Shown piece after piece: positions 1 through 64,000 of a DNA stretch of 64,000 nt. The position numbers and the translations under genes are program-made. Every line of letters begins with the position of its first letter. The first letter of the stretch is position 1. Source of the stretch: an uncultured Paenibacillaceae bacterium (GTDB lineage Bacteria > Bacillota > Bacilli > Paenibacillales > K13); assembly GCA_913056365.1 (NCBI GenBank), contig CAJXLT010000006.1, positions 1 to 64,000 on the forward strand, written 5' to 3'. Below the pieces are notes generated by a model, which did not search any database, was not told the origin of the DNA, and worked only from the letters and a program-made list of their open reading frames with translations.

Positions 1-427
1 GGGCATCTCCTCTCGTGGATCTGGACAATTCCGAGAGTACCCTACCTTCTTCTATTTGTGAATACACTTTTTACCGATTTACACAAACTATTTTACGTCA
101 TCAGTTTTGGAGCACTTAGTCGCAAATAGGACCGATTATTCCCGCTAATGCCAGCCAGAATGCGGCAATGCCTATAGCCGTGATGTCCGCTAATGCCCGC
201 TAGAATGCGGCGATGTTGTCCGGTCGAAGCACTGTAGCAGCCAGTGTGCTTACCATGGTTCAACTGAACTTGAATCGAGGTTGCCGGTTAAATATACAAT
301 GAGCGGATGAGCTCGGTGACAGAAGGGTTGCTCTGTGGAATTGCCTATCGAACTGCAGCCCAATTTCGTGTACACTAATAGAGAAAAGGGACAGAACAGG
401 TTATTTGTAAAAAGGAAGCGTGAATAG
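1..427. other. Left-edge intergenic region with a direct-repeat pair
   Basis: No convincing gene lies here. Two near-identical 29-base copies, each beginning CCGCTAATGCC and ending GAATGCGGC(A/G)ATG, sit at about 142-170 and 187-215, in direct orientation 45 bases apart. On the minus strand GAGAGGAG is followed directly by ATG (bases 6-4), so a leftward gene may begin at or just beyond the edge; this cannot be decided from what is visible. A weak -10-like TACACT precedes acpS near 370. Confidence 0.5.
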
Positions 428-853
428 ATGATTATCGGGATCGGTACAGACTTAACGGAAATTGGGCGCGTGGCGAAGGTTCTGCAAGGCAGGGAAGGTG
501 TAGCCGACCGATTCGTCAAACGTGTGCTGACAGAGGGGGAGCGGAGGCTGCTGGAAGCGCGTGGTGCCCGGAAGCATGAATTTCTGGCAGGGCGGTTCGC
601 GGTCAAGGAAGCGGTTGTGAAGGCATTGGGAACAGGGATCGGCGCGATAACAGGCTTGCAGGATATTGAGGTTATCGCGGATGACAGCGGTCGTCCGATC
701 TGCCGTCTGTCTGCCAGTGCATGGGAGAGGCTGGGGCTCGATCCGAGTCGTGTCCGGATTCATGTCAGCATCTCTCATACCGATACAGTAGCCTCGGCGA
801 TGGCAGTGGTCGAGCAGCTGGATGCTCCTGCCTCGTCGAGTGCGGTTTTCTAA
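428..853 (+). CDS. acpS: Holo-[acyl-carrier-protein] synthase
   Basis: Transfers the 4'-phosphopantetheine arm of CoA to a serine of apo acyl carrier proteins in the cytosol. The N-terminus has the family signature GIGTDLTEIGR with metal ligand Asp8; the second conserved acidic residue is Glu61 in FAVKEAVVKALGTG. At 141 residues it is about 15-20 longer than usual, the surplus being a tail after the core motif SISHTDTVASAMAV. The ATG follows AAGGAAG at 9 bases. It is a single-gene unit, closed by a hairpin terminator and facing an opposite gene, unlike the acpS-alr order of Bacillus. It is the only phosphopantetheinyl transferase in the window and so a candidate to activate the carrier protein at 61409; an Sfp-type enzyme elsewhere could do this instead (inference). 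Confidence 0.95.
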   Translation: MIIGIGTDLTEIGRVAKVLQGREGVADRFVKRVLTEGERRLLEARGARKHEFLAGRFAVKEAVVKALGTGIGAITGLQDIEVIADDSGRPICRLSASAWERLGLDPSRVRIHVSISHTDTVASAMAVVEQLDAPASSSAVF

Positions 854-855
854 TG

Positions 856-894
856 TAGCAGGAGCTTCTAGTCGGGGGCTGCTGCTATTTTTTT
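856..894 (+). terminator. Rho-independent terminator of acpS
   Basis: TAGCAG-G-AGC pairs with GCT-G-CTGCTA across a 12-base loop and is followed by seven T. It overlaps the stop codon of the convergent cytochrome gene, so the two transcription units are packed end to end. Confidence 0.7.
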
Positions 895-1238
895 GTAGAC
901 AGCCATGCTGCCAGTGCTTGCATATCTTCGTCACTGAGCACGTCCTTGAATGTCGGCATAATATCGCGACCATCCCTTACAATGGCGATAATGGCGTCCT
1001 TATCATGGCGGGAGCCGACTTGGCTCAGGTCGGATTCCGATCCGACACGCCCTTGCAGAGCATTGCCATGGCAGGTCAAGCAGTTCGTCTCATACAAGGC
1101 TACGGCATCGGGATAGGCAGCTGTGTCGTCTGCCACGGTATAGCCTCCGCTGTTGCCCGGTCCTGCAGTGCCGCATGCGCTGAGCAGTATGAATGCTGCG
1201 GCTGTGCAGGCAAGCCGAGCTAACGTCTTCGATCGCAT
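885..1238 (-). CDS. Membrane-anchored c-type cytochrome (CccB/c-551-like lipoprotein)
   Basis: A small electron carrier tethered outside the membrane. The 117-residue product has a basic N-terminus, a hydrophobic stretch and a lipobox ending LLSAC (Cys22), so it should be a lipoprotein. Haem attachment is CLTCH at 53-57 and the likely axial Met is Met94 in DIMPTF, the layout of a mono-haem class I cytochrome as in Bacillus cytochrome c-551. GAGGA lies directly against an upstream ATG (1244) but 6 bases before the ATG at 1238, so I chose the latter. It is monocistronic and convergent with acpS. A role shuttling electrons to a terminal oxidase is inferred from the family; the partner oxidase is not in this window. 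Confidence 0.88.
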   Translation of the reverse strand: MRSKTLARLACTAAAFILLSACGTAGPGNSGGYTVADDTAAYPDAVALYETNCLTCHGNALQGRVGSESDLSQVGSRHDKDAIIAIVRDGRDIMPTFKDVLSDEDMQALAAWLSTKK

Positions 1239-1368
1239 ATTCATTCCTCGCTTTTCATTATAAATAAGCAGATTGACTCGGATTCCAAACCAATGGTTTG
1301 CTTCCATCATACTTGATCGGCATGCACAAGTCCAAGTACAGAGATGTGTCAATGTGGAGGGTGAAGTG

Positions 1369-2421
1369 ATGCACCGAGATCGTACACGGGTCAGGAACAC
1401 AAGGTTGATCATGCGAGTAGTGCAGGTAATTTGGTCGCTTGTGCTGATCGTATGCATAGTAGCAGCGGTGCTAGGACAAGCATTGTATGCCTCCATCCTC
1501 GGTGCGCATAGCTGGTCAGAGGAGCTGCAGGAGAGCGGCATGTCGGCAGCTGCTGCGGCTTATGCGCGTGCTTATGTCTGGGAGCTGGCAGAGCTAGATA
1601 CGCTGGATGAGCTTGGCATCTTCGGCAAACCGCTGGAGTGGCGGTTGCAGCAGGTGATTGCCGGCTATCTCTCAGAGCAGTGGATAACAGAGCAACTGAA
1701 CCGGCTGCAGGCGGGTGTATGGGACGTATTCGAAGGGAAGCGCGATACCCTGCCGCCGCTCGATGTGTCTGAGCTGAAGGACAAGCTGACAGCGGAGGTG
1801 ACGAAGGTCATACCGTATTCTGTCTTGCGCAGCATCGGATGGGAGCTGGCTATGCCGGAGCGTATCGATACGATGAAGCTATTGAAGCTGGAGCGGGCTG
1901 AACTAGCTGAATGGCGCGCAGCATATGAGCAAGCAGGTGCGGTCGTTCGCGCACTGCTTGTATTATGTGTCGGCTGGCTAATCATCGGGCTTGCCTTGAA
2001 TGAACGACCGCTTGCGGCGCTAGGCTGGATAGTTGGCTGCATGCTGGCAGCCGAGCTGCTGCTGTTGGCACTGCACACGGGAGTGGAACGGAGAAGCGGT
2101 GAATGGATCCGCGAGCTGTTCACGAACGTCCTGAACGGGCAGCAGCCTAATGCGGAAGCACGCGCCGTATACAACAGTGCGGCGCACGTAGCAGAGTTGT
2201 GGTTGCGTGAGGCATCTCTGCTGGCAGCCGGCTGGGCATGGTACATGGCTGCCGCTGGCGCTGTGGCAGTGCTGTTCAGTTGGCTTAGTCGACGGCGGCG
2301 CAAGCACGGTACGGCAACGGAACGTTCAGGCACACATTTCCGGCTTTCGCGAGGCGTACGTGTTATCATGCTTGTGTCGAGTGTGGTCTTTACGGGGATG
2401 ACAATCGCTGTTATCTTGTGA
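1369..2421 (+). CDS. Five-helix membrane protein of unknown function
   Basis: I do not recognise a family. The 350-residue product has hydrophobic segments at about 16-38, 190-209, 215-236, 281-305 and 331-349, with a large hydrophilic helical region (40-190) between the first two and an arginine-rich RRRRK patch near 308-312. No catalytic motif, signal peptidase site or lipobox is visible. The start was set by GTGGAGG upstream of ATG 1369; the frame stays open for 32 codons further upstream but without a ribosome site. It ends 37 bases before mutY and is read in the same direction, so the two may be cotranscribed. The fairly conventional codon use suggests a resident gene rather than a recent arrival. 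Confidence 0.7.
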   Translation: MHRDRTRVRNTRLIMRVVQVIWSLVLIVCIVAAVLGQALYASILGAHSWSEELQESGMSAAAAAYARAYVWELAELDTLDELGIFGKPLEWRLQQVIAGYLSEQWITEQLNRLQAGVWDVFEGKRDTLPPLDVSELKDKLTAEVTKVIPYSVLRSIGWELAMPERIDTMKLLKLERAELAEWRAAYEQAGAVVRALLVLCVGWLIIGLALNERPLAALGWIVGCMLAAELLLLALHTGVERRSGEWIRELFTNVLNGQQPNAEARAVYNSAAHVAELWLREASLLAAGWAWYMAAAGAVAVLFSWLSRRRRKHGTATERSGTHFRLSRGVRVIMLVSSVVFTGMTIAVIL

Positions 2422-2458
2422 GAGAGTTAGCTTGGAATGAAGGAAGGAAATGTGGACG

Positions 2459-3634
2459 ATGAATAAGTCAGAAGATATGGAAGCTGTTGAACATACGAGA
2501 CGTCAATACTTCGCCGCGCGTCTGGTTGATTGGTTCCGTACTCACCAGCGCGATCTTCCATGGAGAAGAACCCGAGATCCGTACAAGATATGGGTTTCTG
2601 AGATTATGCTTCAGCAGACGCGTGTGGAGACGGTGATTCCTTATTACGAAAGATTCCTGGAGCGGTTTCCTACACTAGAAGCGCTGGCAGAAGCACCGGA
2701 GGAAGACGTCCTGAAGCTGTGGGAAGGACTCGGCTATTATTCACGTGCGCGAAACTTGCAGACAGCTGTTCGCGAAGTGCAGAGCAGCTATGGCGGCAAG
2801 GTGCCGGATGAGCCGAGAGACATTGCGACGTTGAAAGGGGTAGGGCCCTATACAGCGGGAGCGATTCTGAGTATCGCATACGGCAAGCCTGAGCCGGCAG
2901 TGGACGGTAATGTGATGCGTGTGCTGTCACGGTTTTTTCTGCTGCGCGATGATATTGCCAAACCAGCGACTCGCAAGAAGATGGAGAAGCTGCTGCGCAG
3001 CACGATTCCCGAAGAGGCGGCAGGTGATTTCAATCAAGCATTGATGGAGCTGGGCGCTACAATATGTACCCCGCGCTCACCGCATTGCCTCATCTGTCCG
3101 GTAATGGAGTCATGCGAGGGCAGACTGGCGGGAGAGGAAGAAGCGTTGCCGGTGAAGACGAAGGCGAAGCCGCCCCGGGATGAACGGCGATTGGCGGCGC
3201 TGATCATGGGTCGGGGGGGACAGACTGGCCGCATACTGGTTCGGCGGCGTCCAGAGACGGGCCTATTAGCGCAAATGTGGGAGCTTCCGCACGTACTTGC
3301 GTCTGCAGAGACACCGGAGCTGCCGCGCATGGCGGAGGAGTATACAGAAGCTGCTGCGTCATCTGGGGCTGCAGGAGCAGCGCTGTGTGCAGCATTGGAG
3401 GAGGAAGGTCTTCCGGAGCTGGCGGCGTCCGGCTTGTTGACGAAGGCTGACCATATCTTCAGTCACATTCACTGGCACATGGAAGTATATCGGTGCTCGC
3501 TGGCCGTGATAGAAGATACTATATTGCCAGAGCAATACCGCTGGGTTACACCGGATGAGCTGACGACGCTGGCGCTTCCGAAGATTTTTCATAAGCTGTT
3601 GTCGCAGCAAGTATTTCAATCTGAGATTGAATAA
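2459..3634 (+). CDS. mutY: A/G-specific adenine DNA glycosylase
   Basis: Removes adenine mispaired with 8-oxoguanine or guanine, starting base excision repair. The catalytic core shows SEIMLQQTRV with Glu48, a helix-hairpin-helix LKGVGPYTAG (about 125-134) and the catalytic Asp149 in AVDGNVMRV. The [4Fe-4S] cluster ligands are Cys203, 210, 213 and 219 in the exact C-x6-C-x2-C-x5-C spacing. The C-terminal third is the NUDIX-like 8-oxoG reader (RILVRRR, MWELPHV). Two ATGs are possible: 2450 overlaps the AAGGAAGGA ribosome site, whereas 2459 lies 10 bases after it and is preferred. Full length at 391 residues. It lies in tandem with the preceding membrane gene and convergent with sodA. Confidence 0.96.
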   Translation: MNKSEDMEAVEHTRRQYFAARLVDWFRTHQRDLPWRRTRDPYKIWVSEIMLQQTRVETVIPYYERFLERFPTLEALAEAPEEDVLKLWEGLGYYSRARNLQTAVREVQSSYGGKVPDEPRDIATLKGVGPYTAGAILSIAYGKPEPAVDGNVMRVLSRFFLLRDDIAKPATRKKMEKLLRSTIPEEAAGDFNQALMELGATICTPRSPHCLICPVMESCEGRLAGEEEALPVKTKAKPPRDERRLAALIMGRGGQTGRILVRRRPETGLLAQMWELPHVLASAETPELPRMAEEYTEAAASSGAAGAALCAALEEEGLPELAASGLLTKADHIFSHIHWHMEVYRCSLAVIEDTILPEQYRWVTPDELTTLALPKIFHKLLSQQVFQSEIE

Positions 3635-3646
3635 GGATCAATATCA

Positions 3647-3703
3647 TGGAAAACAAAGAGGCTGTCGGCAAACGTGATTGTTCACGTATAAGCCAACAGC
3701 CTC
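3647..3703 (-). terminator. Hairpin between mutY and sodA, terminator of sodA
   Basis: GAGGCTGT (3658-3665) pairs with ACAGCCTC (3696-3703), and inside it ACGTGA (3672-3677) pairs with TCACGT (3682-3687). Read leftward, the stem is followed by a T-rich run (TTTGTTTTCC), as expected for sodA. On the plus strand there is no clear T-run, so its use by mutY is doubtful. Confidence 0.7.
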
Positions 3704-3721
3704 TCGTTATGTGTTCATTAA

Positions 3722-4336
3722 TTACTTCTTAGCCGCTTCGTAACGCTCGTTCGCAGCTTCCCAATTCACTACGTTCCAGAATGCAGCAATGTAATCTGGG
3801 CGCTTGTTCTGATACTTCAGGTAGTAAGCATGCTCCCACACATCAAGACCGATGATTGGTGTCAGACCTTCCATAACCGGGCTGTCCTGGTTAGGTGTGC
3901 TGCTTACAACCAGCTTGCCGTTCTTGTCTACAGACAACCAAGCCCAGCCGCTGCCGAAACGAGTTGCGCCGGCTTTAGCGAAGTCTTCCTTGAACTTGTC
4001 GAGACCGCCAAGCTCACTGTTGATAGCTTCAGCAAGCGAGCCGACTGGCTGGCCGCCGCCGTTCGGTCCGATGATTTCCCAGAAGAGGGAGTGGTTGGCA
4101 TGACCGCCGCCGTTGTTGCGGACCGCCGTACGGATAGCTTCCGGTACGCTGTTCAGATCTGCAATCAGATCGTTAATATCCTTGGCTGCGAGGTCTGCAT
4201 GACCTTCCAATGCAGCGTTCAGGTTGTTGACGTACGTTTGATGGTGACGATCGTGGTGGATCATCATCGTAGTCTCATCGATATGCGGCTCCAGTGCGTT
4301 GTTCGGATAAGGTAGTGCAGGTAATTGATGTGCCAT
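3722..4336 (-). CDS. sodA: Superoxide dismutase [Mn]
   Basis: Cytosolic dismutation of superoxide to hydrogen peroxide and oxygen. The 204-residue product begins [10 protein letters not shown] and carries the metal ligands His27 (MMIHHDRHH), a His in NHSLFWEI, and the Asp and His of [11 protein letters not shown]. Gln in TPNQDSP, in the C-terminal half, is the usual mark of the manganese rather than the iron form. GGGAGG lies 11 bases before the ATG; an upstream in-frame extension lacks a ribosome site. A sigma-A-like promoter (4375-4403) and a terminator hairpin bound it, so it is monocistronic. It faces mutY; both deal with oxidative damage, but they are convergent and not coregulated by position. 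Confidence 0.97.
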
Positions 4337-4374
4337 TTGAAGAAAAACCTCCCTTGGAAAATTGTTCACCAATT

Positions 4375-4403
4375 ATTATCCACGATTTCAGCGAATAAAT
4401 CAA
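4375..4403 (-). promoter_or_regulatory. Sigma-A-type promoter of sodA
   Basis: On the minus strand TTGATT (4403-4398), a 17-base spacer and GATAAT (4380-4375). It would give a leader of about 30 bases before the sodA ribosome site. Confidence 0.6.
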
Positions 4404-4420
4404 CTTTTATGTATAGAAAA

Positions 4421-4603
4421 TCAAATCCCGCCCCGCCTCTCAATTTCTTCGATGATTTGATGGTGGATGTCATTGCCTTGCGCATTCAGCCATGGCGACA
4501 AGTCACTGAATACGCGATGCTGGCGAACTAACTCTTCTGTTTCCCATTGTTTCATGTGTACAGTTTGCAGTTCACTCATGCTGCGCTCCTGCTCCATAGT
4601 CAT
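4421..4603 (-). CDS. Small soluble protein of unknown function (60 residues)
   Basis: I do not recognise a family. An excellent ribosome site, AAAGGAGG, lies 8 bases before the ATG, which is the main evidence that this is a gene. The product is hydrophilic and mixed-charge, begins MTMEQERS, has a central SPWLNAQGND and ends in an acidic helix followed by ERRGGI. It has no signal peptide, no cysteines and no membrane segment. The stop is just ahead of the sodA promoter, and the two genes run in the same direction. A TATACT box lies about 150 bases upstream on the same strand without a good -35. It could be a small regulatory or spore-related protein, but nothing in the sequence decides this. 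Confidence 0.6.
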   Translation of the reverse strand: MTMEQERSMSELQTVHMKQWETEELVRQHRVFSDLSPWLNAQGNDIHHQIIEEIERRGGI

Positions 4604-5009
4604 GGACAAAGCCTCCTTTCTAGAATAGGTAGAGACGCTAGCACTTGTCGGTATACTGTCAGCTTAACAATTTTGTCTGTCGCACCGTAGGTCCTGAGTC
4701 CTAGATGTCGACTATCTGCTCTAGTTAGTGTAGGACGTGATTAGTATACGGAGAAGTTGTGCCCAATATTCATCAGTCCTAAAAAGTGACAATGTACATG
4801 TAACAACCGACAATATTATGGTTCAATTGGTCAATAGTGGACGTTAGATTATGGCAAATTTCATGATCCTAACATGTAAGCGCTTATATTAAAGCGTTTT
4901 CAAGAGAAAATGAAAGAATATGAACGTTTTTTTAAGATTTTTATAGGAATTTGTCATCGAATTGTCGTATAATAAAAAAACCGAATTCAATAGTCACGGG
5001 GGAAACCAG
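4604..5009. other. Divergent intergenic region upstream of the acetyltransferase
   Basis: A 400-base AT-rich region between divergent genes. Besides the cre-like pair listed separately it holds a TATAAT at 4968-4973 just before the acetyltransferase ribosome site; its -35 is poor. No further gene is evident. Confidence 0.5.
4875..4902 (+). promoter_or_regulatory. Two abutting cre-like sites
   Basis: TGTAAGCGCTTATA (4875-4888) and TTAAAGCGTTTTCA (4889-4902) each differ by one base from the CcpA consensus TGWAANCGNTNWCA and touch end to end. They lie about 70 bases upstream of the -10 of the acetyltransferase gene. Carbon-catabolite control of that gene, or of the small gene opposite, is an inference from position. 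Confidence 0.45.
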
Positions 5010-5432
5010 ATGTTCGTTCGCGCATTTCAATTATCTGACTACGCACCTGTTTCATCTTTGTTGAATGAAGTTTTATCTGAGGAATGTTGTGGGGACACGA
5101 TGGAGGCACTTGGTCGGCAGCTTTATTGGGATAGTGAGCTGATTATGGTAGCTATTGAGAATGAACAAGTTGTCGGCGTCATGATCGGTACGATAGACGA
5201 AGGACGCGGTTACTATTATCGTATTGCCGTGCATGCTGACTATCAGCGCATGGGGATTGGCACGAAGTTGACAGCTGCAATGAAAGACAGATTTGAGAAG
5301 AGACAAGTTAGCCGCATTATGATTAGCATGGACAAGCATAACGAGACGATAGTGCCGTGGTACGAGTCCTTGGGGTATCGTGCGCGAGATTTCTTCCACA
5401 GTTTTGAGAAATTGACGATTGTGAACGGCTAG
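5010..5432 (+). CDS. GNAT-family N-acetyltransferase
   Basis: Expected to move an acetyl group from acetyl-CoA to an amine; the substrate is unknown. The 140-residue product shows the GNAT core: a beta strand EQVVGVMIGTI, then IAVHADYQRMGIGTKL, containing the acetyl-CoA pyrophosphate loop Q/R-x-x-G-x-G (QRMGIG), and a C-terminal WYESLGYRARDFFHSFEK typical of motif B. The start is ATG 5010, 6 bases after GGGGGA; the longer frame upstream has no ribosome site and runs through the -10 region. It is a single gene, preceded by cre-like sites and followed by 860 bases without a gene. It is too generic to assign to a named acetyltransferase. Confidence 0.88.
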   Translation: MFVRAFQLSDYAPVSSLLNEVLSEECCGDTMEALGRQLYWDSELIMVAIENEQVVGVMIGTIDEGRGYYYRIAVHADYQRMGIGTKLTAAMKDRFEKRQVSRIMISMDKHNETIVPWYESLGYRARDFFHSFEKLTIVNG

Positions 5433-5822
5433 CTGCTTGAAGCAAGAATCAGTGGATAACACAGCGTTGTTTTTGATCATATTCCTGCGGATGTCTTTCT
5501 GTGTTGGTCGTGTACCTGGTTGAACAACTTGACCTTGGTCGGAACCTGCAACAGTAGGGTCGGAGAGCGTAGGAGTGATCGGAAATGAACGCTGTTTTTT
5601 TGATGAATATGTATGGTGCTGTGGGAGGAAGTTTAGAATATGGTGTAGTTCATTCGACAGTTGACATATGATTCTGCTTTTTGCGGCGTAACTGGTAGGT
5701 TGCTTGCGATAATTACAATAGATGGCGGGGAAGTGGTTTTGGCTAAGTTTATTACCCACTACCGTTCTTTTAGAGAAGAAAAGTAACTAATATAGGCAGT
5801 TTCAAGGCAAATCGGCAGTTTA
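5433..5822. other. Non-coding stretch after the acetyltransferase
   Basis: No credible gene. CAGCGTT (5462-5468) and AACGCTG followed by seven T (5588-5601) form a long-range inverted pair that could end the acetyltransferase transcript, but 119 bases separate the arms. A TTTATTACCCACTACC box near 5748 resembles the TGGGTAA motif of the repeat cluster that follows. Confidence 0.35.
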
Positions 5823-5881
5823 ATTACCCAATTTCCACTATTAGTGGAAGCTAGCGTTCGGATTATGGGTACTTGGGTAAT
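5823..5881. repeat. Nested perfect inverted repeat
   Basis: ATTACCCAA (5823-5831) pairs with TTGGGTAAT (5873-5881), and inside it TTCCACT (5833-5839) pairs with AGTGGAA (5843-5849) around a 3-base loop. There is no T-run. The outer arms carry the same TGGGTAA word as the tandem repeats at 5993-6212. Confidence 0.7.
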
Positions 5882-5992
5882 AAATAGGGCAGTATGAGCG
5901 TGAAAACAATGGGAATATTTACTTTCCTACCATTAATAAAGAGAAGTGGTACCAATAATGCGCTGAAAGGTCAATGGGCCTGCATAGCTGTG

Positions 5993-6212
5993 CATCACTT
6001 TCGTGGGTAAGTATGTAGTGGGCCCCGAAAAAGTAATCGGCATATGCTACAAAGCTATTCTTCACTTTTTTGGGTAATATTTTCCGGGCCCCGCGAAAGT
6101 ACCTGAATAGGCTTGCACAGCAGTACATCACTTTCGTGGGTAAAGTATGATGCGGGTCCCCGAAAAAGTAATCGGCATATGCTACAGAGCTATTCTTCAC
6201 TTTTTTGGGTAA
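5993..6212. repeat. Tandem duplicate of hairpin-forming TGGGTAA units
   Basis: Two copies, 5993-6077 and 6126-6212, repeat with a period of 133 bases at roughly 90% identity. Each starts with CACTTTCGTGGGTAA, continues to GAAAAAGTAATCGGCATATG and ends with CACTTTTTTGGGTAA. Between the words lie GGGCCCCGAAAAAGT or GGGCCCCGCGAAAGT, which are inverted relative to CACTTT(C/T)G(T/G)GGG, so each half-unit can fold back. The repeat gives a minus-strand reading frame with a repeated AYADYFFG motif, but it has no ribosome site and I do not call a gene. Confidence 0.8.
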
Positions 6213-6292
6213 CAGGCATGTCTTTTTGCCGTTGCAATCGGCGGGAAGATATGCTTTTCTATTAATAAGCCAAGTTTGGAAAGGAAAGCGCC

Positions 6293-6850
6293 ATGAGACC
6301 TTACACGTCTTATCAAATTAAAAGCTTCAAGCACGATGGGCATTTGCATCGCACCTGGCTTGTGAATTGGCGCATTCCACCGGAAATGCTGGAACCCGAG
6401 TATCGCAATATGTACGTATTCATGAATTGTCACACACGCATTATTGAAGCGGACGGCAAGGAGTGGACGAGCCGGGTGCCGGGGATTGCCTTCTTCATTC
6501 CGCAGTGCTGGTACAATATTGTCGCGCTGCTGGAAGAAGGCGGTGTGCGCTATTACTGCAATATTGCGTCCCCTCCTTATCTCGATCAGGCGCACCATAC
6601 TTTGACATATATTGATTATGATCTGGATGTAGTGGTGTGGCCGAGCGGGGACACCCAGCTGCTAGATGAGCACGAATACGAAATACACAGGCGCCAATAC
6701 CATTATTCATCGACAGTAGAAGACAAGGTGCAGAGCGGGATGAATGCGCTTCGCGCCAAGATCGCGTCGGGCAGTCCGCCCTTTGGCGACGATCAATTGA
6801 AAGCGTACTATAGAGTATGGCGAACTTATTTTCCAGAGGTGTCGGAATGA
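6293..6850 (+). CDS. ntdP: Nucleoside tri/diphosphate phosphatase (DUF402, NtdP/YgaC)
   Basis: Members of this family hydrolyse nucleoside tri- and diphosphates. The 185-residue product begins MRPYTSYQIKSFKHDGHLHR and has the expected order of conserved blocks: NCHTRIIEADGKEW, FFIPQCWYNIVALL, YYCNIASPPYLD, and the acidic YIDYDLDVVVWP-LLDEHEYE block that binds metal in homologues. AAAGGA precedes the ATG at 6 bases. It opens a compact operon: its stop overlaps the signal peptidase start as ATGA, which overlaps rnhA in turn. The C-terminal residues (RVWRTYFPEVSE) are unremarkable and length is normal for the family. Pairing of ntdP with lepB suggests shared expression rather than shared pathway. 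Confidence 0.9.
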   Translation: MRPYTSYQIKSFKHDGHLHRTWLVNWRIPPEMLEPEYRNMYVFMNCHTRIIEADGKEWTSRVPGIAFFIPQCWYNIVALLEEGGVRYYCNIASPPYLDQAHHTLTYIDYDLDVVVWPSGDTQLLDEHEYEIHRRQYHYSSTVEDKVQSGMNALRAKIASGSPPFGDDQLKAYYRVWRTYFPEVSE

Positions 6851-7413
6851 ACGAACAAGCCAATGAAAAAAAGAGACTGCGGGACCCAGATTCGAAGCTA
6901 ATGCGTGAACTGTGGGATTGGGCCAAGTCGATTGTTGCTGCTGTGCTGATTGTGATGGTTGTCCATCAGTTTGTATTCAGTCTTTCCATTGTAGAAGGAA
7001 GATCGATGGAGCCTACGCTTCATGATAATGAACGGCTGTTCGTCAATCGCGCCTTATATTACTGGAGTGAGCCGGATCGGGGCGACATCGTGGTCCTCAA
7101 GGATCCGCGGGATGGCAGTGATCTGTTGCTCGTCAAGCGAATCATTGGCGTGCCGGGCGATGTGATCGAGGTGAGAGACGGAAGGCTGTATGTCAATGGC
7201 GAAGTGTATACGGAAGCTTATGTAGATACGATGATTGAAGATGGAGATGTTGCGGAGACAGTTGTGCCGGACGGAGAATACTTCGTCATGGGAGATAACC
7301 GTCATCGGAGCGGCAGCTTGGACAGTCGGAGATTCGGTTCTGTACAGGAGAAGAGTATCATTGGCAGAGCGGAGTTTATCGTGTGGCCGATCACACATAT
7401 AGGAGGCCTCTAA
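6847..7413 (+). CDS. lepB: Type I signal peptidase
   Basis: Cleaves signal peptides from secreted preproteins on the outer face of the membrane. The 188-residue product has a cytoplasmic basic N-terminus, a single transmembrane segment at about 27-46, the catalytic Ser53 in GRSMEPTL and the general-base Lys97 in LLVKRIIGVPGD. Further family boxes are DRGDIVVL, YFVMGDNRHRSGSLDSRRFG and IGRAEFIVWP. This is the short Gram-positive SipS-like form with one anchor. Translation starts at ATG 6847 inside the ntdP stop (ATGA), so coupling is likely. The stop TAA shares its last base with the ATG of rnhA. Confidence 0.95.
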   Translation: MNEQANEKKRLRDPDSKLMRELWDWAKSIVAAVLIVMVVHQFVFSLSIVEGRSMEPTLHDNERLFVNRALYYWSEPDRGDIVVLKDPRDGSDLLLVKRIIGVPGDVIEVRDGRLYVNGEVYTEAYVDTMIEDGDVAETVVPDGEYFVMGDNRHRSGSLDSRRFGSVQEKSIIGRAEFIVWPITHIGGL

Positions 7414-7847
7414 TGAAAGAAGTGACGATCTATACAGACGGCGCCTGTTCCGGTAACCCTGGTCCCGGAGGATGGGGCGCTATTCTTATGTATGGGGAGC
7501 ACCAGAAGGAGCTGTCAGGTGGAGAGAAGCATACTACGAATAACCGTATGGAGATACAAGCGGTCATCGAGGCTTTATCTCGTCTGAAGGAGCCTTGTCG
7601 AGTCAAGGTTTATAGTGATTCTGCTTATGTTGTCAATTGCTTTCAGCAGAAGTGGCATGTGAATTGGGTGCGCAAGGGATGGAAGAATAGCAAGAATCAG
7701 CCGGTGGAGAACCAAGATTTATGGAAGGCGCTGCTGGAAGCGATGAAGCCTCATCAAGTCGAGTATATCAAGGTCAAAGGACATAGTGACAATCCGTGGA
7801 ATAACCGCTGTGACGAGTTGGCTGTGAGCGCATATAAGCAATTGTAA
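7413..7847 (+). CDS. rnhA: Ribonuclease HI
   Basis: Cuts the RNA strand of RNA-DNA hybrids. All four carboxylates of the DEDD active site are visible: Asp9 (YTDGACSGNPGPGG), Glu47 (NNRMEIQAVIEAL), Asp69 (VYSDSAYVVN) and Asp134 (NNRCDELA), plus the mobile His124 in VKGHSDNPWN. The basic handle WVRKGWKNSKNQPVEN is present, so this is the classical type 1 E. coli-like enzyme rather than the degenerate YpdQ form. The ATG shares a base with the preceding stop and follows TAGGAGGCC. Length (144) is typical. It is the third gene of the ntdP-lepB-rnhA operon; queG follows after 52 bases with its own ribosome site. Confidence 0.97.
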   Translation: MKEVTIYTDGACSGNPGPGGWGAILMYGEHQKELSGGEKHTTNNRMEIQAVIEALSRLKEPCRVKVYSDSAYVVNCFQQKWHVNWVRKGWKNSKNQPVENQDLWKALLEAMKPHQVEYIKVKGHSDNPWNNRCDELAVSAYKQL

Positions 7848-7899
7848 GCAACGCATCTGGATAGCCTCTGGACAGACTGTGAAGGAAAGGGGGAGGAAT

Positions 7900-9078
7900 A
7901 TGAGTGAACGCCACAACTATGATTGGGCAGCGTTGAAGGATGAACTGAAGGCGAAGTTGCCGGAGCTTGGCATAGATAAGCTAGGCTTTGCATCCGCAGA
8001 GCCATTCACAACGCTGAAGGGGATTCTGGAGCGGCACCGTGAATTGGGAAGAGAATCCGGCTTCGAAGAATCAGACTTGGAGAAGCGGACAAGGCCAGAG
8101 TTGAGCCATGAAGATCCGAAGTCAATCTTGTCCATCGCTGTGGCGTATCCGTCGAAGATGACGAATCCGCCGCGTTCTGAGCCCGGCGCTTATCGCGGTA
8201 TGCTGTCGCGGTCGTCTTGGGGAGAGGACTATCACAAGGTGCTTCGCGACCGGCTTGCCAAGCTTGAGGCATGGCTGCAAGAGCGCATTCCTGAAGCGCG
8301 AATCGTATCTATGGTCGATACAGGAGCGCTCGTCGATCGAGCCGTTGCAGAACGAGCGGGCATCGGTTGGACCGGCAAGAACTGCGCCGTGATTACGCCG
8401 GAATACGGTTCATGGGTATATCTAGGCGAACTGATCACGAACCTCCCTTTCCCATCAGACACGCCTGTAACGGAGCAGTGCGGAGACTGTACGCTGTGCA
8501 TCGATGCCTGTCCTACGGGAGCGTTGGTAGGTCCCGGACAGCTGCATGCAGGGAGTTGTGTCTCCTTCCTCACGCAGACGAAGGAATCCGTTAGTGATGA
8601 GATGAAGAAGAAGATCGGAAACCGCCTCTATGGATGCGATACGTGTCAGATTGTGTGTCCGCATAACAAAGGGAAGCATTGGGATCATCACGCCGAGTTG
8701 ACGCCGGATCCTAATATTGCGAAGCCGCTTCTCAAGCCGCTGCTTAGCTTGAGCAATCGGCAATTCAAGGAACGCTTCGGTGCGAGTGCTGCTGCTTGGC
8801 GAGGGAAGAAACCGATCCAGCGCAATGCGGTGATTGCCCTCGGCAACTTCAAGGATCGCTCTGCTGTGCCTGACCTAACGCGCATTCTGCTGAAGGATGA
8901 ACGGCCGGTATTACGCGAGACAAGTGCGTGGGCGCTAGGCCGTATCGGCGGCAGTGATGCGGAGCTAGCGTTGCGCGAAGCGTTGGAATGCGAGCGTGAG
9001 TCTGATGTCCTTGCAGCGATCCGACGTGCGATTGTGCACTTGGAAAAGCAGGAGAACAGTGCAGAGGCGCTGAATTAG
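7900..9078 (+). CDS. queG: Epoxyqueuosine reductase
   Basis: Carries out the last step of queuosine synthesis, reducing epoxyqueuosine to queuosine in tRNA wobble position 34, using cobalamin and two [4Fe-4S] clusters. The 392-residue product has Asp140 in SMVDTGALVDRAVAERAGIG, cluster cysteines at 194, 197, 200 and 204 (CGDCTLCIDACPTGAL) and at 246, 249 and 253 (CDTCQIVCPHN). Residues about 300-390 form HEAT-type helices (VPDLTRILLKDERPVLRETS), as in the full-length family. GGGGGAGGA precedes ATG 7900; the seven codons upstream are rejected. No other queuosine genes are in the window. It may be cotranscribed with rnhA. Confidence 0.95.
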   Translation: MSERHNYDWAALKDELKAKLPELGIDKLGFASAEPFTTLKGILERHRELGRESGFEESDLEKRTRPELSHEDPKSILSIAVAYPSKMTNPPRSEPGAYRGMLSRSSWGEDYHKVLRDRLAKLEAWLQERIPEARIVSMVDTGALVDRAVAERAGIGWTGKNCAVITPEYGSWVYLGELITNLPFPSDTPVTEQCGDCTLCIDACPTGALVGPGQLHAGSCVSFLTQTKESVSDEMKKKIGNRLYGCDTCQIVCPHNKGKHWDHHAELTPDPNIAKPLLKPLLSLSNRQFKERFGASAAAWRGKKPIQRNAVIALGNFKDRSAVPDLTRILLKDERPVLRETSAWALGRIGGSDAELALREALECERESDVLAAIRRAIVHLEKQENSAEALN

Positions 9079-9130
9079 TACTATACTTTGGACATGGTAC
9101 TGCGCTACAACTAGAGGAGAGAGGGTTAAC

Positions 9131-10156
9131 ATGCGATACGTTCATGTAGAAGATATTGAGCCGGGTCAGATATTAGGACGTTCGATCTTTTCCGCTAATG
9201 GGAATGTGCTGTTGTCAGAAAATATTGAGCTTACGGTTTATATGATCAATACACTGCGGAGAATCGGTGTAGAGATGCTGTATATTAAGGATGAGCAGTT
9301 TGCGGATGTCGAGATCGAGGAGGTCGTCTCCGAAGAGACGAAGCGCAAGATGACGAAGAAGCTCGGAGATATGTTCGATTCGATTCGTTCGGGCAAATCA
9401 TTCAGTGACCGTAGTTTAAGTGTCAGTGTAGATGGTTTGCTCGATGAGATTATGGAGAATCACGACGTTCTCGTGCAGCTGAGTGATATACGAACAGAGG
9501 ACAATCGCAGATACTTGCATGCCTTGAATGTATGTACGATGTCCGTGATGACAGGGATGAATCTAGGATTGAATGCCCAACAGCTTAAGGAGCTCGCGAT
9601 TGGCGCGCTGTTGCATGATGTCGGCAAGGTTGGGATTGAGTCCGAGCACGATGACCCGCAAACTCGCAATCACCATACTTGGCGAGGCTTCGACATGATT
9701 AAGCGGGAGCAGAGCTTGATCATAGCCCATGTTGCCTTGCAGCACCATGAATCACCGGATGGCAGCGGTATCCCGCGCGGATTGGGCGAGGGCGAGATTC
9801 ATCTGTATGCTAAGATTGTCGCCGTAGCGAATATGTATGACAACTTACTCTTCGAAGAGCAAGATGGCAAGCGCATGATGCCGCATGAGGCGTGTGAGCA
9901 CCTAATGGCATTGTCTGGGACGAAGCTGGATCGGGATGTGTTGATCGAATTTCTGCGTATTGTGTCGATCTATCCGACAGGTGTTTCGGTTCGCTTGACG
10001 ACCAAGGAAACCGGTGTCGTGGTCGGTCAGCATAGAGGACTTCCGGGCAGACCGATTATTCGGATCGTCCTGCAAGACCGTGATGATTCGATGGATGTCA
10101 AGGAAGTCGATCTAGCGAAACAGCCTACCGTATTCATTGAAGCTGTACTCGGCTGA
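9131..10156 (+). CDS. HD-GYP-type cyclic-di-GMP phosphodiesterase (variant motif)
   Basis: Probable cytosolic hydrolase of cyclic-di-GMP. Residues 1-60 form an N-terminal region of the kind often found before HD-GYP domains (VEDIEPGQILGRSIF), and the catalytic domain runs from about 105 to 300. Metal-binding residues are visible: His130, HD at 162-163 (ALLHDVGKVGI), His182 (HTWRGFD), His200 and His-His at 205-206. The signature that should read HHExxDGxGYP reads HHESPDGSGIP, so Tyr of GYP is replaced by Ile. There is no membrane or receiver domain. Residues 300-341 carry a conserved tail (RGLPGRPIIRIVLQDRDD). The gene stands alone with its own ribosome site (GAGGAGAGAGGG). Activity is inferred from the family; the motif change may affect it. 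Confidence 0.85.
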   Translation: MRYVHVEDIEPGQILGRSIFSANGNVLLSENIELTVYMINTLRRIGVEMLYIKDEQFADVEIEEVVSEETKRKMTKKLGDMFDSIRSGKSFSDRSLSVSVDGLLDEIMENHDVLVQLSDIRTEDNRRYLHALNVCTMSVMTGMNLGLNAQQLKELAIGALLHDVGKVGIESEHDDPQTRNHHTWRGFDMIKREQSLIIAHVALQHHESPDGSGIPRGLGEGEIHLYAKIVAVANMYDNLLFEEQDGKRMMPHEACEHLMALSGTKLDRDVLIEFLRIVSIYPTGVSVRLTTKETGVVVGQHRGLPGRPIIRIVLQDRDDSMDVKEVDLAKQPTVFIEAVLG

Positions 10157-10270
10157 CGGAGCTTGAGGAGCCTGGTTATGGCAGCTATTGTAGCATTGAA
10201 TCCCACTATTGAACATGCTAAGATGTATAGGACCAATCGACCAGTTGATAAGTGAAATGGAGTGAAGAGC

Positions 10271-10489
10271 ATGTGGACGACAATTATCGTTGCTGCGATT
10301 ACCTTACTTGTAGGGGCGGTTGCCGGATTTTTCGCCGGTGTGACGTATTTGCGCAAGCAGATGGAGAAGATGCAGAGTGATCCGAAGATGCTGCAGCAGA
10401 TGGCTCGTCAGATGGGCTATAATGTGAATAAGCAGCAATTAAATAAAATGCAGCAGGCTATGAAGCATCAGAAGTTTCCTCGCAAGTAG
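10271..10489 (+). CDS. yneF: UPF0154 small membrane protein (YneF-like)
   Basis: A 72-residue protein with one N-terminal transmembrane segment (about 3-25, ending GAVAGFFAGVTYLRK) and a basic, methionine- and glutamine-rich cytoplasmic tail (QMARQMGYNVNKQQLNKMQQAMKH). This matches the YneF family of Firmicutes in length and layout, including the typical MARQMG and KMQQAM words. No biochemical function is known. ATG 10271 follows GGAGTG at 7 bases; the GTG at 10262 lies inside that ribosome site. It stands between the HD-GYP gene and folE in the same direction. Confidence 0.88.
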   Translation: MWTTIIVAAITLLVGAVAGFFAGVTYLRKQMEKMQSDPKMLQQMARQMGYNVNKQQLNKMQQAMKHQKFPRK

Positions 10490-10591
10490 CGTGCCAATAT
10501 GCTAGAAGTTCCGAAATCGCTGGCAGCACTAATGTTCACAGAAGAGACATGACCAAACATATAGAAAGAGAGAACGGGAGGGGAAGAGGAA

Positions 10592-11185
10592 ATGGCGGGG
10601 ATCAAAGACTATAAGAACAGCAAAGTTTCCGATAATCGGGAATTGATAGAAGGCCACGTCCGGGAAATTCTCCGGCTGATCGGCGAGGATGTCGATCGGG
10701 AAGGGCTGATCGAAACACCGGCCCGCGTCACGCGCATGTATGAGGAAATCTTCGCAGGTTATGAGGTTAACCCGCGCGATGTGCTTGGCGTTACGTTCGA
10801 TGAGCAGCATGAGGAGCTTGTCATCGTCAAGGACATTGTCTATTACAGTCAATGCGAGCATCATATGGCGCCGTTCTTCGGCAAGGTGCATATCGGTTAT
10901 TTGCCAAGCGGTAAGATTGCCGGACTGAGCAAATTCGCTCGACTCGTGGAAGCCATTACCCGCCGACTTCAGGTTCAGGAGCGCATCACGTCCGAGATAG
11001 CGGACATTCTGCAGGAGGTGCTGGAGCCGCAAGGAGTGATGGTGATCGTCGAGGGTGAGCATCTGTGCATGTGCGCACGCGGGGTGAAGAAGCCCGGCAG
11101 CAAGACGGTCACATCAGCAGTGCGCGGACATTTCCGCTCCAACGCAGCGCTGCGTTCTGAATTTTTGTCATTAGTGAAGGACTAA
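10592..11185 (+). CDS. folE: GTP cyclohydrolase I
   Basis: Converts GTP to 7,8-dihydroneopterin triphosphate, the entry to folate synthesis and, via QueD, to queuosine. Zinc ligands are Cys88 and His91 (QCEHHMAPF) and Cys159 (EHLCMCARGV); the substrate-binding KKPGSKTVTSAVRG follows. Length (197) is normal for the zinc-dependent FolE-IA type. GGGAGGGG precedes the ATG. It is closed by a strong terminator, and no other folate gene is next to it. With queG 2 kb away the window holds two queuosine-relevant steps, but no link beyond proximity is shown. Confidence 0.96.
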   Translation: MAGIKDYKNSKVSDNRELIEGHVREILRLIGEDVDREGLIETPARVTRMYEEIFAGYEVNPRDVLGVTFDEQHEELVIVKDIVYYSQCEHHMAPFFGKVHIGYLPSGKIAGLSKFARLVEAITRRLQVQERITSEIADILQEVLEPQGVMVIVEGEHLCMCARGVKKPGSKTVTSAVRGHFRSNAALRSEFLSLVKD

Positions 11186-11204
11186 TTTATTCTTGTAAGC
11201 AACA

Positions 11205-11236
11205 GCCGTCCGGCTTTGAGCCGGGCGGTTTTTTGA
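11205..11236 (+). terminator. Rho-independent terminator of folE
   Basis: CCGTCCGGCT and AGCCGGGCGG form a GC-rich stem with a 3-base loop, followed by six T. Confidence 0.9.
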
Positions 11237-11321
11237 TCTGCTGATGGTGTGTTCAGAGATATGCATCTTCTAGCCGGTTATCCGGTTGCGGTTCCCCGAG
11301 CGACTCTGTGAGCTAGCTTCC

Positions 11322-11520
11322 ACCGTGAAATAAATGCGAATGTACAGTTTTTTGATCCGAAAAGTGGGGGGAATGCTGAAATTCCTGCGAATGCGCATCT
11401 TTCTATGCTCGATAATGTCTTTTTGACGCAATCGACGCTTGTATTCCTGTATATTAGCAGGCTTTTTCGATTTTCCACTTAGTTCGGAGGGAATCCCTGC
11501 ATAATCGCATCTTTTGGTAG
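11322..11520 (+). repeat. Three-motif intergenic repeat, copy 1
   Basis: Contains TGCGAATGTACAG (from 11335), TGCGAATGCGCATCTTT (from 11386), TATTAGCAGGCTTT (GCAGG from 11457) and CCTGCATAATCGCATCTTTT (from 11496). The same motifs recur at 25988/26039/26110/26150 and 34160/34211/34281/34321 with nearly identical spacing. It lies between the folE terminator and the IclR gene. No gene is seen in 11237-11719. Confidence 0.75.
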
Positions 11521-11627
11521 GTTTGCGGCTTGGTGGTTTGCAAATTTGTGGGTTGCAGCTTGGCGCTAGGTGAGGCGCAAGTGCAATGTCGAGTGTCATT
11601 GAGTTCGCTCTTCTCGTAACCTTATGG

Positions 11628-11687
11628 TAGACAGAATGCTGTCTTCTTGGTTATACTACATGTAACACGGTTTCATTACGTGAAACC
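11628..11687 (+). promoter_or_regulatory. Promoter and palindromic operator of the IclR gene
   Basis: TAGACA (11628-11633), 18 bases, then TATACT (11652-11657) is a sigma-A-like promoter. Just downstream of its expected start point is the perfect inverted repeat GGTTTCA-ttacg-TGAAACC (11669-11687), 33 bases before the GTG start. Its core GTTTCA-N5-TGAAAC is repeated exactly in the aconitase leader (17287-17303). Autoregulation by the IclR protein is inferred. Confidence 0.6.
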
Positions 11688-11719
11688 TATCGGATGCCAT
11701 TGGGAAACGAGGGATTGCC

Positions 11720-12463
11720 GTGGAAGAGGGTAAAGTAACGGTCCGCGCTGTAGAGCGGGCATTGGATATATTGTTATGCTTCACGGATGCGAACGAATTG
11801 ACGTTGACGGAAATTGCTGTACGGGTAGGGCTTCACAAGAGTACAGTGTATCGGTTGCTTGCTTCCTTGGAGCATAAGGGGTTCGTCATTCGCGATGCAG
11901 AGAGTGAGAAGTACAAGCTGGGCTTCCGGCTGTGGGAGCTGTCGGCGAACCTGTCTCAAGCGGACGATCCAGCGGTGGTACTGCTCCCAGAGATGGAACG
12001 GCTGCGCGATATGATTGGGGAGACGATCAGCTTATATGTGCGGGACGGACATGAGCGGATTCGGATTCAGGCTGTACAGAGCAGCCAAGCCATTCGCAGA
12101 GTAGCGCCAGTAGGCGTGAGGCTGCCGTTGTATGTCGGCGCATCGAGCAAGGTGCTAGTCGCTTATGCGGATGCCGAGGATCGCGAGAGCCTGTTCAGCA
12201 GTCCGACATGGCCTGTATCGATCGATCAGGAGGCCTATGAGCGTCAGCTGGCGGATATACGCGCCTCCGGCTTCGCGACAAGCGTAGAGGAACGTGAACC
12301 GGGCGCGGCGGCAGTAGCCGCACCGATTCTGAATCGTTCGGGAAGCATGGTCGCAGTACTGTCCGTATCAGGACCGGCGAATCGCTTGACCGTGGACAAG
12401 ATGAAGGAGCATGCGGCAGCTATCAAGGATGCAGCTGCACGCATGGGCAAGATGGTGAAGTGA
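11720..12463 (+). CDS. IclR-family transcriptional regulator
   Basis: A DNA-binding repressor or activator with a small-molecule sensor domain. Residues 1-75 form the winged helix-turn-helix (RAVERALDILLCF, LTEIAVRVGLHKSTVYRLLASLEHKGFV); from about 80 the IclR effector domain follows (LPEMERLRDMIGETISLYV, LYVGASSKVLVAY, EEREPGAAAVAAPILNRSG). The start is GTG 11720 after ACGAGGGA. Length 247 is normal. An inverted repeat lies at its promoter and an identical core sits in the aconitase leader 5.6 kb away. IclR-type regulators often control aromatic-acid, glyoxylate or pectin-uronate genes; here the next gene encodes a pectate-lyase-fold protein, so a carbohydrate link is possible, but the effector is unknown. 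Confidence 0.93.
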   Translation: MEEGKVTVRAVERALDILLCFTDANELTLTEIAVRVGLHKSTVYRLLASLEHKGFVIRDAESEKYKLGFRLWELSANLSQADDPAVVLLPEMERLRDMIGETISLYVRDGHERIRIQAVQSSQAIRRVAPVGVRLPLYVGASSKVLVAYADAEDRESLFSSPTWPVSIDQEAYERQLADIRASGFATSVEEREPGAAAVAAPILNRSGSMVAVLSVSGPANRLTVDKMKEHAAAIKDAAARMGKMVK

Positions 12464-12492
12464 TCAGCAATGCATAGTTATGTGGATATTAT

Positions 12493-12537
12493 AGGGACGA
12501 TTCAACTCCATGGAATGGAGGTTGGTCGTCTCTATTT
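12493..12537 (+). terminator. Terminator of the IclR gene
   Basis: AGGGACGATTCAACTCCAT folds on ATGGAGGTTGGTCGTCTCT with some G-U pairs, followed by ATTTTG. Its left arm is almost the same as that of the terminator behind the next gene (14444-14490). Confidence 0.7.
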
Positions 12538-12643
12538 TGCATGAGACGGTCATTCAAGCTTTATACGATTACGGGTGTGTGGAAACCGCTTGCCTGTTCA
12601 TACTTAGCCCTGTTCCAGCGTACATCTTAATGAGGTGATGCAG

Positions 12644-14425
12644 GTGTCTAAGGACATACAAGAGCTGCAAGCGCAATTGACAAAGTTGTCTAAGAAGACT
12701 GATGGATTGTTGAATGTGCGGGAATTCGGGGCAATCGGGGATAACCGTCGCCATCCTCTAAGAGAGAATTTCGACTCACTAGAGCAAGCACAGGGCACAT
12801 ATCCGCACGCCGTATCACTCAATGATGAAACAGACTGGTGCGCGATCCAAGGCGCATTGCAGGAAGCGGTAAGTCAAGGTGGCGGAAACGTTCATGTACC
12901 GGCGGGTACATTTAAGATCAATCGAACGATCCGCATACCGCATAGTGTGAAGTTGGAATTGAATCATGCAGCTGAACTAGTTGCAACCGCGGATGTGGAT
13001 GTCGTTCGACTGCACAAGGGCTCACAGCTCGTAGGAGGAACCATTAATGTGCATTCGAATGTGAACGAGTACTCCAGGACTTGTATTTACATTAGCGGAC
13101 AAGATCAGTTTCATCCAGGGAGCGACTTCACCCGCGTGTCAAACATCGTATTGAGAAATTGGAATCCAGGGGATCGTCCTTCCGGGACGGGCATTCACCT
13201 GTATGCGAAGGGTGATGAGGAGGTGCCCAATCAGAGCATCTGTTGGCTTCATGTAAGCAATATCAACATATCTTGGTTTTCCAAGGGTGTGTATTTGCAG
13301 GCAGTCAAGGCGGATGATGCGGAATCGAATCCAGGCAAGACGGCTTGGATCAACGGCAATTCCTTTCACCAGATTTACTTTCACGCGTGTGAATTGGACA
13401 TCTGTCTGGAGGGCAGTGATGGCTTCAGAAGCGATCAAGCTGCTTACAGCTATGAAGTGTCCGGGAACCATTTTACAGATATTCAGAGTCAGCCCATGTC
13501 TTACACGATGTATTTCTCCATGTGCGGTCGCTTCAATACGATTAACGGCAAGTTCTGGGACAATCACTTGATGGAATCGGACATTAAGGGACAGTTTACA
13601 CGTACATCTTCCTATAATGCGATAACATCGAACTTGGACTCGTATCAAATTTCGGATGTTGGTAATTACAATAGCATTTCATCGCCTTACAGGGACTTTA
13701 GGACAGGGGTGATCCCGCCAGCCATCAATATTGCCTATTCATTCACTGGAAACCAGGATGATTACTTGGCCTATGCAACAGCAAGAGGTTTTGTCTTCAG
13801 GCAAACTGGAGGATTGCCTCCTATGTCTGGCCAACTTGATCTCGCCTTTTCCCTAAGCGGAGATGAATCGATTGTATGGAATGGCAGCCAGGCTACAGAG
13901 AATAATCCGATCGTATTGGAGTTAACGTTGCCGGAGCGGGCGGTGTACTTCTCTAATTTCGGTCTAGCCTTCAGTCCGTGGATGGAATCGCCAAGAGGAA
14001 TTATAATTAGGCGCAAGCAAGACGGTCTCTGGCGAACTGTAGCGGACCACAGGTCGCTCGGCAACCAGCCTTTCTTCATTCTCCGCTCTGTATTAGCCCC
14101 TGTCGAGGCCTTAGAGATCAAGATGTGGGGAAGCAATGACAGCGTGAACCAGTGGATTAGGCTAACGAGAATATTCGGCCAGTCGACCCAAAAATTCGGA
14201 TACGCTTACCTTCCCCGCAATGGCGGAGAGCTGTATGGTGATCTTGACTTGAATCGCTATTATCTGACCGTTGGCCAAGTTGGACAACTGCCTCCCGCCT
14301 CGCCGATGCACAGAGGGAAGATGATTCGTGTTCTTGGGGATGGCTCCGCAACAGCGGACACGGTATATATGTGCATGATGTCTTCATCAGGAAGATTCAA
14401 TTGGAAACCGCTTGTTCAAGGGTAG
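12644..14425 (+). CDS. Pectate-lyase-superfamily beta-helix protein, tail-fibre-like C-terminus
   Basis: The 593-residue product starts with a short coiled coil (DIQELQAQLTKLSKKTDGLL), then the hallmark of the Pectate_lyase_3 family, VREFGAIGD, and a right-handed beta-helix up to about residue 350 (GGNVHVPAGTFKINRTIRIP). A beta-rich region follows, and the end (DTVYMCMMSSSGRFNWKPL) resembles phage tail-fibre and spike tips. No signal peptide is present, so it is either cytosolic, released by lysis, or part of a tail-like particle. GAGGTG lies 6 bases before GTG 12644 but overlaps the ATG at 12638, so I prefer the GTG. It is bounded by two look-alike terminators. Enzymatic activity on a polysaccharide is possible but unproven. 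Confidence 0.75.
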   Translation: MSKDIQELQAQLTKLSKKTDGLLNVREFGAIGDNRRHPLRENFDSLEQAQGTYPHAVSLNDETDWCAIQGALQEAVSQGGGNVHVPAGTFKINRTIRIPHSVKLELNHAAELVATADVDVVRLHKGSQLVGGTINVHSNVNEYSRTCIYISGQDQFHPGSDFTRVSNIVLRNWNPGDRPSGTGIHLYAKGDEEVPNQSICWLHVSNINISWFSKGVYLQAVKADDAESNPGKTAWINGNSFHQIYFHACELDICLEGSDGFRSDQAAYSYEVSGNHFTDIQSQPMSYTMYFSMCGRFNTINGKFWDNHLMESDIKGQFTRTSSYNAITSNLDSYQISDVGNYNSISSPYRDFRTGVIPPAINIAYSFTGNQDDYLAYATARGFVFRQTGGLPPMSGQLDLAFSLSGDESIVWNGSQATENNPIVLELTLPERAVYFSNFGLAFSPWMESPRGIIIRRKQDGLWRTVADHRSLGNQPFFILRSVLAPVEALEIKMWGSNDSVNQWIRLTRIFGQSTQKFGYAYLPRNGGELYGDLDLNRYYLTVGQVGQLPPASPMHRGKMIRVLGDGSATADTVYMCMMSSSGRFNWKPLVQG

Positions 14426-14443
14426 CCGTTCTCGACAACGAAT

Positions 14444-14490
14444 AAGGGACGATTCACTCCTGCCGTGAAGGCGGAATGAATCGTCCCTTT
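14444..14490. terminator. Bidirectional terminator between the beta-helix gene and aconitase
   Basis: AAGGGACGATTCACTCC-TGCC pairs with GGCGGAATGAATCGTCCCTT, with T-rich flanks on both sides, and lies between convergent genes. The left arm repeats 16 bases of the terminator at 12493. Confidence 0.85.
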
Positions 14491-14546
14491 GTTGTAAGCT
14501 GAATCGGACGCTTGCCCAATCCAGCTCAATCCAGCTGTTCACATAC

Positions 14547-17264
14547 TTACTTCGCGCCGGACAGGATCTGGCGAAGCACGGTTTGCAGAATGCCGCCGTT
14601 GCGATAGTAGTCGATGTCCACAGTGCTGTCCAGACGTACGACACATTCGAAGTCGAAGGTGCTTCCGTCTTCGCGTGTAGCGGTAACCTTAATCGTCTGT
14701 CCAGGCTTGATATCGTTGTTCAGCCCTTGGATGTCGAAGGTTTCCTTACCTGTAATGCCGAGTACCTGCCAGCCAGTACCTTCTGCGAATTGCAGCGGGA
14801 GCACGCCCATGCCGACTAGGTTCGAGCGGTGAATCCGTTCGAAGCTCTCAGCGATGACGGCTTTCACGCCAAGCAGGAAAGTACCCTTCGCTGCCCAGTC
14901 ACGGGAGCTGCCGGTTCCGTATTCCTTGCCAGCTAATACGACAAGTGGTGTTCCGGCTTCTTGATATTTCATCGAAGCATCGTAGATTGACATTACTTCG
15001 TCAGTTGGCAGGTAAGTCGTGACGCCGCCTTCCGTACCCGGAGCAAGCTGGTTGCGGATCCGGATGTTGGCGAACGTACCGCGCATCATGACTTCATGGT
15101 TGCCGCGGCGGGAGCCGTAGGAGTTGAAGTCCTTCCGTTCCACACCGTTCGTAGTCAAGTATTCACCGGCAGGGCTGTCTACCTTGATGTTGCCCGCAGG
15201 AGAAATATGGTCCGTCGTAACGGAATCGCCCATCAATGCCAGCGTCTTCGCCCCTTTGATCTCCGCGATGTCGCCAGGTGCTAGACCGAGACCTTCGAAG
15301 AATGGAGGCTCTTGGATGTATGTCGATTTGTCTTCCCACTCGTAGAGCTGACCTTCTGGTACAGGGATTTCGTTCCAACGTTCGTTAGCGCGGAAGACGT
15401 CCTTGTACTTGTCTGCGAACAGCTCAGGGCTCATCGCGCCTGCAACTGCGTCGCGGACTTCCTGAGAGGACGGCCAGATGTCCTTGAGATAGACAGGTTG
15501 GTTGTTCTGGTCATGCCCGATTGGATCGTTGGCAAGGTCGATGTTGACGGTTCCAGCCAGCGCATAAGCGACGACGAGCGGTGGCGAAGCAAGGTAATTC
15601 GCCTTCACTTGTGCGTGTACGCGTCCTTCGAAGTTCCGGTTGCCGCTCAAGACAGATGCGACAGTCAGATCGTTGTCGGCAATCGCTTGGCTGACTTCAT
15701 CCGGCAGCGGACCACTGTTGCCGATACATGTAGCACAGCCGTAGCCGGCTACGTGGAAGCCTAGTGCTTCAAGCGGATCGAGCAAGCCTGATTTCTTCAG
15801 ATACTCGGTCACGACGAGGGAGCCAGGTGTTAAGCTGCCCTTCACATAAGCTGGCTTCACTAGACCCTTCTCCACTGCTTTCTTGGCAACGAGTCCAGCG
15901 CCAAGCATTACGCTCGGATTGGATGTGTTCGTACAGCTCGTGATTGCAGCGATCACAACAGCACCAGTAGTGAGCGTGGTTGTTTCGCCGTTCGGATGCT
16001 TCACTTCAGCGCTGTCAGCGATCTGCTCATCGCTCAATCCGTAACCGCCCTTGTCGATTGGCGTACGGATAATGGAATTGAACGCTTCCTTCATATCCGT
16101 CAGCTCGATGCGGTCCTGCGGACGCTTCGGGCCCGAGAGGCTAGGCACGATCGTGGACAGATCCAATTCGATCGTATCGGTGAATGCCGGATCAGGTGTA
16201 TCGTCCGTGCGGAACATGCCTTGCGCCTTGTAGTAAGCTTCAACCAAAGCGATCTGTTCTTCGCTGCGGTTCGTGCCTCGCAAGTAGTTCAGCGTTTCGT
16301 TATCTACTGGGAAGAAGCCGACAGTAGCGCCATACTCTGGAGCCATATTCGCTACCGTAGCGCGGTCTGCGAGTGTAATATTGCTCAGACCGGAGCCATA
16401 AAATTCGACGAATTTGCCGACAACGCCCTTCTTGCGCAGCATCTGGGTGACGGTCAGCGCCAAGTCGGTTGCAGTAGCACCTTCAGCAAGGCTGCCCGTC
16501 AGCTTGAAGCCGATGACTTCAGGTGTGACGAAGTAGAGCGGTTGCCCGAGCATGCCAGCTTCAGCTTCGATGCCGCCAACGCCCCAGCCTACTACGCCAA
16601 GACCGTTAATCATCGTTGTATGGGAATCTGTACCGACGAGTGAATCTGGATAGACATATGTTTCACCGTCTATTGTCTTCGTTGCGGCAACGGATGCCAA
16701 GTACTCCAGGTTAACCTGGTGTACGATACCGGTTGCCGGCGGTACAGCCCGGAAGTTATCGAATGCAGTTTGCGCCCAGCGCAGGAAACGATAGCGTTCC
16801 TCATTGCGTTCGAATTCGAGATTCATGTTCGTTGCCAATGCGTCTGCAGTACCGAATGCATCAACCATAACCGAATGGTCAATAACGAGATCGACCGGTA
16901 CGAGCGGGTTAATACGCTTCGGATCGCCGCCTGCGCGTTCGGTAGTAGCACGCATTGCCGCCAGATCGACGACGACCGGTACGCCTGTGAAGTCTTGCAA
17001 TACGATCCGCGCTGGGATGAACGGCAATTCCTTGTTCTTGCCTGCGTCATTGACCCAGCCGGCAATTTGCTTCACATGCTCTTCCGTAATCGCTCTTCCG
17101 TCGAATTGACGAACGGCTGCTTCAAGCAGCACTTTGATCGAGAAGGGAAGTTGGGAGATTGCATCATGCCCTTGGCTTGCCAAATCCGGCAGGGAGTAAT
17201 AGTTTACGGTTTTTCCGCCAGCTTGGAGCTGCTTGCGAACGGAAAAATGATCTTTCGTACTCAT
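14547..17264 (-). CDS. acnA: Aconitate hydratase
   Basis: Isomerises citrate to isocitrate in the TCA cycle; in Bacillus the same apo-protein binds iron-responsive RNA. The 905-residue product is of the AcnA/IRP type, with [26 protein letters not shown], cluster cysteines in TSCTNTSNP and in [15 protein letters not shown], and the swivelling domain with [17 protein letters not shown] and [24 protein letters not shown] precedes ATG 17264; the seven upstream codons contain this ribosome site. A good promoter and a compound palindrome lie in the leader. It is a single-gene unit, convergent with the beta-helix gene. The palindrome it shares with the IclR gene suggests specific control in addition to any CcpC-type system. 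Confidence 0.97.
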
Positions 17265-17286
17265 TAAGCTTCCGCCTCCTTGCATA

Positions 17287-17358
17287 GTTTCATCTAATGA
17301 AACCCGATTTCATATTTCTCATCGATATAAGTATACTCTTTTCGCTTCGCTTGGTAAA
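17287..17358 (-). promoter_or_regulatory. Aconitase promoter with compound palindromic operator
   Basis: On the minus strand TTTACC (17358-17353), 17 bases, TATACT (17335-17330). In the leader, about 20-36 bases after the expected start point, is GTTTCA-tctaa-TGAAAC (17287-17303), interlocked with TGAAAC-ccg-ATTTCA (17298-17312), so three half-sites alternate. The first pair has the same arms and spacer length as the site at the IclR gene. Confidence 0.65.
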
Positions 17359-17474
17359 GGTCTTTTTTCCCCTCATGAACGGTTCTAATCCTACATATAG
17401 TGGTGAAGATGGGATTGTCAATCTTCTGCGGCAGCCGTGTGCGAATGAATCGGCTCCGTACAGGGAGGATTCAG

Positions 17475-18464
17475 ATGGCTGAGCAGTGGCGGCAAGTGCT
17501 TCGGGACTATGTGGAAGCCCGTAATCAGATGCTGTTCGACAGCAGTGCGGAGCCGTTGGCAGCTGTATGCGGCGACAGCGCACATAGATACAGACAGGCG
17601 CAGCGGCTGCATCGCAGGGCGGAACGCGACAAGCAGCGGCATGCAAAGCCCGCTGGTGTGGAGACGCGTATGCGGCTTGAACATATATACGCACAGGAAG
17701 ACCGGCTTACGGCTCAGATCGCGCTTCGCACCTGCATGACCTATAAGCAGGCTGGGCAGGAGCTGGAGGATGAGCGGATAGAGCGGGAACGGGTTGTGCT
17801 CATCCGTTCGGGGGGTGTCTGGCAAATCGAGCGCATCTCACCAATCGAATCAGAGCGAAAGTCGCCGATGCCGCTCTCAAGTGTAACTCGTGTGCCTAAG
17901 ATAGCACTAAGCAGCAGACCGTATTTGAATCAAGCGGTCTTGTCCGCTCAGGCGAGAGGCAAGCCTTATAATCGCAGCAAGGTTCAAGAGTACGCCAATC
18001 TATGGTGGGATCAACATAATCCGGAATACCAGGCTTTTGACGTAGATTGTACCAATTATGTGTCCCAGTGCCTCTATGCAGGCGGGGCGCCGATGAATTA
18101 TACTGGTGACAGGGCATCTGGCTGGTGGTATAAGCATAACGGCGGCAGCAATGACTTGTGGAGCTTCAGCTGGTCCGTCTCCAACAGCTTGCGCTGGCAG
18201 CTGGAAACGGCTAAGTCCGGCCTGCGGGCCGACATCGTCTCAGAGGCTTCAGAGCTTCAAGCGGGCGATGTCATCATCTATGACTGGGATGGCGACGGTC
18301 GCTTCCAGCATAGTACAATCGTAACGGCGTTCGATGCTCACGGGATGCCGCTCGTCAATGCGCATACGGTCAACAGCCGTCAGCGTTATTGGGATTACCG
18401 CGATTCGCACGCCTGGACTAAGGCTACGCGGTATGTATTCTTTCATATGCCAGACGCTTTATAA
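17475..18464 (+). CDS. Amidase_6-domain protein (putative cysteine amidase)
   Basis: The C-terminal half (about 150-329) matches the 'putative amidase domain' family found in Gram-positive sporeformers: YNRSKVQEYANLWWD, then the presumed nucleophile Cys in FDVDCTNYVSQCLYAGG, GWWYKHNG, LQAGDVIIYDWDGDG and the presumed base His in RFQHSTIVTAFD, ending NAHTVNSRQRYWDYR. This is a papain-like fold. The N-terminal 150 residues are charged, helical and unassigned (RLHRRAERDKQRHAK). No signal peptide is visible, so the site of action is unclear. GGGAGG precedes ATG 17475 at 6 bases. It diverges from aconitase and precedes ddl by 84 bases; a cell-wall link is suggested by that neighbour only. Confidence 0.85.
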   Translation: MAEQWRQVLRDYVEARNQMLFDSSAEPLAAVCGDSAHRYRQAQRLHRRAERDKQRHAKPAGVETRMRLEHIYAQEDRLTAQIALRTCMTYKQAGQELEDERIERERVVLIRSGGVWQIERISPIESERKSPMPLSSVTRVPKIALSSRPYLNQAVLSAQARGKPYNRSKVQEYANLWWDQHNPEYQAFDVDCTNYVSQCLYAGGAPMNYTGDRASGWWYKHNGGSNDLWSFSWSVSNSLRWQLETAKSGLRADIVSEASELQAGDVIIYDWDGDGRFQHSTIVTAFDAHGMPLVNAHTVNSRQRYWDYRDSHAWTKATRYVFFHMPDAL

Positions 18465-18548
18465 AACATCACTTCATGAGAAGTATCGCACATGTCCTTT
18501 GTAGGATGTCGTGTTCTTGGAAAACTATACTTACCGGAGGATTGTACA

Positions 18549-19667
18549 ATGAATAATAAGCTTAGAGTCGGTCTTGTGTACGGCGGCAAATCCGGCGAGC
18601 ATGATGTATCCTTGCAGACAGCGCTTGCTGTCATTCAAGCGCTCGACTTTGAGAAATACGAGATCAAGCCGTTCTATATTACGAAATACGGAGACTGGGT
18701 ATCCGGTAAGGCGATCAGGGAACGAATCGAGAACAAGGAGCAGCTGCTGCTTCAGCAAGAAGTGACGGTAGAGAACAGCCGACCTTCATCGGTTCAGGCG
18801 TTAACGCCGTTATTCCGTACAGCCCTTGAAGATCAAGCTGGGGAAAGCGCCATAGATGTGATGTTCCCACTCCTGCACGGGACATTCGGGGAGGACGGCA
18901 CTATACAAGGTCTGTTCGAGATGGCCGACATCCCGTATGTAGGCGCAGGTGTGCTGGCTTCGGCAGTGGGCATGGATAAGGTAATGATGAAGAAGCTGTT
19001 CGCCGAGGCTGGTATTGCGCAGTGTATGTATCGCTACTTCACCCGCTATCAATGGAAGCAGGACGCTTCCTATTATATAACGGAAATTGAAGTGACATTA
19101 GGCTATCCTTGCTTCGTGAAGCCGGCTAATCTCGGATCGAGCGTAGGCATCTCCAAGGCGGGGAATCGCGAGGAGCTGATAGCGGCGATTGAGGAAGCGC
19201 TGCGCTTCGACCGCAAGGTCATCGTGGAAGAGATGGTTGACGGGCGGGAGATCGAAGTGGCTGTGCTCGGCAATGATGAACCGCTAGCCTCTGTACCTGG
19301 GGAAATTGTAGCCTCTAACGACTTTTATGATTATCGGGCGAAATATGTTGACGGCAAGTCGGCGCTGGTGATCCCCGCGGAAATGCCAGATGCGCAGAAG
19401 GAGGAGGTGCGTGAGCTGGCACTGCGTGCTTATGCAGCGATTGACGGCAGCGGCCTGTCACGCGTAGACTTCTTCCTAGAGAAGCATAATGGGCAGTTTC
19501 TCATTAACGAGATCAATACGATGCCCGGCTTTACCCCGATCAGTATGTACCCGATGTTATGGCAGGAGAGTGGCAAGAGCTATCAGGAGCTGCTCGATGA
19601 TTTGATTCGATTTGCTAGGGAACGGTATAATGATAAGCAGCAAAATCAATATGTCTTCGACGTATAA
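18549..19667 (+). CDS. ddl: D-alanine--D-alanine ligase
   Basis: ATP-dependent joining of two D-alanines for peptidoglycan precursors. The 372-residue ATP-grasp product shows GKSGEHDVSLQTA, VMFPLLHGTFGEDGTIQGL, CFVKPANLGSSVGISKA, and the metal-binding LINEINTMPGFTPISMYP. The omega-loop reads FYDYRAKYVDG, with the Tyr and Lys-Tyr of true D-Ala-D-Ala ligases rather than the D-lactate version that gives vancomycin resistance. CCGGAGG lies before ATG 18549. It is followed after 51 bases by a small gene in the same direction. No murF is adjacent, unlike in Bacillus subtilis. Confidence 0.96.
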   Translation: MNNKLRVGLVYGGKSGEHDVSLQTALAVIQALDFEKYEIKPFYITKYGDWVSGKAIRERIENKEQLLLQQEVTVENSRPSSVQALTPLFRTALEDQAGESAIDVMFPLLHGTFGEDGTIQGLFEMADIPYVGAGVLASAVGMDKVMMKKLFAEAGIAQCMYRYFTRYQWKQDASYYITEIEVTLGYPCFVKPANLGSSVGISKAGNREELIAAIEEALRFDRKVIVEEMVDGREIEVAVLGNDEPLASVPGEIVASNDFYDYRAKYVDGKSALVIPAEMPDAQKEEVRELALRAYAAIDGSGLSRVDFFLEKHNGQFLINEINTMPGFTPISMYPMLWQESGKSYQELLDDLIRFARERYNDKQQNQYVFDV

Positions 19668-19718
19668 GCAGGCAGCTGTGTGACAGCACGCCAAAGTCAT
19701 GAAGCAGAGGTGAAGCGC

Positions 19719-20039
19719 GTGGGTTTCGAAACAGAGTTTAATTCCGTATGTAAGTTCAAGTCAGAGAAGGAGCTGGACGATCTGCTCGAATATGGGAAGA
19801 CGGCCATGCTGAAGAGTGGCTTCCGTGTATACCCAACTGGGCAGAAGTGCATTGCCTATACGCCTGAGAATCGGGCGATTGCGATCGTGAAGATCACGGC
19901 TTCCATTGCGGAGATCACCTTCCAAGGTGAAGAAATGACCAAGGTGGAGATGGAGCTCATCCGCAAGCTGACAGAAGAGGAATCCCGTATTCAGACGGCC
20001 TTGGCTGATGAGATGTTCTTCGGAGAGCATAACGGTTGA
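19719..20039 (+). CDS. Small conserved-looking protein of unknown function (106 residues)
   Basis: I do not assign a family. AGAGGTGA lies 5 bases before GTG 19719, giving a product beginning GFETEFNSVCKFKSEKELDD. It is a soluble alpha/beta protein with alternating strands (GFRVYPTGQKCIAYT, RAIAIVKITASIAEITF) and an acidic C-terminal helix (EMELIRKLTEEESRIQTALA). There are two cysteines and no membrane segment. Its place directly after ddl in the same direction suggests cotranscription with it. The next gene, the Rrf2 regulator, has its own promoter, so the transcription unit probably ends here although no clear hairpin is visible. Confidence 0.75.
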   Translation: MGFETEFNSVCKFKSEKELDDLLEYGKTAMLKSGFRVYPTGQKCIAYTPENRAIAIVKITASIAEITFQGEEMTKVEMELIRKLTEEESRIQTALADEMFFGEHNG

Positions 20040-20088
20040 ACCTGTTGAGAGCGATGGATGAGCGGCATGAAGCTGCCGTCTCCTTCTC

Positions 20089-20117
20089 TTGACAATGCTA
20101 ACTGTTACTTGTATAAT
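20089..20117 (+). promoter_or_regulatory. Consensus promoter of the Rrf2 gene with operator word in the spacer
   Basis: TTGACA (20089-20094), exactly 17 bases, TATAAT (20112-20117). The spacer holds TAACTGTTACT (20099-20109), an 11-mer repeated before the downstream thioredoxin gene (20677-20687). Such a site would block RNA polymerase. Confidence 0.8.
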
Positions 20118-20187
20118 TACAGATAAGCAGACGCCAGAATTGAAGCATTCCGTGCATCTGGGTTTTACGAATGGAGACTGAATATGC

Positions 20188-20631
20188 ATGAACAGTGAAT
20201 TTACGGTTGCCGTTCATGGCTTGGTCCTGCTTGCGCAACGTCCTGATCGGATGGCGACTAGCGATATGCTCGCTTGCAGTGTGAATACGCATTCGGCTCG
20301 AGTTCGCCGAGTAATGGGCTGGCTGAAGAAGTCAGGTATGATCGCGACGAAGGAAGGCATCGGCGGCGGATATGTGCTAATGGGTGATCCCGAAGAAATT
20401 ACACTCGCCCATGTGTACCGAATTTTGGCAATGGGCTCCGTTGTACCGAGCTGGAAGTCGGGTGGCGCAGATCCAGATTGTGTAGTTTCTACGCATATGG
20501 AAGATGTCATGAGCGAAGTGTTCCGAGACACAGAGATGCAGATGATGACACATCTGGATCGTGTGACGATTGCGGATTTGCTGGACCAGGTGAAGAAAGC
20601 CGCAGACGGCTCGAACACAAAATCACGTTAA
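20188..20631 (+). CDS. Rrf2-family transcriptional regulator (YwnA-like)
   Basis: A small winged-helix repressor. The 147-residue product opens with FTVAVHGLVLLAQRPD, then the recognition region SVNTHSARVRRVMGWLKKSG and the wing TKEGIGGGYVLMGDP, followed by a long dimerisation helix (EVFRDTEMQMMTHLDRVTIADLLDQV). It is closest in layout to the YwnA branch. It lacks the three-cysteine cluster motif of IscR/NsrR but has Cys in DMLACSVNT and DPDCVV that could sense thiol stress. The shared TAACTGTTACT motif at its own promoter and before the thioredoxin gene argues for autoregulation and control of that gene. The ATG follows the weak site GGAGACTGAATATGC. Confidence 0.9.
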   Translation: MNSEFTVAVHGLVLLAQRPDRMATSDMLACSVNTHSARVRRVMGWLKKSGMIATKEGIGGGYVLMGDPEEITLAHVYRILAMGSVVPSWKSGGADPDCVVSTHMEDVMSEVFRDTEMQMMTHLDRVTIADLLDQVKKAADGSNTKSR

Positions 20632-20676
20632 TTGCTTTGAAAAAAATGTTCACATATACATTCTGTTATTGCGAAG

Positions 20677-20694
20677 TAACTGTTACTATAACAG
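20677..20694 (+). promoter_or_regulatory. Operator-like palindrome upstream of the thioredoxin gene
   Basis: CTGTTA-cta-TAACAG (20680-20694) is a perfect inverted repeat and overlaps TAACTGTTACT (20677-20687), the same 11-mer as in the Rrf2 promoter. It lies 60 bases before the thioredoxin start. Confidence 0.65.
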
Positions 20695-20753
20695 TCACAA
20701 TATAGGGCGGCAAGCCTCACTCTCGCCCGAATAAATATAGAGGAGTGGTTCAC

Positions 20754-21071
20754 ATGGCAGCATCAGTCATTCAAGCAAGCAACCTGCAGGATACGATCAA
20801 AGAAGGAGTTGCACTTGTAGATTTCTGGGCACCTTGGTGCGGACCTTGCAAGGTGCAGCTACCGATTATTGAGGAGCTGTCCGAGGAGTTGGCGGGTCAA
20901 GCTACGATTGGCAAAATCAATGTAGATGAAGAAGGGGAGCTGGCCGGTCAGTTCGGTATATCCAGCATTCCGACCTTAATTCTCTTCAAGGATGGCCAAC
21001 CGGTGGAAAAGCTGGTTGGCTTACAGAGTAAGGATAGCTTGAAAGCGAAGATTGCTCGTTATAACAATTAA
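20754..21071 (+). CDS. Thioredoxin
   Basis: A 105-residue dithiol reductant. The active site is FWAPWCGPCK with Cys29 and Cys32; the cis-proline is in SSIPTLILFKDG. The residues after the active site, KVQLPIIEELSEELAG, differ from the common KMMAPVLEEL of housekeeping TrxA, so this may be a second, regulated thioredoxin. ATG 20754 follows AGAGGAGTGG; the three codons upstream are rejected. The gene is 122 bases after an Rrf2 regulator and carries a palindrome matching that regulator's own promoter, which points to induction under thiol or redox stress (inference). Confidence 0.93.
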   Translation: MAASVIQASNLQDTIKEGVALVDFWAPWCGPCKVQLPIIEELSEELAGQATIGKINVDEEGELAGQFGISSIPTLILFKDGQPVEKLVGLQSKDSLKAKIARYNN

Positions 21072-21089
21072 ATGTATAAGGTGAATATG

Positions 21090-21131
21090 CCCCTGCTCAT
21101 TCCTAGTGGATGCTGCGGGGGTTTTTCATTT
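21090..21131 (+). terminator. Likely terminator of the thioredoxin gene
   Basis: CCCC-T-GC pairs with GCGGGG across a 17-base loop, followed by GTTTTTCATTTTT. Confidence 0.6.
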
Positions 21132-21233
21132 TTGTTGCATCCGATCGGGACTTTCGTGCGTATATAATTAAAAGACTGCATTTTCGTCAGGAATCGTGCA
21201 TATGCATGTTGCGAAGATGAGAGAGGAGCACCT

Positions 21234-21845
21234 ATGACGCTTGCAGAGTATGCAGCTAGCATCCGCTTGCGGATCGACTCAGAGACTGGGCTCGTTATGC
21301 CGATATCAATCCCGGATGGGCTGCGATTAATGGGCAGCGGCAGAAGCGCAGCGGTATTCCATAGCGACTCTGCCCCGGACCGTGTTTTGAAGCTCTTTCA
21401 TCCTGCATTCCTGAAGATGGCTAGTCAAGAGATAGAAGTGTACCGCATTCTCGGCAAGACCAACTATTATCCGCAGATGTACGCGCATGGGGACAATTAC
21501 CTCGTGATCGATTATATTGATGGGCGTACGTTTTATCAGTGCTTGGTAGAGGGGGTGCTGATTCCTGAAGAAGCGATTGTTCAGGTGGATGAAGCTGTGG
21601 AGCTGGCAAGGCAGAAGGGACTGAATCCGTCAGATTTGCATCTGAAGAATATGATGCTGACGTCAGATGGGGTGAAGCTGATCGATGTTGCCCGCTTTAT
21701 GCAACAGAAGACATGCGGGCAGTGGGCGGATTTGCGGAAGGCGTATTATACGAAATACAGGCGACCGATGTTCCCTAAGAAGCTGCCTGAGAAGGTGCTT
21801 GATTGGATCGTGATCAAATATCGGAGGAACGAAATTCATATTTAA
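21234..21845 (+). CDS. Small serine/threonine kinase-like protein (YrzF-like)
   Basis: A compact 203-residue protein-kinase fold resembling Bacillus YrzF. A glycine-rich loop (LMGSGRSAAVF), the ATP-binding Lys in RVLKLFHP, a hinge YLVIDYIDGRTF, the catalytic loop LNPSDLHLKNMML (Asp plus Asn) and a metal-binding Asp in LIDVARF are all in order, so it may be active. The activation segment is short. There is no membrane anchor or PASTA domain. ATG 21234 follows AGAGGAG at 6 bases. It is a separate unit between the thioredoxin terminator and the spo0M promoter. Substrate unknown. Confidence 0.85.
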   Translation: MTLAEYAASIRLRIDSETGLVMPISIPDGLRLMGSGRSAAVFHSDSAPDRVLKLFHPAFLKMASQEIEVYRILGKTNYYPQMYAHGDNYLVIDYIDGRTFYQCLVEGVLIPEEAIVQVDEAVELARQKGLNPSDLHLKNMMLTSDGVKLIDVARFMQQKTCGQWADLRKAYYTKYRRPMFPKKLPEKVLDWIVIKYRRNEIHI

Positions 21846-21869
21846 AGCAGGAGATGGGGCAACGTGTGT

Positions 21870-21898
21870 TGTAACTATTTTACAGACCCTTTCGTGGA
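21870..21898 (+). promoter_or_regulatory. Sigma-W-like promoter candidate of spo0M
   Basis: TGTAAC (21870-21875), 17 bases, CGTGGA (21893-21898). This is one mismatch from the sigma-W -35 TGAAAC with a CGT -10 core. Bacillus subtilis spo0M is known to be under sigma-W; use here is inferred. Confidence 0.4.
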
Positions 21899-21928
21899 AA
21901 GGACAGCTGAGGAGAAGGAGGAGTACAT

Positions 21929-22708
21929 ATGTCTTTTTTCAGTAAAGTAATGGCAAGTGTAGGAATTGGTGCGGCTAAGGTGGACACGCTTCTCGAGAAG
22001 CGAACTTACCAGCCAGGTGAAGAGATGAATGGCATTATCCGGATTCAGGGCGGACAGGTGCAGCAGGAAATTGAGGGCATCGATTTGTCGATTATGACTT
22101 ATTACATCAAGGAAGTAGATGATCGTAAAGTTCGGCAAAATGTAGAGCTTGGCAAAGTTCGTGCGACGCCTTCGCTTGTGATTGCCCCAGGTGAAACCAA
22201 AGAAGAAGCATTCTCCTTCAGACTGCCTCTGACTACACCGCTATCAATTGGACGGACACCTGTATGGGTACAGACCAAAGCGGATATTCGCTCTGCGATT
22301 GACCCGACAGACCAGGACCGCATCGAGGTTGTGCCAGCTCCGATTATGTCGGCGGTCATCGATGGCTTTGAGAGGCTGGGCTTCCGATTGCGCGAGGTAG
22401 AGACTGTATATGCGCCGCGGCTTGGGGGTGCATTCCCGTTCGTTCAGGAGTTCGAGTGGGTACCGTCAGGTGGCAGCTATCGAGGACGATTGGATGAGGT
22501 TGAATTGGTATTCCTTCGTCAGCAAGGGGACGGATTGGAGCTGTTGCTGCAGGTCGATCGCCGGGCGACAAGTATTATGGGGTTGTTCGCCGAAGCGATG
22601 GATATGGATGAAAGCTTTGTCAGAATGACTGTTACCGAAGCCGAAGCGGCGAACGGTGTTGATTATGTAGCAGGATTGCTGGATCAGGTGATTGGTCGGT
22701 ACGCGTAA
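21929..22708 (+). CDS. spo0M: Sporulation-control protein Spo0M
   Basis: An arrestin-like beta-sandwich protein that affects phosphorelay-driven sporulation onset in Bacillus. The 259-residue product starts MSFFSKVMASVGIGAAKVDTLLE, has the conserved YQPGEEMNGIIRIQGG and IEGIDLSIMTYYIKE strands, the proline-rich SIGRTPVWVQTKADI and the C-terminal DEVELVFLRQQGDGLELLLQVDRRA. AGGAGAAGGAGGAG precedes the ATG. It has its own ECF-like promoter and a strong terminator. It heads a run of membrane-stress genes (yuaF, floT, pspA), which fits a shared envelope-stress regulon. Confidence 0.94.
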   Translation: MSFFSKVMASVGIGAAKVDTLLEKRTYQPGEEMNGIIRIQGGQVQQEIEGIDLSIMTYYIKEVDDRKVRQNVELGKVRATPSLVIAPGETKEEAFSFRLPLTTPLSIGRTPVWVQTKADIRSAIDPTDQDRIEVVPAPIMSAVIDGFERLGFRLREVETVYAPRLGGAFPFVQEFEWVPSGGSYRGRLDEVELVFLRQQGDGLELLLQVDRRATSIMGLFAEAMDMDESFVRMTVTEAEAANGVDYVAGLLDQVIGRYA

Positions 22709-22722
22709 CAGTATAGAGAGGA

Positions 22723-22779
22723 GAGACTGTCTTGTGTTTAATCGGCATCGAACCGCCGGTGGGAAGACAGTCTCTTTTT
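22723..22779 (+). terminator. Terminator of spo0M
   Basis: GAGACTGTCTT (22723-22733) and AAGACAGTCTC (22764-22774) are perfect complements, followed by five T; an inner hairpin fills the loop. Confidence 0.9.
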
Positions 22780-22821
22780 ATGCGTTGCTGATCGTATGCG
22801 TAACGTTTATTGGAAATATTC

Positions 22822-22849
22822 GCAACCTTCGACAAAGTTAGCGCGTATA
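22822..22849 (+). promoter_or_regulatory. ECF-sigma-like promoter candidate of yuaF-floT
   Basis: GCAACC (22822-22827), 16 bases, CGTATA (22844-22849). The AAC core plus CGTATA fits extracytoplasmic-function sigma promoters; in Bacillus subtilis the yuaF-floT operon is sigma-W-dependent. Confidence 0.45.
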
Positions 22850-22910
22850 CCTTATTAGGAATATATTCCCACGCTTTACGCGTAAAGATAAGGGAAAGGA
22901 GTTTGGCGTT

Positions 22911-23450
22911 ATGCTGGAGCTGTACTGGGGATGTCTCATCTTCGGCGTACTGTTCGTGCTCGTATCGGTCGTGTTGGGCGACCTGATCGGAGGCTGGTTC
23001 GATGGAGCGCTGGAATTTCTATCACTGGATACACCGGACTTCATCCACCCGATGACGATTGTAGGAGGCTTGACGGTATTCGGCGGTGCAGGACTGTTAT
23101 TGACACCGTACACAACATTGGCAGCTTGGCAGACTGCGTTGTTATCGCTAGCTGTGGCAGTATTAAGCGCTACTGCGGTGTTCTGGACATACGTCAGACC
23201 GATGAAGCAAGCAGAAAATTCGTTGTCGTATTCGATGAATGAGCTGGAAGGAACTATCGGCGAAGTGAACATTCCGATTCCTGCAGGCGGCTTCGGCGAA
23301 GTGAAGGTGCGACTAGGCACTGGAACTGCATACGAGATTGCTTCAGGGTATGAAGGCACAGAGCACAGCACAGGCAGCAAAGTGATCGTAGTGGAAGTGC
23401 GGGAAGGTGTGCTGTATGTGTCGAATTTCGAGGAATCGTTGGAAGTGTAG
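22911..23450 (+). CDS. yuaF: NfeD-like membrane protein YuaF
   Basis: Partner of flotillin in Firmicutes, thought to help organise membrane microdomains. The 179-residue product has three hydrophobic segments: about 2-24 (LYWGCLIFGVLFVLVSVVLG), 47-68 and 75-95, and a soluble C-terminal OB-fold domain (ELEGTIGEVNIPIPAGGFGEVKVRLG, KVIVVEVREGVLYVSNFEE). It lacks the ClpP-like protease domain of long NfeD proteins. Its stop is 32 bases before floT, and AAAGGAG precedes the ATG. The pair order yuaF-floT is the same as in Bacillus subtilis. Confidence 0.92.
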   Translation: MLELYWGCLIFGVLFVLVSVVLGDLIGGWFDGALEFLSLDTPDFIHPMTIVGGLTVFGGAGLLLTPYTTLAAWQTALLSLAVAVLSATAVFWTYVRPMKQAENSLSYSMNELEGTIGEVNIPIPAGGFGEVKVRLGTGTAYEIASGYEGTEHSTGSKVIVVEVREGVLYVSNFEESLEV

Positions 23451-23482
23451 TGGTATTCAAATGATCCTATGAGGAGGAGCTT

Positions 23483-25075
23483 ATGGAAGGTTTAGTAGGT
23501 ATTCCGTTTGTTGTAATTGTTGTTCTCGCATTGCTCGGGGTTGCGTTCTGGGCCCGCTACAAGACAGTTAGCGCCGATGAAGCGATGGTAGTGACGGGTT
23601 CGTTCTTGGGGAACAAGCATACCGTTGTCGATGAATCGGGACGTCGGATCAAGATTGTGCGCGGCGGTGGCGCCTTCATTCTCCCGATCTTCCAGCAGTC
23701 AGAGTTTCTGTCGTTACTGTCGAATAAGCTCGATGTATCGACGCCAGAGGTTTACACCGAGCAAGGCGTACCTGTCATTACTGACGGGGTGGCAATCATC
23801 AAGATCGGCGGGTCGGTCGAGGATATTGCTACAGCTGCAGAGCAGTTTCTGGGCAAGCCTGTCGAAGCGCTGAAGTCGGAAGCACAGGAAGTGTTGGAAG
23901 GTCATCTGCGCGCGATTCTCGGTTCGATGACTGTTGAAGAAATTTACCGTAACCGCGACAAGTTCGCCCAAGAAGTGCAGGCTGTCGCAGCGCGGGACTT
24001 GAAGAAGATGGGGCTGCAAATTGTTTCCTTCACGATCAAGGATGTGCGGGATAAGCATGGCTACCTGGATGCGCTTGGCAAGCCGCGCATTGCTGCAGTG
24101 AAGAGGGATGCGGAAATTGCCGAGGCTGATGCGGTGCGCGATGCCCGTATTCAGAAGGCGCGTGCCGAAGAGGAAGGGCAGAAGGCGGAGTTGCTGCGCG
24201 ATACGAATATCGCAGAAGCGACGAAGGAGAAGGAGTTGAAGGTCGCGTCCTTCAAGCGCGAGCAAGATCAAGCGAAGGCGGAGGCAGATCAGTCCTACCA
24301 CATCCAAGAAGCGCGTTCGAAGCAGCAAGTGACAGAAGAACAGATGAAGATTGAGCTCGTACGCAAGCAGAAGGAAATCGAGCTGGAGGAGAAGGAAATC
24401 CAGCGGCGTGAGCGCCAGTATGACGCGGAGGTGAAGAAGAAGGCCGATGCCGATCGTTACGCAGTAGAACAGTCAGCCGAAGCAGAGAAAGCGCGCCGTA
24501 TGCGTGAAGCCGATGCGGAGCAGTACAAGATTGAGGCAGAAGCGAAGGCGGAAGCCGAGCAGAAGCGCTTGGACGGTCTGGCGCATGCCGATGCCGATCG
24601 GGCCAAAGGTACAGCGGAGGCTGAAGTCATCCGTTCGAAGGGCTTGGCCGAGGCGGAGGCGAAGGAAAAGCTGGCTGAAGCGTTCGCGAAATATGGTGAT
24701 GCAGCTGTATTGGATATCATCGTGAAGATGCTGCCGGAGCTGGCTGGCAAAGTAGCAGAACCGATTAAGGGCATCGATAAGCTGACAGTCGTCGATACGG
24801 GCAACGGTGAAGGTGCAGCCCGTGTCAGCAATTATGTCACCTCACTGATGGCGACAGCTCCCGAGATGCTGAAGAATGTATCCGGTATCGACGTCGAAGG
24901 GCTTATCAAAAATTTGGCGGGAAAAGGAAACAAGCAAGCGTCAGCCTTGCAGGAAGCGTCAGCTGTGCCAGATGCTGCTGAGCAGGCATCCGCTTCAGCG
25001 GTTTCAGCATCGGAGGGTGAAATCAGGCAGGAGCCGGTAATCGACACACAGAGCGATGCGTCGAACGAAAGATAG
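23483..25075 (+). CDS. floT: Flotillin
   Basis: Scaffold of functional membrane microdomains. The 530-residue product has a short N-terminal membrane hairpin (about 5-24), an SPFH/band-7 domain (YKTVSADEAMVVTGSFLG to KDVRDKHGYLDALGKPRIA, about 27-205), then a long coiled coil rich in Glu-Ala repeats (about 210-400: EIAEADAVRDARIQKARAEE, AEAEAKEKLAEAF) and a C-terminal region with VLDIIVKMLPELAGKVAEP. The tail after about 490 is low-complexity Ala/Ser. GAGGAGGAG lies before the ATG. Immediately downstream is a PspA-family gene, extending the module beyond the Bacillus yuaF-floT-yuaI arrangement. Confidence 0.96.
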   Translation: MEGLVGIPFVVIVVLALLGVAFWARYKTVSADEAMVVTGSFLGNKHTVVDESGRRIKIVRGGGAFILPIFQQSEFLSLLSNKLDVSTPEVYTEQGVPVITDGVAIIKIGGSVEDIATAAEQFLGKPVEALKSEAQEVLEGHLRAILGSMTVEEIYRNRDKFAQEVQAVAARDLKKMGLQIVSFTIKDVRDKHGYLDALGKPRIAAVKRDAEIAEADAVRDARIQKARAEEEGQKAELLRDTNIAEATKEKELKVASFKREQDQAKAEADQSYHIQEARSKQQVTEEQMKIELVRKQKEIELEEKEIQRRERQYDAEVKKKADADRYAVEQSAEAEKARRMREADAEQYKIEAEAKAEAEQKRLDGLAHADADRAKGTAEAEVIRSKGLAEAEAKEKLAEAFAKYGDAAVLDIIVKMLPELAGKVAEPIKGIDKLTVVDTGNGEGAARVSNYVTSLMATAPEMLKNVSGIDVEGLIKNLAGKGNKQASALQEASAVPDAAEQASASAVSASEGEIRQEPVIDTQSDASNER

Positions 25076-25168
25076 AATATAGTGTGCCAATTTGAAACCA
25101 AACACACAGTCCAAGCGTATAGGTAAGTAAGGTACTAGAATTCAATCCTTGAGGGAGGATGTCTATTT

Positions 25169-25846
25169 ATGAGTATATTTAAGAGAATTCGTGATATTTC
25201 GGTTGCAGCGATCAATGATTTGATCGATAAGGCAGAGGATCCGGTGAAGCTGCTGAATCAATACTTGCGCGATATGGAGGACGATATTGCGGATGCAGAA
25301 GTAGCAGTAGCGAAGCAAATTGCGGTCGAGAAGCGTCTGAAGCATCAATATGAAGAAGCACAGGAAATGGTCGATAAGCGCCATGAGCAAGCTATGAAGG
25401 CGCTTGAATCCGGTAACGAGGATCTAGCTCGCCGTGCGCTGCAGGATAAGAAGAATCATCTTGCGAAGGCGGAGGACTTCGAGCAACAGCATGCGAATGC
25501 GAAGTCGAATGCTGACCAGCTGCGCAAGCAGCTGCAAGAGATGAAGGCTGAGTTCGAGAAGATGAAGAACCGCAAGGACTCGCTCGTTGCGCGAGCAGAG
25601 GCGGCCAAAGCACAGAAGCAAATCAATCAGACTATGTCCGGATTCGGTAAGGACAACGGCGCGAAGGGCTTCGATCGGATGAGCGACAAGGTCATGCAGC
25701 TGGAGGCTGAAGCTGAGGCGAGCCGCGAGCTGAAATCAGGCAGCTCATCGCTAGATGATGAATTAGCGGCGTTGGAGAAGGACGATGTCGATGATGACTT
25801 GGCAGCTCTCCGGGCAGAGATGGCAAGTAAGAAGTCTGACGCATAA
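25169..25846 (+). CDS. pspA: PspA/IM30-family membrane-stress protein
   Basis: Forms ESCRT-III-like helical assemblies that protect damaged membrane. The 225-residue product is nearly all alpha-helical: N-terminal amphipathic helix MSIFKRIRDISVAAINDLID, then DPVKLLNQYLRDMEDDIADAE and a long hairpin coiled coil to about 150, with a shorter tail containing FDRMSDKVMQLEAEAEASREL and an acidic end (DDELAALEKDDVDDDLAALRAEM). GAGGGAGGA precedes the ATG. It sits 93 bases after floT in the same direction and ends in a strong terminator, so yuaF-floT-pspA is probably one unit under an ECF-like promoter. Confidence 0.94.
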   Translation: MSIFKRIRDISVAAINDLIDKAEDPVKLLNQYLRDMEDDIADAEVAVAKQIAVEKRLKHQYEEAQEMVDKRHEQAMKALESGNEDLARRALQDKKNHLAKAEDFEQQHANAKSNADQLRKQLQEMKAEFEKMKNRKDSLVARAEAAKAQKQINQTMSGFGKDNGAKGFDRMSDKVMQLEAEAEASRELKSGSSSLDDELAALEKDDVDDDLAALRAEMASKKSDA

Positions 25847-25865
25847 TTGAACATGAGGAATCCAA

Positions 25866-25902
25866 CGACTCGCGGGAGCAATTGCCGCGGGTCGTTTTAT
25901 TT
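25866..25902 (+). terminator. Terminator of pspA
   Basis: CGACTCGCGG pairs with CCGCGGGTCG (one wobble) around a 9-base loop, followed by TTTTATTT. Confidence 0.9.
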
Positions 25903-25976
25903 GGCGATGTGACGGAGGCACTGTGTTCCATTCCTGTGATTCATCGTACATACTTACTGTTTGTTCATGAAGTAAA

Positions 25977-26165
25977 GTGAAAATTACTGCAACTGTGCAG
26001 GTTTGGAGCGTACAGAACACACAATTTCCCCAAATTTCTGCGATTGTGCATCTTTGCATGTGGAAAATCGCTAATTTAGGCGTTCTGAGCTTCATAAGGA
26101 TGTACATCAGCAGGCTTTCATAACTCCAAGGCAAGTTTGAGGAGAAAAACCTGCACAATTGAGTT
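25977..26165 (+). repeat. Three-motif intergenic repeat, copy 2
   Basis: TGCAACTGTGCAG from 25988, TGCGATTGTGCATCTTT from 26039, CATCAGCAGGCTTT (GCAGG from 26110) and CCTGCACAATTG from 26150. Spacings are 51, 71 and 40 bases, against 51, 71 and 39 in copy 1. It fills the gap between the convergent pspA and glycosyltransferase genes. Confidence 0.75.
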
Positions 26166-26215
26166 AATATCATCGTGCGCTAATAATCAGCTAGCTTTAG
26201 AGTGTCCGCCTATCA

Positions 26216-27001
26216 TCAATCTTCCTTTCGCATGCGGATACTCTGTTCTTTCCTGTGATGCCTCCATCCGCGCAGCATACTGATCACAAATGCGGGATAG
26301 CTTCGCAGCGCACGCGTATTGATACGATTCCGCCGCAAGCGCGCAGTCCAACGCTCCAGTACAGTTCCTTGCATCCATGACGGTGCTTGGCGGGTGAAAG
26401 CGGCGTATTGGGCAAATGCACGATCAGAGCCAACGCATAAAGGAACGTTCAACTGATCCATACGGCTGTGCAGCCAGTATTCTCTAATTGGAGAGGGGAG
26501 GCTGACGAACAGCATATCTGCTCCGCTACTGGCAACCTTGCGCCATGCATCAGTCTCTTCATGGGGATGAATCCATGAAGGAAGAATTCCTGATACTTGC
26601 ACATAAGGGTAGAAAAGCCGAATATAGATCTCGACCCGTTGCAGCGTTTCAGGATCACCGCCCACCAGGAATATACGATAGCGGCGTTGATTAGCGAGTG
26701 TAAGCAGGTTATGAACGAGCTCGGCTTGGCTAATATAGGCCGGTACCGGAATGCCGAGCAGACGGGAAGCGATCATAACTGCCCGGTCGCTAGCGGTAAT
26801 GATCGGACAAGCATTCACAATATCGCGCAGTGCAGCGTTCTGCTGCAGCTTAACGATAAGCTCAGCGCTCGCCATAATATGCTGAACAGCCGTCCGCTGT
26901 TGGATACACGCACTGGCCCAGTCTATCAGTTCTTGCATAGTAACAGCATTAAGATAGGTTAAGTAGAAAGGATGTCGCTTGGGAGAAAGGTTCGGATTCA
27001 C
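26216..27001 (-). CDS. Divergent WecG/TagA/CpsF-family glycosyltransferase
   Basis: Family members transfer N-acetylmannosamine or similar sugars to lipid-linked acceptors. The order of family blocks is recognisable: FYLTYLNAVTMQELIDW, ITASDRAVMIASRLLG (usual form ADG-x-G), YRIFLVGGDPETLQ, GADMLFVSLPSPIREYW (usual form GxPKQExW), and QAPSWMQGTVLERWTARLRR. Several signature residues are changed: the glycine after the catalytic-type Asp is Arg, and PKQE is PIRE, so substrate or activity may differ. The 261-residue length is normal, ending in a very basic tail. GGAAGGAAGG lies 9 bases before GTG 27001. It is solitary, with a long leader from a good promoter at 27240-27268; no teichoic-acid genes are adjacent. 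Confidence 0.75.
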   Translation of the reverse strand: MNPNLSPKRHPFYLTYLNAVTMQELIDWASACIQQRTAVQHIMASAELIVKLQQNAALRDIVNACPIITASDRAVMIASRLLGIPVPAYISQAELVHNLLTLANQRRYRIFLVGGDPETLQRVEIYIRLFYPYVQVSGILPSWIHPHEETDAWRKVASSGADMLFVSLPSPIREYWLHSRMDQLNVPLCVGSDRAFAQYAAFTRQAPSWMQGTVLERWTARLRRNRINTRALRSYPAFVISMLRGWRHHRKEQSIRMRKED

Positions 27002-27239
27002 GTCGCAATGCCTTCCTTCCCGTAGCGGGTGAAAGCTTGCGGATGACAAGAGGAGAGTTCAATGTTGATGCTGGCGCTCATACCCACACTTCCTTTACAC
27101 GCTAATGATGATGGAGGGTGGTGGGTGCGCCACTCGCTCGGCAAATTCCAGGCGCCCATTGTAGGAATTTGCTTCTTAGCTTCACCAGAGGAAATCAGTT
27201 ACACAGTGAAAAACGTTTTCGACGAAATCAATTTCTTCC

Positions 27240-27268
27240 ATTATACATAAAAGAGAAGGACCTGTAAA
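27240..27268 (-). promoter_or_regulatory. Sigma-A promoter of the glycosyltransferase gene
   Basis: On the minus strand TTTACA (27268-27263), 17 bases, TATAAT (27245-27240). It implies a leader of roughly 230 bases before the GTG. That leader contains the 10-base palindrome AAAACGTTTT near 27210. Apart from this, 27002-27357 holds no supported gene. Confidence 0.65.
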
Positions 27269-27357
27269 ACCATTTTGTAAGTAATGCATTAGTGAGAGTG
27301 GCAGCCAGTATTTCCGGAAACAATATTTGTCATACATGAACAAAAGGGGTGTTTGGG

Positions 27358-28320
27358 ATGATTATCCGATTCGGATACGTGGCTATGTCGGTTGAAGTGA
27401 AGAATGCGTCACCTTCCAAGACGATGACAGCCACGCAATTTGCCAAATTAACGGACCGGGAAGCTGCGATTCGTAAGCTAGAGCGGATAGCCGCTGAGAA
27501 TCTTCACAACACACTGCGCTTGCTGCGTCACAATAAGGCGCATGACATTAAGCTGTACCGTTTTTCGTCCAAGTTGATACCACTTGCGGGACATGAGTTG
27601 CTGGCAGATTGGGACCCGTTTCCGCCGCTGCTCGCTGCTTTTCGTGAGGTGGGCGAATATGTACAGGAGAACAGTATGCGTGTCAGCTTTCACCCAGACC
27701 ATTTCACCGTGCTTAGCACGCCGCGCGAGGAAGTATTGGCCAACTCTATTGCTGATCTGGACAGGCATGCACGTATGCTGGAAGCGATGGGGTTGTCGAA
27801 GGCAGCCAAGTGCAATATACATATTGGCGGTTCTTATGGGAATAAGGACAAGGCGCTTACCCGATTTATCTCCAACGTTAAGGAATTGCCTGTCCGCATT
27901 CGTGAACGGCTCATGTTCGAGAATGACGATAAGACGTTTACGGCGAAGGAGACATTGCAAGCTTGCCAAGAGCTGGACATGCCGATGGTGCTGGACATAC
28001 ACCACCATGCGGTTAACAACGAAGGGGAACGTATCGAGGACCTGTGGCCTGCTATCGCTGCTACTTGGAAGCAGACAGCTCTCCCGCCGAAGATTCATGT
28101 ATCCAGTCCGAAGAGTGAGAAGGACCCGAGGGGGCACGCCGATTATGTGCAGGCGGATGAGATCGCTCGCGCATTGCGCACGATCACGCCGCATTCGCAA
28201 GAGCTTGACGTCATGATTGAAGCGAAACAGAAGGACGGAGCGTTGTTCAAGCTGATGGATGATTTGCGTGAATACAAGGAAGCAGAACGTCTGAATCAAG
28301 CGGCCATACAATGGTCGTAA
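27358..28320 (+). CDS. uvsE: UV DNA damage endonuclease
   Basis: Nicks DNA 5' to UV photoproducts, an alternative to UvrABC common in sporeformers. The 320-residue TIM-barrel product shows the family blocks IIRFGYVAMSVEVKN, TLRLLRHNKAHDIKLYRFSS, VSFHPDHFTVLSTP, KCNIHIGGSYGNKDKAL, RLMFENDDKTFTAKETL, PMVLDIHHHAVNN and KIHVSSPKS, containing the metal-binding His, Glu and Asp residues (FHPDH, FENDD, DIHHH). ATG 27358 follows AAGGGGTG; three codons upstream are rejected. It stands alone, divergent from the glycosyltransferase. Confidence 0.95.
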   Translation: MIIRFGYVAMSVEVKNASPSKTMTATQFAKLTDREAAIRKLERIAAENLHNTLRLLRHNKAHDIKLYRFSSKLIPLAGHELLADWDPFPPLLAAFREVGEYVQENSMRVSFHPDHFTVLSTPREEVLANSIADLDRHARMLEAMGLSKAAKCNIHIGGSYGNKDKALTRFISNVKELPVRIRERLMFENDDKTFTAKETLQACQELDMPMVLDIHHHAVNNEGERIEDLWPAIAATWKQTALPPKIHVSSPKSEKDPRGHADYVQADEIARALRTITPHSQELDVMIEAKQKDGALFKLMDDLREYKEAERLNQAAIQWS

Positions 28321-28431
28321 ATCTGCATACTTACATGAAAACGAACAAATTTATAACCTTTACGGAAATAAAAGAACGTGATAAACTGGATAATATCAAA
28401 CAATAATGAACATTGAGGGAGGATATTGTCC

Positions 28432-29262
28432 ATGCAAGTGAGACATGCAACGAACCCGACAGATTTCAAATCGTATTCAACTGACCGTATTCGTCAGGAT
28501 TTCTTGATCGAGGAGCTGTTCCAGCTAGATAAGATCAACATGGTGTACACGCACTATGATCGTATGGTCATCGGCGGCTGTGTGCCTGTCAACGAACGGC
28601 TGCAGCTGGAAGCGGACGAGACTTGGAAGACGGATGCCTTCTTAGAGCGGCGTGAGGTGGGCTTTGTCAACATTGGCGGTCCGGCTGTCATTACGGTGGA
28701 CGGCGATTCATATGAATTGCAGAAGCTCGACGCGCTCTATGTAGGGAAGGGTGCCAAGCAAGTGGAGTTGGGCAGTGCGAATGCGTCTGATCCGGCGAAG
28801 CTGTACTTCACCTCTGCGCTGGCGCATGCCACTCTGCCGACTGTCAAAATATCGATCGACAAGGCGAATCCGCTGAATATGGGCTCGTTGGAAACGTCGA
28901 ATGAACGGACCATCTACCAATACATCCATGCAGACGGCGTACAGAGCTGTCAGTTAATGCTTGGCATTACGCTGCTGAAGCCGGGAAGCATCTGGAACAC
29001 GATGCCGCCGCACCTGCATGATCGCCGCATGGAAGCTTACTTATATTTCAATATGGAAGCGGATACGCGTGTGTTCCATCTGATGGGGGAACCGGACGAA
29101 ACCCGGCATATTGTAGTGAAGAATGAACAGGGCGTCCTATCGCCGCCGTGGTCGATCCATTCCGGTGCCGGAACAGCGAGCTACTCGTTTATCTGGGCAA
29201 TGGCCGGAGAGAATTACACCTTCAAGGATATGGACGCTGTGCAGATGAATACGTTGAAATAA
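28432..29262 (+). CDS. kduI: 5-keto-4-deoxyuronate isomerase
   Basis: Isomerises 5-keto-4-deoxyuronate, made from unsaturated uronates, to 2,5-diketo-3-deoxygluconate in pectin and glycosaminoglycan breakdown. The 276-residue cupin has the N-terminal RHATNPTDFKSYSTDRIRQDFLIE, VPVNERLQLE and the zinc site in MPPHLHDRRMEAYLYF with paired His and Glu. GGGAGGA precedes ATG 28432. It leads kduI-DeoR-kduD: only 21 bases separate it from the regulator. A candidate promoter is TTTACG-N17-TAAACT (28359-28387), weak in both boxes. The later pathway genes kdgK and kdgA lie 2.7 kb downstream. Confidence 0.96.
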   Translation: MQVRHATNPTDFKSYSTDRIRQDFLIEELFQLDKINMVYTHYDRMVIGGCVPVNERLQLEADETWKTDAFLERREVGFVNIGGPAVITVDGDSYELQKLDALYVGKGAKQVELGSANASDPAKLYFTSALAHATLPTVKISIDKANPLNMGSLETSNERTIYQYIHADGVQSCQLMLGITLLKPGSIWNTMPPHLHDRRMEAYLYFNMEADTRVFHLMGEPDETRHIVVKNEQGVLSPPWSIHSGAGTASYSFIWAMAGENYTFKDMDAVQMNTLK

Positions 29263-29283
29263 ACAACAGGGAGGAAGCGGGCT

Positions 29284-30051
29284 ATGCTGGCCGTGGAGAG
29301 ACACCGGATGATTGTGGATAAGCTGCAGCGTGCAGGTACTGTGAGAGTATCTGAGCTCAGCCAGGAGCTGCGCGTTACAGAGAAGACGATTCGCGAAGAC
29401 TTGGAGAAGCTGGAGCGGAGCGGTCGTCTCACACGAATTCACGGGGGGGCGGTACAGACGAGTGAGGAGTCTGACCGTCCGCTGACACTGCAAATTCCGA
29501 ACACCCAGAATATGCAGGAGAAAGCAGAGATTGCTGAAGCCGCTGTCCGACTTATTGACAGAGGGGATATTATTGCACTGGATGGCGGCAGCACTACGCT
29601 TGAGATTGCCAAACAGCTGGTGAATGAGGAACTGACCGTGCTCACGAACGATGTCATGATTATTCGTGAGCTGGCGATCAAGGATCAGATTCAACTGATC
29701 GTGCCGGGCGGTTATCGCCGGCATAATCACTTAATCGGCACACACAATTTGGATTGGATTCGGAGTCTCAATGTGCAGAAGGCTTTCGTGTCGGCGACCG
29801 GCATTCATCCGGAATTCGGGTTGACTGTATTCATTGATGATCTGATCGAACAGAAGAAGGCTTGGATCGCATGTGCGCAAGCTGCGTATGCGGTAGTTGA
29901 TCATAGCAAGTTTGACAAGACAGCGCTGGTCACCTTTGCACAGTTAGACGAAGTTGATCTCTTCCTGACGGATAGTGGCATCTCACCGGCAGTATTAGAG
30001 GCGTACTCGTCGCAAGGTATTGAGATTCGAACAGCGGGCAAGGAGGAATGA
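29284..30051 (+). CDS. DeoR-family transcriptional regulator
   Basis: A sugar-phosphate-responsive repressor. Residues 1-58 are the DeoR winged helix (RHRMIVDKLQRAGTVRVSELS, RVTEKTIREDLEKLERSGRLTRIHGGA), followed by the DeoRC sensor domain (ALDGGSTTLEIAKQL, TVLTNDVMI, VPGGYRRHNHLIG, KAFVSATGIHPEFGLT) of the isomerase-like fold. Length 255 is typical. It is embedded between kduI and kduD, overlapping the region just before kduD, so it most likely regulates this uronate operon; the effector would be a KDG-type intermediate or its phosphate (inference). This differs from Bacillus, where a LacI-type KdgR does this job. Confidence 0.92.
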   Translation: MLAVERHRMIVDKLQRAGTVRVSELSQELRVTEKTIREDLEKLERSGRLTRIHGGAVQTSEESDRPLTLQIPNTQNMQEKAEIAEAAVRLIDRGDIIALDGGSTTLEIAKQLVNEELTVLTNDVMIIRELAIKDQIQLIVPGGYRRHNHLIGTHNLDWIRSLNVQKAFVSATGIHPEFGLTVFIDDLIEQKKAWIACAQAAYAVVDHSKFDKTALVTFAQLDEVDLFLTDSGISPAVLEAYSSQGIEIRTAGKEE

Positions 30052-30056
30052 CGACG

Positions 30057-30812
30057 ATGAAGCAGTTTGATTTGACTGGCCGTACAGCGATCGTAACAGG
30101 AGCCGGACGCGGACTTGGTAAGGCGATAGCAATAGGACTGGCGGATGCGGGAGCCAATGTGGCGCTCGTCACCGCGCGTACATCAGCGGAGGAGACGAAG
30201 CAGCTTGTCGAGCAACGTGGACGGCGGGCGCACATTATTCAGTGCGACATTAGTGAACGCAACCGCCTCCCGGCACTGGTCGAGGAAGTGAAGCAACAGT
30301 TCGGACGGATCGATATTTTGGTCAACAATGCGGGTATTATTCGGCGAGCGCCGGTAGCCGAGCATGCTTATGAAGATTGGCAGGACGTGCTGGACATTAA
30401 TGTGAACGCGGTGTTCGTCCTGTGCCAGCTCGCTGGCAAGGAAATGCTGGCGCATGGTAGCGGTAAGATTATTAATATCGCGTCCATGTTGTCCTTCCAG
30501 GGCGGGATTACGGTTCCGGGTTACACTGCAAGTAAGCATGCTGTAGCTGGATTAACGAAGGCGTTAGCGAATGAATGGGCTACGCACGGCATTCAAGTGA
30601 ATGCGATTGCGCCGGGTTATATGAACACGGACAACACCGCTGCGTTGCAAGCTAACGAACAGCGAAATCGCCAAATTCTCGAGCGCATCCCTGCTGGTCG
30701 ATGGGGGGAGCCGGAGGACCTTGCAGGTCCAGCGGTGTTCCTCGCTTCTTCCGCGTCGGATTATATGAACGGACACGTATTGTGTGTGGACGGCGGTTGG
30801 ATGGTGCGATAA
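30057..30812 (+). CDS. kduD: 2-dehydro-3-deoxy-D-gluconate 5-dehydrogenase
   Basis: NAD(P)-dependent reduction of 2,5-diketo-3-deoxygluconate to 2-keto-3-deoxygluconate. A 251-residue short-chain dehydrogenase: cofactor motif TGAGRGLGKAIA (TGxxxGxG), NNAGIIRRAP, catalytic Ser in IASMLSFQGG and YxxxK in YTASKHAVAG, with the KduD-typical GYMNTDNTAAL and LASSASDYMNGHVLCVDGGW. AAGGAGGA overlaps the first ATG (30048) and is 9 bases before ATG 30057, so I chose the latter. It directly follows the DeoR stop and is the last gene of the kduI operon. Confidence 0.93.
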   Translation: MKQFDLTGRTAIVTGAGRGLGKAIAIGLADAGANVALVTARTSAEETKQLVEQRGRRAHIIQCDISERNRLPALVEEVKQQFGRIDILVNNAGIIRRAPVAEHAYEDWQDVLDINVNAVFVLCQLAGKEMLAHGSGKIINIASMLSFQGGITVPGYTASKHAVAGLTKALANEWATHGIQVNAIAPGYMNTDNTAALQANEQRNRQILERIPAGRWGEPEDLAGPAVFLASSASDYMNGHVLCVDGGWMVR

Positions 30813-30934
30813 CGGCGTTATGTGCGGCATAATCGAGAAGCATTTTCCCAAATCAGGCTGAAACCTTATAGCAATTCCCTCGTATATTCAGTAGAATAGG
30901 TAAAAAGAGAACCGAGAGAAAAGAGTGGGATGCC

Positions 30935-31786
30935 ATGGGTACTAGCGATGATGGGAAAACGCCATATGTTGTCGGCAGCAAAAGCCATACAGCCGTAGCC
31001 ATCAGCGCCGCTTCGAAATCTGGTGAGTGGATCAAGAGCCGTATGGGACAATTTCAGGAGTTGAATCTGAAGTCCTCACCGACGGATTTGGTTACCGAAG
31101 TGGATAAGGGCTCGGAGACGATGATTCGCAACTTGATCCTTACGCACTTTCCCCAGCATGATTTCTTGGGAGAAGAGGGCGTGGAGCCAGGTGCAGAAGC
31201 ATCGGCGAAAGCATTGAGCGAATGCAAGGACAGCGAATTTCTATGGATCGTAGATCCGATTGACGGCACAACGAACTATATACACGGATTTCCGTTTTAC
31301 TGCGTCTCGATTGCGCTGGCTGTGCGTGGTGAAGTGCAGCTCGGGGTAGTCTACAATCCTTTCCATGATGAAATGTTCGTGGCAGAGCGAGGGAAGGGCG
31401 CTTACTTACGGGGCAAGCGTACGGCAGTATCGGAGGAGCTTAAGCTGTCAGACAGTCTGATTGCTACCGGCTTCCCGGCTGATCAAGGGAGTAATCTCGC
31501 GATGAACATGCGCGGTCTGAACCGGGTCGTGAACAAGGCTCGCAATGTGAGGGCGGCAGGCTCTGCTGCGCTCCATCTGGCTTATGTAGCGGCAGGGAGA
31601 TTGAGTGGATTCTGGGAAGCGGGTCTGAATGCCTGGGACCTCGCCGCAGGCTCCTTGATCGTGCAGGAATCGGGCGGACAGATTACCGATATGAATGGCC
31701 ATCCATATACATTGGAAGTTCGCAATGTGCTGGCTACGAACGGCCACATTCATGATGAGCTGCGAGGCGAATTAGAACAAGCCTAA
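30935..31786 (+). CDS. Inositol monophosphatase-family phosphatase
   Basis: A Mg-dependent, Li-sensitive phosphatase fold. The 283-residue product has the metal site LGEEG (Glu), WIVDPIDGTTNYIHGFP (Asp-Pro-Ile-Asp-Gly-Thr) and the second motif WEAGLNAWDLAAGSLIV. The substrate could be inositol-1-phosphate, another sugar phosphate, or the nucleotide PAP; motif reading does not decide. The N-terminal 25 residues are an unusual extension. It sits between kduD and kdgK, 122 bases after the former, and is closed by its own terminator, so it interrupts the uronate pathway genes. A functional tie to sugar-acid metabolism is possible but not shown. Confidence 0.9.
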   Translation: MGTSDDGKTPYVVGSKSHTAVAISAASKSGEWIKSRMGQFQELNLKSSPTDLVTEVDKGSETMIRNLILTHFPQHDFLGEEGVEPGAEASAKALSECKDSEFLWIVDPIDGTTNYIHGFPFYCVSIALAVRGEVQLGVVYNPFHDEMFVAERGKGAYLRGKRTAVSEELKLSDSLIATGFPADQGSNLAMNMRGLNRVVNKARNVRAAGSAALHLAYVAAGRLSGFWEAGLNAWDLAAGSLIVQESGGQITDMNGHPYTLEVRNVLATNGHIHDELRGELEQA

Positions 31787-31854
31787 GAATGGGGCTCGGG
31801 CAGCCTCTTCGCGCGGATCATACTACAATTGTACAAGGCTTGATACAAGGAAGG

Positions 31855-31889
31855 GGATGTGCCGGATTGTTGGGCGCGTCCTTTTTTTC
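31855..31889 (+). terminator. Terminator after the inositol-phosphatase-family gene
   Basis: GGATGTGCC pairs with GGCGCGTCC, including two G-U pairs, around a 9-base loop, followed by seven T. Confidence 0.8.
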
Positions 31890-32006
31890 TATTGCTGTGC
31901 TGAGCTGCGCAACACAAGGGGGGAAATTCCTTTGACATATTGCCGCACGTATGGAGTCTTCCTGCGAAACACAGTATAATGAGGGCAAAGGAGGAGTCGA
32001 ACTTAC

Positions 32007-32975
32007 ATGGAACAGAACAAAACATATGGCGTCCTTGATGTAGTAACTTTTGGCGAGTCAATGGGGCTGTTAATGCCGCTACGCCCTGTTGCGCTAGAAC
32101 AGACAGAGCTGCTTGTGAAAGGCTTCGGCGGTGCAGAGAGTAACGTCGCCATCGGGCTGGCGCGCATGGGCACGAAGGTAGGCTGGTTCGGTCGGATGGG
32201 GAAGGACCCGTTTGGCCGTACTATATTGAAGACACTTCGCAGTGAAGGGGTGGACGTATCCGCCGCTGTTCTGACCGAAGATGGTCCGACCGGCGTTATG
32301 TTTCGCGATAAAGTGGCAGGCAAGATTAACGTCTATTACAACCGGAAGGAAACCGCTGCAAGCGTAATGAAGCCAGAGCAGCTCGACGAGGCATATATCG
32401 CGTCAGCTAAGGTGCTGCACATTACCGGAATTACTGCGGCCTTGAGCGAGAGCTGCCGGGATACGCTGCGGGAAGCGCTCCGTCTGGCGAAGAAGAACGG
32501 GGTGAAGGTCAGCTTCGATCCGAATTTGCGCCTGAAGCTGTGGACGATCGAGCAGGCACGGGATTTCGTGCTGCCGTTCGCTGCGGAAGTCGATTACTTC
32601 CTGCCGGGTATGGACGAGCTGAAGCTGCTGTATGGTACAGAAGACGAGCAAGCGATCTTCGCCAATCTGCATGAGATGAACACGACCTCGATTGTGAAAG
32701 GTGGAGAAGGGGTTACTTATTTGGTGCAAAATGGACAAGAAACCACGGTGCGCTATGAGCTGGTTGAGGATGTAATCGATACGGTAGGTGCGGGTGATGC
32801 CTTCTGCGCCGGATTCCTGAACGGGATTACGAACGGCATGGATGATGAAGCAGCAGTACGTCAAGGCAACCTGCTCGGCTCGATGATTATTCAGATAGAG
32901 GGCGACTGGGAAGGCATGCCGACCTATGAGGAAGTGCAGGCGAAGATCAGTAATGCCAAGCATATAGAACGCTGA
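32007..32975 (+). CDS. kdgK: 2-keto-3-deoxygluconate kinase
   Basis: Phosphorylates KDG to 2-keto-3-deoxy-6-phosphogluconate. The 322-residue PfkB/ribokinase-fold product has the sugar-binding FGGAESNVAIGLARMGTKVGW (GG near residue 41), SFDPNLRLKLW, and the ATP/anion-hole signature DTVGAGDAFCAGFLNG with catalytic Asp. GGAGGAG precedes the ATG at 10 bases. A TATAAT at 31975-31980 lies just upstream; a TTGACA at 31932 is too far to pair with it. kdgA follows after 51 bases, so kdgK-kdgA is one operon completing the Kdu pathway. Confidence 0.94.
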   Translation: MEQNKTYGVLDVVTFGESMGLLMPLRPVALEQTELLVKGFGGAESNVAIGLARMGTKVGWFGRMGKDPFGRTILKTLRSEGVDVSAAVLTEDGPTGVMFRDKVAGKINVYYNRKETAASVMKPEQLDEAYIASAKVLHITGITAALSESCRDTLREALRLAKKNGVKVSFDPNLRLKLWTIEQARDFVLPFAAEVDYFLPGMDELKLLYGTEDEQAIFANLHEMNTTSIVKGGEGVTYLVQNGQETTVRYELVEDVIDTVGAGDAFCAGFLNGITNGMDDEAAVRQGNLLGSMIIQIEGDWEGMPTYEEVQAKISNAKHIER

Positions 32976-33026
32976 GAAGTTGTTGGCGGAAGTATGATCG
33001 ATATTCGATAGAAGGAGCAACCTTTC

Positions 33027-33695
33027 ATGATACAGAAACTTAAGCTGATGCAACAGATTACGGATGGCGGTGTCGTCGCCGTGCTTCGTGCGGGCTCGCC
33101 AGAGCAAGCGGTAGAGATGGTCGATCGCTGTATTGCAGGTGGCATGCGGATTATCGAACTGACGATGACGACTCCGTTCGCCTTGAAGGCAATGGAGACA
33201 TTGGCAGCGAAGTATTCCAGCGCTGATCCGAATGCGGACAATTATGCTGTCGTTGGCGTAGGCACTGTGCTCGATCCAGAGACCGCGCGAGCGGCCATAC
33301 TTAGCGGTGCGGAGTTCATCGTCGGTCCGTCCCTCAATGCGGATACGGTGCGCCTGTGCAATCGTTACAGCGTGCCTGTCATGCCCGGTGTGATGACGAT
33401 TCAAGAAATTCAGAGCGCGCTCGAGCTCGGCGTCGATATCGTCAAGCTGTTCCCGGGCAACCTGTTCTCGCCGTCGATGATCTCGGCGATCAAGGGACCG
33501 ATGCCGCAGGCGAACATTATGCCGACCGGCGGCGTCGATCTGAACAATCTCGGTGACTGGATCAAGGCTGGCGCGGTAGCTGTAGGCATTGGCTCCGACT
33601 TGACGAAGGAAGCCGTGAAGACCGGCAACTTCGAGCTGATCACCGAGAAGGCCGCCGCCTATGTGGAAGCCTTTCGCAAAGCAAAGAAGCAGTAA
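33027..33695 (+). CDS. kdgA: KDPG/KHG aldolase
   Basis: Splits 2-keto-3-deoxy-6-phosphogluconate into pyruvate and glyceraldehyde-3-phosphate. The 222-residue class I aldolase has Glu44 in IIELTMTTP, the loop VGVGTVLDPETA, and the Schiff-base Lys140 in VDIVKLFPGN, followed by the phosphate loop PTGGVDLNN and AVGIGSDL. A slightly long insertion (SSADPNADNYA, about 64-74) lies before the GVGTV strand. GGAGCAACC precedes the ATG. It ends the kdgKA operon with a terminator and feeds glycolysis. Substrate range (KDPG versus KHG) cannot be read from sequence alone. Confidence 0.94.
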   Translation: MIQKLKLMQQITDGGVVAVLRAGSPEQAVEMVDRCIAGGMRIIELTMTTPFALKAMETLAAKYSSADPNADNYAVVGVGTVLDPETARAAILSGAEFIVGPSLNADTVRLCNRYSVPVMPGVMTIQEIQSALELGVDIVKLFPGNLFSPSMISAIKGPMPQANIMPTGGVDLNNLGDWIKAGAVAVGIGSDLTKEAVKTGNFELITEKAAAYVEAFRKAKKQ

Positions 33696-33730
33696 GGGCG
33701 CGCTGCACCTTATATATGAGCAGCAATGAA

Positions 33731-33764
33731 GAGCAGCTTGTCTGAGGATAGGCTGCTCTGTTTT
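33731..33764 (+). terminator. Terminator of kdgA
   Basis: GAGCAGC (33731-33737) pairs with GCTGCTC (33752-33758), followed by TGTTTTGC. Confidence 0.75.
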
Positions 33765-33779
33765 GCGTGCTGTGCGCTG

Positions 33780-34120
33780 AACGCGGCAATCGAATATGCC
33801 TTCATACCGTGCTTCCCAACTGCGCTTTCCAGCTTCGCTTACTAATCGTACTTCTCAACCATGCACGTCATCCAACCATGCTCAGCAGACGCACTCTCCC
33901 ACCGCATATTCTATTCAACACACTTTCCAGACGTACTCTTCGAACACACTCTCTTTTCAACACACTTTTCAGACATGCTTCCATCACGCACTCCATCCAA
34001 CCGCACAGTCCAGACGGATTCTTCCACCACGTATTCCATCCACTGTCCAATCTAGCTTCCCGATCACGCACTCCATCCAACCGTACTGTCCAATCATGCT
34101 TTCCATCAGCCAGATTCTTG
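33780..34120. repeat. Degenerate C/T-rich repeat tract
   Basis: About 340 bases strikingly poor in G on the plus strand. Loosely repeated words include CACGCACTCCATCCAACCG (twice, near 33983 and 34063), CAACACACTTT(T)CAGAC (near 33915 and 33957), and recurring (C/A)TCCATC, GTCCA and CAACC. Stop codons are sparse in all three plus frames, producing long accidental frames without ribosome sites. It looks like an expanded and decayed short tandem repeat rather than a gene. Confidence 0.6.
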
Positions 34121-34155
34121 CTCGCGCCCCGCTTATAATGTTGGTTAGGCAAGAA

Positions 34156-34345
34156 TTGATGCGAAAGTGCAGGCATTGAACCAGCTAAAAGGATAAATTG
34201 GTGAATTTCATGCGAATCTGCATCTTTCTATACGGGAATACGTGGTTACAGATTAATGTTAACAAAAAACATGTATGATCGCAGGTATTTTGGAATTAGG
34301 CACGTTTTACGAGCATCGTTCCTGTACAATTGCATCTTTTTTGTG
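34156..34345 (+). repeat. Three-motif intergenic repeat, copy 3
   Basis: TGCGAAAGTGCAG from 34160, TGCGAATCTGCATCTTT from 34211, GATCGCAGGTATTT (GCAGG from 34281) and CCTGTACAATTGCATCTTTT from 34321. Motif spacing of 51 and 110 matches copy 1 exactly. It lies between the convergent kdgA and gltB genes. Confidence 0.75.
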
Positions 34346-34423
34346 TACCGCGTGCATTTTTATTTTTTTCATTTCCCGATTAGGGTATGTACATCATGCG
34401 TTGCGTGCGATCATCGAACTGGC

Positions 34424-34466
34424 ATGAAAAAAGCCGCCTGCCAGTCATAGGACTAGCAAGCGGCTT
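34424..34466 (-). terminator. Terminator of gltB
   Basis: On the minus strand AAGCCGCTTGCTAGTC pairs with GACTGGCAGGCGGCTT, followed by TTTTTC. Confidence 0.9.
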
Positions 34467-34509
34467 CCTTATATCGCGTTTGTTCTAGGCGATCGTGCAT
34501 CAATATTGC

Positions 34510-37500
34510 TTATTCCGTAGCGACGGATTGGTCGGCTTGCATCGTAACCGGTGCGATGCGCACGAAGTTGGCATCGAGGTCTGCAAGCAGAGCGGAAATC
34601 TCTGCTGCGGCTTCTGCTTGTCCGGACAGCTCCAGCTCGTCACGGTAGATGCCAAGCAGCTCGTTCAAGTCTGTGCGAGCTTGCTCGTCGAGCGCTTCGA
34701 TGTCGACGTGTGCGCCCTTCGCAATACGGCGCTCGATCGCAGCTTGATCCAAGCCCATGCCCGGCACGAGGCGCTGATAGATGACGCCGCCGGTCATACC
34801 GGCACAGATCCATGGACCCGGATCGCCGAGCACTACAGCGCGACCGTTCGTCATATATTCGAAGGCGAAGCCTTTCAGGTTCGCGCGGGCAGCGATGCCG
34901 CCAAGCTCGTCCTGCAGCGGCGTCTCGATCTCGCCGCCGAAGACGACATCGGCACCGGAGAAGCGGATGCAAGCGCGCGAGTCTGCGTTCCCTTGGATGA
35001 GGAACAATCCCTTCTGCGCGCCATAGCCGAAGGACTTGCCGACCGAGCCGTTCAGGAATGCCTGATTGCTGCCGAGGTCCTTCAGAATGGCAACTTTGCC
35101 GCCGAAGGCCATCTTGCCGACACCGTCCTCAGAGCCGCCGCGCACCCGGATGTTCACGCCGCGTGCATTGAAGGCCCCCAAGCCATTGCCTGGCACAGAG
35201 CCTTCATTCAGCTCAAGCTCCACATCCGGAAGCGTATCGTAGCTGCCGTCGAACCGGTCGCGTACGCGATGGCTCGCGAAGCGCGTGCCGATGATGCGAT
35301 GCTTCGCATCGATGCGCGACCACTTGCGCTCGACCTTGCCGTCGAAGGCGACGGCAGTCGGGAAGTAGTCTTGACCTTCTGCGCCAGCGGCAACATCCAT
35401 AATGTCGGACGTGGAGATGTTCGCCTCCATCGTCGGCACGACGAATTGGATCGGTGCCGGACGGAGCAGGTCACTTAAGTCCATCTGCTCAAGACCAGCT
35501 ACTTGCTTCAGCAGATCAGAACGACCGACCAGATCTTGCGCACTCTGGAAGCCTAGCTTCGCGACAATATCACGAATTTCATCGCCCATGCCGCCGAAGA
35601 GGCGGACAAGTCCTTCTACAGCATTGTCATATACACGCGGCACGAAGCGGCGCAGACCCTTCTCATCCGCTTCTTCCTTGGAATCAATCTGTGTCGCGAT
35701 GCCGACATGGCAAGTGTCCAAGTGGCAGCCGCGGCAAGTCGTGCAACCGATCGCCTGCATGGACAGGCTTCCGAATCCGCAGCGGTTCGCGCCGAGCATC
35801 ATCATCTTCACGACGTCCGCACCGGACTTCATACCGCCGTCTGACCAGATCTCCACTTTGTCACGTAGACCGGCTTCGATTAAGGCAACATGTGCCAGTT
35901 TCGTACCGATCTCTGTCGGCAAGCCGACATGCTGCAAGGAGTGCGTGCGCGCCGCACCAGTGCCGCCGTCAAAGCCCGATAGGGTAATGACGTTCGCCCC
36001 TGCCTTGGCGACGCCGACAGCGATGGTGCCGATGCCCGGCACAACCGGAACCTTGACGATGACCTTCGCTTGGCGGCCGCTCGCTTCCTTGAGCTCGGAT
36101 ATAATCTGCGCCAAGTCTTCGATCGAGTAGATGTCATGGTTGTTCGATGGCGAGATCAGGTCGGAACCAATCGTGGCGTTCCGCGCTTCGGCGATCTTCG
36201 CGGTCACCTTGGAGCCCGGAAGATGTCCGCCTTCACCTGGCTTCGCGCCTTGGCCGATCTTGATTTCCAAGAAGGCTACTGCGTTCGCCAGCTCAACATT
36301 GACGCCGAACCGGCCGGAAGCGACCTGTGCGCCGCGTGTACGCTTGTACTTGCCGAGCATGTCCTTAATTTCGCCGCCCTCGCCGTTCATCGTAACCATG
36401 TTCAGGCGTTCGCCAGCTTCGGCATAAGCGCGGAACGCTACTTCATTCTGCGAACCGAAGGACATCGAAGAGATCAGCATCGGCAGGCTGTGATCGCCAA
36501 TGCTAATATCCACCTGCGAAGGATCAAGCTCCTTCCTTCCATCTGCTTGTGTCTGCTCATAGTCGAATGCTGCCAGATGGCGGATCGAAACCGGGTTCTT
36601 CGCTTCTTCCTCCTGCAGCTTGTCCCGATAATCCGTATAAGGCGCGGAGCCGTCAGCGGCTTCGTTCAACGACTTCCACATGCGCTGGAAGAAGTGGAAG
36701 TTGCGGCCTGCCTTCGCCTTCGGATTGTTGTTATAATCCTCGTAGCGCTTCTCGGCATCCTCTTCCAGCTTGGCGAACGATGTTCCGCCTTGTTCACTGC
36801 CCAAATAATTAACGATATCAAGCACTTCCGCTACTTCCGGATGGAAGCCGATAGAGGAGAAGAACCGAGTGTACCCGCGCAGCTCGTGTGTACCGATCGT
36901 GGAGATCACCTTCTCCAGACCTTTTTGCAATGCTTGCAGCACCTTCTGCGCCGCTTCATGGTCTTCCTTCGCTGCGGCTGTCGCGAACAGCATGTATGGC
37001 GATACAACATCAGCGCCCAAGCCGAACGCAACGGCAATGTCATGCAGATTGCGGATGCCGCCAGAGCGCAGGACGATGCCTGCTTGACGACGCAGATTGT
37101 CACCGAGAGCGATCTTCTCGTTCTTAAGCGCGATATCGATCTTGGACACGGCGAGATGCGGGTCCAGCCACAGCCGATCATCGGCGTGCACACCGGCATC
37201 GTCGAGAACAACGAGCATAGCGCCAGCTCGAACAGCTTGAATTGCCTGCTCAGCAAGCTGCTCTAAGGCTTCCTGCAAGCTCGTGCCGCGCTTGCGATAC
37301 AGCGGCAGCTTGGCGACGGCGTTGTCTCCTTGCGCGGCGAATTGGGCAACTAGCTGTTCGTACGATAGCTGACCAAGCGCTTCATAGCTTCCAGTACCAA
37401 GCGTGCCTTCGAGCACAAGTGGGGCAGTCAGCTCTAAGCGTAACCGATCATCAACCTTGCCATATATCGATGGGCGAGGACCGACTACAACACGGGTAGA

Positions 37501-39069
37501 GAAGTGCTCCATCTCACGGTCCCGGTCAATGGCGGGATTCGTCACGACCGCAACGCTTTCTTTGATGAAATCAGGAATGTTCTGACGCTCCCAATGAATG
37601 GCAGCGAGCGGTCCGTCATGGCCAAGCGAACGTATCGGTTCAGCACCAGTCTTCGCCATGTTCTCGATCAATTGGATGCCTTCGCGATCCCAGCCGAATG
37701 CGCTGTACATCGCATCCGTCGGTTGGAAATCTTCCTCGGCTGACGAAGCAGCGGCAAGCGCCTTCTCCTCAATAGCATGATCCAGATGCTTGCGCATACC
37801 GTCCAAGCCAAGATTGCGGGCAGCGGCGCGCTCTAGCACTTGCGTCTGAAGCTCCGTATATGGCACTACTTGCACATGCTCGCCCGGTGTCAGCACGACA
37901 CCGACCTTCTCACCTGGAGCAATAGGCTTCGGCTCGGCGACCATATCGCCAACGGTAATAACGCCTTGCTCAGAGGAGAAGTAAAGGGAAGTGACGCTCT
38001 CTACAATCCACAGCGGACGCAAGCCGAGCGCGTCTACGCTGAATACGCACTCGTTGGCGTAGCGGGAGACAATCGCCGCAGGCCCTTGGGCATAATGACC
38101 CCACATCTGACGATAATACACATATAAGTCCTGAAGCTCTGGACGAAACGCCTTCATTTCGTTAATGATCGGCGGGAATACAACCTCCATCGCTTCGAAC
38201 AGCGACAAGCCGAAGCGATGAATGAATGTCTCGATCGTGCGGTTCATATCCTGCGAATCACTGCCGCCGTCTACGAGCGGCACGCCGACCATATCCGCTT
38301 CGTAGCGCATTTTCTTGATCGTATTGATCTCACCGTTGTGACCGAGCAGCGAGAACGGCTGCACACGGAAGAAATTGGACAGCGTATTCGTCGAATAGCG
38401 GTTATGCCCGATCGTCACCTGTGCGGCGAACAATTCGTCCTGTGTATCTAAGAAATACTTAGGCAATATGCTTGCAGAGCCCATTACTTTGTAAGCAGCG
38501 GTAAAGGTGCTCATCGAGGCGACATGGACAACGTACTTCGATTCGATCGCGACATGCAACTCGAACAGATGGTCGTTCGCATTCACTTCGCCCTTCTCGA
38601 CTAATCCGGCGATCTGCCAAAATGTCGGCTCATCATTGCGCGCGTTCAGACCGAGTACGTTGTTGTCTACTGCATTTTCCTGCTCGATAATGATAGAAAT
38701 ACCGGCATGCTGCAGCATCTCACGGATACTTGCCTGCATCGCTTCGACAGTTACGTCCAGCTTGCGCGGAATGAAGATATGACCGACGAAGAAGCGCTCA
38801 TCATAGGCTAGCTTGCCGTCTGCCTGTTGTTCGTTCAGGCGTTTCTCCCACAGTGCTCGTGGAATATCTGTCAAGATCCCGCACCCGTCTCCTTCACCGT
38901 CGATGAAACCCGAGCGGTGCTCCATCTTGACGAGTGCTTCGATCGTCTTGTTCACATTATCCCGAGAGGGATGTCCGTTCTTCTCCATAATACATATGAC
39001 GCCGCAGCTATCGTGCTCCTCCTGCGTCAAGTTTACAAATTTGCCTTCATTCAACATTGATTCTCTCAT
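34510..39069 (-). CDS. gltB: Glutamate synthase, large subunit
   Basis: Makes glutamate from glutamine and 2-oxoglutarate. The 1519-residue product has all four regions in order: an N-terminal class II glutaminase whose nucleophile Cys22 is exposed by removal of a short propeptide (HDSCGVICIM), the central domain, the FMN-binding synthase barrel (GEGGEIKDMLGKYKRTRGAQ, GGTGAARTHSLQHVGLPTE) with 3Fe-4S cysteines in GCTTCRGCHLDTCHVG, and the C-terminal beta-helix (GDPGPWICAGMTGGVIYQR). ATG 39069 is the first start after a strong AAGGAGGTGG, which is 21 bases away and separated by a small hairpin. The NADPH-binding small subunit GltD is not adjacent. The gene is monocistronic with its own terminator. 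Confidence 0.96.
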   Translation of the reverse strand: MRESMLNEGKFVNLTQEEHDSCGVICIMEKNGHPSRDNVNKTIEALVKMEHRSGFIDGEGDGCGILTDIPRALWEKRLNEQQADGKLAYDERFFVGHIFIPRKLDVTVEAMQASIREMLQHAGISIIIEQENAVDNNVLGLNARNDEPTFWQIAGLVEKGEVNANDHLFELHVAIESKYVVHVASMSTFTAAYKVMGSASILPKYFLDTQDELFAAQVTIGHNRYSTNTLSNFFRVQPFSLLGHNGEINTIKKMRYEADMVGVPLVDGGSDSQDMNRTIETFIHRFGLSLFEAMEVVFPPIINEMKAFRPELQDLYVYYRQMWGHYAQGPAAIVSRYANECVFSVDALGLRPLWIVESVTSLYFSSEQGVITVGDMVAEPKPIAPGEKVGVVLTPGEHVQVVPYTELQTQVLERAAARNLGLDGMRKHLDHAIEEKALAAASSAEEDFQPTDAMYSAFGWDREGIQLIENMAKTGAEPIRSLGHDGPLAAIHWERQNIPDFIKESVAVVTNPAIDRDREMEHFSTRVVVGPRPSIYGKVDDRLRLELTAPLVLEGTLGTGSYEALGQLSYEQLVAQFAAQGDNAVAKLPLYRKRGTSLQEALEQLAEQAIQAVRAGAMLVVLDDAGVHADDRLWLDPHLAVSKIDIALKNEKIALGDNLRRQAGIVLRSGGIRNLHDIAVAFGLGADVVSPYMLFATAAAKEDHEAAQKVLQALQKGLEKVISTIGTHELRGYTRFFSSIGFHPEVAEVLDIVNYLGSEQGGTSFAKLEEDAEKRYEDYNNNPKAKAGRNFHFFQRMWKSLNEAADGSAPYTDYRDKLQEEEAKNPVSIRHLAAFDYEQTQADGRKELDPSQVDISIGDHSLPMLISSMSFGSQNEVAFRAYAEAGERLNMVTMNGEGGEIKDMLGKYKRTRGAQVASGRFGVNVELANAVAFLEIKIGQGAKPGEGGHLPGSKVTAKIAEARNATIGSDLISPSNNHDIYSIEDLAQIISELKEASGRQAKVIVKVPVVPGIGTIAVGVAKAGANVITLSGFDGGTGAARTHSLQHVGLPTEIGTKLAHVALIEAGLRDKVEIWSDGGMKSGADVVKMMMLGANRCGFGSLSMQAIGCTTCRGCHLDTCHVGIATQIDSKEEADEKGLRRFVPRVYDNAVEGLVRLFGGMGDEIRDIVAKLGFQSAQDLVGRSDLLKQVAGLEQMDLSDLLRPAPIQFVVPTMEANISTSDIMDVAAGAEGQDYFPTAVAFDGKVERKWSRIDAKHRIIGTRFASHRVRDRFDGSYDTLPDVELELNEGSVPGNGLGAFNARGVNIRVRGGSEDGVGKMAFGGKVAILKDLGSNQAFLNGSVGKSFGYGAQKGLFLIQGNADSRACIRFSGADVVFGGEIETPLQDELGGIAARANLKGFAFEYMTNGRAVVLGDPGPWICAGMTGGVIYQRLVPGMGLDQAAIERRIAKGAHVDIEALDEQARTDLNELLGIYRDELELSGQAEAAAEISALLADLDANFVRIAPVTMQADQSVATE

Positions 39070-39075
39070 GTTGAG

Positions 39076-39103
39076 GGTCAGAATAACTGACCTCCACCTC
39101 CTT
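39076..39103 (-). promoter_or_regulatory. gltB: Ribosome site separated from gltB start by a hairpin
   Basis: Reading leftward: AAGGAGGTGGA, then the perfect inverted repeat GGTCAG-ttatt-CTGACC (39092-39076), then CTCAAC and ATG 39069. Unfolded, the Shine-Dalgarno is too far from the ATG; folding the 17-base hairpin would shorten the gap to about 10 bases. This could make initiation depend on structure or on a protein binding the repeat. Confidence 0.5.
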
Positions 39104-39224
39104 CTGTCATCACTCAAAGTGCCGATCCTACCGAAATGGCAATCATGCATAATTATGCATATAGGCGAACGAGGAAATCATTCGCAAACGATCGCATCAC
39201 GAACAGAGTGACTCTAGAATACCA

Positions 39225-39274
39225 TGAAAATAAAAAGCTTACAACATCCGAATGATGGTTCGGAGCATTGTAAG
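39225..39274 (-). terminator. Terminator of hemL
   Basis: On the minus strand CTTACAATGCTCCGAA pairs with TTCGGATGTTGTAAG around CCATCA, then CTTTTTATTTT. A second small hairpin, CTGACAC-cct-GTGTCAG, lies just before it. This also fills the gap upstream of gltB. Confidence 0.85.
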
Positions 39275-39308
39275 CGCTAACGCTGACACAGGGTGTCAGA
39301 TTGGATAT

Positions 39309-40637
39309 TTATAGTTTTGTATGCATATTAAAATATTTTTTCGCGGCGATAAGTGTTTCTTTTATATCTGCTTCTGTATGCGCAAGTGTTAAGAACCATG
39401 CCTCATATTTGGAAGGTGCAAGACAGATGCCCGCATGCAACATACTGCGGAAGAAGGCGGCGAATTGCTCGCTGTCGGTGTCCTGTGCTTCCGTATAGTT
39501 CGTAACCGGATGGTCGCAGAAGTGCGTGGAGAATGCGCCGCCGATCCGATTCACCGTAAGTGGAATGCCGCTCGCCTGCGCCAATTCAGCAAGCCCGTCG
39601 CTCAGCATTCCCGCCAGCCGCTCCATTGTGTCATATCCGCCTGGCTTGGCCAATTCATCCAAGCAGGCAAGTCCGCACAGCATGGAGGCTGGATTGCCTG
39701 CCATCGTGCCCGCTTGATAGGCAGGGCCGAGTGGTGCTACTTGCTCCATAATCTCATCGCGTCCGCCATATGCGCCAATCGGCAGTCCGCCGCCGATTAT
39801 CTTGCCTAATGCGGTAAGGTCTGGTGCGATCGCGGCATGGTCGTCGAACATCCGGTAATTCTGAGCGCCGCCGTAATGGAAGCGGAAGCCTGTAATGACT
39901 TCATCATAGATGACGAGCGAGCCGTTGTCTCGTGTCAACCGGCATAGCTGCTCCAGGTAGCCCGGCTTAGGAGCGACCATCCCGAAGTTGCCGACGATCG
40001 GCTCAATCATGACAGCTGCTACATCATCGCCCCATCGTTCCAGTGCAGCTTGCAGTGCTTTCACATCATTATAGGGAACCGTAATGACCTCGTGGGCGAT
40101 GCTGACGGGAATGCCGGCACTGTCGGGAATACCCAAGGTGGAAGGACCGGAGCCAGCCGCCACGAGCACAAGATCAGAATGACCGTGATAGCAGCCGGCG
40201 AACTTGATTATCTTGGCGCGTCCGGTATAGGCGCGAGCGACACGGATCGTCGTCATGACCGCCTCGGTTCCCGAGTTGACGAATCGCACCTTGTCGAGCG
40301 ACGGGATCGCTGCCTTCAGCTTGCGGGCGAAGGCAATCTCCCATTCAGTCGGTGTGCCGAGCAAGGTGCCGTTCGCTGCAGCCGTTGACAGTGCCTCTGC
40401 AATTGCGGGGTGGGCGTGACCAAGAATGATTGGACCGTATGCGGCCAAATAATCAATATAGCGGTTCCCGTCCTCATCCCAGAAGTAAGCACCCTGTCCG
40501 CGCTTCATGAATACGGGCGCGCCGCCGCCCACAGCCTTGAACGAGCGTGAAGGGCTATTCACACCTCCGACAATGTGCTTCAGTGCCTCGTTGTACAGTT
40601 GTTCCGATCTGCTTCGTGAAGGTTGATTGATGGTCAT
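39309..40637 (-). CDS. hemL: Glutamate-1-semialdehyde 2,1-aminomutase
   Basis: Converts glutamate-1-semialdehyde to 5-aminolevulinate in the C5 haem pathway, using PLP. The 442-residue class III aminotransferase shows [73 protein letters not shown] and the PLP lysine in [27 protein letters not shown] lies 10 bases before ATG 40637; the open frame extends 82 codons further without support. It is apart from any hemAXCDB operon, which suggests a second, solo copy of the kind common in Paenibacillaceae and Bacillus (GsaB). It lies downstream of the LCP gene but behind that gene's terminator. Confidence 0.94.
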
Positions 40638-40676
40638 AGTTTGCTTGCCCCTCCCAGTGATAAGTTGAATGGTAAC

Positions 40677-40698
40677 TTTAACGGACATGAGTGACCGT
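40677..40698. repeat. Dispersed 22-bp palindromic unit, solitary copy
   Basis: TTTAACGGACATGAGTGACCGT, 20 of 22 bases identical to the unit at 58544-58565 in the array behind the transglutaminase gene. It lies 40 bases upstream of the hemL start. Confidence 0.65.
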
Positions 40699-40736
40699 GT
40701 TGAGCAGGCAAATTCACATCGGGCAATGCCTGTCAA

Positions 40737-40789
40737 AAACACGCAAACCGCTAGCCACAGCCTTGTTGAACAAAGCTTAGTCAGCGGTT
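40737..40789 (-). terminator. Terminator of the LCP gene
   Basis: On the minus strand AACCGCT (40789-40783) and AGCGGTT (40752-40746) close a long imperfect stem with an inner AGCTTTGTT/AACAAGGCT pairing, followed by TGCGTGTTTTTG. A separate imperfect inverted repeat of ATATAGGTG elements spans 40797-40890. Confidence 0.6.
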
Positions 40790-40899
40790 CACGTACCATA
40801 TAGGTGAAGCTAACGAGGTGATACGCAGGCAAGAATGTACGCGGATGTTGTAGAAGCGACTCGGCTGCCTCACCTAGTTCCACCTATATAGATTTCACT

Positions 40900-41955
40900 T
40901 TAATTCTCTGTTGCTTGATTCGTGTCCGATTCAACGGATTGTCCCGATTCGCTCCTGTCAGCTGTCGCAGGTTCATGGAGCTTCTGCGCTTCGGCGAATT
41001 TCTCCTCGACGTACTGCTGTACAGCAGGTGGATTGGAAGTGATGACAGAGGAACCGCCAATCACTTCCTCGCGAAGCAGATCAAGCGGCGGCAGCTGAGC
41101 AGTAACGATTGCGCTCATATTCGTGCTTTTGCCCACGTTGCCAAGGCTCCACATATCCTGCAGGGACAAGTTTGTCTCGATGAAAGGCTCGATCTCCTTC
41201 AAAGTGTTAGGCAGCTTCAGGATAGAAGAGAACGATTGCATCTTCTTCGCTACCGCGGTCAGGAACTTACGCTGTCTCTCCGTACGGGCATAGTCCGATA
41301 ACGCATCGTGACGGAAGCGCACATACTGCAAAGCTGTGTGACCGTCCATATGCTGCTGGCCCTGCTTCAAGTTAATGTCGTATTCCGGACCGTCTGCACG
41401 AGATGTGTAATACATATCCTTCTCTACATAATAATTAATACCGTCGATGGCGTCGATCAGTTCAACGAATCCTTGGAAATCTACATAAATATAATATTGC
41501 ACGGGAATGTCCAACCACTCACTGACCGTACGCATGGCCAGATCAGGTCCGCCATAAGCTAGTGCTGCATTAATGCGCTCCATACCATGCTCTGGAATGG
41601 ATACATAACTGTCTCGCAGAATAGACAGCAGATGGGCTTGCTTCGTTACGGGATCAAGCGAAGCGATCATCATCGTATCCGAACGCGGTGCTTCGCCTTC
41701 GGCTAAGCCTCGGGAATCGCCGCCTAGCAGCAGCACATTGACACGCTCTGTTCCGTCCCATTCTGGCGGCTCGTTCTTGTCTGCATCTGTCTGTTCCTCT
41801 TCAAACTGCTTGAAGGGGGAATCATCATTCCCAGACTGAATATTATTGCCGAATGCCAGTATCGAATAGACATAGTAACCGATCCAGAGCACGAGTGCGA
41901 GCACAAGCACCAGACCTGCCCATAGGAGGCGTTTTTTTGTAATGAAGGTGTTCAT
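40900..41955 (-). CDS. LytR-CpsA-Psr (LCP) family cell-wall polymer transferase
   Basis: Attaches teichoic acid or capsular polymers from a lipid carrier to peptidoglycan on the outer face of the membrane. The 351-residue product has a short cytoplasmic basic end, one transmembrane segment (about 10-33) and an extracellular LCP domain with VNVLLLGGDSRG, RSDTMMIASLDP, LSILRDSYVSIPEHGMERINAAL and QYVRFRHDALSDYARTERQRKFL, including the conserved Arg and Asp residues that hold the pyrophosphate lipid. A Ser/Thr/Glu-rich tail follows. AAAGGAAAAGAG precedes ATG 41955. It is a single gene, divergent from the ABC exporter at 42077. Confidence 0.93.
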   Translation of the reverse strand: MNTFITKKRLLWAGLVLVLALVLWIGYYVYSILAFGNNIQSGNDDSPFKQFEEEQTDADKNEPPEWDGTERVNVLLLGGDSRGLAEGEAPRSDTMMIASLDPVTKQAHLLSILRDSYVSIPEHGMERINAALAYGGPDLAMRTVSEWLDIPVQYYIYVDFQGFVELIDAIDGINYYVEKDMYYTSRADGPEYDINLKQGQQHMDGHTALQYVRFRHDALSDYARTERQRKFLTAVAKKMQSFSSILKLPNTLKEIEPFIETNLSLQDMWSLGNVGKSTNMSAIVTAQLPPLDLLREEVIGGSSVITSNPPAVQQYVEEKFAEAQKLHEPATADRSESGQSVESDTNQATEN

Positions 41956-42076
41956 TCGTTCTCTTTTCCTTTCAGGTAGCATCGTGTATGATTAGGTTTA
42001 GTTTAGCGAAAATAAGCGTCGACAGCAAATAAGTCCGGCGAAAACAAATTAACAGACAAGGAAGGCTTTGGAGAGA

Positions 42077-43213
42077 ATGAGAGAGAATATGCTGGCGATG
42101 GATGTTAGAGAGCTGCGGAAGGAGTTCCGCGTTCAGCGAAATAGAGAAGGTTTGGGCGGTGCGCTGAAGGACTTATTCAAGCGTGAATACAATACAGTGC
42201 GAGCAGTTAAGGATATCTCGTTCCAAATTCCGAAAGGTGAGATATGCGGCTACATCGGCGAGAACGGAGCGGGCAAATCTACTACGATTAAGATGTTGAC
42301 CGGGATTCTCGTGCCCACATCGGGACAGCTGCTGGTGAACGGGATGGTTCCACATAAGGAACGGGAAAAGTTTGTCCGCGGCATCGGCGTCGTCTTCGGG
42401 CAGCGCAGCCAGCTATGGTGGGATATCGGGGTCATCGAGTCGTTCCATCTGCTGCGCAAGGTGTACCGTGTGCCGATGGAGGAATTCAAGCCGCGCTTTG
42501 ACGAGCTGGTTGAACGGTTGAAGCTGGCCGAGCTGCTGAATCGTCCGGTGCGCAAGCTGAGTCTCGGTCAGCGGATGCGCTGTGAGCTGGCAGCCTCGCT
42601 GCTTCATAACCCGTCGATTGTCTTCTTGGATGAGCCGACGATCGGCTTGGACATTGTAGTGAAGTCGGAGATTCGTGAGTTTCTGAAGGAGATGAATCAG
42701 AAGTACGAGACGACGATTTTGCTGACGACGCATGACTTGCAGGATATTGAGGCGCTGTGCTCCCGCGTCATTATGCTCGATGACGGCAATATCATCTATG
42801 ACGGCGGTCTCGAGGAGCTGAAGACCCGCTGGGGCAAGGGCAAGGAAGCGCTGTTCCAATTCGCCGAGACGGTGACGATCGGGCAGCTGGAGCAGCTGAC
42901 AGCCGGTCTTCCGGTGCGCTGGAAGCAGGAGAATGAGCTGACTGCGCGCGTATTCGTGCCGCAGGAGCGGGCGAATATATCGGAGGTGCTCGCTCGTCTC
43001 GTCTCAGAGGGAGGCTTGCACATTCTCGATATTAAGCTGTTCGAGACCGGAACGGATGAAATTGTGCGCGAGATTTACCAATCCGGCTCTGCGGAACAAC
43101 GTGGTGACGCCGAACGAGGCGGAGCAGCGGCTGTGAAGCCGACCGAGACGGCAGGTAGTAAGCAGAGCGCGGAACAGGCTGCGGAGAAAGAAGGCGTATC
43201 TGCAGATGCTTAA
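42077..43213 (+). CDS. ABC-2 exporter 1, ATP-binding protein
   Basis: ATPase of an export-type ABC system of the family paired with 'ABC2_membrane_6' permeases. Walker A is GENGAGKS (about 61-68), followed by a Q-loop region VVFGQRSQLWWDI, the signature LSLGQRMR and Walker B IVFLDEPTIGLD, then the switch His in LTTHD. The 378-residue product has an extra N-terminal stretch EFRVQRNREGLGGALKDLF typical of this subfamily and an Ala/Glu-rich tail of about 40 residues. ATG 42077 was preferred over an upstream TTG that abuts the AAGGAAGG ribosome site. It overlaps the first permease by 8 bases, so the three genes are translationally coupled. Substrate unknown. Confidence 0.9.
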   Translation: MRENMLAMDVRELRKEFRVQRNREGLGGALKDLFKREYNTVRAVKDISFQIPKGEICGYIGENGAGKSTTIKMLTGILVPTSGQLLVNGMVPHKEREKFVRGIGVVFGQRSQLWWDIGVIESFHLLRKVYRVPMEEFKPRFDELVERLKLAELLNRPVRKLSLGQRMRCELAASLLHNPSIVFLDEPTIGLDIVVKSEIREFLKEMNQKYETTILLTTHDLQDIEALCSRVIMLDDGNIIYDGGLEELKTRWGKGKEALFQFAETVTIGQLEQLTAGLPVRWKQENELTARVFVPQERANISEVLARLVSEGGLHILDIKLFETGTDEIVREIYQSGSAEQRGDAERGGAAAVKPTETAGSKQSAEQAAEKEGVSADA

Positions 43214-44000
43214 TGCGTATTTGGACATCATCCGTATTCGCTTTCTCATGATGCTGGCTTATCGGGTGAATTATTATAGCGGTATTATTATTTATGCGAT
43301 TAATATTGGCGCGTATTATTTCCTGTGGCAAGCGATCTACGGAACGAGCGAGACACTGGGCGGCTTCACCGTGCTGCAGATGACGACCTATGTCGCCGTC
43401 TCATGGATGGCGCGCGCCTTCTACTTCAACAATCTCGACAGGGAGATTGCCAATGAAATCAAGGACGGCAGCGTCGCTGTGCAGATGGTACGTCCCTACA
43501 ATTATTTGCTGGTCAAGATTATGCAGGGGCTTGGAGAAGGAATCTTCCGCCTCGTGCTGTTCAGCACGCCGGGTATGGTGATCGTATCACTCTTGTTCGA
43601 TATTAGGCTGCCGACCGAGTGGCATGTTTGGCTTATTTTTCTGATTATGATTTTCTTCAGCTTCTTAATTAATTCGCAGATTAATATTTTGACAGGGCTG
43701 TTTGCTTTTTTCGTGGAAAATAATGAGGGCTTGATGCGCATGAAGCGGGTGGCGGTCGATCTGCTGTCCGGTCTGATTATCCCGCTCAGCTTCTTCCCTG
43801 GTTGGGCGATTGCGATTCTCGAGTGGCTGCCGTTTCAAGCGATTACGTACTTGCCTGCGTCCGTATTCACGGGCAGGGTGAGCGGAGCTGCGGTTGGGGA
43901 CGCATTGCTTGTACAGGTGATTTGGTTCGTCGTCATGATTGTGCCGATTATGATCGTATGGCGTGCGGCCCGTAAGCGGCTGTTTGTGCAGGGAGGGTGA
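43206..44000 (+). CDS. ABC-2 exporter 1, permease A (ABC2_membrane_6)
   Basis: Integral membrane subunit of 264 residues with six predicted helices (for example YYSGIIIYAINIGAYYFLW and VWLIFLIMIFFSFLI). The family's inter-helix motif is present as ANEIKDGSVAVQMVRPYNYLL (compare 'GxxDxxLxRP'), and the C-terminal end RKRLFVQGG is the common 'YQSQGG-like' close of this family. The start lies inside the end of the ATPase gene. The stop, in GGGAGGGTGA, carries the ribosome site of permease B. The two permeases presumably form a heterodimer. Confidence 0.9.
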   Translation: MLNAYLDIIRIRFLMMLAYRVNYYSGIIIYAINIGAYYFLWQAIYGTSETLGGFTVLQMTTYVAVSWMARAFYFNNLDREIANEIKDGSVAVQMVRPYNYLLVKIMQGLGEGIFRLVLFSTPGMVIVSLLFDIRLPTEWHVWLIFLIMIFFSFLINSQINILTGLFAFFVENNEGLMRMKRVAVDLLSGLIIPLSFFPGWAIAILEWLPFQAITYLPASVFTGRVSGAAVGDALLVQVIWFVVMIVPIMIVWRAARKRLFVQGG

Positions 44001-44005
44001 GCGCG

Positions 44006-44791
44006 ATGATGAATACAGCAATTATAATGGAATATCTCAAGACATATCTGAAGACGAGGCTCACCTACCGCGCAGACTTCGTCATCGAAATTGTGACTGA
44101 TCTCATGTTCCAGACGATGAATTTGCTATTCATCCTTGTCGTCTTCAGTCATACGGAGCTGCTGGGCGGCTGGTCGCGCGATGAGATGATCTTCATATAT
44201 GGCTACTTCATGATTCCGAGCGGGCTGTTCGGCTGCTTCTTCAACATGTGGAACTTCACAGAGCGCTACATTGTGAAGGGGGAGATGGATCGGATCTTGA
44301 CCCGACCTGTGTACAATCTTGTGCAGCTCATTATGGAGAATCTCGATCCATCGAGTCTGTTCGGCTCGCTGACCGGCGCGCTGGTTATGGGCTATGCCTG
44401 GTGGCAGCTCGGACTTGGCTTCGAGTGGTGGTATGTGCCTGTGCTGGTCATCCTAGTAATCGGTTCGGTGATGATCTATGCCGGCATCTACATTACGCTA
44501 ACGGCGATCTCGTTCTTCTCGGACGCGCCAACCGGCATCCAGCCGATGATGTACAATATTCAGAATTACGGTCGTTATCCGGTCAATATTTACAATAAAG
44601 TGATTCGCTTCGTCCTTACTTGGGTGCTGCCGTTCGCATTCGTCGGCGTGTATCCGGCGGCGTTCTTCCTCGACAAGGATATTACACGCGGATTCGCGAT
44701 GCTGACACCAGCCGTTGGTCTCGTCTTCCTAGTAGCCGGTCTGTTGTTCTGGAACTACGGCGTGCGGAAGTATCGAGGCGCGGGGTCATAG
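44006..44791 (+). CDS. ABC-2 exporter 1, permease B (ABC2_membrane_6)
   Basis: Second membrane subunit, 261 residues with about six helices. It has the paralogous motif VKGEMDRILTRPVYNLVQL and ends in LLFWNYGVRKYRGAGS. GGGAGG lies 10 bases before ATG 44006, while an in-frame GTG at 43997 overlaps that site. It is transcribed directly after permease A; the following lipoprotein gene begins 9 bases after its stop. Homologous to the permeases at 62668 and 63459, which form a second copy of the same system. Confidence 0.9.
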   Translation: MMNTAIIMEYLKTYLKTRLTYRADFVIEIVTDLMFQTMNLLFILVVFSHTELLGGWSRDEMIFIYGYFMIPSGLFGCFFNMWNFTERYIVKGEMDRILTRPVYNLVQLIMENLDPSSLFGSLTGALVMGYAWWQLGLGFEWWYVPVLVILVIGSVMIYAGIYITLTAISFFSDAPTGIQPMMYNIQNYGRYPVNIYNKVIRFVLTWVLPFAFVGVYPAAFFLDKDITRGFAMLTPAVGLVFLVAGLLFWNYGVRKYRGAGS

Positions 44792-44800
44792 GCAGGTGGA

Positions 44801-45346
44801 ATGATGAGATACGCAGGGATAGTGGGATTAGTTATAGTGCTGCTGTTCGCTGGCTGTTCACCGAATTCGGATGCTGCCAATGATGCGCCATGGACGGATG
44901 TGTCGAAGCATTCACCAGATTCTGATTCAGCGGATGATGCGCAAGGCTCGGAATTGTCGGAGCAACAATCAATCTATATCGGTGTTATTGAAAGTATCGT
45001 GGATGCATTTGCCTTCACCTATTCCGATTTCCAAGGGATTGCCCTCGACTGGCAAGTACCTACTGTAGAAATATCCTCCGAGGATCAAGACATGCTGCGT
45101 ACGTACTTCTTGGACAACCACAATTGTGAGATCATCTTCGCGTCCATGCAGCAGACTGCTTCAACTGACGATGTTCTGTTCATGTCGATTACGGATATGG
45201 AACCGAGAGGCTCCTATGAACGGCATGTTACTGGCTATCTGAACGAAACAGGCCGCCCAGGCGAGCTCGTCGGTATCCAGGTGTTGTTGACGAAGCAAGA
45301 CGATAAGTGGCACCTGGTGGAAGCGGGAGGGACTTGGGTAAGTTGA
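44801..45346 (+). CDS. Lipoprotein of unknown function
   Basis: A 181-residue secreted lipoprotein: N-terminal hydrophobic segment MMRYAGIVGLVIVLLFAGC with lipobox LFAGC (Cys19), then a Ser/Asp-rich linker (SPDSDSADDAQGSELSEQQ) and a folded domain of about 125 residues. The latter has alternating strands (NCEIIFASMQ, VLFMSITDMEPRGSYERHVTGYL, GELVGIQVLLTKQDDKWHLVEAGGTWVS), the last resembling the cone-fold end of small secreted domains that track ligand or substrate. I recognise no family. It follows permease B by 9 bases and so may act with exporter 1 at the cell surface. Confidence 0.75.
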   Translation: MMRYAGIVGLVIVLLFAGCSPNSDAANDAPWTDVSKHSPDSDSADDAQGSELSEQQSIYIGVIESIVDAFAFTYSDFQGIALDWQVPTVEISSEDQDMLRTYFLDNHNCEIIFASMQQTASTDDVLFMSITDMEPRGSYERHVTGYLNETGRPGELVGIQVLLTKQDDKWHLVEAGGTWVS

Positions 45347-45395
45347 AGGGATGGATTGTCCGTGGTGGCAGGTTCTCTATAAAATTGCGCTAGAT

Positions 45396-45580
45396 GTATT
45401 TTGTACAGTTAAATCAGTGGAAATACCGGCAATGTGGTCAACTACCTGCACAATGTACATGTAGATTCGCTCATTTCGTTGAATTCGGCTCCAATCGATC
45501 AAATTACCTGCATGATTTGCAGTTAGCTTGAACAAAGGCCGCTTTTCAATGTGAAATAGATGTACAAAATGCAGGTAGCT
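45396..45580. repeat. Diverged copy of the three-motif intergenic repeat
   Basis: GTATTTTGTACAG from 45396 and TGCACAATGTACATGTAG from 45447 have the 51-base spacing seen in the three better copies. The third motif is not at its usual place; instead CCTGCATGATTTGCAG lies at 45507, and AGATGTACAAAATGCAGGTAG (near 45559-45579) is an inverted partner of CTACCTGCACAATGTACAT (45442-45460), flanking about 100 bases. Confidence 0.5.
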
Positions 45581-45817
45581 TTAATTTCATAGTGAGTCTA
45601 TGAGGATTAAAGCAGATTTCATACTAGATACGGATCCAAATTGTTCGCGTTGTTCTGTATATAGTATTGGAATTTGCTTTTTTGCGCATTATGAAAGTGA
45701 CTCACTGAACAATATGCTGTGACGGAATCTGCATGAATGGCGATGACGAAGTTGTCTCGGTTGACAAAAATCACAATTGACACGAGTACAAGGATAGTGT
45801 AAGTTTTATTTAGGTTG

Positions 45818-45939
45818 GTGTATCGGTTTCCAAGATATGATGCACATGCCGAGCTATCACATAGACATTACTGTCGCTTCGAGCAGATAACGACGGTGAA
45901 ACGTCTTTTTTTAAGAACATTTAGTGTATCGGTTTCCAA
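45818..45939 (+). promoter_or_regulatory. Paired operator-like sites upstream of the LacI gene
   Basis: The 16-mer GTGTATCGGTTTCCAA occurs at 45818-45833 and 45924-45939 in direct orientation, 106 bases apart, close to ten helical turns. Its CGGTTTCC half fits LacI-family operators. The remaining intergenic space holds TTGACA boxes at 45769 and 45786 without a good -10. Confidence 0.6.
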
Positions 45940-45986
45940 CAAGACATACTTCCAATGGCCAATATTGAAGGAAAGTGGTGTGTAGG

Positions 45987-47021
45987 GTGAAGATGACCAT
46001 CGCGGATGTGGCGAATCGGGCGAACGTCTCCAAGACGACTGTGTCTCGTATTCTCAATGGGAACTATGCGCACACGACAGAGCAGACGAGAGACAGGGTG
46101 CTGCAGGCGATCAAGGAGCTCGATTACAGGCCGAATGCACTGGCTAAGGGCTTGAAGTCGATGAAGACGAATGTGGTCGGCATTATGCTCTCCAATTTGA
46201 AGAATCCGTTCTGGTCCACTGTGCTAGAAGGTGTGGAGGATACGTGCCACGATCTTGGCTACAACTTGATGATTTGCAACTCGGATGAGGATGAGCAGCT
46301 GGAAGAAGAGTATATGCGTGAATTTCGCATGCGTCAGGTAGACGGCGTCATCATCAACCCAACGGGGAAAAATTCACCATTATACGATAGCCTGATCATG
46401 GAACAATATCCAATAGTGTTCATCAATCGCCGGGTGCAAAATGAAAACGCCTCCAATGTCATTGTAGACAACGTGAAGGGGGCATACATCGCTGTCAATC
46501 ATCTGCTGCGTTACGGCAGGCGCAAGGTTGCGATATGCATGTACCGGAATGCGTACGTCAGTACTTGGAAGGAGCGACTTGAAGGGTATAAGCAGGCGCT
46601 GCTTGCCAACGGCTTCTCAGAGTCCGACTTGATCATCATGGAGCTGGAGGAGAAGGCGGATACGAAGAAGGAGAGCATTATTCGATTGCTGAAGAAGCAT
46701 GCGGATATCGACGCGATATTCTCCACGAACAACATGATTACACTGGAAGTGATCGGTGCGTTGCGGGAACTGAACTTGCAAGTACCAGCACAGATAGCGG
46801 TTGTCGGTTATGACGAAACGGTCTGGGCGAAATATCTGGACCCGCCGCTTACGACGATTCGTCAGCCGGGCTATCAGATGGGGCAGCGTGCCGCGCACAA
46901 CTTAATCGAGATGCTGTCAGGCAAGCAACGGCAGCAGGCTATGGACATGCTGGAGCCGGAACTTATTGTACGCGCATCGTGCGGAGCCATCCCCGGAGAT
47001 ACTGTACTACAGCCGAACTGA
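45987..47021 (+). CDS. LacI-family transcriptional regulator
   Basis: A sugar-responsive repressor. Residues 1-50 hold the LacI helix-turn-helix and hinge (TIADVANRANVSKTTVSRILN, ELDYRPNALAKGLK), followed by the periplasmic-binding-type effector domain (VVGIMLSNLKNPFWSTVLEG, VDGVIINPTG, VVGYDETVWAKYLDPPLTTI). The start was set at GTG 45987, about 8 bases after GGAAAGTGG; ATG 45993 is an alternative. Two identical operator-like sites lie upstream. The downstream neighbours in the same direction are an RraA-like gene and a CUT1 sugar importer, the likely targets. Confidence 0.92.
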   Translation: MKMTIADVANRANVSKTTVSRILNGNYAHTTEQTRDRVLQAIKELDYRPNALAKGLKSMKTNVVGIMLSNLKNPFWSTVLEGVEDTCHDLGYNLMICNSDEDEQLEEEYMREFRMRQVDGVIINPTGKNSPLYDSLIMEQYPIVFINRRVQNENASNVIVDNVKGAYIAVNHLLRYGRRKVAICMYRNAYVSTWKERLEGYKQALLANGFSESDLIIMELEEKADTKKESIIRLLKKHADIDAIFSTNNMITLEVIGALRELNLQVPAQIAVVGYDETVWAKYLDPPLTTIRQPGYQMGQRAAHNLIEMLSGKQRQQAMDMLEPELIVRASCGAIPGDTVLQPN

Positions 47022-47174
47022 CTGTACTATACGGGTGCGGGCTAATCATGTCGCACGTGAATTCCTTGAAGGAGGTGATCAGGCGTTTCGATTAGGCAGG
47101 CACGTTCAGGCAGCAGTTCTTAATGACTTGATGATGAAGACAGCGACATATAAGACAACGAAGGAGAGGATCAC

Positions 47175-47870
47175 ATGTCTAAGGAAGAAAGACAACAATT
47201 GCTGGAGCTGTACAACGATCTTCGCGTAACGGATGTGCGAGACGGATTGGATTGGGTAGGGATGCACGGCTATGGTACTGTTCACCATGACATTCGACCA
47301 CTGTTCCGCACTAGAGCGGTAGGAATCGCCAGAACGGCTCGTTACTTGCCTTATGAAGGGCCAGCTCCAAGAGTGACTGGAGACGAATATACCGAATGGG
47401 TCAAGTGGTACTACAAGGAAGTGTGCTACGATCCGTGGGGGCAAGACATTGAAGAAGGCGACTTTGTATGCCTAGACGTGGCTGGTGTCGACGTAGGCTT
47501 GCTCGGCTCGAACAATACGTTGGACTTCAAGCTCAAAGGGGCTAGAGGCTATCTGACGAATGGCGGCGGCATTCGTGATACGGACGAAGTGGTCATGCAG
47601 GGCATTCCGGTATGGTCGAAGTTCATCTCCCAAGGGATGGATCAGGCACGCATTCGCTATTACGAGAAGGATACACCGATTGCGATCGGCGGTGTAGCGA
47701 TTTATCCAGGAGATGTAGTTGTAGCAGACGGCGACGGTGTAGTCGTTGTTCCGCGGAAGCTTGCTTTCGATGTCGCTCGTTATGCGCACCAAGAGCTCGA
47801 TGGTGACAAGGAAGGCAGAAGACAGTTGTATGAGAAGCTGGGCTGGGAGCTCGACGACACGGTGAAGTAA
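47175..47870 (+). CDS. RraA-like / HMG-aldolase-family protein
   Basis: Proteins of this fold include the RNase E inhibitor RraA and class II 4-hydroxy-4-methyl-2-oxoglutarate/4-carboxy-HMG aldolases. The 231-residue product keeps the metal and pyruvate-site motif GYLTNGGGIRDTDEV (R-D pair), GDFVCLDVAGVDVGLLGSN and IYPGDVVVADGDGVVVVP, all typical. A longer than usual insertion (RYLPYEGPAPRVTGDEYTEWVKWYYKEVCYD region, about 56-86) separates the first strands. GAAGGAGAGGA precedes the ATG. It lies between a LacI regulator and a sugar importer, so an enzymatic role on a keto-acid or sugar-acid is more likely than RNase control (inference). Confidence 0.85.
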   Translation: MSKEERQQLLELYNDLRVTDVRDGLDWVGMHGYGTVHHDIRPLFRTRAVGIARTARYLPYEGPAPRVTGDEYTEWVKWYYKEVCYDPWGQDIEEGDFVCLDVAGVDVGLLGSNNTLDFKLKGARGYLTNGGGIRDTDEVVMQGIPVWSKFISQGMDQARIRYYEKDTPIAIGGVAIYPGDVVVADGDGVVVVPRKLAFDVARYAHQELDGDKEGRRQLYEKLGWELDDTVK

Positions 47871-47893
47871 GAGAGATAAAAAAATGCCAGGTC

Positions 47894-47929
47894 GGCAAGC
47901 GCTTCATCCGTGAATGAAGCAGCTTGCCG
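47894..47929 (+). other. Stem-loop between the RraA-like gene and the importer
   Basis: GGCAAGC-gc-TTCAT pairs with ATGAA-gca-GCTTGCC around a short loop. There is no T-run on the plus strand, so it may be an mRNA-stabilising or processing hairpin rather than a terminator; in the reverse direction it would be followed by seven T, but no gene there needs it. Confidence 0.55.
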
Positions 47930-48070
47930 GATCCTGACACACAAAAAAACAAACCACAATAAATCTATCATGAATGATTACCAAAAGCAATCAACCGTGT
48001 TTCGCGCACACCAGTCTTTCTATACTGCTAGCAGTGTAACTTCAAAAGTTCAAAGGGAGGCTGTTAAACG

Positions 48071-49441
48071 ATGAATCAACGTATTCGCTTGATAGGTCTG
48101 TTCGCATTTTGCATCATCCTTGTATTCGGTATAGCCGGATGCGGTGGCAACAACAATCATGAAAGCGGTACCAATAATGTAAGCAATAATGATAATAGCA
48201 ATGGCAATGCCGCTTCTCCGGATAACGATGCCGCCAGCGGTGCGGAAGAAGCAGAAATCCGCTTCACCTGGTGGGGAGATACGAAGCGTAACGAAGTCTA
48301 CAATGCGATTGTAGACCGATTCGAGGAGGAGTACCCGCACATTACGGTAAAGCGTGAGTTCGGCGGATGGGGGGATTACTGGGATCGTCTCGCGACACAA
48401 ACAGCTGGTGACAACGCGCCTGACGTGGTCAGCATGCATCAATTTTATGTGTCCGACTATGCCCGTCGCGATGCATTGCTCGATATGCAGACAGTAGTCG
48501 ATACCGGTGAATTGGATTTGTCGCAGTTCCCCGAGTCCGCTATTGACAGTGGAAGAATTAACGACACCTTGTATATGGTGCCGAAGGGCGTCACGATGCC
48601 GGGTTGGGCTTACAATACGGCGCTATTCGATGAGTTAGGCGTTGACTATCCCGATATGAATTGGACGTATGAGGATTTCCAAGCAACTTCCGCGGAAATC
48701 TATGAGAATTCCGGCGGTGAAATTTGGGGTTCCTCAGATATGAGCGGCGGCCAGCTTCAACCGAACTTCCGCTACTTCGCTCGTCAGAGCGGGGAGGACT
48801 TGTTCACTGAGGACGGACAGCTCGGCTTCTCTGCCGATACACTGACCGCTTGGTGGACGATGTGGGATGAGTTGCGCCAACAGGGCGTCATTCCAGATGC
48901 GGCAACTGGCACTGAATATGAGAACGCTCCGCTGGAACAAAATCTGTTCGTGACCGGTCAGACCGCGTTGCATCAAATTCCAGCGAATCAGATCTACCTG
49001 TACCAGCAGCAGTTTGAGACAGGAGAGATTCATATGGTTCGCATGCCGCAGCTCCCTGGAGGAGATAACGGCGAATATATTGAGGGCGCTTACTTGAGCA
49101 TTACGAAGGCTTCTGAGCATCCGAAGGAAGCGGCGCTGTTTATTGACTTCTTCGTGAACTCCGAGCAATCACTGGAGCTGTTCAAGGTCGAGCAAGGCTC
49201 ACCGGCGAATAAGGAGATGGGTGAATTCGTCAAGCCGCTGCTGGACCCGGCTCAAGCGCGGGCGGTTACCTTCATCCAAGAGACGCTAGACTATGCAAGT
49301 CCTGCTGTCTACGCCCCGATTGGTGTAGCGGAAGTAGAGACAGCATTCAAGGATAACGCAACGGCGATTGCGTATGGAGAGAAGTCGATTAAGCAGGCTG
49401 TAGCTGATTTCATGAGCAATGCAGACGATATTCTAAACTAA
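48071..49441 (+). CDS. CUT1 sugar ABC transporter, substrate-binding lipoprotein
   Basis: Extracytoplasmic sugar receptor. The 456-residue product has a signal peptide with lipobox GIAGC (Cys24), an Asn/Ser/Gly-rich linker, and a family 1 solute-binding domain starting EIRFTWWGDTKRNEVYNAIVDRFEEEYP, with LATQTAGDNAPDVVSMHQFYVSDYA, MVPKGVTMPGWAYNTALFDELGVDYP and GGDNGEYIEGAYLSITKASEHPKEAALFIDFFVNS. Tandem aromatic residues (WWGD, FYVSDY, GWAYN) suit stacking on a sugar. AAAGGGAGG lies before the ATG. Two permease genes follow; no ATPase is encoded. The likely substrate is an oligosaccharide, not identified. Confidence 0.92.
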   Translation: MNQRIRLIGLFAFCIILVFGIAGCGGNNNHESGTNNVSNNDNSNGNAASPDNDAASGAEEAEIRFTWWGDTKRNEVYNAIVDRFEEEYPHITVKREFGGWGDYWDRLATQTAGDNAPDVVSMHQFYVSDYARRDALLDMQTVVDTGELDLSQFPESAIDSGRINDTLYMVPKGVTMPGWAYNTALFDELGVDYPDMNWTYEDFQATSAEIYENSGGEIWGSSDMSGGQLQPNFRYFARQSGEDLFTEDGQLGFSADTLTAWWTMWDELRQQGVIPDAATGTEYENAPLEQNLFVTGQTALHQIPANQIYLYQQQFETGEIHMVRMPQLPGGDNGEYIEGAYLSITKASEHPKEAALFIDFFVNSEQSLELFKVEQGSPANKEMGEFVKPLLDPAQARAVTFIQETLDYASPAVYAPIGVAEVETAFKDNATAIAYGEKSIKQAVADFMSNADDILN

Positions 49442-49528
49442 TCGTTACAAGCTAGTTACGATGATGAGTCGATGGAAGAAGGGGTGTACCGGCCCTTTCT
49501 TCCATTTCACTAAGAGAGGGGAGAAAGC

Positions 49529-50419
49529 ATGCAAACCTGGAAACGCATGTGGGCGCGCAATGGGGTAGGTTATCTGTTTTTAGCGCCATGGCTTCTCGGT
49601 TTGTTCACGCTGAGTGCGATCCCGATGGGGGCTTCGCTGTACTTGTCCTTCACCGAATACGACATGTTCACATCACCGGAGTGGAGCGGTCTGGACAATT
49701 ATGTGAGTATGTTCGGGGACGACAAGTGGCGCAACAGCTTGCAGGTCACCTTGACTTATGTGTTTTTGGGCGTTCCGCTGCAGTTGTTGTTCGCGTTGTT
49801 CATCGCGCTGCTGTTGAACCGGGGAATTCGGGGCGTACGAATATACCGGGCCATCTATTATGTACCATCTCTGTTCGGAGGTAGTGTGGCCATCGCTCTG
49901 CTATGGCGTCAGTTATTCGGGCGTGAGGGTTTGGTCAATACGATGCTAGGAGCAATCGGTATCGAGGGGAAGAATTGGATTGCCTCCCCGGATACGGCCA
50001 TCTATACGCTAATTATTTTATTAATTTGGCAGTTTGGGGCGCCAATGGTTATTTTCCTAGCCGGTCTGAAGCAAGTACCCACAGAGCTGTATGAAGCTTC
50101 GACGATTGACGGGGCAGGCAAGTGGCGGCAATTCAGAAGTATTACCTTGCCGCTAATTACGCCCGTGCTGTTTTTCAATTTGGTGATGCAGATTATTTCG
50201 GCATTTCAGGCTTTTACACCCGCCTACATCATTAGCGGAGGAAGCGGGGGACCGCTGGATTCGACATTGTTCTACACCTTGTATTTGTATCAGAAAGGGT
50301 TTACGCATTTTCAGATGGGGTATGCATCGGCTCTGGCATGGTTCTTGCTAGTAGCGATCGCGTTCTTCACCGCGCTTATCTTCGCTACATCGAAAAAATG
50401 GGTGTACTATCAGGAATAG
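49529..50419 (+). CDS. CUT1 sugar ABC transporter, permease (MalF/UgpA-like)
   Basis: First membrane subunit, 296 residues, six helices (GYLFLAPWLLGLFTLSAIPMG near 12-32; the last near 270-290). The ATPase-contact EAA loop reads ELYEASTIDGAGKWRQFRSITLPLI, a good match to EAAxxDGAxxWxxFxxIxLP. GAGGGGAG precedes the ATG. It is 13 bases before its partner permease. Because no ATP-binding gene is present in the operon, a shared MsmX-type ATPase elsewhere in the genome probably powers the system. Confidence 0.93.
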   Translation: MQTWKRMWARNGVGYLFLAPWLLGLFTLSAIPMGASLYLSFTEYDMFTSPEWSGLDNYVSMFGDDKWRNSLQVTLTYVFLGVPLQLLFALFIALLLNRGIRGVRIYRAIYYVPSLFGGSVAIALLWRQLFGREGLVNTMLGAIGIEGKNWIASPDTAIYTLIILLIWQFGAPMVIFLAGLKQVPTELYEASTIDGAGKWRQFRSITLPLITPVLFFNLVMQIISAFQAFTPAYIISGGSGGPLDSTLFYTLYLYQKGFTHFQMGYASALAWFLLVAIAFFTALIFATSKKWVYYQE

Positions 50420-50432
50420 GAGGGGTGATGCT

Positions 50433-51287
50433 GTGAAAGCAGTAAAGATAGGTTCTGGCAGGCTTCGCCTTTCGTGGATTCATATCATCATATCGCTTGC
50501 AGGCTTGATTATGATATACCCATTATTGTGGCTCGTCAGTTCGTCGTTCAAGCCTGCTCTTGAAATATTCAACAGTACTTCGTTCTGGCCGAAGACCGTC
50601 ACCTTGGAGCATTATTTGCAAGGCTGGGCGGGCTTGTCTGGTGTAAGCTTCGGTCAGTTCTTCGGTAATACGTTCTTCCTCGTAGGCATGTGTATGCTGG
50701 GGAATGTGATCGCCTGTTCCATGGCAGCCTATGCATTCGCCCGACTGGACTTCTCACTGCGGAACATATGGTTTGCCATCATGCTGGTGACGATGATGCT
50801 GCCGTTTCATGTGACGGTCATACCGCAGTATATTTTGTTCAACAAGCTCGATTGGGTCAACACGTACTGGCCGCTTATTTTGCCGAAGTTTTTGGCGGTG
50901 GAAGGATTTTTTATTTTTCTCATTGTACAGTTCATTCGTTCCATTCCTCGCGATTTGGATGAAGCGGTGAAGATGGACGGCGGGGGGCCGATTAAGCTGT
51001 ACCTCTATTTGATTGTTCCGTTGTCTCTGCCTGCGTTGATCACGACGATGATTTTCACGTTCATCTGGACCTGGAATGACTTCTTCGGGCAACTGCTCTA
51101 TATTAGTGAGATTGAATTGTATACAGTCGCGCTAGGTCTGCGGATGTTCTTAGATGCGATGGGGCAGAACAACTGGGGGGCCTTGTTCGCAATGTCAACC
51201 TTGTCTCTCATTCCGTTGTTCGTAGTGTTTATCTTCTTCCAGCGCTATTTGATCGAAGGGATCACAACAGGTGGCTTGAAGGGGTAG
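50433..51287 (+). CDS. CUT1 sugar ABC transporter, permease (MalG/UgpE-like)
   Basis: Second membrane subunit, 284 residues, six helices, with LVSSSFKPALEIFNS after the first helix, the EAA loop DLDEAVKMDGGGPIKLYLYLIVPLSLPAL, and the family ending FQRYLIEGITTGGLKG, which is diagnostic for MalG-type permeases. GTG start at 50433 after GGAGGGGTGA. It is the last gene of the unit regulated, by position, by the LacI protein at 45987. Confidence 0.94.
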   Translation: MKAVKIGSGRLRLSWIHIIISLAGLIMIYPLLWLVSSSFKPALEIFNSTSFWPKTVTLEHYLQGWAGLSGVSFGQFFGNTFFLVGMCMLGNVIACSMAAYAFARLDFSLRNIWFAIMLVTMMLPFHVTVIPQYILFNKLDWVNTYWPLILPKFLAVEGFFIFLIVQFIRSIPRDLDEAVKMDGGGPIKLYLYLIVPLSLPALITTMIFTFIWTWNDFFGQLLYISEIELYTVALGLRMFLDAMGQNNWGALFAMSTLSLIPLFVVFIFFQRYLIEGITTGGLKG

Positions 51288-51299
51288 CTGAGCAGTTTT

Positions 51300-51329
51300 T
51301 TGACCCGATTGCCGGCCTAACGGTATAAT
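51300..51329 (+). promoter_or_regulatory. Sigma-A promoter of bcp
   Basis: TTGACC (51300-51305), 18 bases, TATAAT (51324-51329), 43 bases before the bcp start. Confidence 0.7.
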
Positions 51330-51372
51330 GCCCTTAGTACCTGAATGGAAGTAGATAAAGGGAGTGAAGGGC

Positions 51373-51831
51373 GTGGCGAAAGTAGAAGTAGGACAACCGG
51401 TTCCAGATTTCACGCTTGCGGCGTCGAATGGGCAGCAAGTGAGTCTGAGTGATTTCCGCGGCAAGAAGGTCGTGCTGTACTTTTACCCGAAGGACATGAC
51501 ACCAGGCTGTACGACAGAGTCCTGCGACTTCCGTGATTTCAACGGCAAGTATGCGGAGCGCAATACCGAAGTTATCGGGATCAGTCCAGATGATGTTGCC
51601 TCTCATGAGAAGTTCATTGCGAAGCATGATCTGCCATTCCTGCTGCTTGCAGACACCGAGCAGGAAGTAAGCAGCCTGTTCGATGTATGGAAGGAGAAGA
51701 AGATGTTCGGCAAAACCTTCATGGGCGTGGAGCGCTCAACTTTTCTCATCGATGAGGAAGGTAAGCTGGCGAAGGAATGGCGTAAGGTGAAGGTAGACGG
51801 TCATGTGGAAGAAGTTCTGGCAGTTTTGTAA
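51373..51831 (+). CDS. bcp: Thiol peroxidase Bcp (peroxiredoxin Q)
   Basis: Reduces hydrogen peroxide and organic peroxides with electrons from thioredoxin. The 152-residue product has the peroxiredoxin core GQPVPDFTLAASNGQ, LYFYPKDMTPGCTTESCDF with peroxidatic Cys46 and resolving Cys51 five residues on, as in the two-cysteine atypical Bcp subgroup, and VERSTFLIDEEGKLAKEWRKV near the end. GTG 51373 lies 9 bases after GGGAG; the GTG at 51364 is too close. Own promoter and bidirectional terminator, so monocistronic. The thioredoxin at 20754 is a possible reductant. Confidence 0.96.
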   Translation: MAKVEVGQPVPDFTLAASNGQQVSLSDFRGKKVVLYFYPKDMTPGCTTESCDFRDFNGKYAERNTEVIGISPDDVASHEKFIAKHDLPFLLLADTEQEVSSLFDVWKEKKMFGKTFMGVERSTFLIDEEGKLAKEWRKVKVDGHVEEVLAVL

Positions 51832-51897
51832 GCCTGAATAGGCTGACGGCTGGACAGCGAACGGATGCACGTGCTGCACGATTGCGGTTGCAACAAC

Positions 51898-51943
51898 AAG
51901 AGGCTATGTTCCATCGGTGTGTACCGACTGGGCATAGCCTCTT
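51898..51943. terminator. Bidirectional terminator between bcp and the YjcZ-type gene
   Basis: AAGAGGCTATG (51898-51908) and CATAGCCTCTT (51933-51943) are perfect 11-base complements with an inner CGGT/ACCG pairing. Confidence 0.85.
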
Positions 51944-51968
51944 GGCATGGGCGGAGCTATCATGAGGA

Positions 51969-52082
51969 TTAGATGAATACAGTGCGCGTAATGATTACTA
52001 GCAGAATGAACAGTACCAGAATAGTGCCGGTAGTTGTGTAGCCTCCACCTGCACCGCAGCCTGCGCCAGCAGCGTAACCCAT
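51969..52082 (-). CDS. YjcZ-family sporulation miniprotein (37 residues)
   Basis: A tiny gene easily missed by length filters. AAGGAGGGGCTTGA precedes the ATG with ideal spacing. The product begins MGYAAGAGCGAGGGY, a glycine-rich, cysteine-containing head, followed by a single hydrophobic helix (TILVLFILLVIITRTVFI). This head-plus-one-helix design is the hallmark of the YjcZ/CotJ-type 'sporulation protein YjcZ' family of Bacillus and Paenibacillus, thought to sit in spore membranes or coat. A terminator hairpin lies just beyond the stop. It is convergent with bcp. Its function is not known. Confidence 0.88.
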   Translation of the reverse strand: MGYAAGAGCGAGGGYTTTGTILVLFILLVIITRTVFI

Positions 52083-52315
52083 TCAAGCCCCTCCTTCCTC
52101 AAACACAGGATACTATACTGTACGCAGACATGCAGCGATCGGATTGGACGTACTTCCTGCTGCAAGTGCCTGTTTCATCTTGACCGTGCTTCATGCGTGA
52201 GGATGCCTTGATACAATCTAGCAGCTGTTCGACACTATAGTATGGCAGCTATTACGTGGTCTCATCTGGAATTCAGCTGGTGCATGTTGCACGACTGCGG
52301 CAGCCCAAAAGCTTG
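52083..52315. other. Intergenic region before the deacetylase gene
   Basis: About 230 bases between divergent genes. I see no gene and no clear promoter for the YjcZ-type gene; CTATACT and GTACAGTATA words near 52112-52124 could belong to a sporulation-sigma promoter, but the boxes do not fit any consensus well. Confidence 0.35.
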
Positions 52316-52344
52316 TCATACTTGTCTATGTCTCCCCATATAAT
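52316..52344 (+). promoter_or_regulatory. Sigma-E-like promoter of the deacetylase gene
   Basis: TCATACT (52316-52322), 14 bases, CATATAAT (52337-52344). Both boxes and the spacer fit the mother-cell sigma-E pattern (-35 near TCATATT, -10 CATACAAT). It would start transcription about 33 bases before the ATG. Confidence 0.55.
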
Positions 52345-52384
52345 CTAGCAATTGGTTCAAATGACTAGGGCGGAGGCGTTATAG

Positions 52385-53806
52385 ATGAGAGGTCGGTCCA
52401 TTGCAAAAGTTGTCATTATACTCATGGCGGCAGTGCTCGTATTCCCTTGGTTGACTAGTGCGAAGGAACAAGTTTCAGCGAAAAAGAAGGAGACGATGGG
52501 GCAAGTGCTGGTTGGCAAGACTATCCATCATCCTCCGATAGACAGCGGGCGTGAAGCAGCACAATCGCCAGCAGCTGAGGGGCCGACGCTCGTTGAAGCA
52601 CCGCGGTCAGATGAACAATCGCGGCTACAAGCTGAGAAACCGCGATCAGTAGAATCGGTCATTGATACGCAGTTGTTATATAAGCGACTGGCTGCAGGAG
52701 ACCGAACGGGCGGCATGGAAGACGTTCATATAGGGACAGCAGCTTATGCAGAACCGGAGCAGCCGACCGTATATTTGACGTTCGATGACGGTCCGAGCCG
52801 TTGGACGCCGGACGTATTGGATATATTGCGTGAAGAACATGTGCCGGCAACCTTCTTCGTATTGGGACAAGCTGCCGAAGCGCGTGCAGATATCGTGCAT
52901 AGAATGGTGGAGGAAGGTCATGCGATCGGCAATCATACGTATAATCACAAGTATGAGGAACTGTATACGAGCTTTGCTGGCTTCTGGGAACAAGTAGAGC
53001 GAACGGATCGGATCTTGACTCGCTTGACCGGACAGTCTATTAGACTGCTGCGTGCTCCCGGCGGCACTTATACGAATTTCGATGCGTTTTACTTTTACTA
53101 CTTGGAGCGAGCAGGTTACATGGTTCACGATTGGACAGTCGATTCCGGCGATTCCAAGCGGATTGGCGTTCCAGCCGAGGAAATCGTGCGCAATGTGAAG
53201 CAGGCGAAGCTGACACATGAGGTAAATGTGTTATTGCATGACAGTGCGGGGCATGAAGCTACTGTTAAGGCGCTGCCAGCGATCATTCGCTACTACAAGG
53301 AGCAAGGCTACCGATTCGCGGTCTTGTCTGAACGTGTGAAGCCGGTAAGCTTCCGAATCGGGTCGTTGAAGTGGTCGCGCCAGATGAGCGAGGCAGAGCA
53401 TCTGGCAGCCCTGGAGCTTACGCGTCAGCTTGATTCGATGCGTCATCAGACATTAGTCGCTCAGGCTGAAGCTGCTACCGCCCGGTATGCTGTAGCTGCG
53501 GAACAACAACGGCTGCAAGGCTGGATACCTCTGCGCGAATGGGCCGCTTCAATGGGGGCTTCTGTCTACTGGGACGGTCCGGCCAAAACTGCAAGGCTGC
53601 AAGCCGGAAGCGAACAGCTGGAGCTGCGCACAGCAAGCGGTACCGCTGCATGGGACAACAACCGCGAGCATAAGCGACCGGAGGTTCAAGTGGCATACCG
53701 CTTCGAGCAAGATCATCTCTATGTGAAGCGTCAGGATGCTGAGAGACTGTGGGCAATGAAGGATACGGGAACCTTCGCCTATCAAATTGGCGGACTCATA
53801 GAATAA
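52385..53806 (+). CDS. Secreted polysaccharide deacetylase with Cu-amine-oxidase-like C-terminal domain
   Basis: De-N-acetylates a cell-wall or spore polymer. The 473-residue product has a signal peptide or anchor at 7-25, a linker, then a NodB domain (about 125-320) with VYLTFDDGPSRWTPDVL (catalytic and metal Asp pair), the His dyad in GNHTYNHKYEEL, RAPGGTYTNFDA, HDWTVDSGD and VLLHDS. From about 375 there is a domain of the 'copper amine oxidase N-terminal-like' type (WIPLREWAASMGASVYWDGPAKTARLQ), common in Paenibacillus secreted proteins. GGCGGAGG precedes the ATG. The sigma-E-like promoter suggests mother-cell expression and a role in cortex or coat formation. Confidence 0.92.
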   Translation: MRGRSIAKVVIILMAAVLVFPWLTSAKEQVSAKKKETMGQVLVGKTIHHPPIDSGREAAQSPAAEGPTLVEAPRSDEQSRLQAEKPRSVESVIDTQLLYKRLAAGDRTGGMEDVHIGTAAYAEPEQPTVYLTFDDGPSRWTPDVLDILREEHVPATFFVLGQAAEARADIVHRMVEEGHAIGNHTYNHKYEELYTSFAGFWEQVERTDRILTRLTGQSIRLLRAPGGTYTNFDAFYFYYLERAGYMVHDWTVDSGDSKRIGVPAEEIVRNVKQAKLTHEVNVLLHDSAGHEATVKALPAIIRYYKEQGYRFAVLSERVKPVSFRIGSLKWSRQMSEAEHLAALELTRQLDSMRHQTLVAQAEAATARYAVAAEQQRLQGWIPLREWAASMGASVYWDGPAKTARLQAGSEQLELRTASGTAAWDNNREHKRPEVQVAYRFEQDHLYVKRQDAERLWAMKDTGTFAYQIGGLIE

Positions 53807-53898
53807 AAATATCGGCTGCTTAGTCTATTTCCGGCATCGATCGGCAATGCTAGAACGAAGAAGCTTGCGAGAACCGATGGACAGGAGGAGATAGACCG

Positions 53899-54882
53899 AT
53901 GAATCCGGTTGACCCTACTATGTATATGGAAGAACCGCGTCAGCTCTTGGAGCGGGCGGCGCGGCAGATGGAGAAAGCAGTAGTCGGCAAGTCGAGCGTC
54001 ATATCTCGTATGATGCTGGCGCTGTTGGCAGGCGGACATGTGCTGCTAGAGGATGTGCCGGGCGTAGGCAAGACATTGCTCGCCCGTTCGTTCGCGCGCG
54101 CATTCGACTTGACGCACAGTCGTGTACAGATGACACCTGACTTGATGCCGTCGGATATTACGGGTTGTGCTGTTTATCATCCGAAGCGGGGCGAGTTCGA
54201 ATTCCGGCACGGGCCGCTCCAAGCGAATTTGGTGCTTGCTGATGAGCTGAACCGTACGCCGCCTCGCACACAGGCAGCACTGCTTGAAGCGATGGAGGAA
54301 GGTCAAGTGACAGCAGATGGCCAAACCTTCCGGCTGCCGTCACCGTTCATGGTTATTGCCACGCAGAATCCGCTGGAACACGAAGGCACGTACCGTCTAC
54401 CCGATGCGCAGCTGGACCGCTTCATGCTGAAGCTGTCGCTAGGTTATCCGAGTTGTGCGGCAGAGGTGGCCATGCTTAGCGCTCATGGAGGAGCGTTGGC
54501 GGAAGAGCGAATTAAGCCTCAGCTGAGCTGTGAAGAGCTGACCGCATTGAAGCGAATGGTCGGCCGGGTGCATGTGGATGAACCATTGAAGCAATATGCT
54601 GTTGAGCTGGCTGCCGCTACCCGGCAGCATCCGGATGTGCGCTTAGGCGCGAGTCCGCGTGCGACACTGGCGTTATTCCGAGCGGTACAGGCGTATGCCT
54701 ATATGCAGGGACGAACGTATGCGATTCCAGACGATATGAAGTCGCTCGTACCGGATATTTGGCAACACCGTCTCCTTGTTAAGCCAGAGGCTGCATTTCG
54801 GACTGGGCGCGCAGCGCAGTTGCTAGAAGATATATTGAATAAGGTGCCGGTTCCATCATACAGCCGGGCTGTCGGACAATAA
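53899..54882 (+). CDS. MoxR-family AAA+ ATPase
   Basis: Chaperone-like ATPase that works with DUF58/VWA-type partners. The 327-residue product has an N-terminal helix (LLERAARQMEKAVVGKSSVI), Walker A in EDVPGVGKTLLARSFA, Walker B LVLADELNRTPPRTQAALLEAMEE, sensor 1 FMVIATQNPLEHEGTYRLPDAQLDRFM, and sensor 2 in GASPRATLALFRAVQAYA, in the order of the MoxR/RavA clade. GGAGGAGA precedes the ATG. It is followed after 4 bases by the DUF58 gene and then a transglutaminase gene, the conserved three-gene order in this family. Confidence 0.94.
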   Translation: MNPVDPTMYMEEPRQLLERAARQMEKAVVGKSSVISRMMLALLAGGHVLLEDVPGVGKTLLARSFARAFDLTHSRVQMTPDLMPSDITGCAVYHPKRGEFEFRHGPLQANLVLADELNRTPPRTQAALLEAMEEGQVTADGQTFRLPSPFMVIATQNPLEHEGTYRLPDAQLDRFMLKLSLGYPSCAAEVAMLSAHGGALAEERIKPQLSCEELTALKRMVGRVHVDEPLKQYAVELAAATRQHPDVRLGASPRATLALFRAVQAYAYMQGRTYAIPDDMKSLVPDIWQHRLLVKPEAAFRTGRAAQLLEDILNKVPVPSYSRAVGQ

Positions 54883-54886
54883 GGCT

Positions 54887-56158
54887 ATGTGCGAGAAGAG
54901 TGGTTGGGGCAGACTGTCGATGTTATTGTTCATGGTCGGGTTTACAGGCTCCGTCAGTATATGGCAGGGTGGATTTGTCGCATGGTTTTTGTTCTTCGGC
55001 TCGCTGTTGCTGCTCATGCCGGCACTGATCGTACTAGTTACGACGTGCCGACTGGAAGGTGACCGGACGTTGGTGAACAACCGTGTGACGAAGCTGGTTG
55101 ACGTAACTTCGATTCGCTCAGGGGAAACAGTGCGCGTATGCTGGCGTATGCGTGTGGACAGTGTGCTGCCTATGCCTTGGTTGACGCTGTCCGAGACGTG
55201 GTACGATGCGGATGGTACAGTTGCTTATCAAGCAAATAAGCTGATGTTCCCATGGATGAGCAGGACGATCACTTGGACTTATGAGCTTCCCGTATGGGGG
55301 CGCGGTGAGTATGCTTCGTCTGGATTGTTGGCGGTGTCCGGCGACTTGCCAGGAATCGTGCTGTTGAAGCGGCGATTGTCCAGCTTGCAGCGTATTCTTG
55401 TCTGGCCTCATATCCGTAATGTCAGTCAGGGCGAGCTTGGTGAGTCGGCTGCCGCTGCTGTGCGCAATGCAGCTGTCGTGGCTGAAGAAGCTGACCCATC
55501 CGCAGAGCGGCGGCCCTACCGACCGGGCGATTCCATGCGCCGTATAGACTGGCGAGCCAGTGCTCGCGCTTCGTCTTGGCTCGTGCGCGATCGGGAATGG
55601 ACGAGCCCGTCAAGAATATGGATTATGGCGGACGTGGAGCGTGCAGCATATGACGGAGAGCGTGGTAGGCAACGCTTCGAAGCGGTGATCGAATTGGCGG
55701 CTTCCTTGCTGCATACTTGGGATGTCAGGGAGATGGAAGCTGTATTGGCAATAGCGGAAGCTGGTGATCTCATATATACAGCTGGCGGTGCGGCCCGTAT
55801 GGATGCGATGAACTCGCTGGCTTCTGCTGCGCCGAATGGCCGCAGACCATTCCACCAACGGCTGACAGCCTTGCTGGAATGGATAAGGAGCGGGGACCAT
55901 ATCATCGTGATTACACCGAAGCTGGATGAGGCGTTGTACAAATCTGCGAGCATCGTTCAAGAGGCAGGCGGACATATACAGCTATGGTTCCCGCAATGTG
56001 AGTCTATGCCTTCATGCCACAGCAGGTGGGAAGAATGGAACGGGCGTATGGAAGGAATGAACATCGTCCGATGGCTGAGCGGGTACACGGAGACAGGTTT
56101 GCCGCGGACGAACCTTCATCGAGGCTTGGATGATGCAAGGGGGGTCACCCATGCCTGA
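54887..56158 (+). CDS. DUF58 membrane protein
   Basis: The 423-residue product has two N-terminal membrane segments (about 10-26 and 28-50), a beta-rich extracytoplasmic region and the DUF58 signature RRPYRPGDSMRRIDWRASAR-ASSWLVRDRE (about 206-235). A VWA-like part follows (RIWIMADVERAAYDGERGRQRFEAVIELAASLL). Start ATG 54887 is 4 bases after the MoxR stop and shares its context. Its end overlaps the transglutaminase start by 8 bases, so all three are translationally coupled. DUF58 proteins are believed to be MoxR clients acting at the membrane; the actual process is unknown. Confidence 0.92.
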   Translation: MCEKSGWGRLSMLLFMVGFTGSVSIWQGGFVAWFLFFGSLLLLMPALIVLVTTCRLEGDRTLVNNRVTKLVDVTSIRSGETVRVCWRMRVDSVLPMPWLTLSETWYDADGTVAYQANKLMFPWMSRTITWTYELPVWGRGEYASSGLLAVSGDLPGIVLLKRRLSSLQRILVWPHIRNVSQGELGESAAAAVRNAAVVAEEADPSAERRPYRPGDSMRRIDWRASARASSWLVRDREWTSPSRIWIMADVERAAYDGERGRQRFEAVIELAASLLHTWDVREMEAVLAIAEAGDLIYTAGGAARMDAMNSLASAAPNGRRPFHQRLTALLEWIRSGDHIIVITPKLDEALYKSASIVQEAGGHIQLWFPQCESMPSCHSRWEEWNGRMEGMNIVRWLSGYTETGLPRTNLHRGLDDARGVTHA

Positions 56159-58349
56159 CTCGACTCGCAAAAGGGGCAGCAGCGCAGGGAACTGGCTATG
56201 TGCTGCTCTTTTGTTCGTATTGTTAACAGAGTGGCTGCGTCCGTTGTACGAAATTCCCGAGCTGACAGAGATGTATCAGTTGTCGCCGTTTATGGCGGCG
56301 ATCGGTGGGTTCTTGCTGCTGCATGTCCTTGGGGTGCCGTTCTTCTGGTCTCTAGTTCTCCATGCAATGATTACAGTAGGAGTCGTTGCTTATTTCTTCT
56401 ACGGAATGTGGATGTGGGAAGCTGCTTGGTGGCATACGTACTTGGCCCAGCTGCGTCTCGATCTGGAAGTTGTGCTGTCTGGCCGCATAGCGGAGTTGAG
56501 CGGGGAGAACCGCACTGTTCTGTTCCTCACAGGATGGGGTATGATCTTGTACGCTGTCTATACGATTATGGCTATGAAACGGCAGACAGCATGGTTCGTC
56601 ATTGCGACAATTATGTATTTGTTCGTGATGCAAGGATGGCTTGGGATTGATACGACATGGGGGATCGTTCGGGCAGCTACAGCAGGCATGCTGCTGCAGA
56701 TGGTCCTGACCGTATCCCGAGCGAACCGACAGCAGGGCGAATCTGCTCCCGACGACGCGACTGCGACACGTATCGAAGTGCCAGGACATTGGCTGGTAGC
56801 AGCGACCTTAGCGACATGCGTGTGGTTGGTTGCCGTCTTGATGTTGAGTCCGGTTAAACCGGATACATTGACGAGGTTTCCATTCCCCGAGGCTGCGCTT
56901 ACGATCAGCTCCAGCACATCTCCAGAAGCGTGGACAGGGTATTCCGGCCAATCCGACCTTCTCGGCTCGCCGGTGAAGCCGGATTCATCCATCGCGTTCA
57001 AGGCCGCTACTGAACAGCTGACTTACTGGCGGGGAGATGTCAGGTATACCTATACCGGCAGCGGCTGGGCAGATAAGGACGGCAAGGAAGCCGCTTCAGA
57101 CAGTGTGAATGCAGGAGCGCTTATGAGCAGGGAACGAAGCGAGCGGTTGGCCTTGCGTCACGCAGCTGAACAATCAGCAGTGCAGCAGCAGGAGGTCTGG
57201 CTTCAAGACCGCAGTCTGTATGGCGAGTGGTTCAGCGGCGGTGCGATCGTAGGCATTGCCGAGACGACAGACGAGAATGGTGAAGCGATCAGCAAGGAAG
57301 CGCGATTCGCCCATTACAAGATTCAGTCGATCGTGCCGCCCACTCCCGACTCCATAAGGTCAGATGCACGCTTGGATCAAGAGGAACGACCGATACCGCT
57401 TGAGGATGAATACCAAGCCGAGCAGAGCGCAAGGGAGAAGCAGCTTGCGCAGCAGCTGCCTGCAGACATCCCTGTACGAGTCGCTAATTTGGCAGCGATG
57501 ATAATCGGTGAGGAGCAGGATTCACTTCACGCTGCTGAACTTGTCCGAGACTACTTGCGGCGAGAATATGCCTATACGATGTCGGAGACGGCAAGACCTT
57601 CGGGGGATGCGGATTTCGTCGACCACTTCCTGTTCGAGCAGCGGCAAGGATACTGCGATCATTTCTCCACAGCGATGACCGTTATGCTGCGTACAGCTGG
57701 CATTCCCGCGCGCTGGGTAATGGGGTATGCACCGGGTGAAATGACAGGAGCAGAGAATGGAACGATGCAGATAACGGTGCGGCAATCCGATGCGCATTCA
57801 TGGGTTGAAGTATGGGATGAGCAATGGGGGTGGGTGCCCTATGAGCCGACACCTGCCTATGCAGCGGAGCTTGCTCCGGAACCAGTAATGGAGTCCGATC
57901 TTGCTGTTCCGGCAACCGCGCAAGTGACAACGCCGGAATTAGATTCAGGGATTGGCCCTTCTTATTCCATGCTGAAGATGGCGGCAGGCTACTGGCTGAC
58001 GCGCATGGTCAATGCTGCCGGAAGCTGGAATTGGTGGGCATTGTCTGGAGTGTCGGGTATAGGCGGTGCTGTGCTCATGCTGCTTGTACGAGGAGCGGTA
58101 TGGGTTCGGCGAACGAGCAAGCGCATGCATCAGGACAGCAGCAGGTATCCTGCTGATAGTCTGGAAGCATTGCAGGAGCAATGGCTGCATCTGGAACGGC
58201 GGCATGGCGGTCGCCGTCCAGCCGAGACGTTACTGGAATTCGTCGATCGCATCCCAACGCTCACTGCACAGGAGCGGAAGCGCTGGATCAGCTTGGCTGA
58301 ACAGTTGTATCGCTTATTGTATCAAGATGCTTCGCGATCTGCTCTGTAG
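56151..58349 (+). CDS. TgpA-like transglutaminase-domain membrane protein
   Basis: The 732-residue product has an N-terminal membrane block of about six helices (residues about 15-230), an extracytoplasmic region with a transglutaminase-like cysteine-protease-fold domain, a further helix near 615-650, and a cytoplasmic DUF4129-like tail (LEALQEQWLHLERRHGGRRPAETLLEF). Active-site motifs are QGYCDHFSTAMTVMLRTAGIPARWVMGY (Cys), QSDAHSWVEVWDEQWGWVPYEPTP (His; the third acid is Glu in place of the classical Asp, as often in TgpA). AAGGGGGG precedes ATG 56151. It completes the MoxR-DUF58-transglutaminase operon. Substrate unknown. Confidence 0.92.
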   Translation: MPDSTRKRGSSAGNWLCAALLFVLLTEWLRPLYEIPELTEMYQLSPFMAAIGGFLLLHVLGVPFFWSLVLHAMITVGVVAYFFYGMWMWEAAWWHTYLAQLRLDLEVVLSGRIAELSGENRTVLFLTGWGMILYAVYTIMAMKRQTAWFVIATIMYLFVMQGWLGIDTTWGIVRAATAGMLLQMVLTVSRANRQQGESAPDDATATRIEVPGHWLVAATLATCVWLVAVLMLSPVKPDTLTRFPFPEAALTISSSTSPEAWTGYSGQSDLLGSPVKPDSSIAFKAATEQLTYWRGDVRYTYTGSGWADKDGKEAASDSVNAGALMSRERSERLALRHAAEQSAVQQQEVWLQDRSLYGEWFSGGAIVGIAETTDENGEAISKEARFAHYKIQSIVPPTPDSIRSDARLDQEERPIPLEDEYQAEQSAREKQLAQQLPADIPVRVANLAAMIIGEEQDSLHAAELVRDYLRREYAYTMSETARPSGDADFVDHFLFEQRQGYCDHFSTAMTVMLRTAGIPARWVMGYAPGEMTGAENGTMQITVRQSDAHSWVEVWDEQWGWVPYEPTPAYAAELAPEPVMESDLAVPATAQVTTPELDSGIGPSYSMLKMAAGYWLTRMVNAAGSWNWWALSGVSGIGGAVLMLLVRGAVWVRRTSKRMHQDSSRYPADSLEALQEQWLHLERRHGGRRPAETLLEFVDRIPTLTAQERKRWISLAEQLYRLLYQDASRSAL

Positions 58350-58569
58350 CGGACATGGATGGATGTCCATTACAGGCTGTCTCACAACGGACATAGGTGA
58401 CCATTACAAGGCGTATGAGGCGCGTTTGCCAATGTAACGGTCGCGGATGACTGTAAGCGCTGAAAGGACTGGTCAAAACGACGGTTTTTTGCTGCTAGCG
58501 GTCATCGGCGACCGTTAAAAATCAAAAATGCGTTTTTTTTCGCTTTAATGGACACGAGTGACCGTCACA
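58347..58569. repeat. Array of five 22-27 bp palindromic units
   Basis: Units lie at 58347-58373, 58386-58408, 58433-58456, 58495-58519 and 58544-58569 around the theme TARCGG(T/A)C-A-N4-6-G(T/C)GACCRTTA; the first folds as GGACAT-ggatgg-ATGTCC, the fourth as CGGTC-atcggc-GACCG. Intervals between starts are 39, 47, 62 and 49 bases. The array starts at the last codon of the transglutaminase gene. A sixth copy lies at 40677. Confidence 0.7.
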
Positions 58570-58701
58570 GTGTGAACTGGCTGGTGCGGTCATTTCCGAT
58601 CCCCGCCGTTACTCTTTCCGTCCCGGATACTGTTGCTCATTCGAGTCCATTGCAGCATGCGCTAAGTAGCAGATTTCGAGCACGTAAGTAGTAACGATGC
58701 T

Positions 58702-58748
58702 TCGTACAATACAAGCAAATGAGGTTTGCTGCTAGCATATTTGTACGA
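58702..58748. repeat. Nested inverted repeat upstream of the cluster
   Basis: TCGTACAA (58702-58709) pairs with TTGTACGA (58741-58748), and within it AGCAAA (58714-58719) pairs with TTTGCT (58725-58730). A third word, CATACAAG, follows. It lies about 60 bases upstream of the promoter at 58809 and has no T-run, so it may be an operator or a structured boundary. Nothing else is evident in 58570-58808. Confidence 0.5.
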
Positions 58749-58808
58749 TATTTCATACAAGTGTCGCGTGTCACAATCCTCCGGTCAATTCACCAAGAAA
58801 ACTGAAAA

Positions 58809-58837
58809 TTGAAATTACGTCCATCTAGTAATATAAT
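58809..58837 (+). promoter_or_regulatory. Sigma-A promoter of the 58899 gene
   Basis: TTGAAA (58809-58814), exactly 17 bases, TATAAT (58832-58837). Confidence 0.75.
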
Positions 58838-58898
58838 GAATACACATAATACTGCAAGCTTCTAGCTATAAGATCAAACCGGCAAAGGGGGAATATTA

Positions 58899-59963
58899 AT
58901 GACGCAAGCCCGCAAGCGGCAGCTACCCATTGCGGAACCACCGATTCAAGGATTTCTTCATCATGCCTATACGTTGGCGATTGGCGCACATTATGCTGAG
59001 TTTTATCCTTGGTTCTACAGCAATTATATTCAATTAAGATGCTACAAGGACATCGCGAACAACATGCATCACGATTACTTGAATTTTTATAACTATGATT
59101 TGGCTAAGGACCTGTTCCCGTGGTTGACGATTGAGAAGATTTCCCGTGAGGTGTACGCGAAGGGGTTCGGCGATCTGTCGTCGTTCATCTGCGACTGTAT
59201 GGATTCTGATTATTATTTGTATCTGTTCGCCGATAAGTACTACCTGCCTGGACGCGATGAGTACCAGACCCGTCATTTTATCCATGATCATTTCTTCTAC
59301 GGTTACGACAAGGACGAACGGCAATTCGACTTCATCGGCTTCGACAACAGGGGGCTGTTCCGTAGAAGCCCTATTGCATTCGACGATCTTGATAACGCTT
59401 ACAATATGGCCAATCCGAGTCATAGCTGGCAGACGTATTTGTTCATGCTGAAGTATAATCCCAATTACAGATCAGCACTGGATTTGCAACTGGTCATCGA
59501 CCTGCTCGACGATTACTTGTTATCCCGCAATACTTCAGAGCGATTCCGTATGTACAAGCAACCAATCGATGCGGTGTTCGGGTTAGAAGTGTATACGAAG
59601 CTAGAAGAATATTTCGAGATGCTCGGGGCTGGTGAGATTAGATCGGACGTACGAGGTGTGCATCTTGTGCATGAGCATAAGAAATGCATGCTAGACCGCC
59701 TGCGCTACATGGAGAGCGAAGGGTTCCTGCATGCAAGCGATGAGCTGTCGTCTGCGTATAGTCAGATCGCCGCGCAAGCCCATTCGATGAAGCTATCCTT
59801 GATGAAGTTCGCGAGAATGAAGGACAAGGAGTGGGTGAAGTCAGTTCTCACACTCATTCAACAGATGAAGGCCTCGGAGAAGCTTGTCCTGGAGCAGGTG
59901 TTGGACAAGCTTCAAGCCCGCGAGACTCGAACGGCTGTTAGTTCCAGCGGTTCCTTAGTGTAA
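58899..59963 (+). CDS. Unknown protein, possible papain-like (BtrH-like) fold
   Basis: A 354-residue soluble protein of unknown function with a good promoter and the ribosome site AAAGGGGGAA. The first 170 residues are rich in Tyr, Phe and Asp (FYPWFYSNYIQLRCYKD, YYLYLFADKYYLP). The segment YQTRHFIHDHFFYGYDKDE, with His126, 129 and 131, then FDFIGFDN, resembles the His-Asp half of papain-like domains in BtrH-type and C39-like proteins of biosynthetic clusters. A matching Cys nucleophile is not obvious: Cys48, 98 and 100 are the only candidates. The second half is helical, ending in a coiled coil. Its 3' end overlaps the convergent dehydrogenase gene by 26 bases. An acyl-transfer role with the nearby carrier protein is conjecture. 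Confidence 0.6.
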   Translation: MTQARKRQLPIAEPPIQGFLHHAYTLAIGAHYAEFYPWFYSNYIQLRCYKDIANNMHHDYLNFYNYDLAKDLFPWLTIEKISREVYAKGFGDLSSFICDCMDSDYYLYLFADKYYLPGRDEYQTRHFIHDHFFYGYDKDERQFDFIGFDNRGLFRRSPIAFDDLDNAYNMANPSHSWQTYLFMLKYNPNYRSALDLQLVIDLLDDYLLSRNTSERFRMYKQPIDAVFGLEVYTKLEEYFEMLGAGEIRSDVRGVHLVHEHKKCMLDRLRYMESEGFLHASDELSSAYSQIAAQAHSMKLSLMKFARMKDKEWVKSVLTLIQQMKASEKLVLEQVLDKLQARETRTAVSSSGSLV

Positions 59964-61140
59964 CAACGCCTAGCGTTCGCTTCGCCAATATCTCCTTGAG
60001 CAGATCATCGGTAGGCTGATGGAACGTCGCTGCGCGCACATCGCGATGCAGCCGTTCCAACAGTCCGCCTTGATTGAGAGAAGCCATGCCTTCCACATGC
60101 ATAGCTAGACGGACTATCTCATTGGCTGTATTCGTTACGTGATACTTCGTAATGAGCGACTTCTGGAACAGGTCGTCCGTGAATTCGCCAGCAGCTCTCT
60201 CTTCATCGCCTTGTCTAGCGAAGCCGCGCAGCTGGTTCGAAGCAACTTCAAGCTGGATTTTCATATCGGCCAACGTGAATTGCGCGCCCGGCATCATCGC
60301 CAAGTTCGTCTGCGAGTACAGATCCCGCTTGCGCTTCATGATGGCAATCGTATGATCGACTGCTGACCTCGCGATCCCTTGATACACAGCAGATATAGCA
60401 AGCCGCGACCAGTAAGACAGCTCATTCGTATCTTCGACACCGTAACCTTCGCGACCGATCAGTCGATCTTCGGGAACGAAAACGTCCTTCATATCGACAT
60501 GATGGCTCATCGACGCTTTCATCGCTGACAGATTCCAAGCTGTCTTGATCTCAACACCTGGATCGTCGCGGGTGACCATCAACGCTGTCATGCCCAGCTT
60601 GCTCTTCGTCCCTTCCTGGTAACCATAGACAGGCAAGTACTTGAAGCGCTCGCTTCCGGATACGAAGTTTTTCCTACCGTTGATGAGATAGCCGCCTTCC
60701 ACTTTGTCAATCTTGACTTTGACCAGCTCGAAGCCGCTTGCCTTATTGAACTGTGACATCACATTCGGCTGGTTGAATGAAGATATAAATTCGCCTCCTT
60801 CATAAATATCTTGGAACATCTTCTGCAGCATCGGATTGTCGGGAATTCTGCTTAGACCTGCGAGTGTATAATAGTGCATCGCCATACACAACGCGGTGGA
60901 GGGACATCCTGAAGCCATTTCGACAAGTGTGTCGAAAGTTCGCTCGAAGCCGTAGTTTCTGCCGCCAAATTGTTCGTCAAGCGGCAATGTGTGCAAGTTT
61001 CTGCTGACGATGTCGTCGAAATTCTCATGCGGGAAGCGGAAGGCCGCATCGACTTCATTTGCCCGACTGAAAAAGTTCTCCTTCAGCTCCTGCAAACCCA
61101 AGACCTCGAGCTTTTCTCTTATTTCAGGCAGAACGTTCAT
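59938..61140 (-). CDS. Acyl-CoA dehydrogenase-family flavoprotein
   Basis: FAD-dependent oxidation of an acyl thioester. The 400-residue product has the three-domain fold: helical FDDIVSRNLHTLPLDEQFGG and MASGCPSTALCMAMHYY, the middle beta domain (FISSFNQPN, GGYLINGRKNFVSGSERFKYLPVYG, MKASMSHHVDMKDVFVPEDRLIG) and a helical C-terminus (YWSRLAISAVYQGIARSAVDHTI, LLERLHRDVRAATFHQPTDDLLKEILAKRTLG). It is of the type-2 branch found in secondary metabolism, and I cannot place the catalytic base with certainty. GGAGGAAGATC lies before the ATG. It diverges from the carrier-protein operon across a 268-base promoter region and overlaps the unknown gene tail to tail. The substrate may be CoA- or carrier-bound. 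Confidence 0.85.
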   Translation of the reverse strand: MNVLPEIREKLEVLGLQELKENFFSRANEVDAAFRFPHENFDDIVSRNLHTLPLDEQFGGRNYGFERTFDTLVEMASGCPSTALCMAMHYYTLAGLSRIPDNPMLQKMFQDIYEGGEFISSFNQPNVMSQFNKASGFELVKVKIDKVEGGYLINGRKNFVSGSERFKYLPVYGYQEGTKSKLGMTALMVTRDDPGVEIKTAWNLSAMKASMSHHVDMKDVFVPEDRLIGREGYGVEDTNELSYWSRLAISAVYQGIARSAVDHTIAIMKRKRDLYSQTNLAMMPGAQFTLADMKIQLEVASNQLRGFARQGDEERAAGEFTDDLFQKSLITKYHVTNTANEIVRLAMHVEGMASLNQGGLLERLHRDVRAATFHQPTDDLLKEILAKRTLGVVTLRNRWN

Positions 61141-61185
61141 GATCTTCCTCCTTTATATTCTTCATATGCAATTTACAATAAGGGC

Positions 61186-61215
61186 TTGACGATAGAAAGA
61201 CAAGCGAGATATTAT
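61186..61215 (+). promoter_or_regulatory. Sigma-A-like promoter toward the carrier-protein operon
   Basis: TTGACG (61186-61191), 18 bases, TATTAT (61210-61215). It lies close to the dehydrogenase start and would give a leader of roughly 190 bases before the carrier protein; a nearer -10-like GATATAAAT is at 61363. Confidence 0.5.
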
Positions 61216-61331
61216 GAAGTATGAATTTTCCGAACTGCAAAATTTGTCAGTTTTTTTGACCCAAACTTCAATTTTCGACCATTGTAGCACAAAGGGGAGA
61301 ATAAAGTAAGTATTTTCTGAATTTTTCATTT

Positions 61332-61360
61332 CGCTTTCGTAAGCGGTTTCTATGTCGCTT
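61332..61360 (+). promoter_or_regulatory. Triple half-site operator candidate before the carrier-protein gene
   Basis: CGCTT (61332), AAGCG (61341) and CGCTT (61356) alternate: CGCTT-tcgt-AAGCG and TAAGCG-N10-CGCTTA share the middle half-site. The segment CGTAAGCGGTTTCT within it is also cre-like with two mismatches. It sits just before GATATAAAT and about 50 bases before the carrier-protein GTG. Confidence 0.45.
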
Positions 61361-61408
61361 ATGATATAAATCTAGCTGATCAGTTCATGTGTGAAAGGGG
61401 GGGAACTA

Positions 61409-61669
61409 GTGAGCATTCAAGAGAAAATTGGAGAAATTATAGGATCTGTGTTGGAAATTGGCGCTGATCGTATGGCGAGTGTCGCAGGAAGCGACGCATT
61501 GAACGATCTGGGCATGGATTCGTTGAACTGTGTCGATATCGTGCTGTCGATTGAGGAGGAATTTGACGTTATCTTCAATGACGAGGAGTTGTTGTTGGAA
61601 AATCTGAATACGATTAATAAACTTACGGAAACCGTGGAGCAGAAGCTCGGTCAGCCTTCCGTAACTTGA
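61409..61669 (+). CDS. Stand-alone acyl carrier protein
   Basis: An 86-residue phosphopantetheine-carrying protein. The attachment Ser38 lies in LNDLGMDSLNCVDIV, with the acidic helix II SIEEEFDVIFNDEELLLENLNTI that is standard for ACPs. It starts at GTG 61409 after a run AAAGGGGGGG, 7 bases away. This is unlikely to be the fatty-acid AcpP: there are no fab genes, and instead it is followed 13 bases on by an ABC exporter ATPase and faces an acyl-CoA-dehydrogenase-like gene. Such free carriers serve NRPS/PKS-type or lipid-tailoring pathways. It would be activated by AcpS (428) or an Sfp-type enzyme. Confidence 0.92.
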   Translation: MSIQEKIGEIIGSVLEIGADRMASVAGSDALNDLGMDSLNCVDIVLSIEEEFDVIFNDEELLLENLNTINKLTETVEQKLGQPSVT

Positions 61670-61682
61670 GGAGTTGAGCAAG

Positions 61683-62693
61683 ATGGCACTGATTGAAGTA
61701 GACGATTTGGTCAAGGAATACCAGCTGAATGTCAGACACAAGGGCTTGCTGGGTTCTATTCGAAGCTTGTTGATTCCCGAATATACGAAGAAGGTTGCGG
61801 TGGATTCCATCAGCTTCTCGATTGAGAAAGGAGAAACGGTTGGTTTCATCGGACCGAACGGCGCTGGCAAATCAACGACGGTTAAGATGCTGACAGGCAT
61901 ATTAACGCCTACATCCGGCACTATCACAGTTGGCGGCTTGTCGCCTTACAAGGACCGCAAGAAGAACGCCTCGAGAATTGGCGTAGTTTTCGGTCAACGG
62001 ACACAACTGTGGTGGGATCTGCCTGTCGCGGATACGTTTGATTTGCTGAAATATATTTATAAAATACCGGATAACGTTTTCAGGGAAAATATGGAGCTTT
62101 TTTCGGACATATTGGGTTTGCAGGAGTTCATGAAACAACCGGTTCGTCAGCTGAGTCTCGGTCAGAAGATGCGGGCGGATATCGGAGCGGCGCTGCTGCA
62201 CAATCCAGAAATTATTTTCTTCGATGAGCCGACAATCGGGCTGGACGTCGTTGCGAAGGAGCAAATTCGGGAGTTCGTTCGTACGGTGAATCGTGAACGC
62301 GGTACGACGATGCTGTTCACGACGCACGACATGCTCGATATCGAGAAGACGTGCAAGCGCATGATCATTATCGATCACGGCAAGAAGATTTATGACGGTA
62401 CGGTTGAGGAAATCAAGGATAAGTATGGCAGAAGCCGCGTTCTCAGAGTCGAGTTCAGTGAGTATATTGCCGATGTGCAGCTGCCCGGCGCTGAGATGAT
62501 CAAGGAGGAAGGCAACAAGAAGTGGTTTGAATTCCAGAAGGACCAGACGCAGGTTTCCCGCCTGATCAATACCCTTTCGCAAAAATATGGCATCGTTGAC
62601 ATAACTGTACAAGAACCGGAAATCGAAGGGGTCATCCGTGAAATTTATCAGGGAGGGATTGACCTCAATGAGACTTTATCTGGAGTTAGCTAA
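61683..62693 (+). CDS. ABC-2 exporter 2, ATP-binding protein
   Basis: A 336-residue ATPase paralogous to that at 42077. It has the same N-terminal region (YQLNVRHKGLLGSIRSLL), Walker A GPNGAGKST, VVFGQRTQLWWDLPVADTF, signature LSLGQKMR, Walker B IIFFDEPTIGLD and FTTHD, but lacks the long Ala/Glu tail. ATG 61683 follows GAGGAG at 7 bases. It is preceded by the carrier protein and overlaps the next permease by 26 bases, so the unit is tightly coupled. Placement behind a carrier protein suggests it exports the product of the local pathway (inference). Confidence 0.92.
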   Translation: MALIEVDDLVKEYQLNVRHKGLLGSIRSLLIPEYTKKVAVDSISFSIEKGETVGFIGPNGAGKSTTVKMLTGILTPTSGTITVGGLSPYKDRKKNASRIGVVFGQRTQLWWDLPVADTFDLLKYIYKIPDNVFRENMELFSDILGLQEFMKQPVRQLSLGQKMRADIGAALLHNPEIIFFDEPTIGLDVVAKEQIREFVRTVNRERGTTMLFTTHDMLDIEKTCKRMIIIDHGKKIYDGTVEEIKDKYGRSRVLRVEFSEYIADVQLPGAEMIKEEGNKKWFEFQKDQTQVSRLINTLSQKYGIVDITVQEPEIEGVIREIYQGGIDLNETLSGVS

Positions 62694-63456
62694 GAAGTCG
62701 TTCCAGAACAACATCGTATATCGGGCTGATTATTTCGCAAGCTTGATTAATGCGATCGTGTTAATCTTCGTGAATATTGCGATTTGGAAGGCGATCAACG
62801 AGGAAGAAGGCGCGCTTGGCGGACTGCAGTTGAACATTCTGATCACCTATATCGTCATCTCGTTCTTAATGCAGACCGTGTATCAGATGGATGAGTATTT
62901 CATCGAGGGGAAAGTGCGGACAGGTCTTATCTCGACCGACCTGCTGAAGCCGTTCTACTTCCGGCTCTTCGTCTTCTCGTACAATGTAGGATCGATGGTG
63001 TTCAAGTTCATTATGCAGTTCATCCCGGCTATGCTGCTCTCGGTGTTTCTCTTCCGCCTGTTGCCGCCATTCAATACTCAGATGCTCTTGTACTTCATCC
63101 TTAGCGCCATTCTCGGATACTTGGTGTTGTACAACATCAACTTCATCGTATGGATCAGCTCGTTCTGGTTCTACTGGACGTTCAGTCTCGTGACGATTAA
63201 GGACGCGGCAGTTATGATCCTGTCAGGAGCACTGATTCCGATCTGGTTCATGCCGACTTGGCTGATTGACTTCATCGAGTTGACTCCGTTCAACGCTATC
63301 TTCTACACGCCGATACTGATCTATCTTGGGATGATGCCAGAGGATGAGATATTCATGAGCATTGTGAAGCAAATTTTGTGGATCATCGCCCTGTTCGGCA
63401 TCGGTCATATTCTGTGGAAGCGAGCGACTAAGAAATTGGTCGTACAGGGAGGGTAA
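62668..63456 (+). CDS. ABC-2 exporter 2, permease A (ABC2_membrane_6)
   Basis: Membrane subunit of 262 residues with about six helices (YFASLINAIVLIFVNIAIW, FILSAILGYLVLYNINFIVW). It has the family motif IEGKVRTGLISTDLLKPFYFRLF and the same C-terminal KKLVVQGG as permease A of exporter 1. GGGAGGGA lies before ATG 62668; ten further codons upstream are open but overlap the ribosome site. The stop is 2 bases before the next permease start. Confidence 0.9.
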   Translation: MRLYLELAKKSFQNNIVYRADYFASLINAIVLIFVNIAIWKAINEEEGALGGLQLNILITYIVISFLMQTVYQMDEYFIEGKVRTGLISTDLLKPFYFRLFVFSYNVGSMVFKFIMQFIPAMLLSVFLFRLLPPFNTQMLLYFILSAILGYLVLYNINFIVWISSFWFYWTFSLVTIKDAAVMILSGALIPIWFMPTWLIDFIELTPFNAIFYTPILIYLGMMPEDEIFMSIVKQILWIIALFGIGHILWKRATKKLVVQGG

Positions 63457-63458
63457 TC

Positions 63459-64000
63459 GTGAGAAATTCGGGATTTCTTGAATCGTTGAATGTGTTCTAT
63501 CAGTATTCCAAGCTTAGTCTGAAGGTCATGCTGGAGTTCAAGCTGGATCGCTCTATGATTACACTTGCTATATTTTGCAGAGAGATGATCGCAGTAGTAG
63601 TCATGCTTCTGATTCTGGCGAGATTCCTGCACATTCGCGGTTGGGATATGAACCAGCTGTTCTTCCTATACAGCTTCCTGTTCATATCGTACAGCCTGTT
63701 CGTGTTTATTTTTGCCGGTGTTCGGGACTTCGACCAGCTAGTGCACAGCGGGGAATTTGACCGGTACTTAATAAGGCCGCGCGGCCTGCTGTTTCAAGTC
63801 GTAGCATCGAAGATTGATCTGCCCGCGACACTCGGTCACGGGGTAGTGGGCGTCATTCTGTTTATGAATACGGCCTTTAGCGTCGGGATTACATGGAATA
63901 TGCAAAATATACTGTTTTATATTTCAGTCGTTGTTGGCGGAGCAGTCATTCAAGCGTCGATCTTCATGCTGACAGCGTGTATGAGCTTCTGGGCGATACG
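63459..64000 (+). CDS. ABC-2 exporter 2, permease B, cut by window end
   Basis: An open frame from GTG 63459 to the end, at least 180 residues. GGGAGGGTAATC lies before it. It reads MRNSGFLESLNVFYQYSKL, then a first membrane segment after LDRSMI (AVVVMLLILARFL), FFLYSFLFISYSLFVFIFAG, and the family motif VHSGEFDRYLIRPRGLLFQVV, matching GxxDxxLxRP. At least four helices are visible before the edge. It completes the exporter with 61683 and 62668. The 3' end and any further genes of the cluster lie outside the window. Confidence 0.88.
   Translation, partial: MRNSGFLESLNVFYQYSKLSLKVMLEFKLDRSMITLAIFCREMIAVVVMLLILARFLHIRGWDMNQLFFLYSFLFISYSLFVFIFAGVRDFDQLVHSGEFDRYLIRPRGLLFQVVASKIDLPATLGHGVVGVILFMNTAFSVGITWNMQNILFYISVVVGGAVIQASIFMLTACMSFWAI

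Follow-up and report, generated by a model that had tools for sequence, protein, structure and literature searches.

The window analysed here, a stretch of 64,000 nucleotides from an uncultured Paenibacillaceae bacterium, carries a gene for an Rrf2-family regulator followed 122 bp later (between the window's open reading frames) by a gene for a thioredoxin. A short word recurs ahead of both genes, which raises the question of whether the regulator controls itself and the thioredoxin, through which site, and in response to what signal. An earlier note, made from the sequence, had proposed that the 11-mer TAACTGTTACT is the shared operator of a self-contained thiol-stress circuit in which a YwnA-like repressor governs the thioredoxin. 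Both exact copies of the 11-mer are present, and the first lies inside the promoter spacer of rrf2 as claimed, between perfect TTGACA and TATAAT hexamers (12 of 12 consensus matches in the promoter scan). The palindrome CTGTTA-cta-TAACAG described before the thioredoxin also exists, and extends to ACTGTTA-CTA-TAACAGT (20679-20695). The features of the locus are collected in Table 1.

Table 1. Features of the rrf2-thioredoxin locus, in window coordinates
Feature	Position	Strand	Description
rrf2 promoter	20089..20117	+	-35 TTGACA 20089-20094, 17-bp spacer, -10 TATAAT 20112-20117
11-mer copy 1	20099..20109	+	TA plus left part of operator 1
Operator 1 (predicted), ACTGTTACTTGTATAATTACAGA	20101..20123	.	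11/12 consensus positions; overlaps rrf2 -10
Rrf2-family regulator gene	20188..20631	+	147 aa, Cys at 30 and 98; ORF and PF02082
11-mer copy 2	20677..20687	+	TA plus left part of operator 2
Operator 2 (predicted), ACTGTTACTATAACAGTCACAAT	20679..20701	.	11/12 consensus positions; upstream of thioredoxin; identical in sister genome
TATAAC, possible thioredoxin -10 inside operator 2	20687..20692	+	inferred by reading the sequence
Thioredoxin gene	20754..21071	+	ATG 20754, in-frame GTG 20745; active site WCGPCKVQLPII; TIGR01068, PF00085

The 11-mer alone is weak evidence for an operator, since its exact count in the 4.65-Mb genome (three copies) equals that of a backwards-read control. With up to one mismatch, the window contains three matches against 0.48 expected, a number reached by 2 of 100 shuffles. 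The third exact copy in the genome (C7:30933) was dropped, because the sequence around it appears, by eye, to be a long coding stretch. A nested 13-mer, AGTAAC-T-GTTACT (20675-20687), was also rejected as the operator, being broken in the sister genome of the same genus, G001 (GCTAAC).

Comparison with relatives rested on two samples: (i) 60 genomes of the order, of which 53 had a match at an E-value of 0.001; and (ii) 80 named GTDB loci, the top 80 among 268 confirmed matches, which are nearly all from Paenibacillus, the exceptions being single loci from Aneurinibacillus and Cohnella and a third that is filed under Bacillus sp. The counts out of 82 given below, and those out of the 55 loci with a paired thioredoxin, refer to these best 80 of 268 together with the two loci of the window's genus, L004 (the window, from genome G000) and L005 (G001), and the 82 rows include many that are closely related to each other. 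Twenty dinucleotide shuffles of each of the 80 named loci (1600 sequences) served as null sets. Outside the 82 loci, the g12 group (L022-L025, within L004-L033) has neither the operator nor the thioredoxin.

The element that emerges from the relatives is neither the 11-mer nor the 15-bp palindrome of the earlier note, but a longer 23-bp pseudo-palindrome with arms ACTGT and CAGT, ACTGTWAY-N7-RTNNCAGT, which was scored over 12 positions in the form ACTGTNA-N9-TNACAGT. In the rrf2 promoter it reaches at least 11 of the 12 positions in 81 of the 82 loci, with L127 as the single locus lacking it, and in 0 of 1600 shuffled upstream regions. The element overlaps the -10 hexamer, and TTGACA (at most one mismatch) precedes it by no more than 16 nt in 79 of the 81 loci. 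Across 43 distinct rrf2 sites the columns C2, T3, G4, T5, T12, A13, T17, A19, C20, A21, and G22 are invariant, and the invariance of T12 and A13 may reflect the -10 hexamer as well as the operator. A thioredoxin gene follows rrf2 in 55 of the 82 loci, and a second operator (at least 10/12) occurs after rrf2 in 37 of these 55; among the shuffled gaps, 11 of 1600 reached at least 10 positions and 1 of 1600 at least 11. Thus, the pair and its site are kept among relatives, and upstream of orthologous pairs, where the earlier note had suggested looking for an absence, the sites are conserved. Together with operators 1 and 2 of the window, these counts support the proposal that one and the same control site stands at the regulator promoter and before the thioredoxin.

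The arrangement between the two genes falls into different layouts. In 31 of the 55 thioredoxin loci a small gene separates rrf2 from the thioredoxin, and all 31 have a gap operator (at least 10/12) just after rrf2. Where the thioredoxin is directly adjacent (24 of 55), the operator is present in 6 loci, including the window, and absent in 18. These 18 all encode a thioredoxin with an MQLPIV flank at about 55-112 bp behind rrf2, and because of this short gap and the uniform flank their thioredoxin is probably co-transcribed from the rrf2 promoter. On an Rrf2 tree they cluster (two changes), although the tree was built from few columns, has many open forks, and was used for this clustering alone. 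The remaining 27 of the 82 loci keep the regulator, mostly with its operator, with no thioredoxin nearby, so the thioredoxin is not an obligate target. Three of these (L098, L119, and L127) are flanked by maf-like and radC/mreB-like genes (by eye, with a profile hit to UPF0758), and in the neighbours listed for L106, L134, and L155 the small gene is present and the thioredoxin absent. The three neighbouring layouts offer a natural series on how an operator is retained or lost when two genes share one transcript.

The small gene, which stands between the second operator and the thioredoxin, encodes a product of approximately 130 aa in the examples read (e.g., L109, about 3544-3951). No known function was found for this protein, its only hit being a weak one to the IDEAL domain (19.6 bits against a cut-off of 22). 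Two operator-like sites scoring 10-11, possibly in tandem, were seen within a single rrf2 gap in L129, L130, L134, L140, and L149.

The regulator itself belongs to the Rrf2 family (PF02082, 90.1 bits; cut-off 30), and among solved structures its best matches are 1ylf and YwnA (1xd7), which supports the YwnA/HypR-like identity given to it earlier. Its score against the HypR model NF041852 (71.3 bits) falls short of that model's cut-off of 180, and of 398 genomes 77 match NF041852 at an E-value of 1e-20 or lower, the window's genome not being one of them; 23 of 23 aligned group members match it. The protein contains two cysteines, Cys30 and Cys98, both of which had been proposed as redox switches. 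Conservation favours Cys98 as such a switch, since it is invariant (82/82) and aligns with the sensing cysteine of YwnA, a cysteine of 1ylf, and Cys99 of HypR-family proteins, over Cys30, which occurs in only 6 of the 82 loci. Cys33 is found in 14 of the 82, and Cys90 in 77 of the 82, where the window's protein has Lys90. Cys90 and Cys98 are spaced as C-X7-C, as has been reported for SaiR, so that the group as a whole resembles a dithiol sensor laid out like SaiR; the window's lineage looks to have lost the cysteine at 90 and carries another at 30. In four of the five rows without Cys90 a cysteine stands at position 30, which would fit a relocation of the partner cysteine.

Several Rrf2 sensors provide points of comparison. 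HypR of Staphylococcus aureus forms a Cys33-Cys99' intersubunit disulphide (PMC10715087), and according to passages of PMC9218516, HypR and SifR of Streptococcus pneumoniae bind TGTAA-N9-TTACA. A site of this form, TGTTACTTGTATAATTACA, stands upstream of the window's regulator gene with 9 of 10 positions matched. The HypR-family loci of our comparison likewise have TGTAAY-N7-RTTACA sites in 12 of 12 cases (all 10 positions in 11 loci and 9 in one), situated 33-42 bp upstream of the start codon. The hypR-merA operon of Staphylococcus thus shares with the window the Rrf2 type of repressor, the operator geometry, a cysteine (Cys99) that aligns with Cys98, and a gene for a thiol-disulphide enzyme adjoining that of the regulator. 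It differs in that HypR is only 24-28% identical to the window's protein and its partner is the flavin disulphide reductase MerA rather than a thioredoxin. Only half of the HypR Cys33/Cys99 pair is found here, as position 33 is an asparagine (Asn33), three residues from Cys30.

SaiR of Bacillus anthracis is described, in passages of PMC9218516, as a dithiol redox-sensing Rrf2 regulator with a C-X7-C motif in its connector, and a reference title in the same paper has it controlling spxA2. The likeness to SaiR rests on that description of C-X7-C; it applies to the 77 of 82 loci with Cys90 and Cys98, whereas in the window's protein, with Lys90, the motif has been lost in the lineage, and the target here is a thioredoxin. 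The monothiol quinone sensors SifR and YwnA (B. subtilis) have one conserved cysteine at the equivalent place and, as the passages on them have it, the TGTAA-N9-TTACA operator. SifR releases DNA once a quinone modifies its Cys102, and its targets include reductases and possibly trxB (passages of PMC9218516); allicin induces ywnA and ywnB (as stated in part of PMC6943732). In contrast to these sensors, whose conserved cysteine caps the N-terminus of helix 5 (N-cap) within an HxxPNPxC motif, the flank of Cys98 reads ADPDC where YwnA has PNPKC, most relatives of the window's protein carry a second cysteine (at 90 in 77/82), and the passages of PMC9218516 on SifR and YwnA describe a conserved thioredoxin neighbour for neither. 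The regulator type, the operator geometry, and the sensing logic are therefore already known from HypR, SaiR, SifR, and YwnA. Searches of the open-access literature turned up no description of a pairing with a thioredoxin in this Paenibacillales group.

It is quite likely that the regulator is a thiol-sensing Rrf2 repressor of the HypR/SaiR/SifR kind that regulates its own gene and has the thioredoxin as its main target. The two genes, the operator sites with their overlap of the rrf2 promoter, their conservation, and the invariance of Cys98 can be read from the DNA and its relatives directly; binding, repression, thiol sensing, induction, and closure of the loop are modelled on the homologues. 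A dimer of the regulator would bind the 23-bp pseudo-palindrome. At operator 1, it would cover the -10 hexamer of its own strong promoter and so repress itself, and at operator 2 it would keep the thioredoxin gene from being transcribed, whether transcripts begin locally or arrive by read-through out of rrf2. Such read-through may contribute to thioredoxin transcription, because TATAAC lacks a good -35 (the promoter scan found neither a good -35 for the thioredoxin nor a forward promoter at operator 2) and a scan of the window found no terminator-like site between the genes. Upon modification of Cys98 by an electrophile or a disulphide-forming oxidant, in the window's lineage perhaps paired with Cys30 from the other subunit, the repressor would let go of the DNA, and thioredoxin and regulator would then rise until thiols were reduced again. 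An attack on its thiols would thus probably lead the bacterium to make more thioredoxin.

Competing explanations concern, on the one hand, the identity of the site. That the two 11-mer words are a chance repeat is scarcely credible: the exact word is no rarer in the genome than in the backwards-read control, but the position and form of the site are conserved across the order against shuffled controls, which refutes chance, and the 25-bp block TAACTGTTACTATAACAGTCACAAT, containing both the compact palindrome and the 23-mer, is identical in G001 where the surrounding intergenic gap is poorly conserved. Conservation in relatives and this identical block place the shared word above chance. The same block lends some support to the view that the thioredoxin element is instead the compact palindrome ACTGTTA-CTA-TAACAGT, recognized by another regulator or in a second binding mode, as this perfect 7-3-7 repeat is likewise identical in the sister genome, and imperfect ACTGT-N7-ACAGT pairs (at most one mismatch) occur in 17 of the 55 gaps and 32 of the 82 upstream regions. 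Most of these imperfect pairs, however, share one arm of the 23-mer (the right arm upstream of rrf2, at offset +6, and the left arm in the gaps, at offset 0). Arms 13 bp apart with up to one mismatch are found upstream of rrf2 in 81 of 82 loci and in the gap in 32 of 55. The gap operators commonly end in TCAGT rather than ACAGT. Counting against the main reading, the right arm of operator 2 is imperfect (CACAAT). With exact arms, the upstream regions show a spacing of 13 in 54 of 82 cases and a spacing of 7 in 0 of 82, and the gaps show each of the two spacings in 2 of 55. The 15-bp palindrome, with up to one mismatch, appears in 2 of the 55 thioredoxin gaps, both from the window's genus, and was rejected as the operator on account of this confinement. 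Altogether, a separate role for the compact palindrome is distinctly improbable.

On the other hand, the 23-mer could be the operator and the circuit be smaller or of another kind. The regulator might control only itself, with operator 2 a relic or a site serving the rrf2 transcript, and the thioredoxin constitutive or dependent on read-through. The loci that have a regulator and no nearby thioredoxin (27 of 82), the poor -35 at operator 2, and the absence of a second operator from 18 of the 55 thioredoxin loci are consistent with such a scheme. It is nevertheless unlikely, considering that operator 2 falls within a block that has stayed identical between genus members in an otherwise diverged gap, that gap operators occur in all 31 loci with a small gene before the thioredoxin, and that co-transcription would bring even the 18 loci lacking a second site under control. 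Weak matches to the IscR, NsrR, and SUF-regulator models would fit an Fe-S regulator (IscR/NsrR/RirA-like) that responds to iron, NO, or the state of its cluster. These scores are far below the cut-offs of the models, and the protein has two cysteines, one of them conserved in 82 of 82 loci, too few for the cluster site of IscR, which consists of three cysteines and one histidine according to passages of PMC9218516; an Fe-S sensor is accordingly very improbable.

The description of the circuit as self-contained is probably wrong, as two further predicted sites that are conserved in the genus precede redox genes. With at most one mismatch, the 23-mer occurs at five places in the window's genome, before rrf2, the thioredoxin, an oxidoreductase-like gene, a nitroreductase gene, and (by eye) ahpC, and at six places in G001, namely the same five genes and one site inside an open frame. 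The oxidoreductase-like gene, whose preceding site has no mismatch, encodes a 186-aa protein resembling pyridine-nucleotide-disulphide oxidoreductases. Such sites are not clearly commoner genome-wide than in the backwards-read control (strand-matches of 9 against 4 in the window's genome and 9 against 9 in G001), so weight was placed on their recurrence before the same genes. Looser searches of the genome showed no enrichment either (29 against 48 in the control for TGTNAC-N8-TNACA, and 569 against 975 for the 23-mer with up to three mismatches); these counts were discarded, and the analysis kept to sites with at most one mismatch and a counterpart in the sister genome.

Between the two genomes, the oxidoreductase-like promoter has kept the operator arms while its spacer has changed, and the nitroreductase site is likewise kept. 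An operator of at least 11 positions precedes the oxidoreductase-like gene in 2 of 30 loci, both from genus members (0 of 28 others), and the nitroreductase gene in 3 of 30, those of the two genus members and G019 (1 of 28 others). Since operators reach 11 positions in so few loci, the two genes are predicted targets at the level of the genus, where the same regulator probably also controls them. The nitroreductase is independently tied to the regulator by G019 (L026, 1501-2790), where it replaces the thioredoxin directly behind rrf2 with an 11/12 operator between them. The operator-like ahpC site (C2:497880-497902; around 1500 in L043) is conserved in G001 (L192) and fits 12 of 14 positions of the PerR-box consensus. 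Because a PerR box accounts better for this site, ahpC was dropped as a target of the Rrf2 regulator, although it could be under dual control.

The thioredoxin scores 117.2 bits against TIGR01068 (cut-off 96.8), has a WCGPC active site, and is one of two proteins in the genome above this cut-off. Its flank, KVQLPII, had been called non-standard, and it does differ from that of the other thioredoxin, encoded on C8, which has the usual WCGPCKMIAPIL. It is not peculiar to the window, as a -QLPI- flank is found in 20 of the 55 paired thioredoxins (18 MQLPIV and 2 VQLPI[IV]) and is therefore a lineage variant. The predicted target is a second, probably inducible thioredoxin, and a widespread Rrf2 group gains a predicted operator, a predicted target, and a candidate sensing cysteine. 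If borne out, this would extend regulation of the HypR/SifR type from flavin reductases to thioredoxin itself.

A broader idea, offered tentatively, is that of a thiol-stress module spanning the order Paenibacillales, in which a sensor of the HypR/SaiR/SifR type would be joined to a thioredoxin of its own, serving at once to repair the cell and to reset the sensor cysteines (Cys98 with Cys30 here, and with Cys90 or Cys33 elsewhere). Its 23-bp operator would be fixed, its wiring would vary by lineage (an operator of its own for the thioredoxin, co-transcription, or the small uncharacterized protein in front), and other targets, such as the nitroreductase, would have been recruited. Beyond the thioredoxin, the window contains a kinase/APH-like gene (21234-21845), whose PF01636 score is below the cut-off of that model, and in L128 a gene that resembles it by eye stands upstream of rrf2.

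Follow-up and report, generated by a model that had tools for sequence, protein, structure and literature searches.

The genes at the right edge of the window (the whole 64,000-nucleotide stretch of DNA analysed here, from a Paenibacillus-like bacterium) are the left half of a cluster whose other genes occupy a further 6 kb past the edge. This cluster probably encodes a modular, NRPS-free biosynthetic pathway in which an aminoacyl unit would be built on a carrier protein and transferred to an amine and the product exported, and its best reading is a new variant of butirosin/lincosamide-type chemistry. We infer the chemistry, substrates, and product from the observed gene content and order, the predicted folds, and the active-site residues. 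The 354-residue protein, the acyl-CoA-dehydrogenase-like (ACAD-like) enzyme, the free carrier, and the three-gene exporter named in the initial annotation were all recovered as open reading frames, with Pfam matches for all but the 354-residue protein (Table 1), and the continuation that it expected past position 64000 was found to hold a loading enzyme of the amino acid:[carrier protein] ligase type and a genuine BtrH. The same annotation gave these genes their own promoters; matches of 11/12 at 58809-58837 and 10/12 at 61186-61215 are present, but the scan returned 16 sites versus 16.4 expected by chance, and we therefore left it out of the evidence.

Table 1. Genes of the cluster; contig coordinates follow the numbering of the window
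Feature	Position	Strand	Match or remark
354-residue protein	58899..59963	+	papain-like BtrH/CcbD-type predicted fold
ACAD-like enzyme	59938..61140	-	Pfam Acyl-CoA_dh_1/2/M/N
Carrier protein 1	61391..61669	+	Pfam PP-binding, E 9e-10
ABC exporter ATPase	61674..62693	+	ABC_tran, DrrA-like
ABC-2 permease 1	62638..63456	+	ABC2_membrane_6
ABC-2 permease 2	63459..64000 (cut by window edge; ends at contig 64289)	+	ABC2_membrane_6
Membrane-anchored 5'-nucleotidase	contig 64342-65928 (beyond window)	+	
NTP_transf_5 protein	contig 65975-67099 (beyond window)	+	
Carrier 2	contig 67152-67427 (beyond window)	+	
Class-II tRNA-synthetase-like ligase	contig 67414-68772 (beyond window)	+	versus Bll0957, E 2e-16
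BtrH	contig 68724-69878 (beyond window)	+	BtrH_N model, Cys-His-Asp intact
PPOX flavoprotein	contig 70551-71171 (beyond window)	+	

In a survey sample of 395 genomes, the core of the cluster (carrier 1, the three exporter genes, the 5'-nucleotidase, and NTP_transf_5) was adjacent in all 11 genomes, from three families, that carried an NTP_transf_5 orthologue, and we counted this adjacency for the pathway model. The sister genome had the whole cluster in unchanged order, with protein identities of 81 to 95%, and the order 354-residue protein, ACAD-like enzyme, carrier, and exporter recurred in Paenibacillus sp. cl123 and P. puerhi. Thus, the cluster is not a chance arrangement, and the co-occurrence in other genomes on which the initial annotation had rested its reading was found. 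The exporter ATPase was 72 to 79% identical in relatives outside the genus, and carrier 1 was 48 to 55% identical to carrier 1 of relatives. Carrier 2 was ruled out as an orthologue of the relatives' second carrier, with an identity of 19 to 27%. The core was usually accompanied by a BtrH transferase; in relatives it was otherwise combined either with a butirosin-like set of ligase and decarboxylase genes or with an adenylation enzyme of the NRPS type, and the tRNA-synthetase-like loader stood with the core only in the window genome and its sister. The clusters of relatives contained BtrK-like and ATP-grasp genes and, in two cases, luciferase-like genes, with BtrK as the best PDB match of the decarboxylase (E 4e-92); this butirosin-like set also speaks for the pathway model.

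The candidate loading enzyme has Bll0957 as its best PDB match. It shares with Bll0957-type amino acid:[carrier protein] ligases a class-II core, the metal-ligand positions (C250/E297/C400, aligned to 3MEY and invariant in ten homologues), the invariant ATP-binding arginines R278 and R407, and a neighbouring carrier, here encoded directly upstream by the overlapping carrier 2 gene. The PDB match, the intact ligand positions and arginines, and the overlapping carrier gene count for the pathway model. However, the enzyme differs from the Bll0957 type in an N-terminal extension of about 140 residues, in its setting among BtrH and exporter genes, and in its score of 87.6 bits to the nearest curated family, NF005479, far below the cut-off of 357. 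The low score and the N-terminal extension count against the model, as does the unusual attachment site of carrier 2. In carrier 1, the serine of the GMDSLN motif is Ser44 in the longest open reading frame and Ser38 when counted from the GTG at 61409. Our assignment of a carrier to each enzyme is a guess from gene order. For hydroxymalonyl- or aminomalonyl-ACP, which the initial annotation gave as known examples of carrier-bound units, the analysis turned up no specific sign.

Enzymes of the ACAD superfamily that act on carrier-bound substrates include the prolyl-carrier dehydrogenases and MbtN. The ACAD-like enzyme shares with them the superfamily and a genomic link to carriers, its subfamily lying near carrier genes in 6 of 8 Firmicutes loci, which speaks for the pathway model. 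In contrast to these enzymes, its subfamily has Gln, Pro, or Tyr in place of the canonical catalytic Glu in 11/11 members, and its nearest solved relatives are 5Z8T and 5GJ7. The window enzyme reads HQPT at the C-terminal Glu position, where EGT is usual, and has Ser at what we take, from isovaleryl-CoA dehydrogenase, to be the alternative Glu position. This missing catalytic base counts against the model.

The BtrH encoded beyond the window scored 52.4 bits against the BtrH_N model (curated cut-off, 29.7), and its invariant catalytic triad, C31/H164/D182, likewise counts for the pathway. Its predicted fold is that of carrier-dependent transferases, among which CcbD uses Cys-His-Glu to move an amino acid from its carrier onto an amino sugar (PMC12945683). 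The 354-residue protein had no Pfam or NCBIfam match above cut-off, but its AF2 model (pLDDT 91.9) combines a papain-like domain with a C-terminal helical bundle, as in CcbD and CtaG. Over about 280 to 305 aligned residues, it matched known structures with Z scores between 17 and 19 (CcbD, 18.9; CtaG, 17.7; AziU2-U3, 17.3), and its profile matched the BtrH family at 98.6% (E 8e-16). The predicted fold is thus that of CcbD, CtaG, and AziU3/U2, and the earlier guess of a BtrH/C39-like fold was right. The acyl-transfer role proposed along with it fared less well: the transferase fold is there, but the catalytic Cys is missing, part of what the initial annotation had itself listed as speaking against that role. 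In the alignments, the nucleophile position reads QGFL versus NDCF in BtrH, and the protein therefore cannot be a cysteine transferase of the BtrH kind; the separate BtrH gene suits that role. Most members of its large, unnamed family also lack the Cys. The catalytic His is kept (His129, 92% conserved), and the position aligned with the third residue, where the alignment is uncertain, has no conserved acid. The idea that family members retain the Cys only in the absence of BtrH was rejected, because the clusters of G376 and G189 have neither Cys nor BtrH and that of G069 has both.

Given its fold and the lack of a nucleophile, the 354-residue protein would most likely aid carrier or acceptor binding or catalyse aminolysis via His129 without a covalent intermediate. 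A broader proposal, which we regard as unlikely, is that the Cys-less family comprises widespread carrier-dependent condensing enzymes that, with the papain-like fold and the His kept, make amides with no covalent acyl-enzyme intermediate, much in the manner of NRPS condensation domains, the loader being exchanged from pathway to pathway (tRNA-synthetase-like, ATP-grasp, or adenylation domain). The protein could also lie outside the pathway, as one of many dispersed paralogues that is a neighbour by chance. A scan of the genome contigs with the single 354-residue sequence found no relatives, and whole-genome searches then gave 7 copies in the window genome and 12 in the sister genome; several copies stand among unrelated genes, and six core-bearing relatives have none beside the core. 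However, the gene adjoins that of the ACAD-like enzyme in two distant genomes, on the same strand and with a 4-base overlap, and a family member lies within the cluster in G069 and in the two tRNA-synthetase-like clusters of G376 and G189. We consider a chance neighbour quite improbable.

In the pathway that we favor, the tRNA-synthetase-like ligase would activate an amino acid with ATP and attach it to the phosphopantetheine arm of a carrier, probably the neighbouring carrier 2. The ACAD-like flavoenzyme, possibly with the PPOX flavoprotein, would oxidize a carrier-bound acyl or aminoacyl group, probably on carrier 1. BtrH would take the group onto its cysteine and pass it to the amine of an acceptor that the cluster does not encode, and the product would leave through the ABC exporter. 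For self-protection, the NTP_transf_5 protein and the surface 5'-nucleotidase may work as a pair, in masking and unmasking.

The butirosin side chain is made by the BtrI carrier, the BtrJ ATP-grasp ligase, the BtrK decarboxylase, the BtrO monooxygenase, and the BtrH transferase. A carrier and a BtrH transferase are common to that pathway and the window cluster, and the relatives of the cluster also resemble it in their BtrK-like and ATP-grasp genes and in the luciferase-like genes of two of them. Unlike the butirosin genes, the window locus lacks BtrJ-, BtrK-, and BtrO-like genes and aminoglycoside genes; it encodes a ligase of the tRNA-synthetase-like type, the ACAD-like enzyme, and a dedicated exporter. 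CcbD/LmbD, CtaG, and AziU3/U2 belong to the lincosamide, closthioamide, and azinomycin pathways, respectively. They share their fold, as predicted, with the 354-residue protein and BtrH, and the cluster also has carriers; the 354-residue protein differs from them in lacking the catalytic Cys, at a sequence identity of 9 to 16%.

Single queries for pathway genes elsewhere in the window genome identified a second locus (contig C1, about 950 to 960 kb) with a CYTH protein, a response regulator, a carrier, a BtrH, a kinase, a BtrK-like decarboxylase, and a BtrJ-like ATP-grasp ligase. The window locus is possibly, though doubtfully, half of a split pathway that makes a joint product with this locus, with a side chain of the 4-aminobutyryl type. 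Relatives carry both gene sets in one cluster, and within the window genome the exporter, 5'-nucleotidase, and NTP_transf_5 occur only at the window locus and the decarboxylase, ATP-grasp, and kinase only at the second. However, a carrier and a BtrH occur at each locus, which points to two products or two acyl units, and a luciferase-like (BtrO) homologue was found in neither. Another alternative, to which we assign little probability, is that the amino acid ends up on an envelope polymer, such as a cell-surface saccharide, and that no free small molecule is made. ABC-2 exporters also move polysaccharides. Such a role has been proposed for Bll0957-type ligases: one of them, with a carrier and an oxidoreductase, is placed within liposaccharide genes, where it might attach an amino acid (PMC2922099). 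In contrast, the cluster contains no glycosyltransferase or polysaccharide gene, and relatives have antibiotic-type BtrK and BtrH genes instead.

A literature search, with subscription papers mostly outside its reach, found no published account of such a cluster, and within the searchable literature no report was found of tRNA-synthetase-like carrier-protein ligases taking part in the synthesis of an exported small molecule. The cluster points to a pathway family that has neither an NRPS nor a PKS megasynthase and combines a single conserved core with varied amino acid loaders and, usually, BtrH. If this is true, tRNA-synthetase-like carrier-protein ligases would gain such a role. The cluster also opens the function of the many Cys-less BtrH-fold proteins in Paenibacillus relatives to experiment.

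The initial annotation described a 354-residue protein, an acyl-CoA-dehydrogenase-like flavoenzyme (ACAD), a carrier protein (carrier 1) and a three-gene exporter, and all of these elements were found in place. The window covers the opening 64 kb of a contig 225 kb long, and contig and window coordinates are therefore identical. The cluster continues past the window edge, as had been proposed: inspection of the right flank showed further genes on the same strand beyond position 64000, including one for a tRNA-synthetase-like ligase. The genes for the 354-residue protein and the ACAD are convergent and overlap by 26 bases, and the carrier 1 and exporter genes lie on the strand opposite the ACAD gene, pointing away from it. 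The promoters claimed for the cluster were not borne out, as a promoter scan found sites no more numerous than expected by chance, with the best match approximately 60 bases upstream of the 354-residue protein gene. By inspection, the left neighbors are MoxR-, DUF58- and transglutaminase-type genes. On the right, guaA follows the PPOX flavoprotein gene. The flanks are the same in a sister genome carrying the whole cluster in the same order. A further exporter of this type, comprising an ATPase and a pair of permeases that are 26 to 44% identical to those of the cluster, lies at 42068-44791.

Genes of the cluster on the contig
Feature	Position	Strand
354-residue protein	58899-59963	+
ACAD	59938-61140	-
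Carrier 1	61391-61669	+
Exporter ATPase	61674-62693	+
Exporter permease 1	62638-63456	+
Exporter permease 2	63459-64289	+
5'-Nucleotidase family protein, N-terminal hydrophobic segment	64342-65928	+
NTP_transf_5 protein	65975-67099	+
Second carrier protein (carrier 2)	67152-67427	+
Class-II tRNA-synthetase-like ligase	67414-68772	+
BtrH_N protein (BtrH)	68724-69878	+
PPOX flavoprotein	70551-71171	+

When 395 genomes of the order were searched, 11 proved to hold close orthologues (67-100%) of the NTP_transf_5 protein; these belong to families f1, f5 and f8, and in every one the genes for carrier 1, the exporter and the 5'-nucleotidase are adjacent. BtrH is present in nine of them; the remaining two, Paenibacillus sp. 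cl123 and P. puerhi, carry a 354-residue family member and the ACAD together with carrier 1 and the exporter, so the elements of the initial annotation do co-occur in other genomes. An ATP-grasp ligase is found in 9/11, and a BtrK-like decarboxylase (top PDB match BtrK, E 4e-92) and an AMP ligase stand beside a second carrier in 7/11. At the cluster locus of the window genome and its sister none of these three enzymes was found, and the tRNA-synthetase-like ligase takes their place. More distant versions in two genomes (G376 and G189) combine a 354-residue family member, NTP_transf_5, the tRNA-synthetase-like ligase, a carrier and the exporter, and lack the ACAD and BtrH. In genome G069, a second copy of the cluster (C1:3504001-3524000) appears to be decaying: its genes for NTP_transf_5, permease 2 and the ligase are fragmented, and a search of the copy for BtrH gave nothing. 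The window genome also has a butirosin-like locus (C1:950000-960000) with CYTH, response regulator, carrier, BtrH, kinase, BtrK-like decarboxylase and BtrJ-like ATP-grasp ligase genes, and with no exporter, 5'-nucleotidase or NTP_transf_5.

The 354-residue protein had been likened to BtrH/C39 domains and proposed to transfer the acyl group from the carrier. No Pfam or NCBIfam model scored above cut-off, and its family is large: the window genome has 7 matches and the sister 12, and 171 of the 395 genomes contain at least one. Along almost its entire length, its AlphaFold2 model (27 family members as input; pLDDT 91.9) matched CcbD (Z 18.9), CtaG (Z 17.7) and the AziU2-U3 complex (Z 17.3), scores that clearly exceed those of unrelated structures (Z 10 and below). 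Its family profile matched that of the family of the cluster's BtrH (98.6% probability, E 8e-16). His129 aligns with His164 of BtrH, and the HFIHDHFFYGYD segment noticed earlier is therefore the strand bearing the catalytic histidine. The fold thus stood, but a BtrH-like transfer through cysteine did not: the nucleophile cysteine is missing, with QGFL aligned to NDCF of BtrH, while Cys-bearing relatives have TECY or VKCW. CcbD loads the acyl group on its own cysteine and activates the sugar amine by His and Glu (PMC12945683), a route that cannot be open to the 354-residue protein. BtrH is the better candidate for this step: Cys31, His164 and Asp182 are invariant in a set of 11, and its model (pLDDT 75) matched AziU2-U3 with Z 24 and CcbD and CtaG with Z 21 to 22.

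The top PDB match of the ligase was the amino acid:[carrier protein] ligase 1 Bll0957 (E 2e-16). Ten homologues from several clusters all keep the three positions that align with the metal ligands of Bll0957, as well as the motif 2/3 arginines. Because it scored far under the curated cut-off of the Bll0957-type equivalog family, the protein was not filed as an amino acid:[carrier protein] ligase, though from its residues it looks able to function as one. Two further tRNA-synthetase-like genes lie at C1:536000-562000 of the window genome with two phytanoyl-CoA-dioxygenase-like genes, a carrier and a Cys-bearing relative of the 354-residue protein; Fictibacillus solisalsi has a similar set. The nearest prior prediction is a remark in PMC2922099 that the Bll0957-type ligase, together with a carrier and an oxidoreductase, may serve an acylation step when liposaccharides are made; that paper also names other clusters in which BtrH-family and ACAD genes occur with class-I-synthetase-like genes.

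In a BLAST screen, the ACAD subfamily lay near carrier-protein genes at 6/8 Firmicutes loci. Where acyl-CoA dehydrogenases have their C-terminal catalytic Glu (EGT), the window ACAD has HQPT, and none of 11 aligned subfamily members has Glu there, so desaturation by the textbook mechanism is doubtful; the enzyme may instead carry out oxidation or hydroxylation using another base. In Paenibacillus tarimensis, a relative of the ACAD (53%) lies amid carrier proteins, an AMP-ligase-like gene and QueD- and QueC-like genes, suggesting a deazapurine-type product. A relative (44%) in Paenibacillus polymyxa ISL-58 adjoins a PLP-decarboxylase-like gene, with a carrier and a carbamoyltransferase-like gene nearby.

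The analysis establishes which genes are present, how they are ordered and conserved, what folds are predicted for their products and which active-site residues are kept or lost, and from these we infer a pathway in which an amino acid would be loaded onto a carrier and oxidized there, BtrH would pass the group to an amine, and the product would be exported, with NTP_transf_5 and the 5'-nucleotidase possibly having a masking role. The original observation is real and stronger than could be known from the window, and its central assignment, the transfer step, must shift from the 354-residue protein to the BtrH gene past the edge. Overall, the cluster is a variation within carrier-protein acyl-transfer chemistry.
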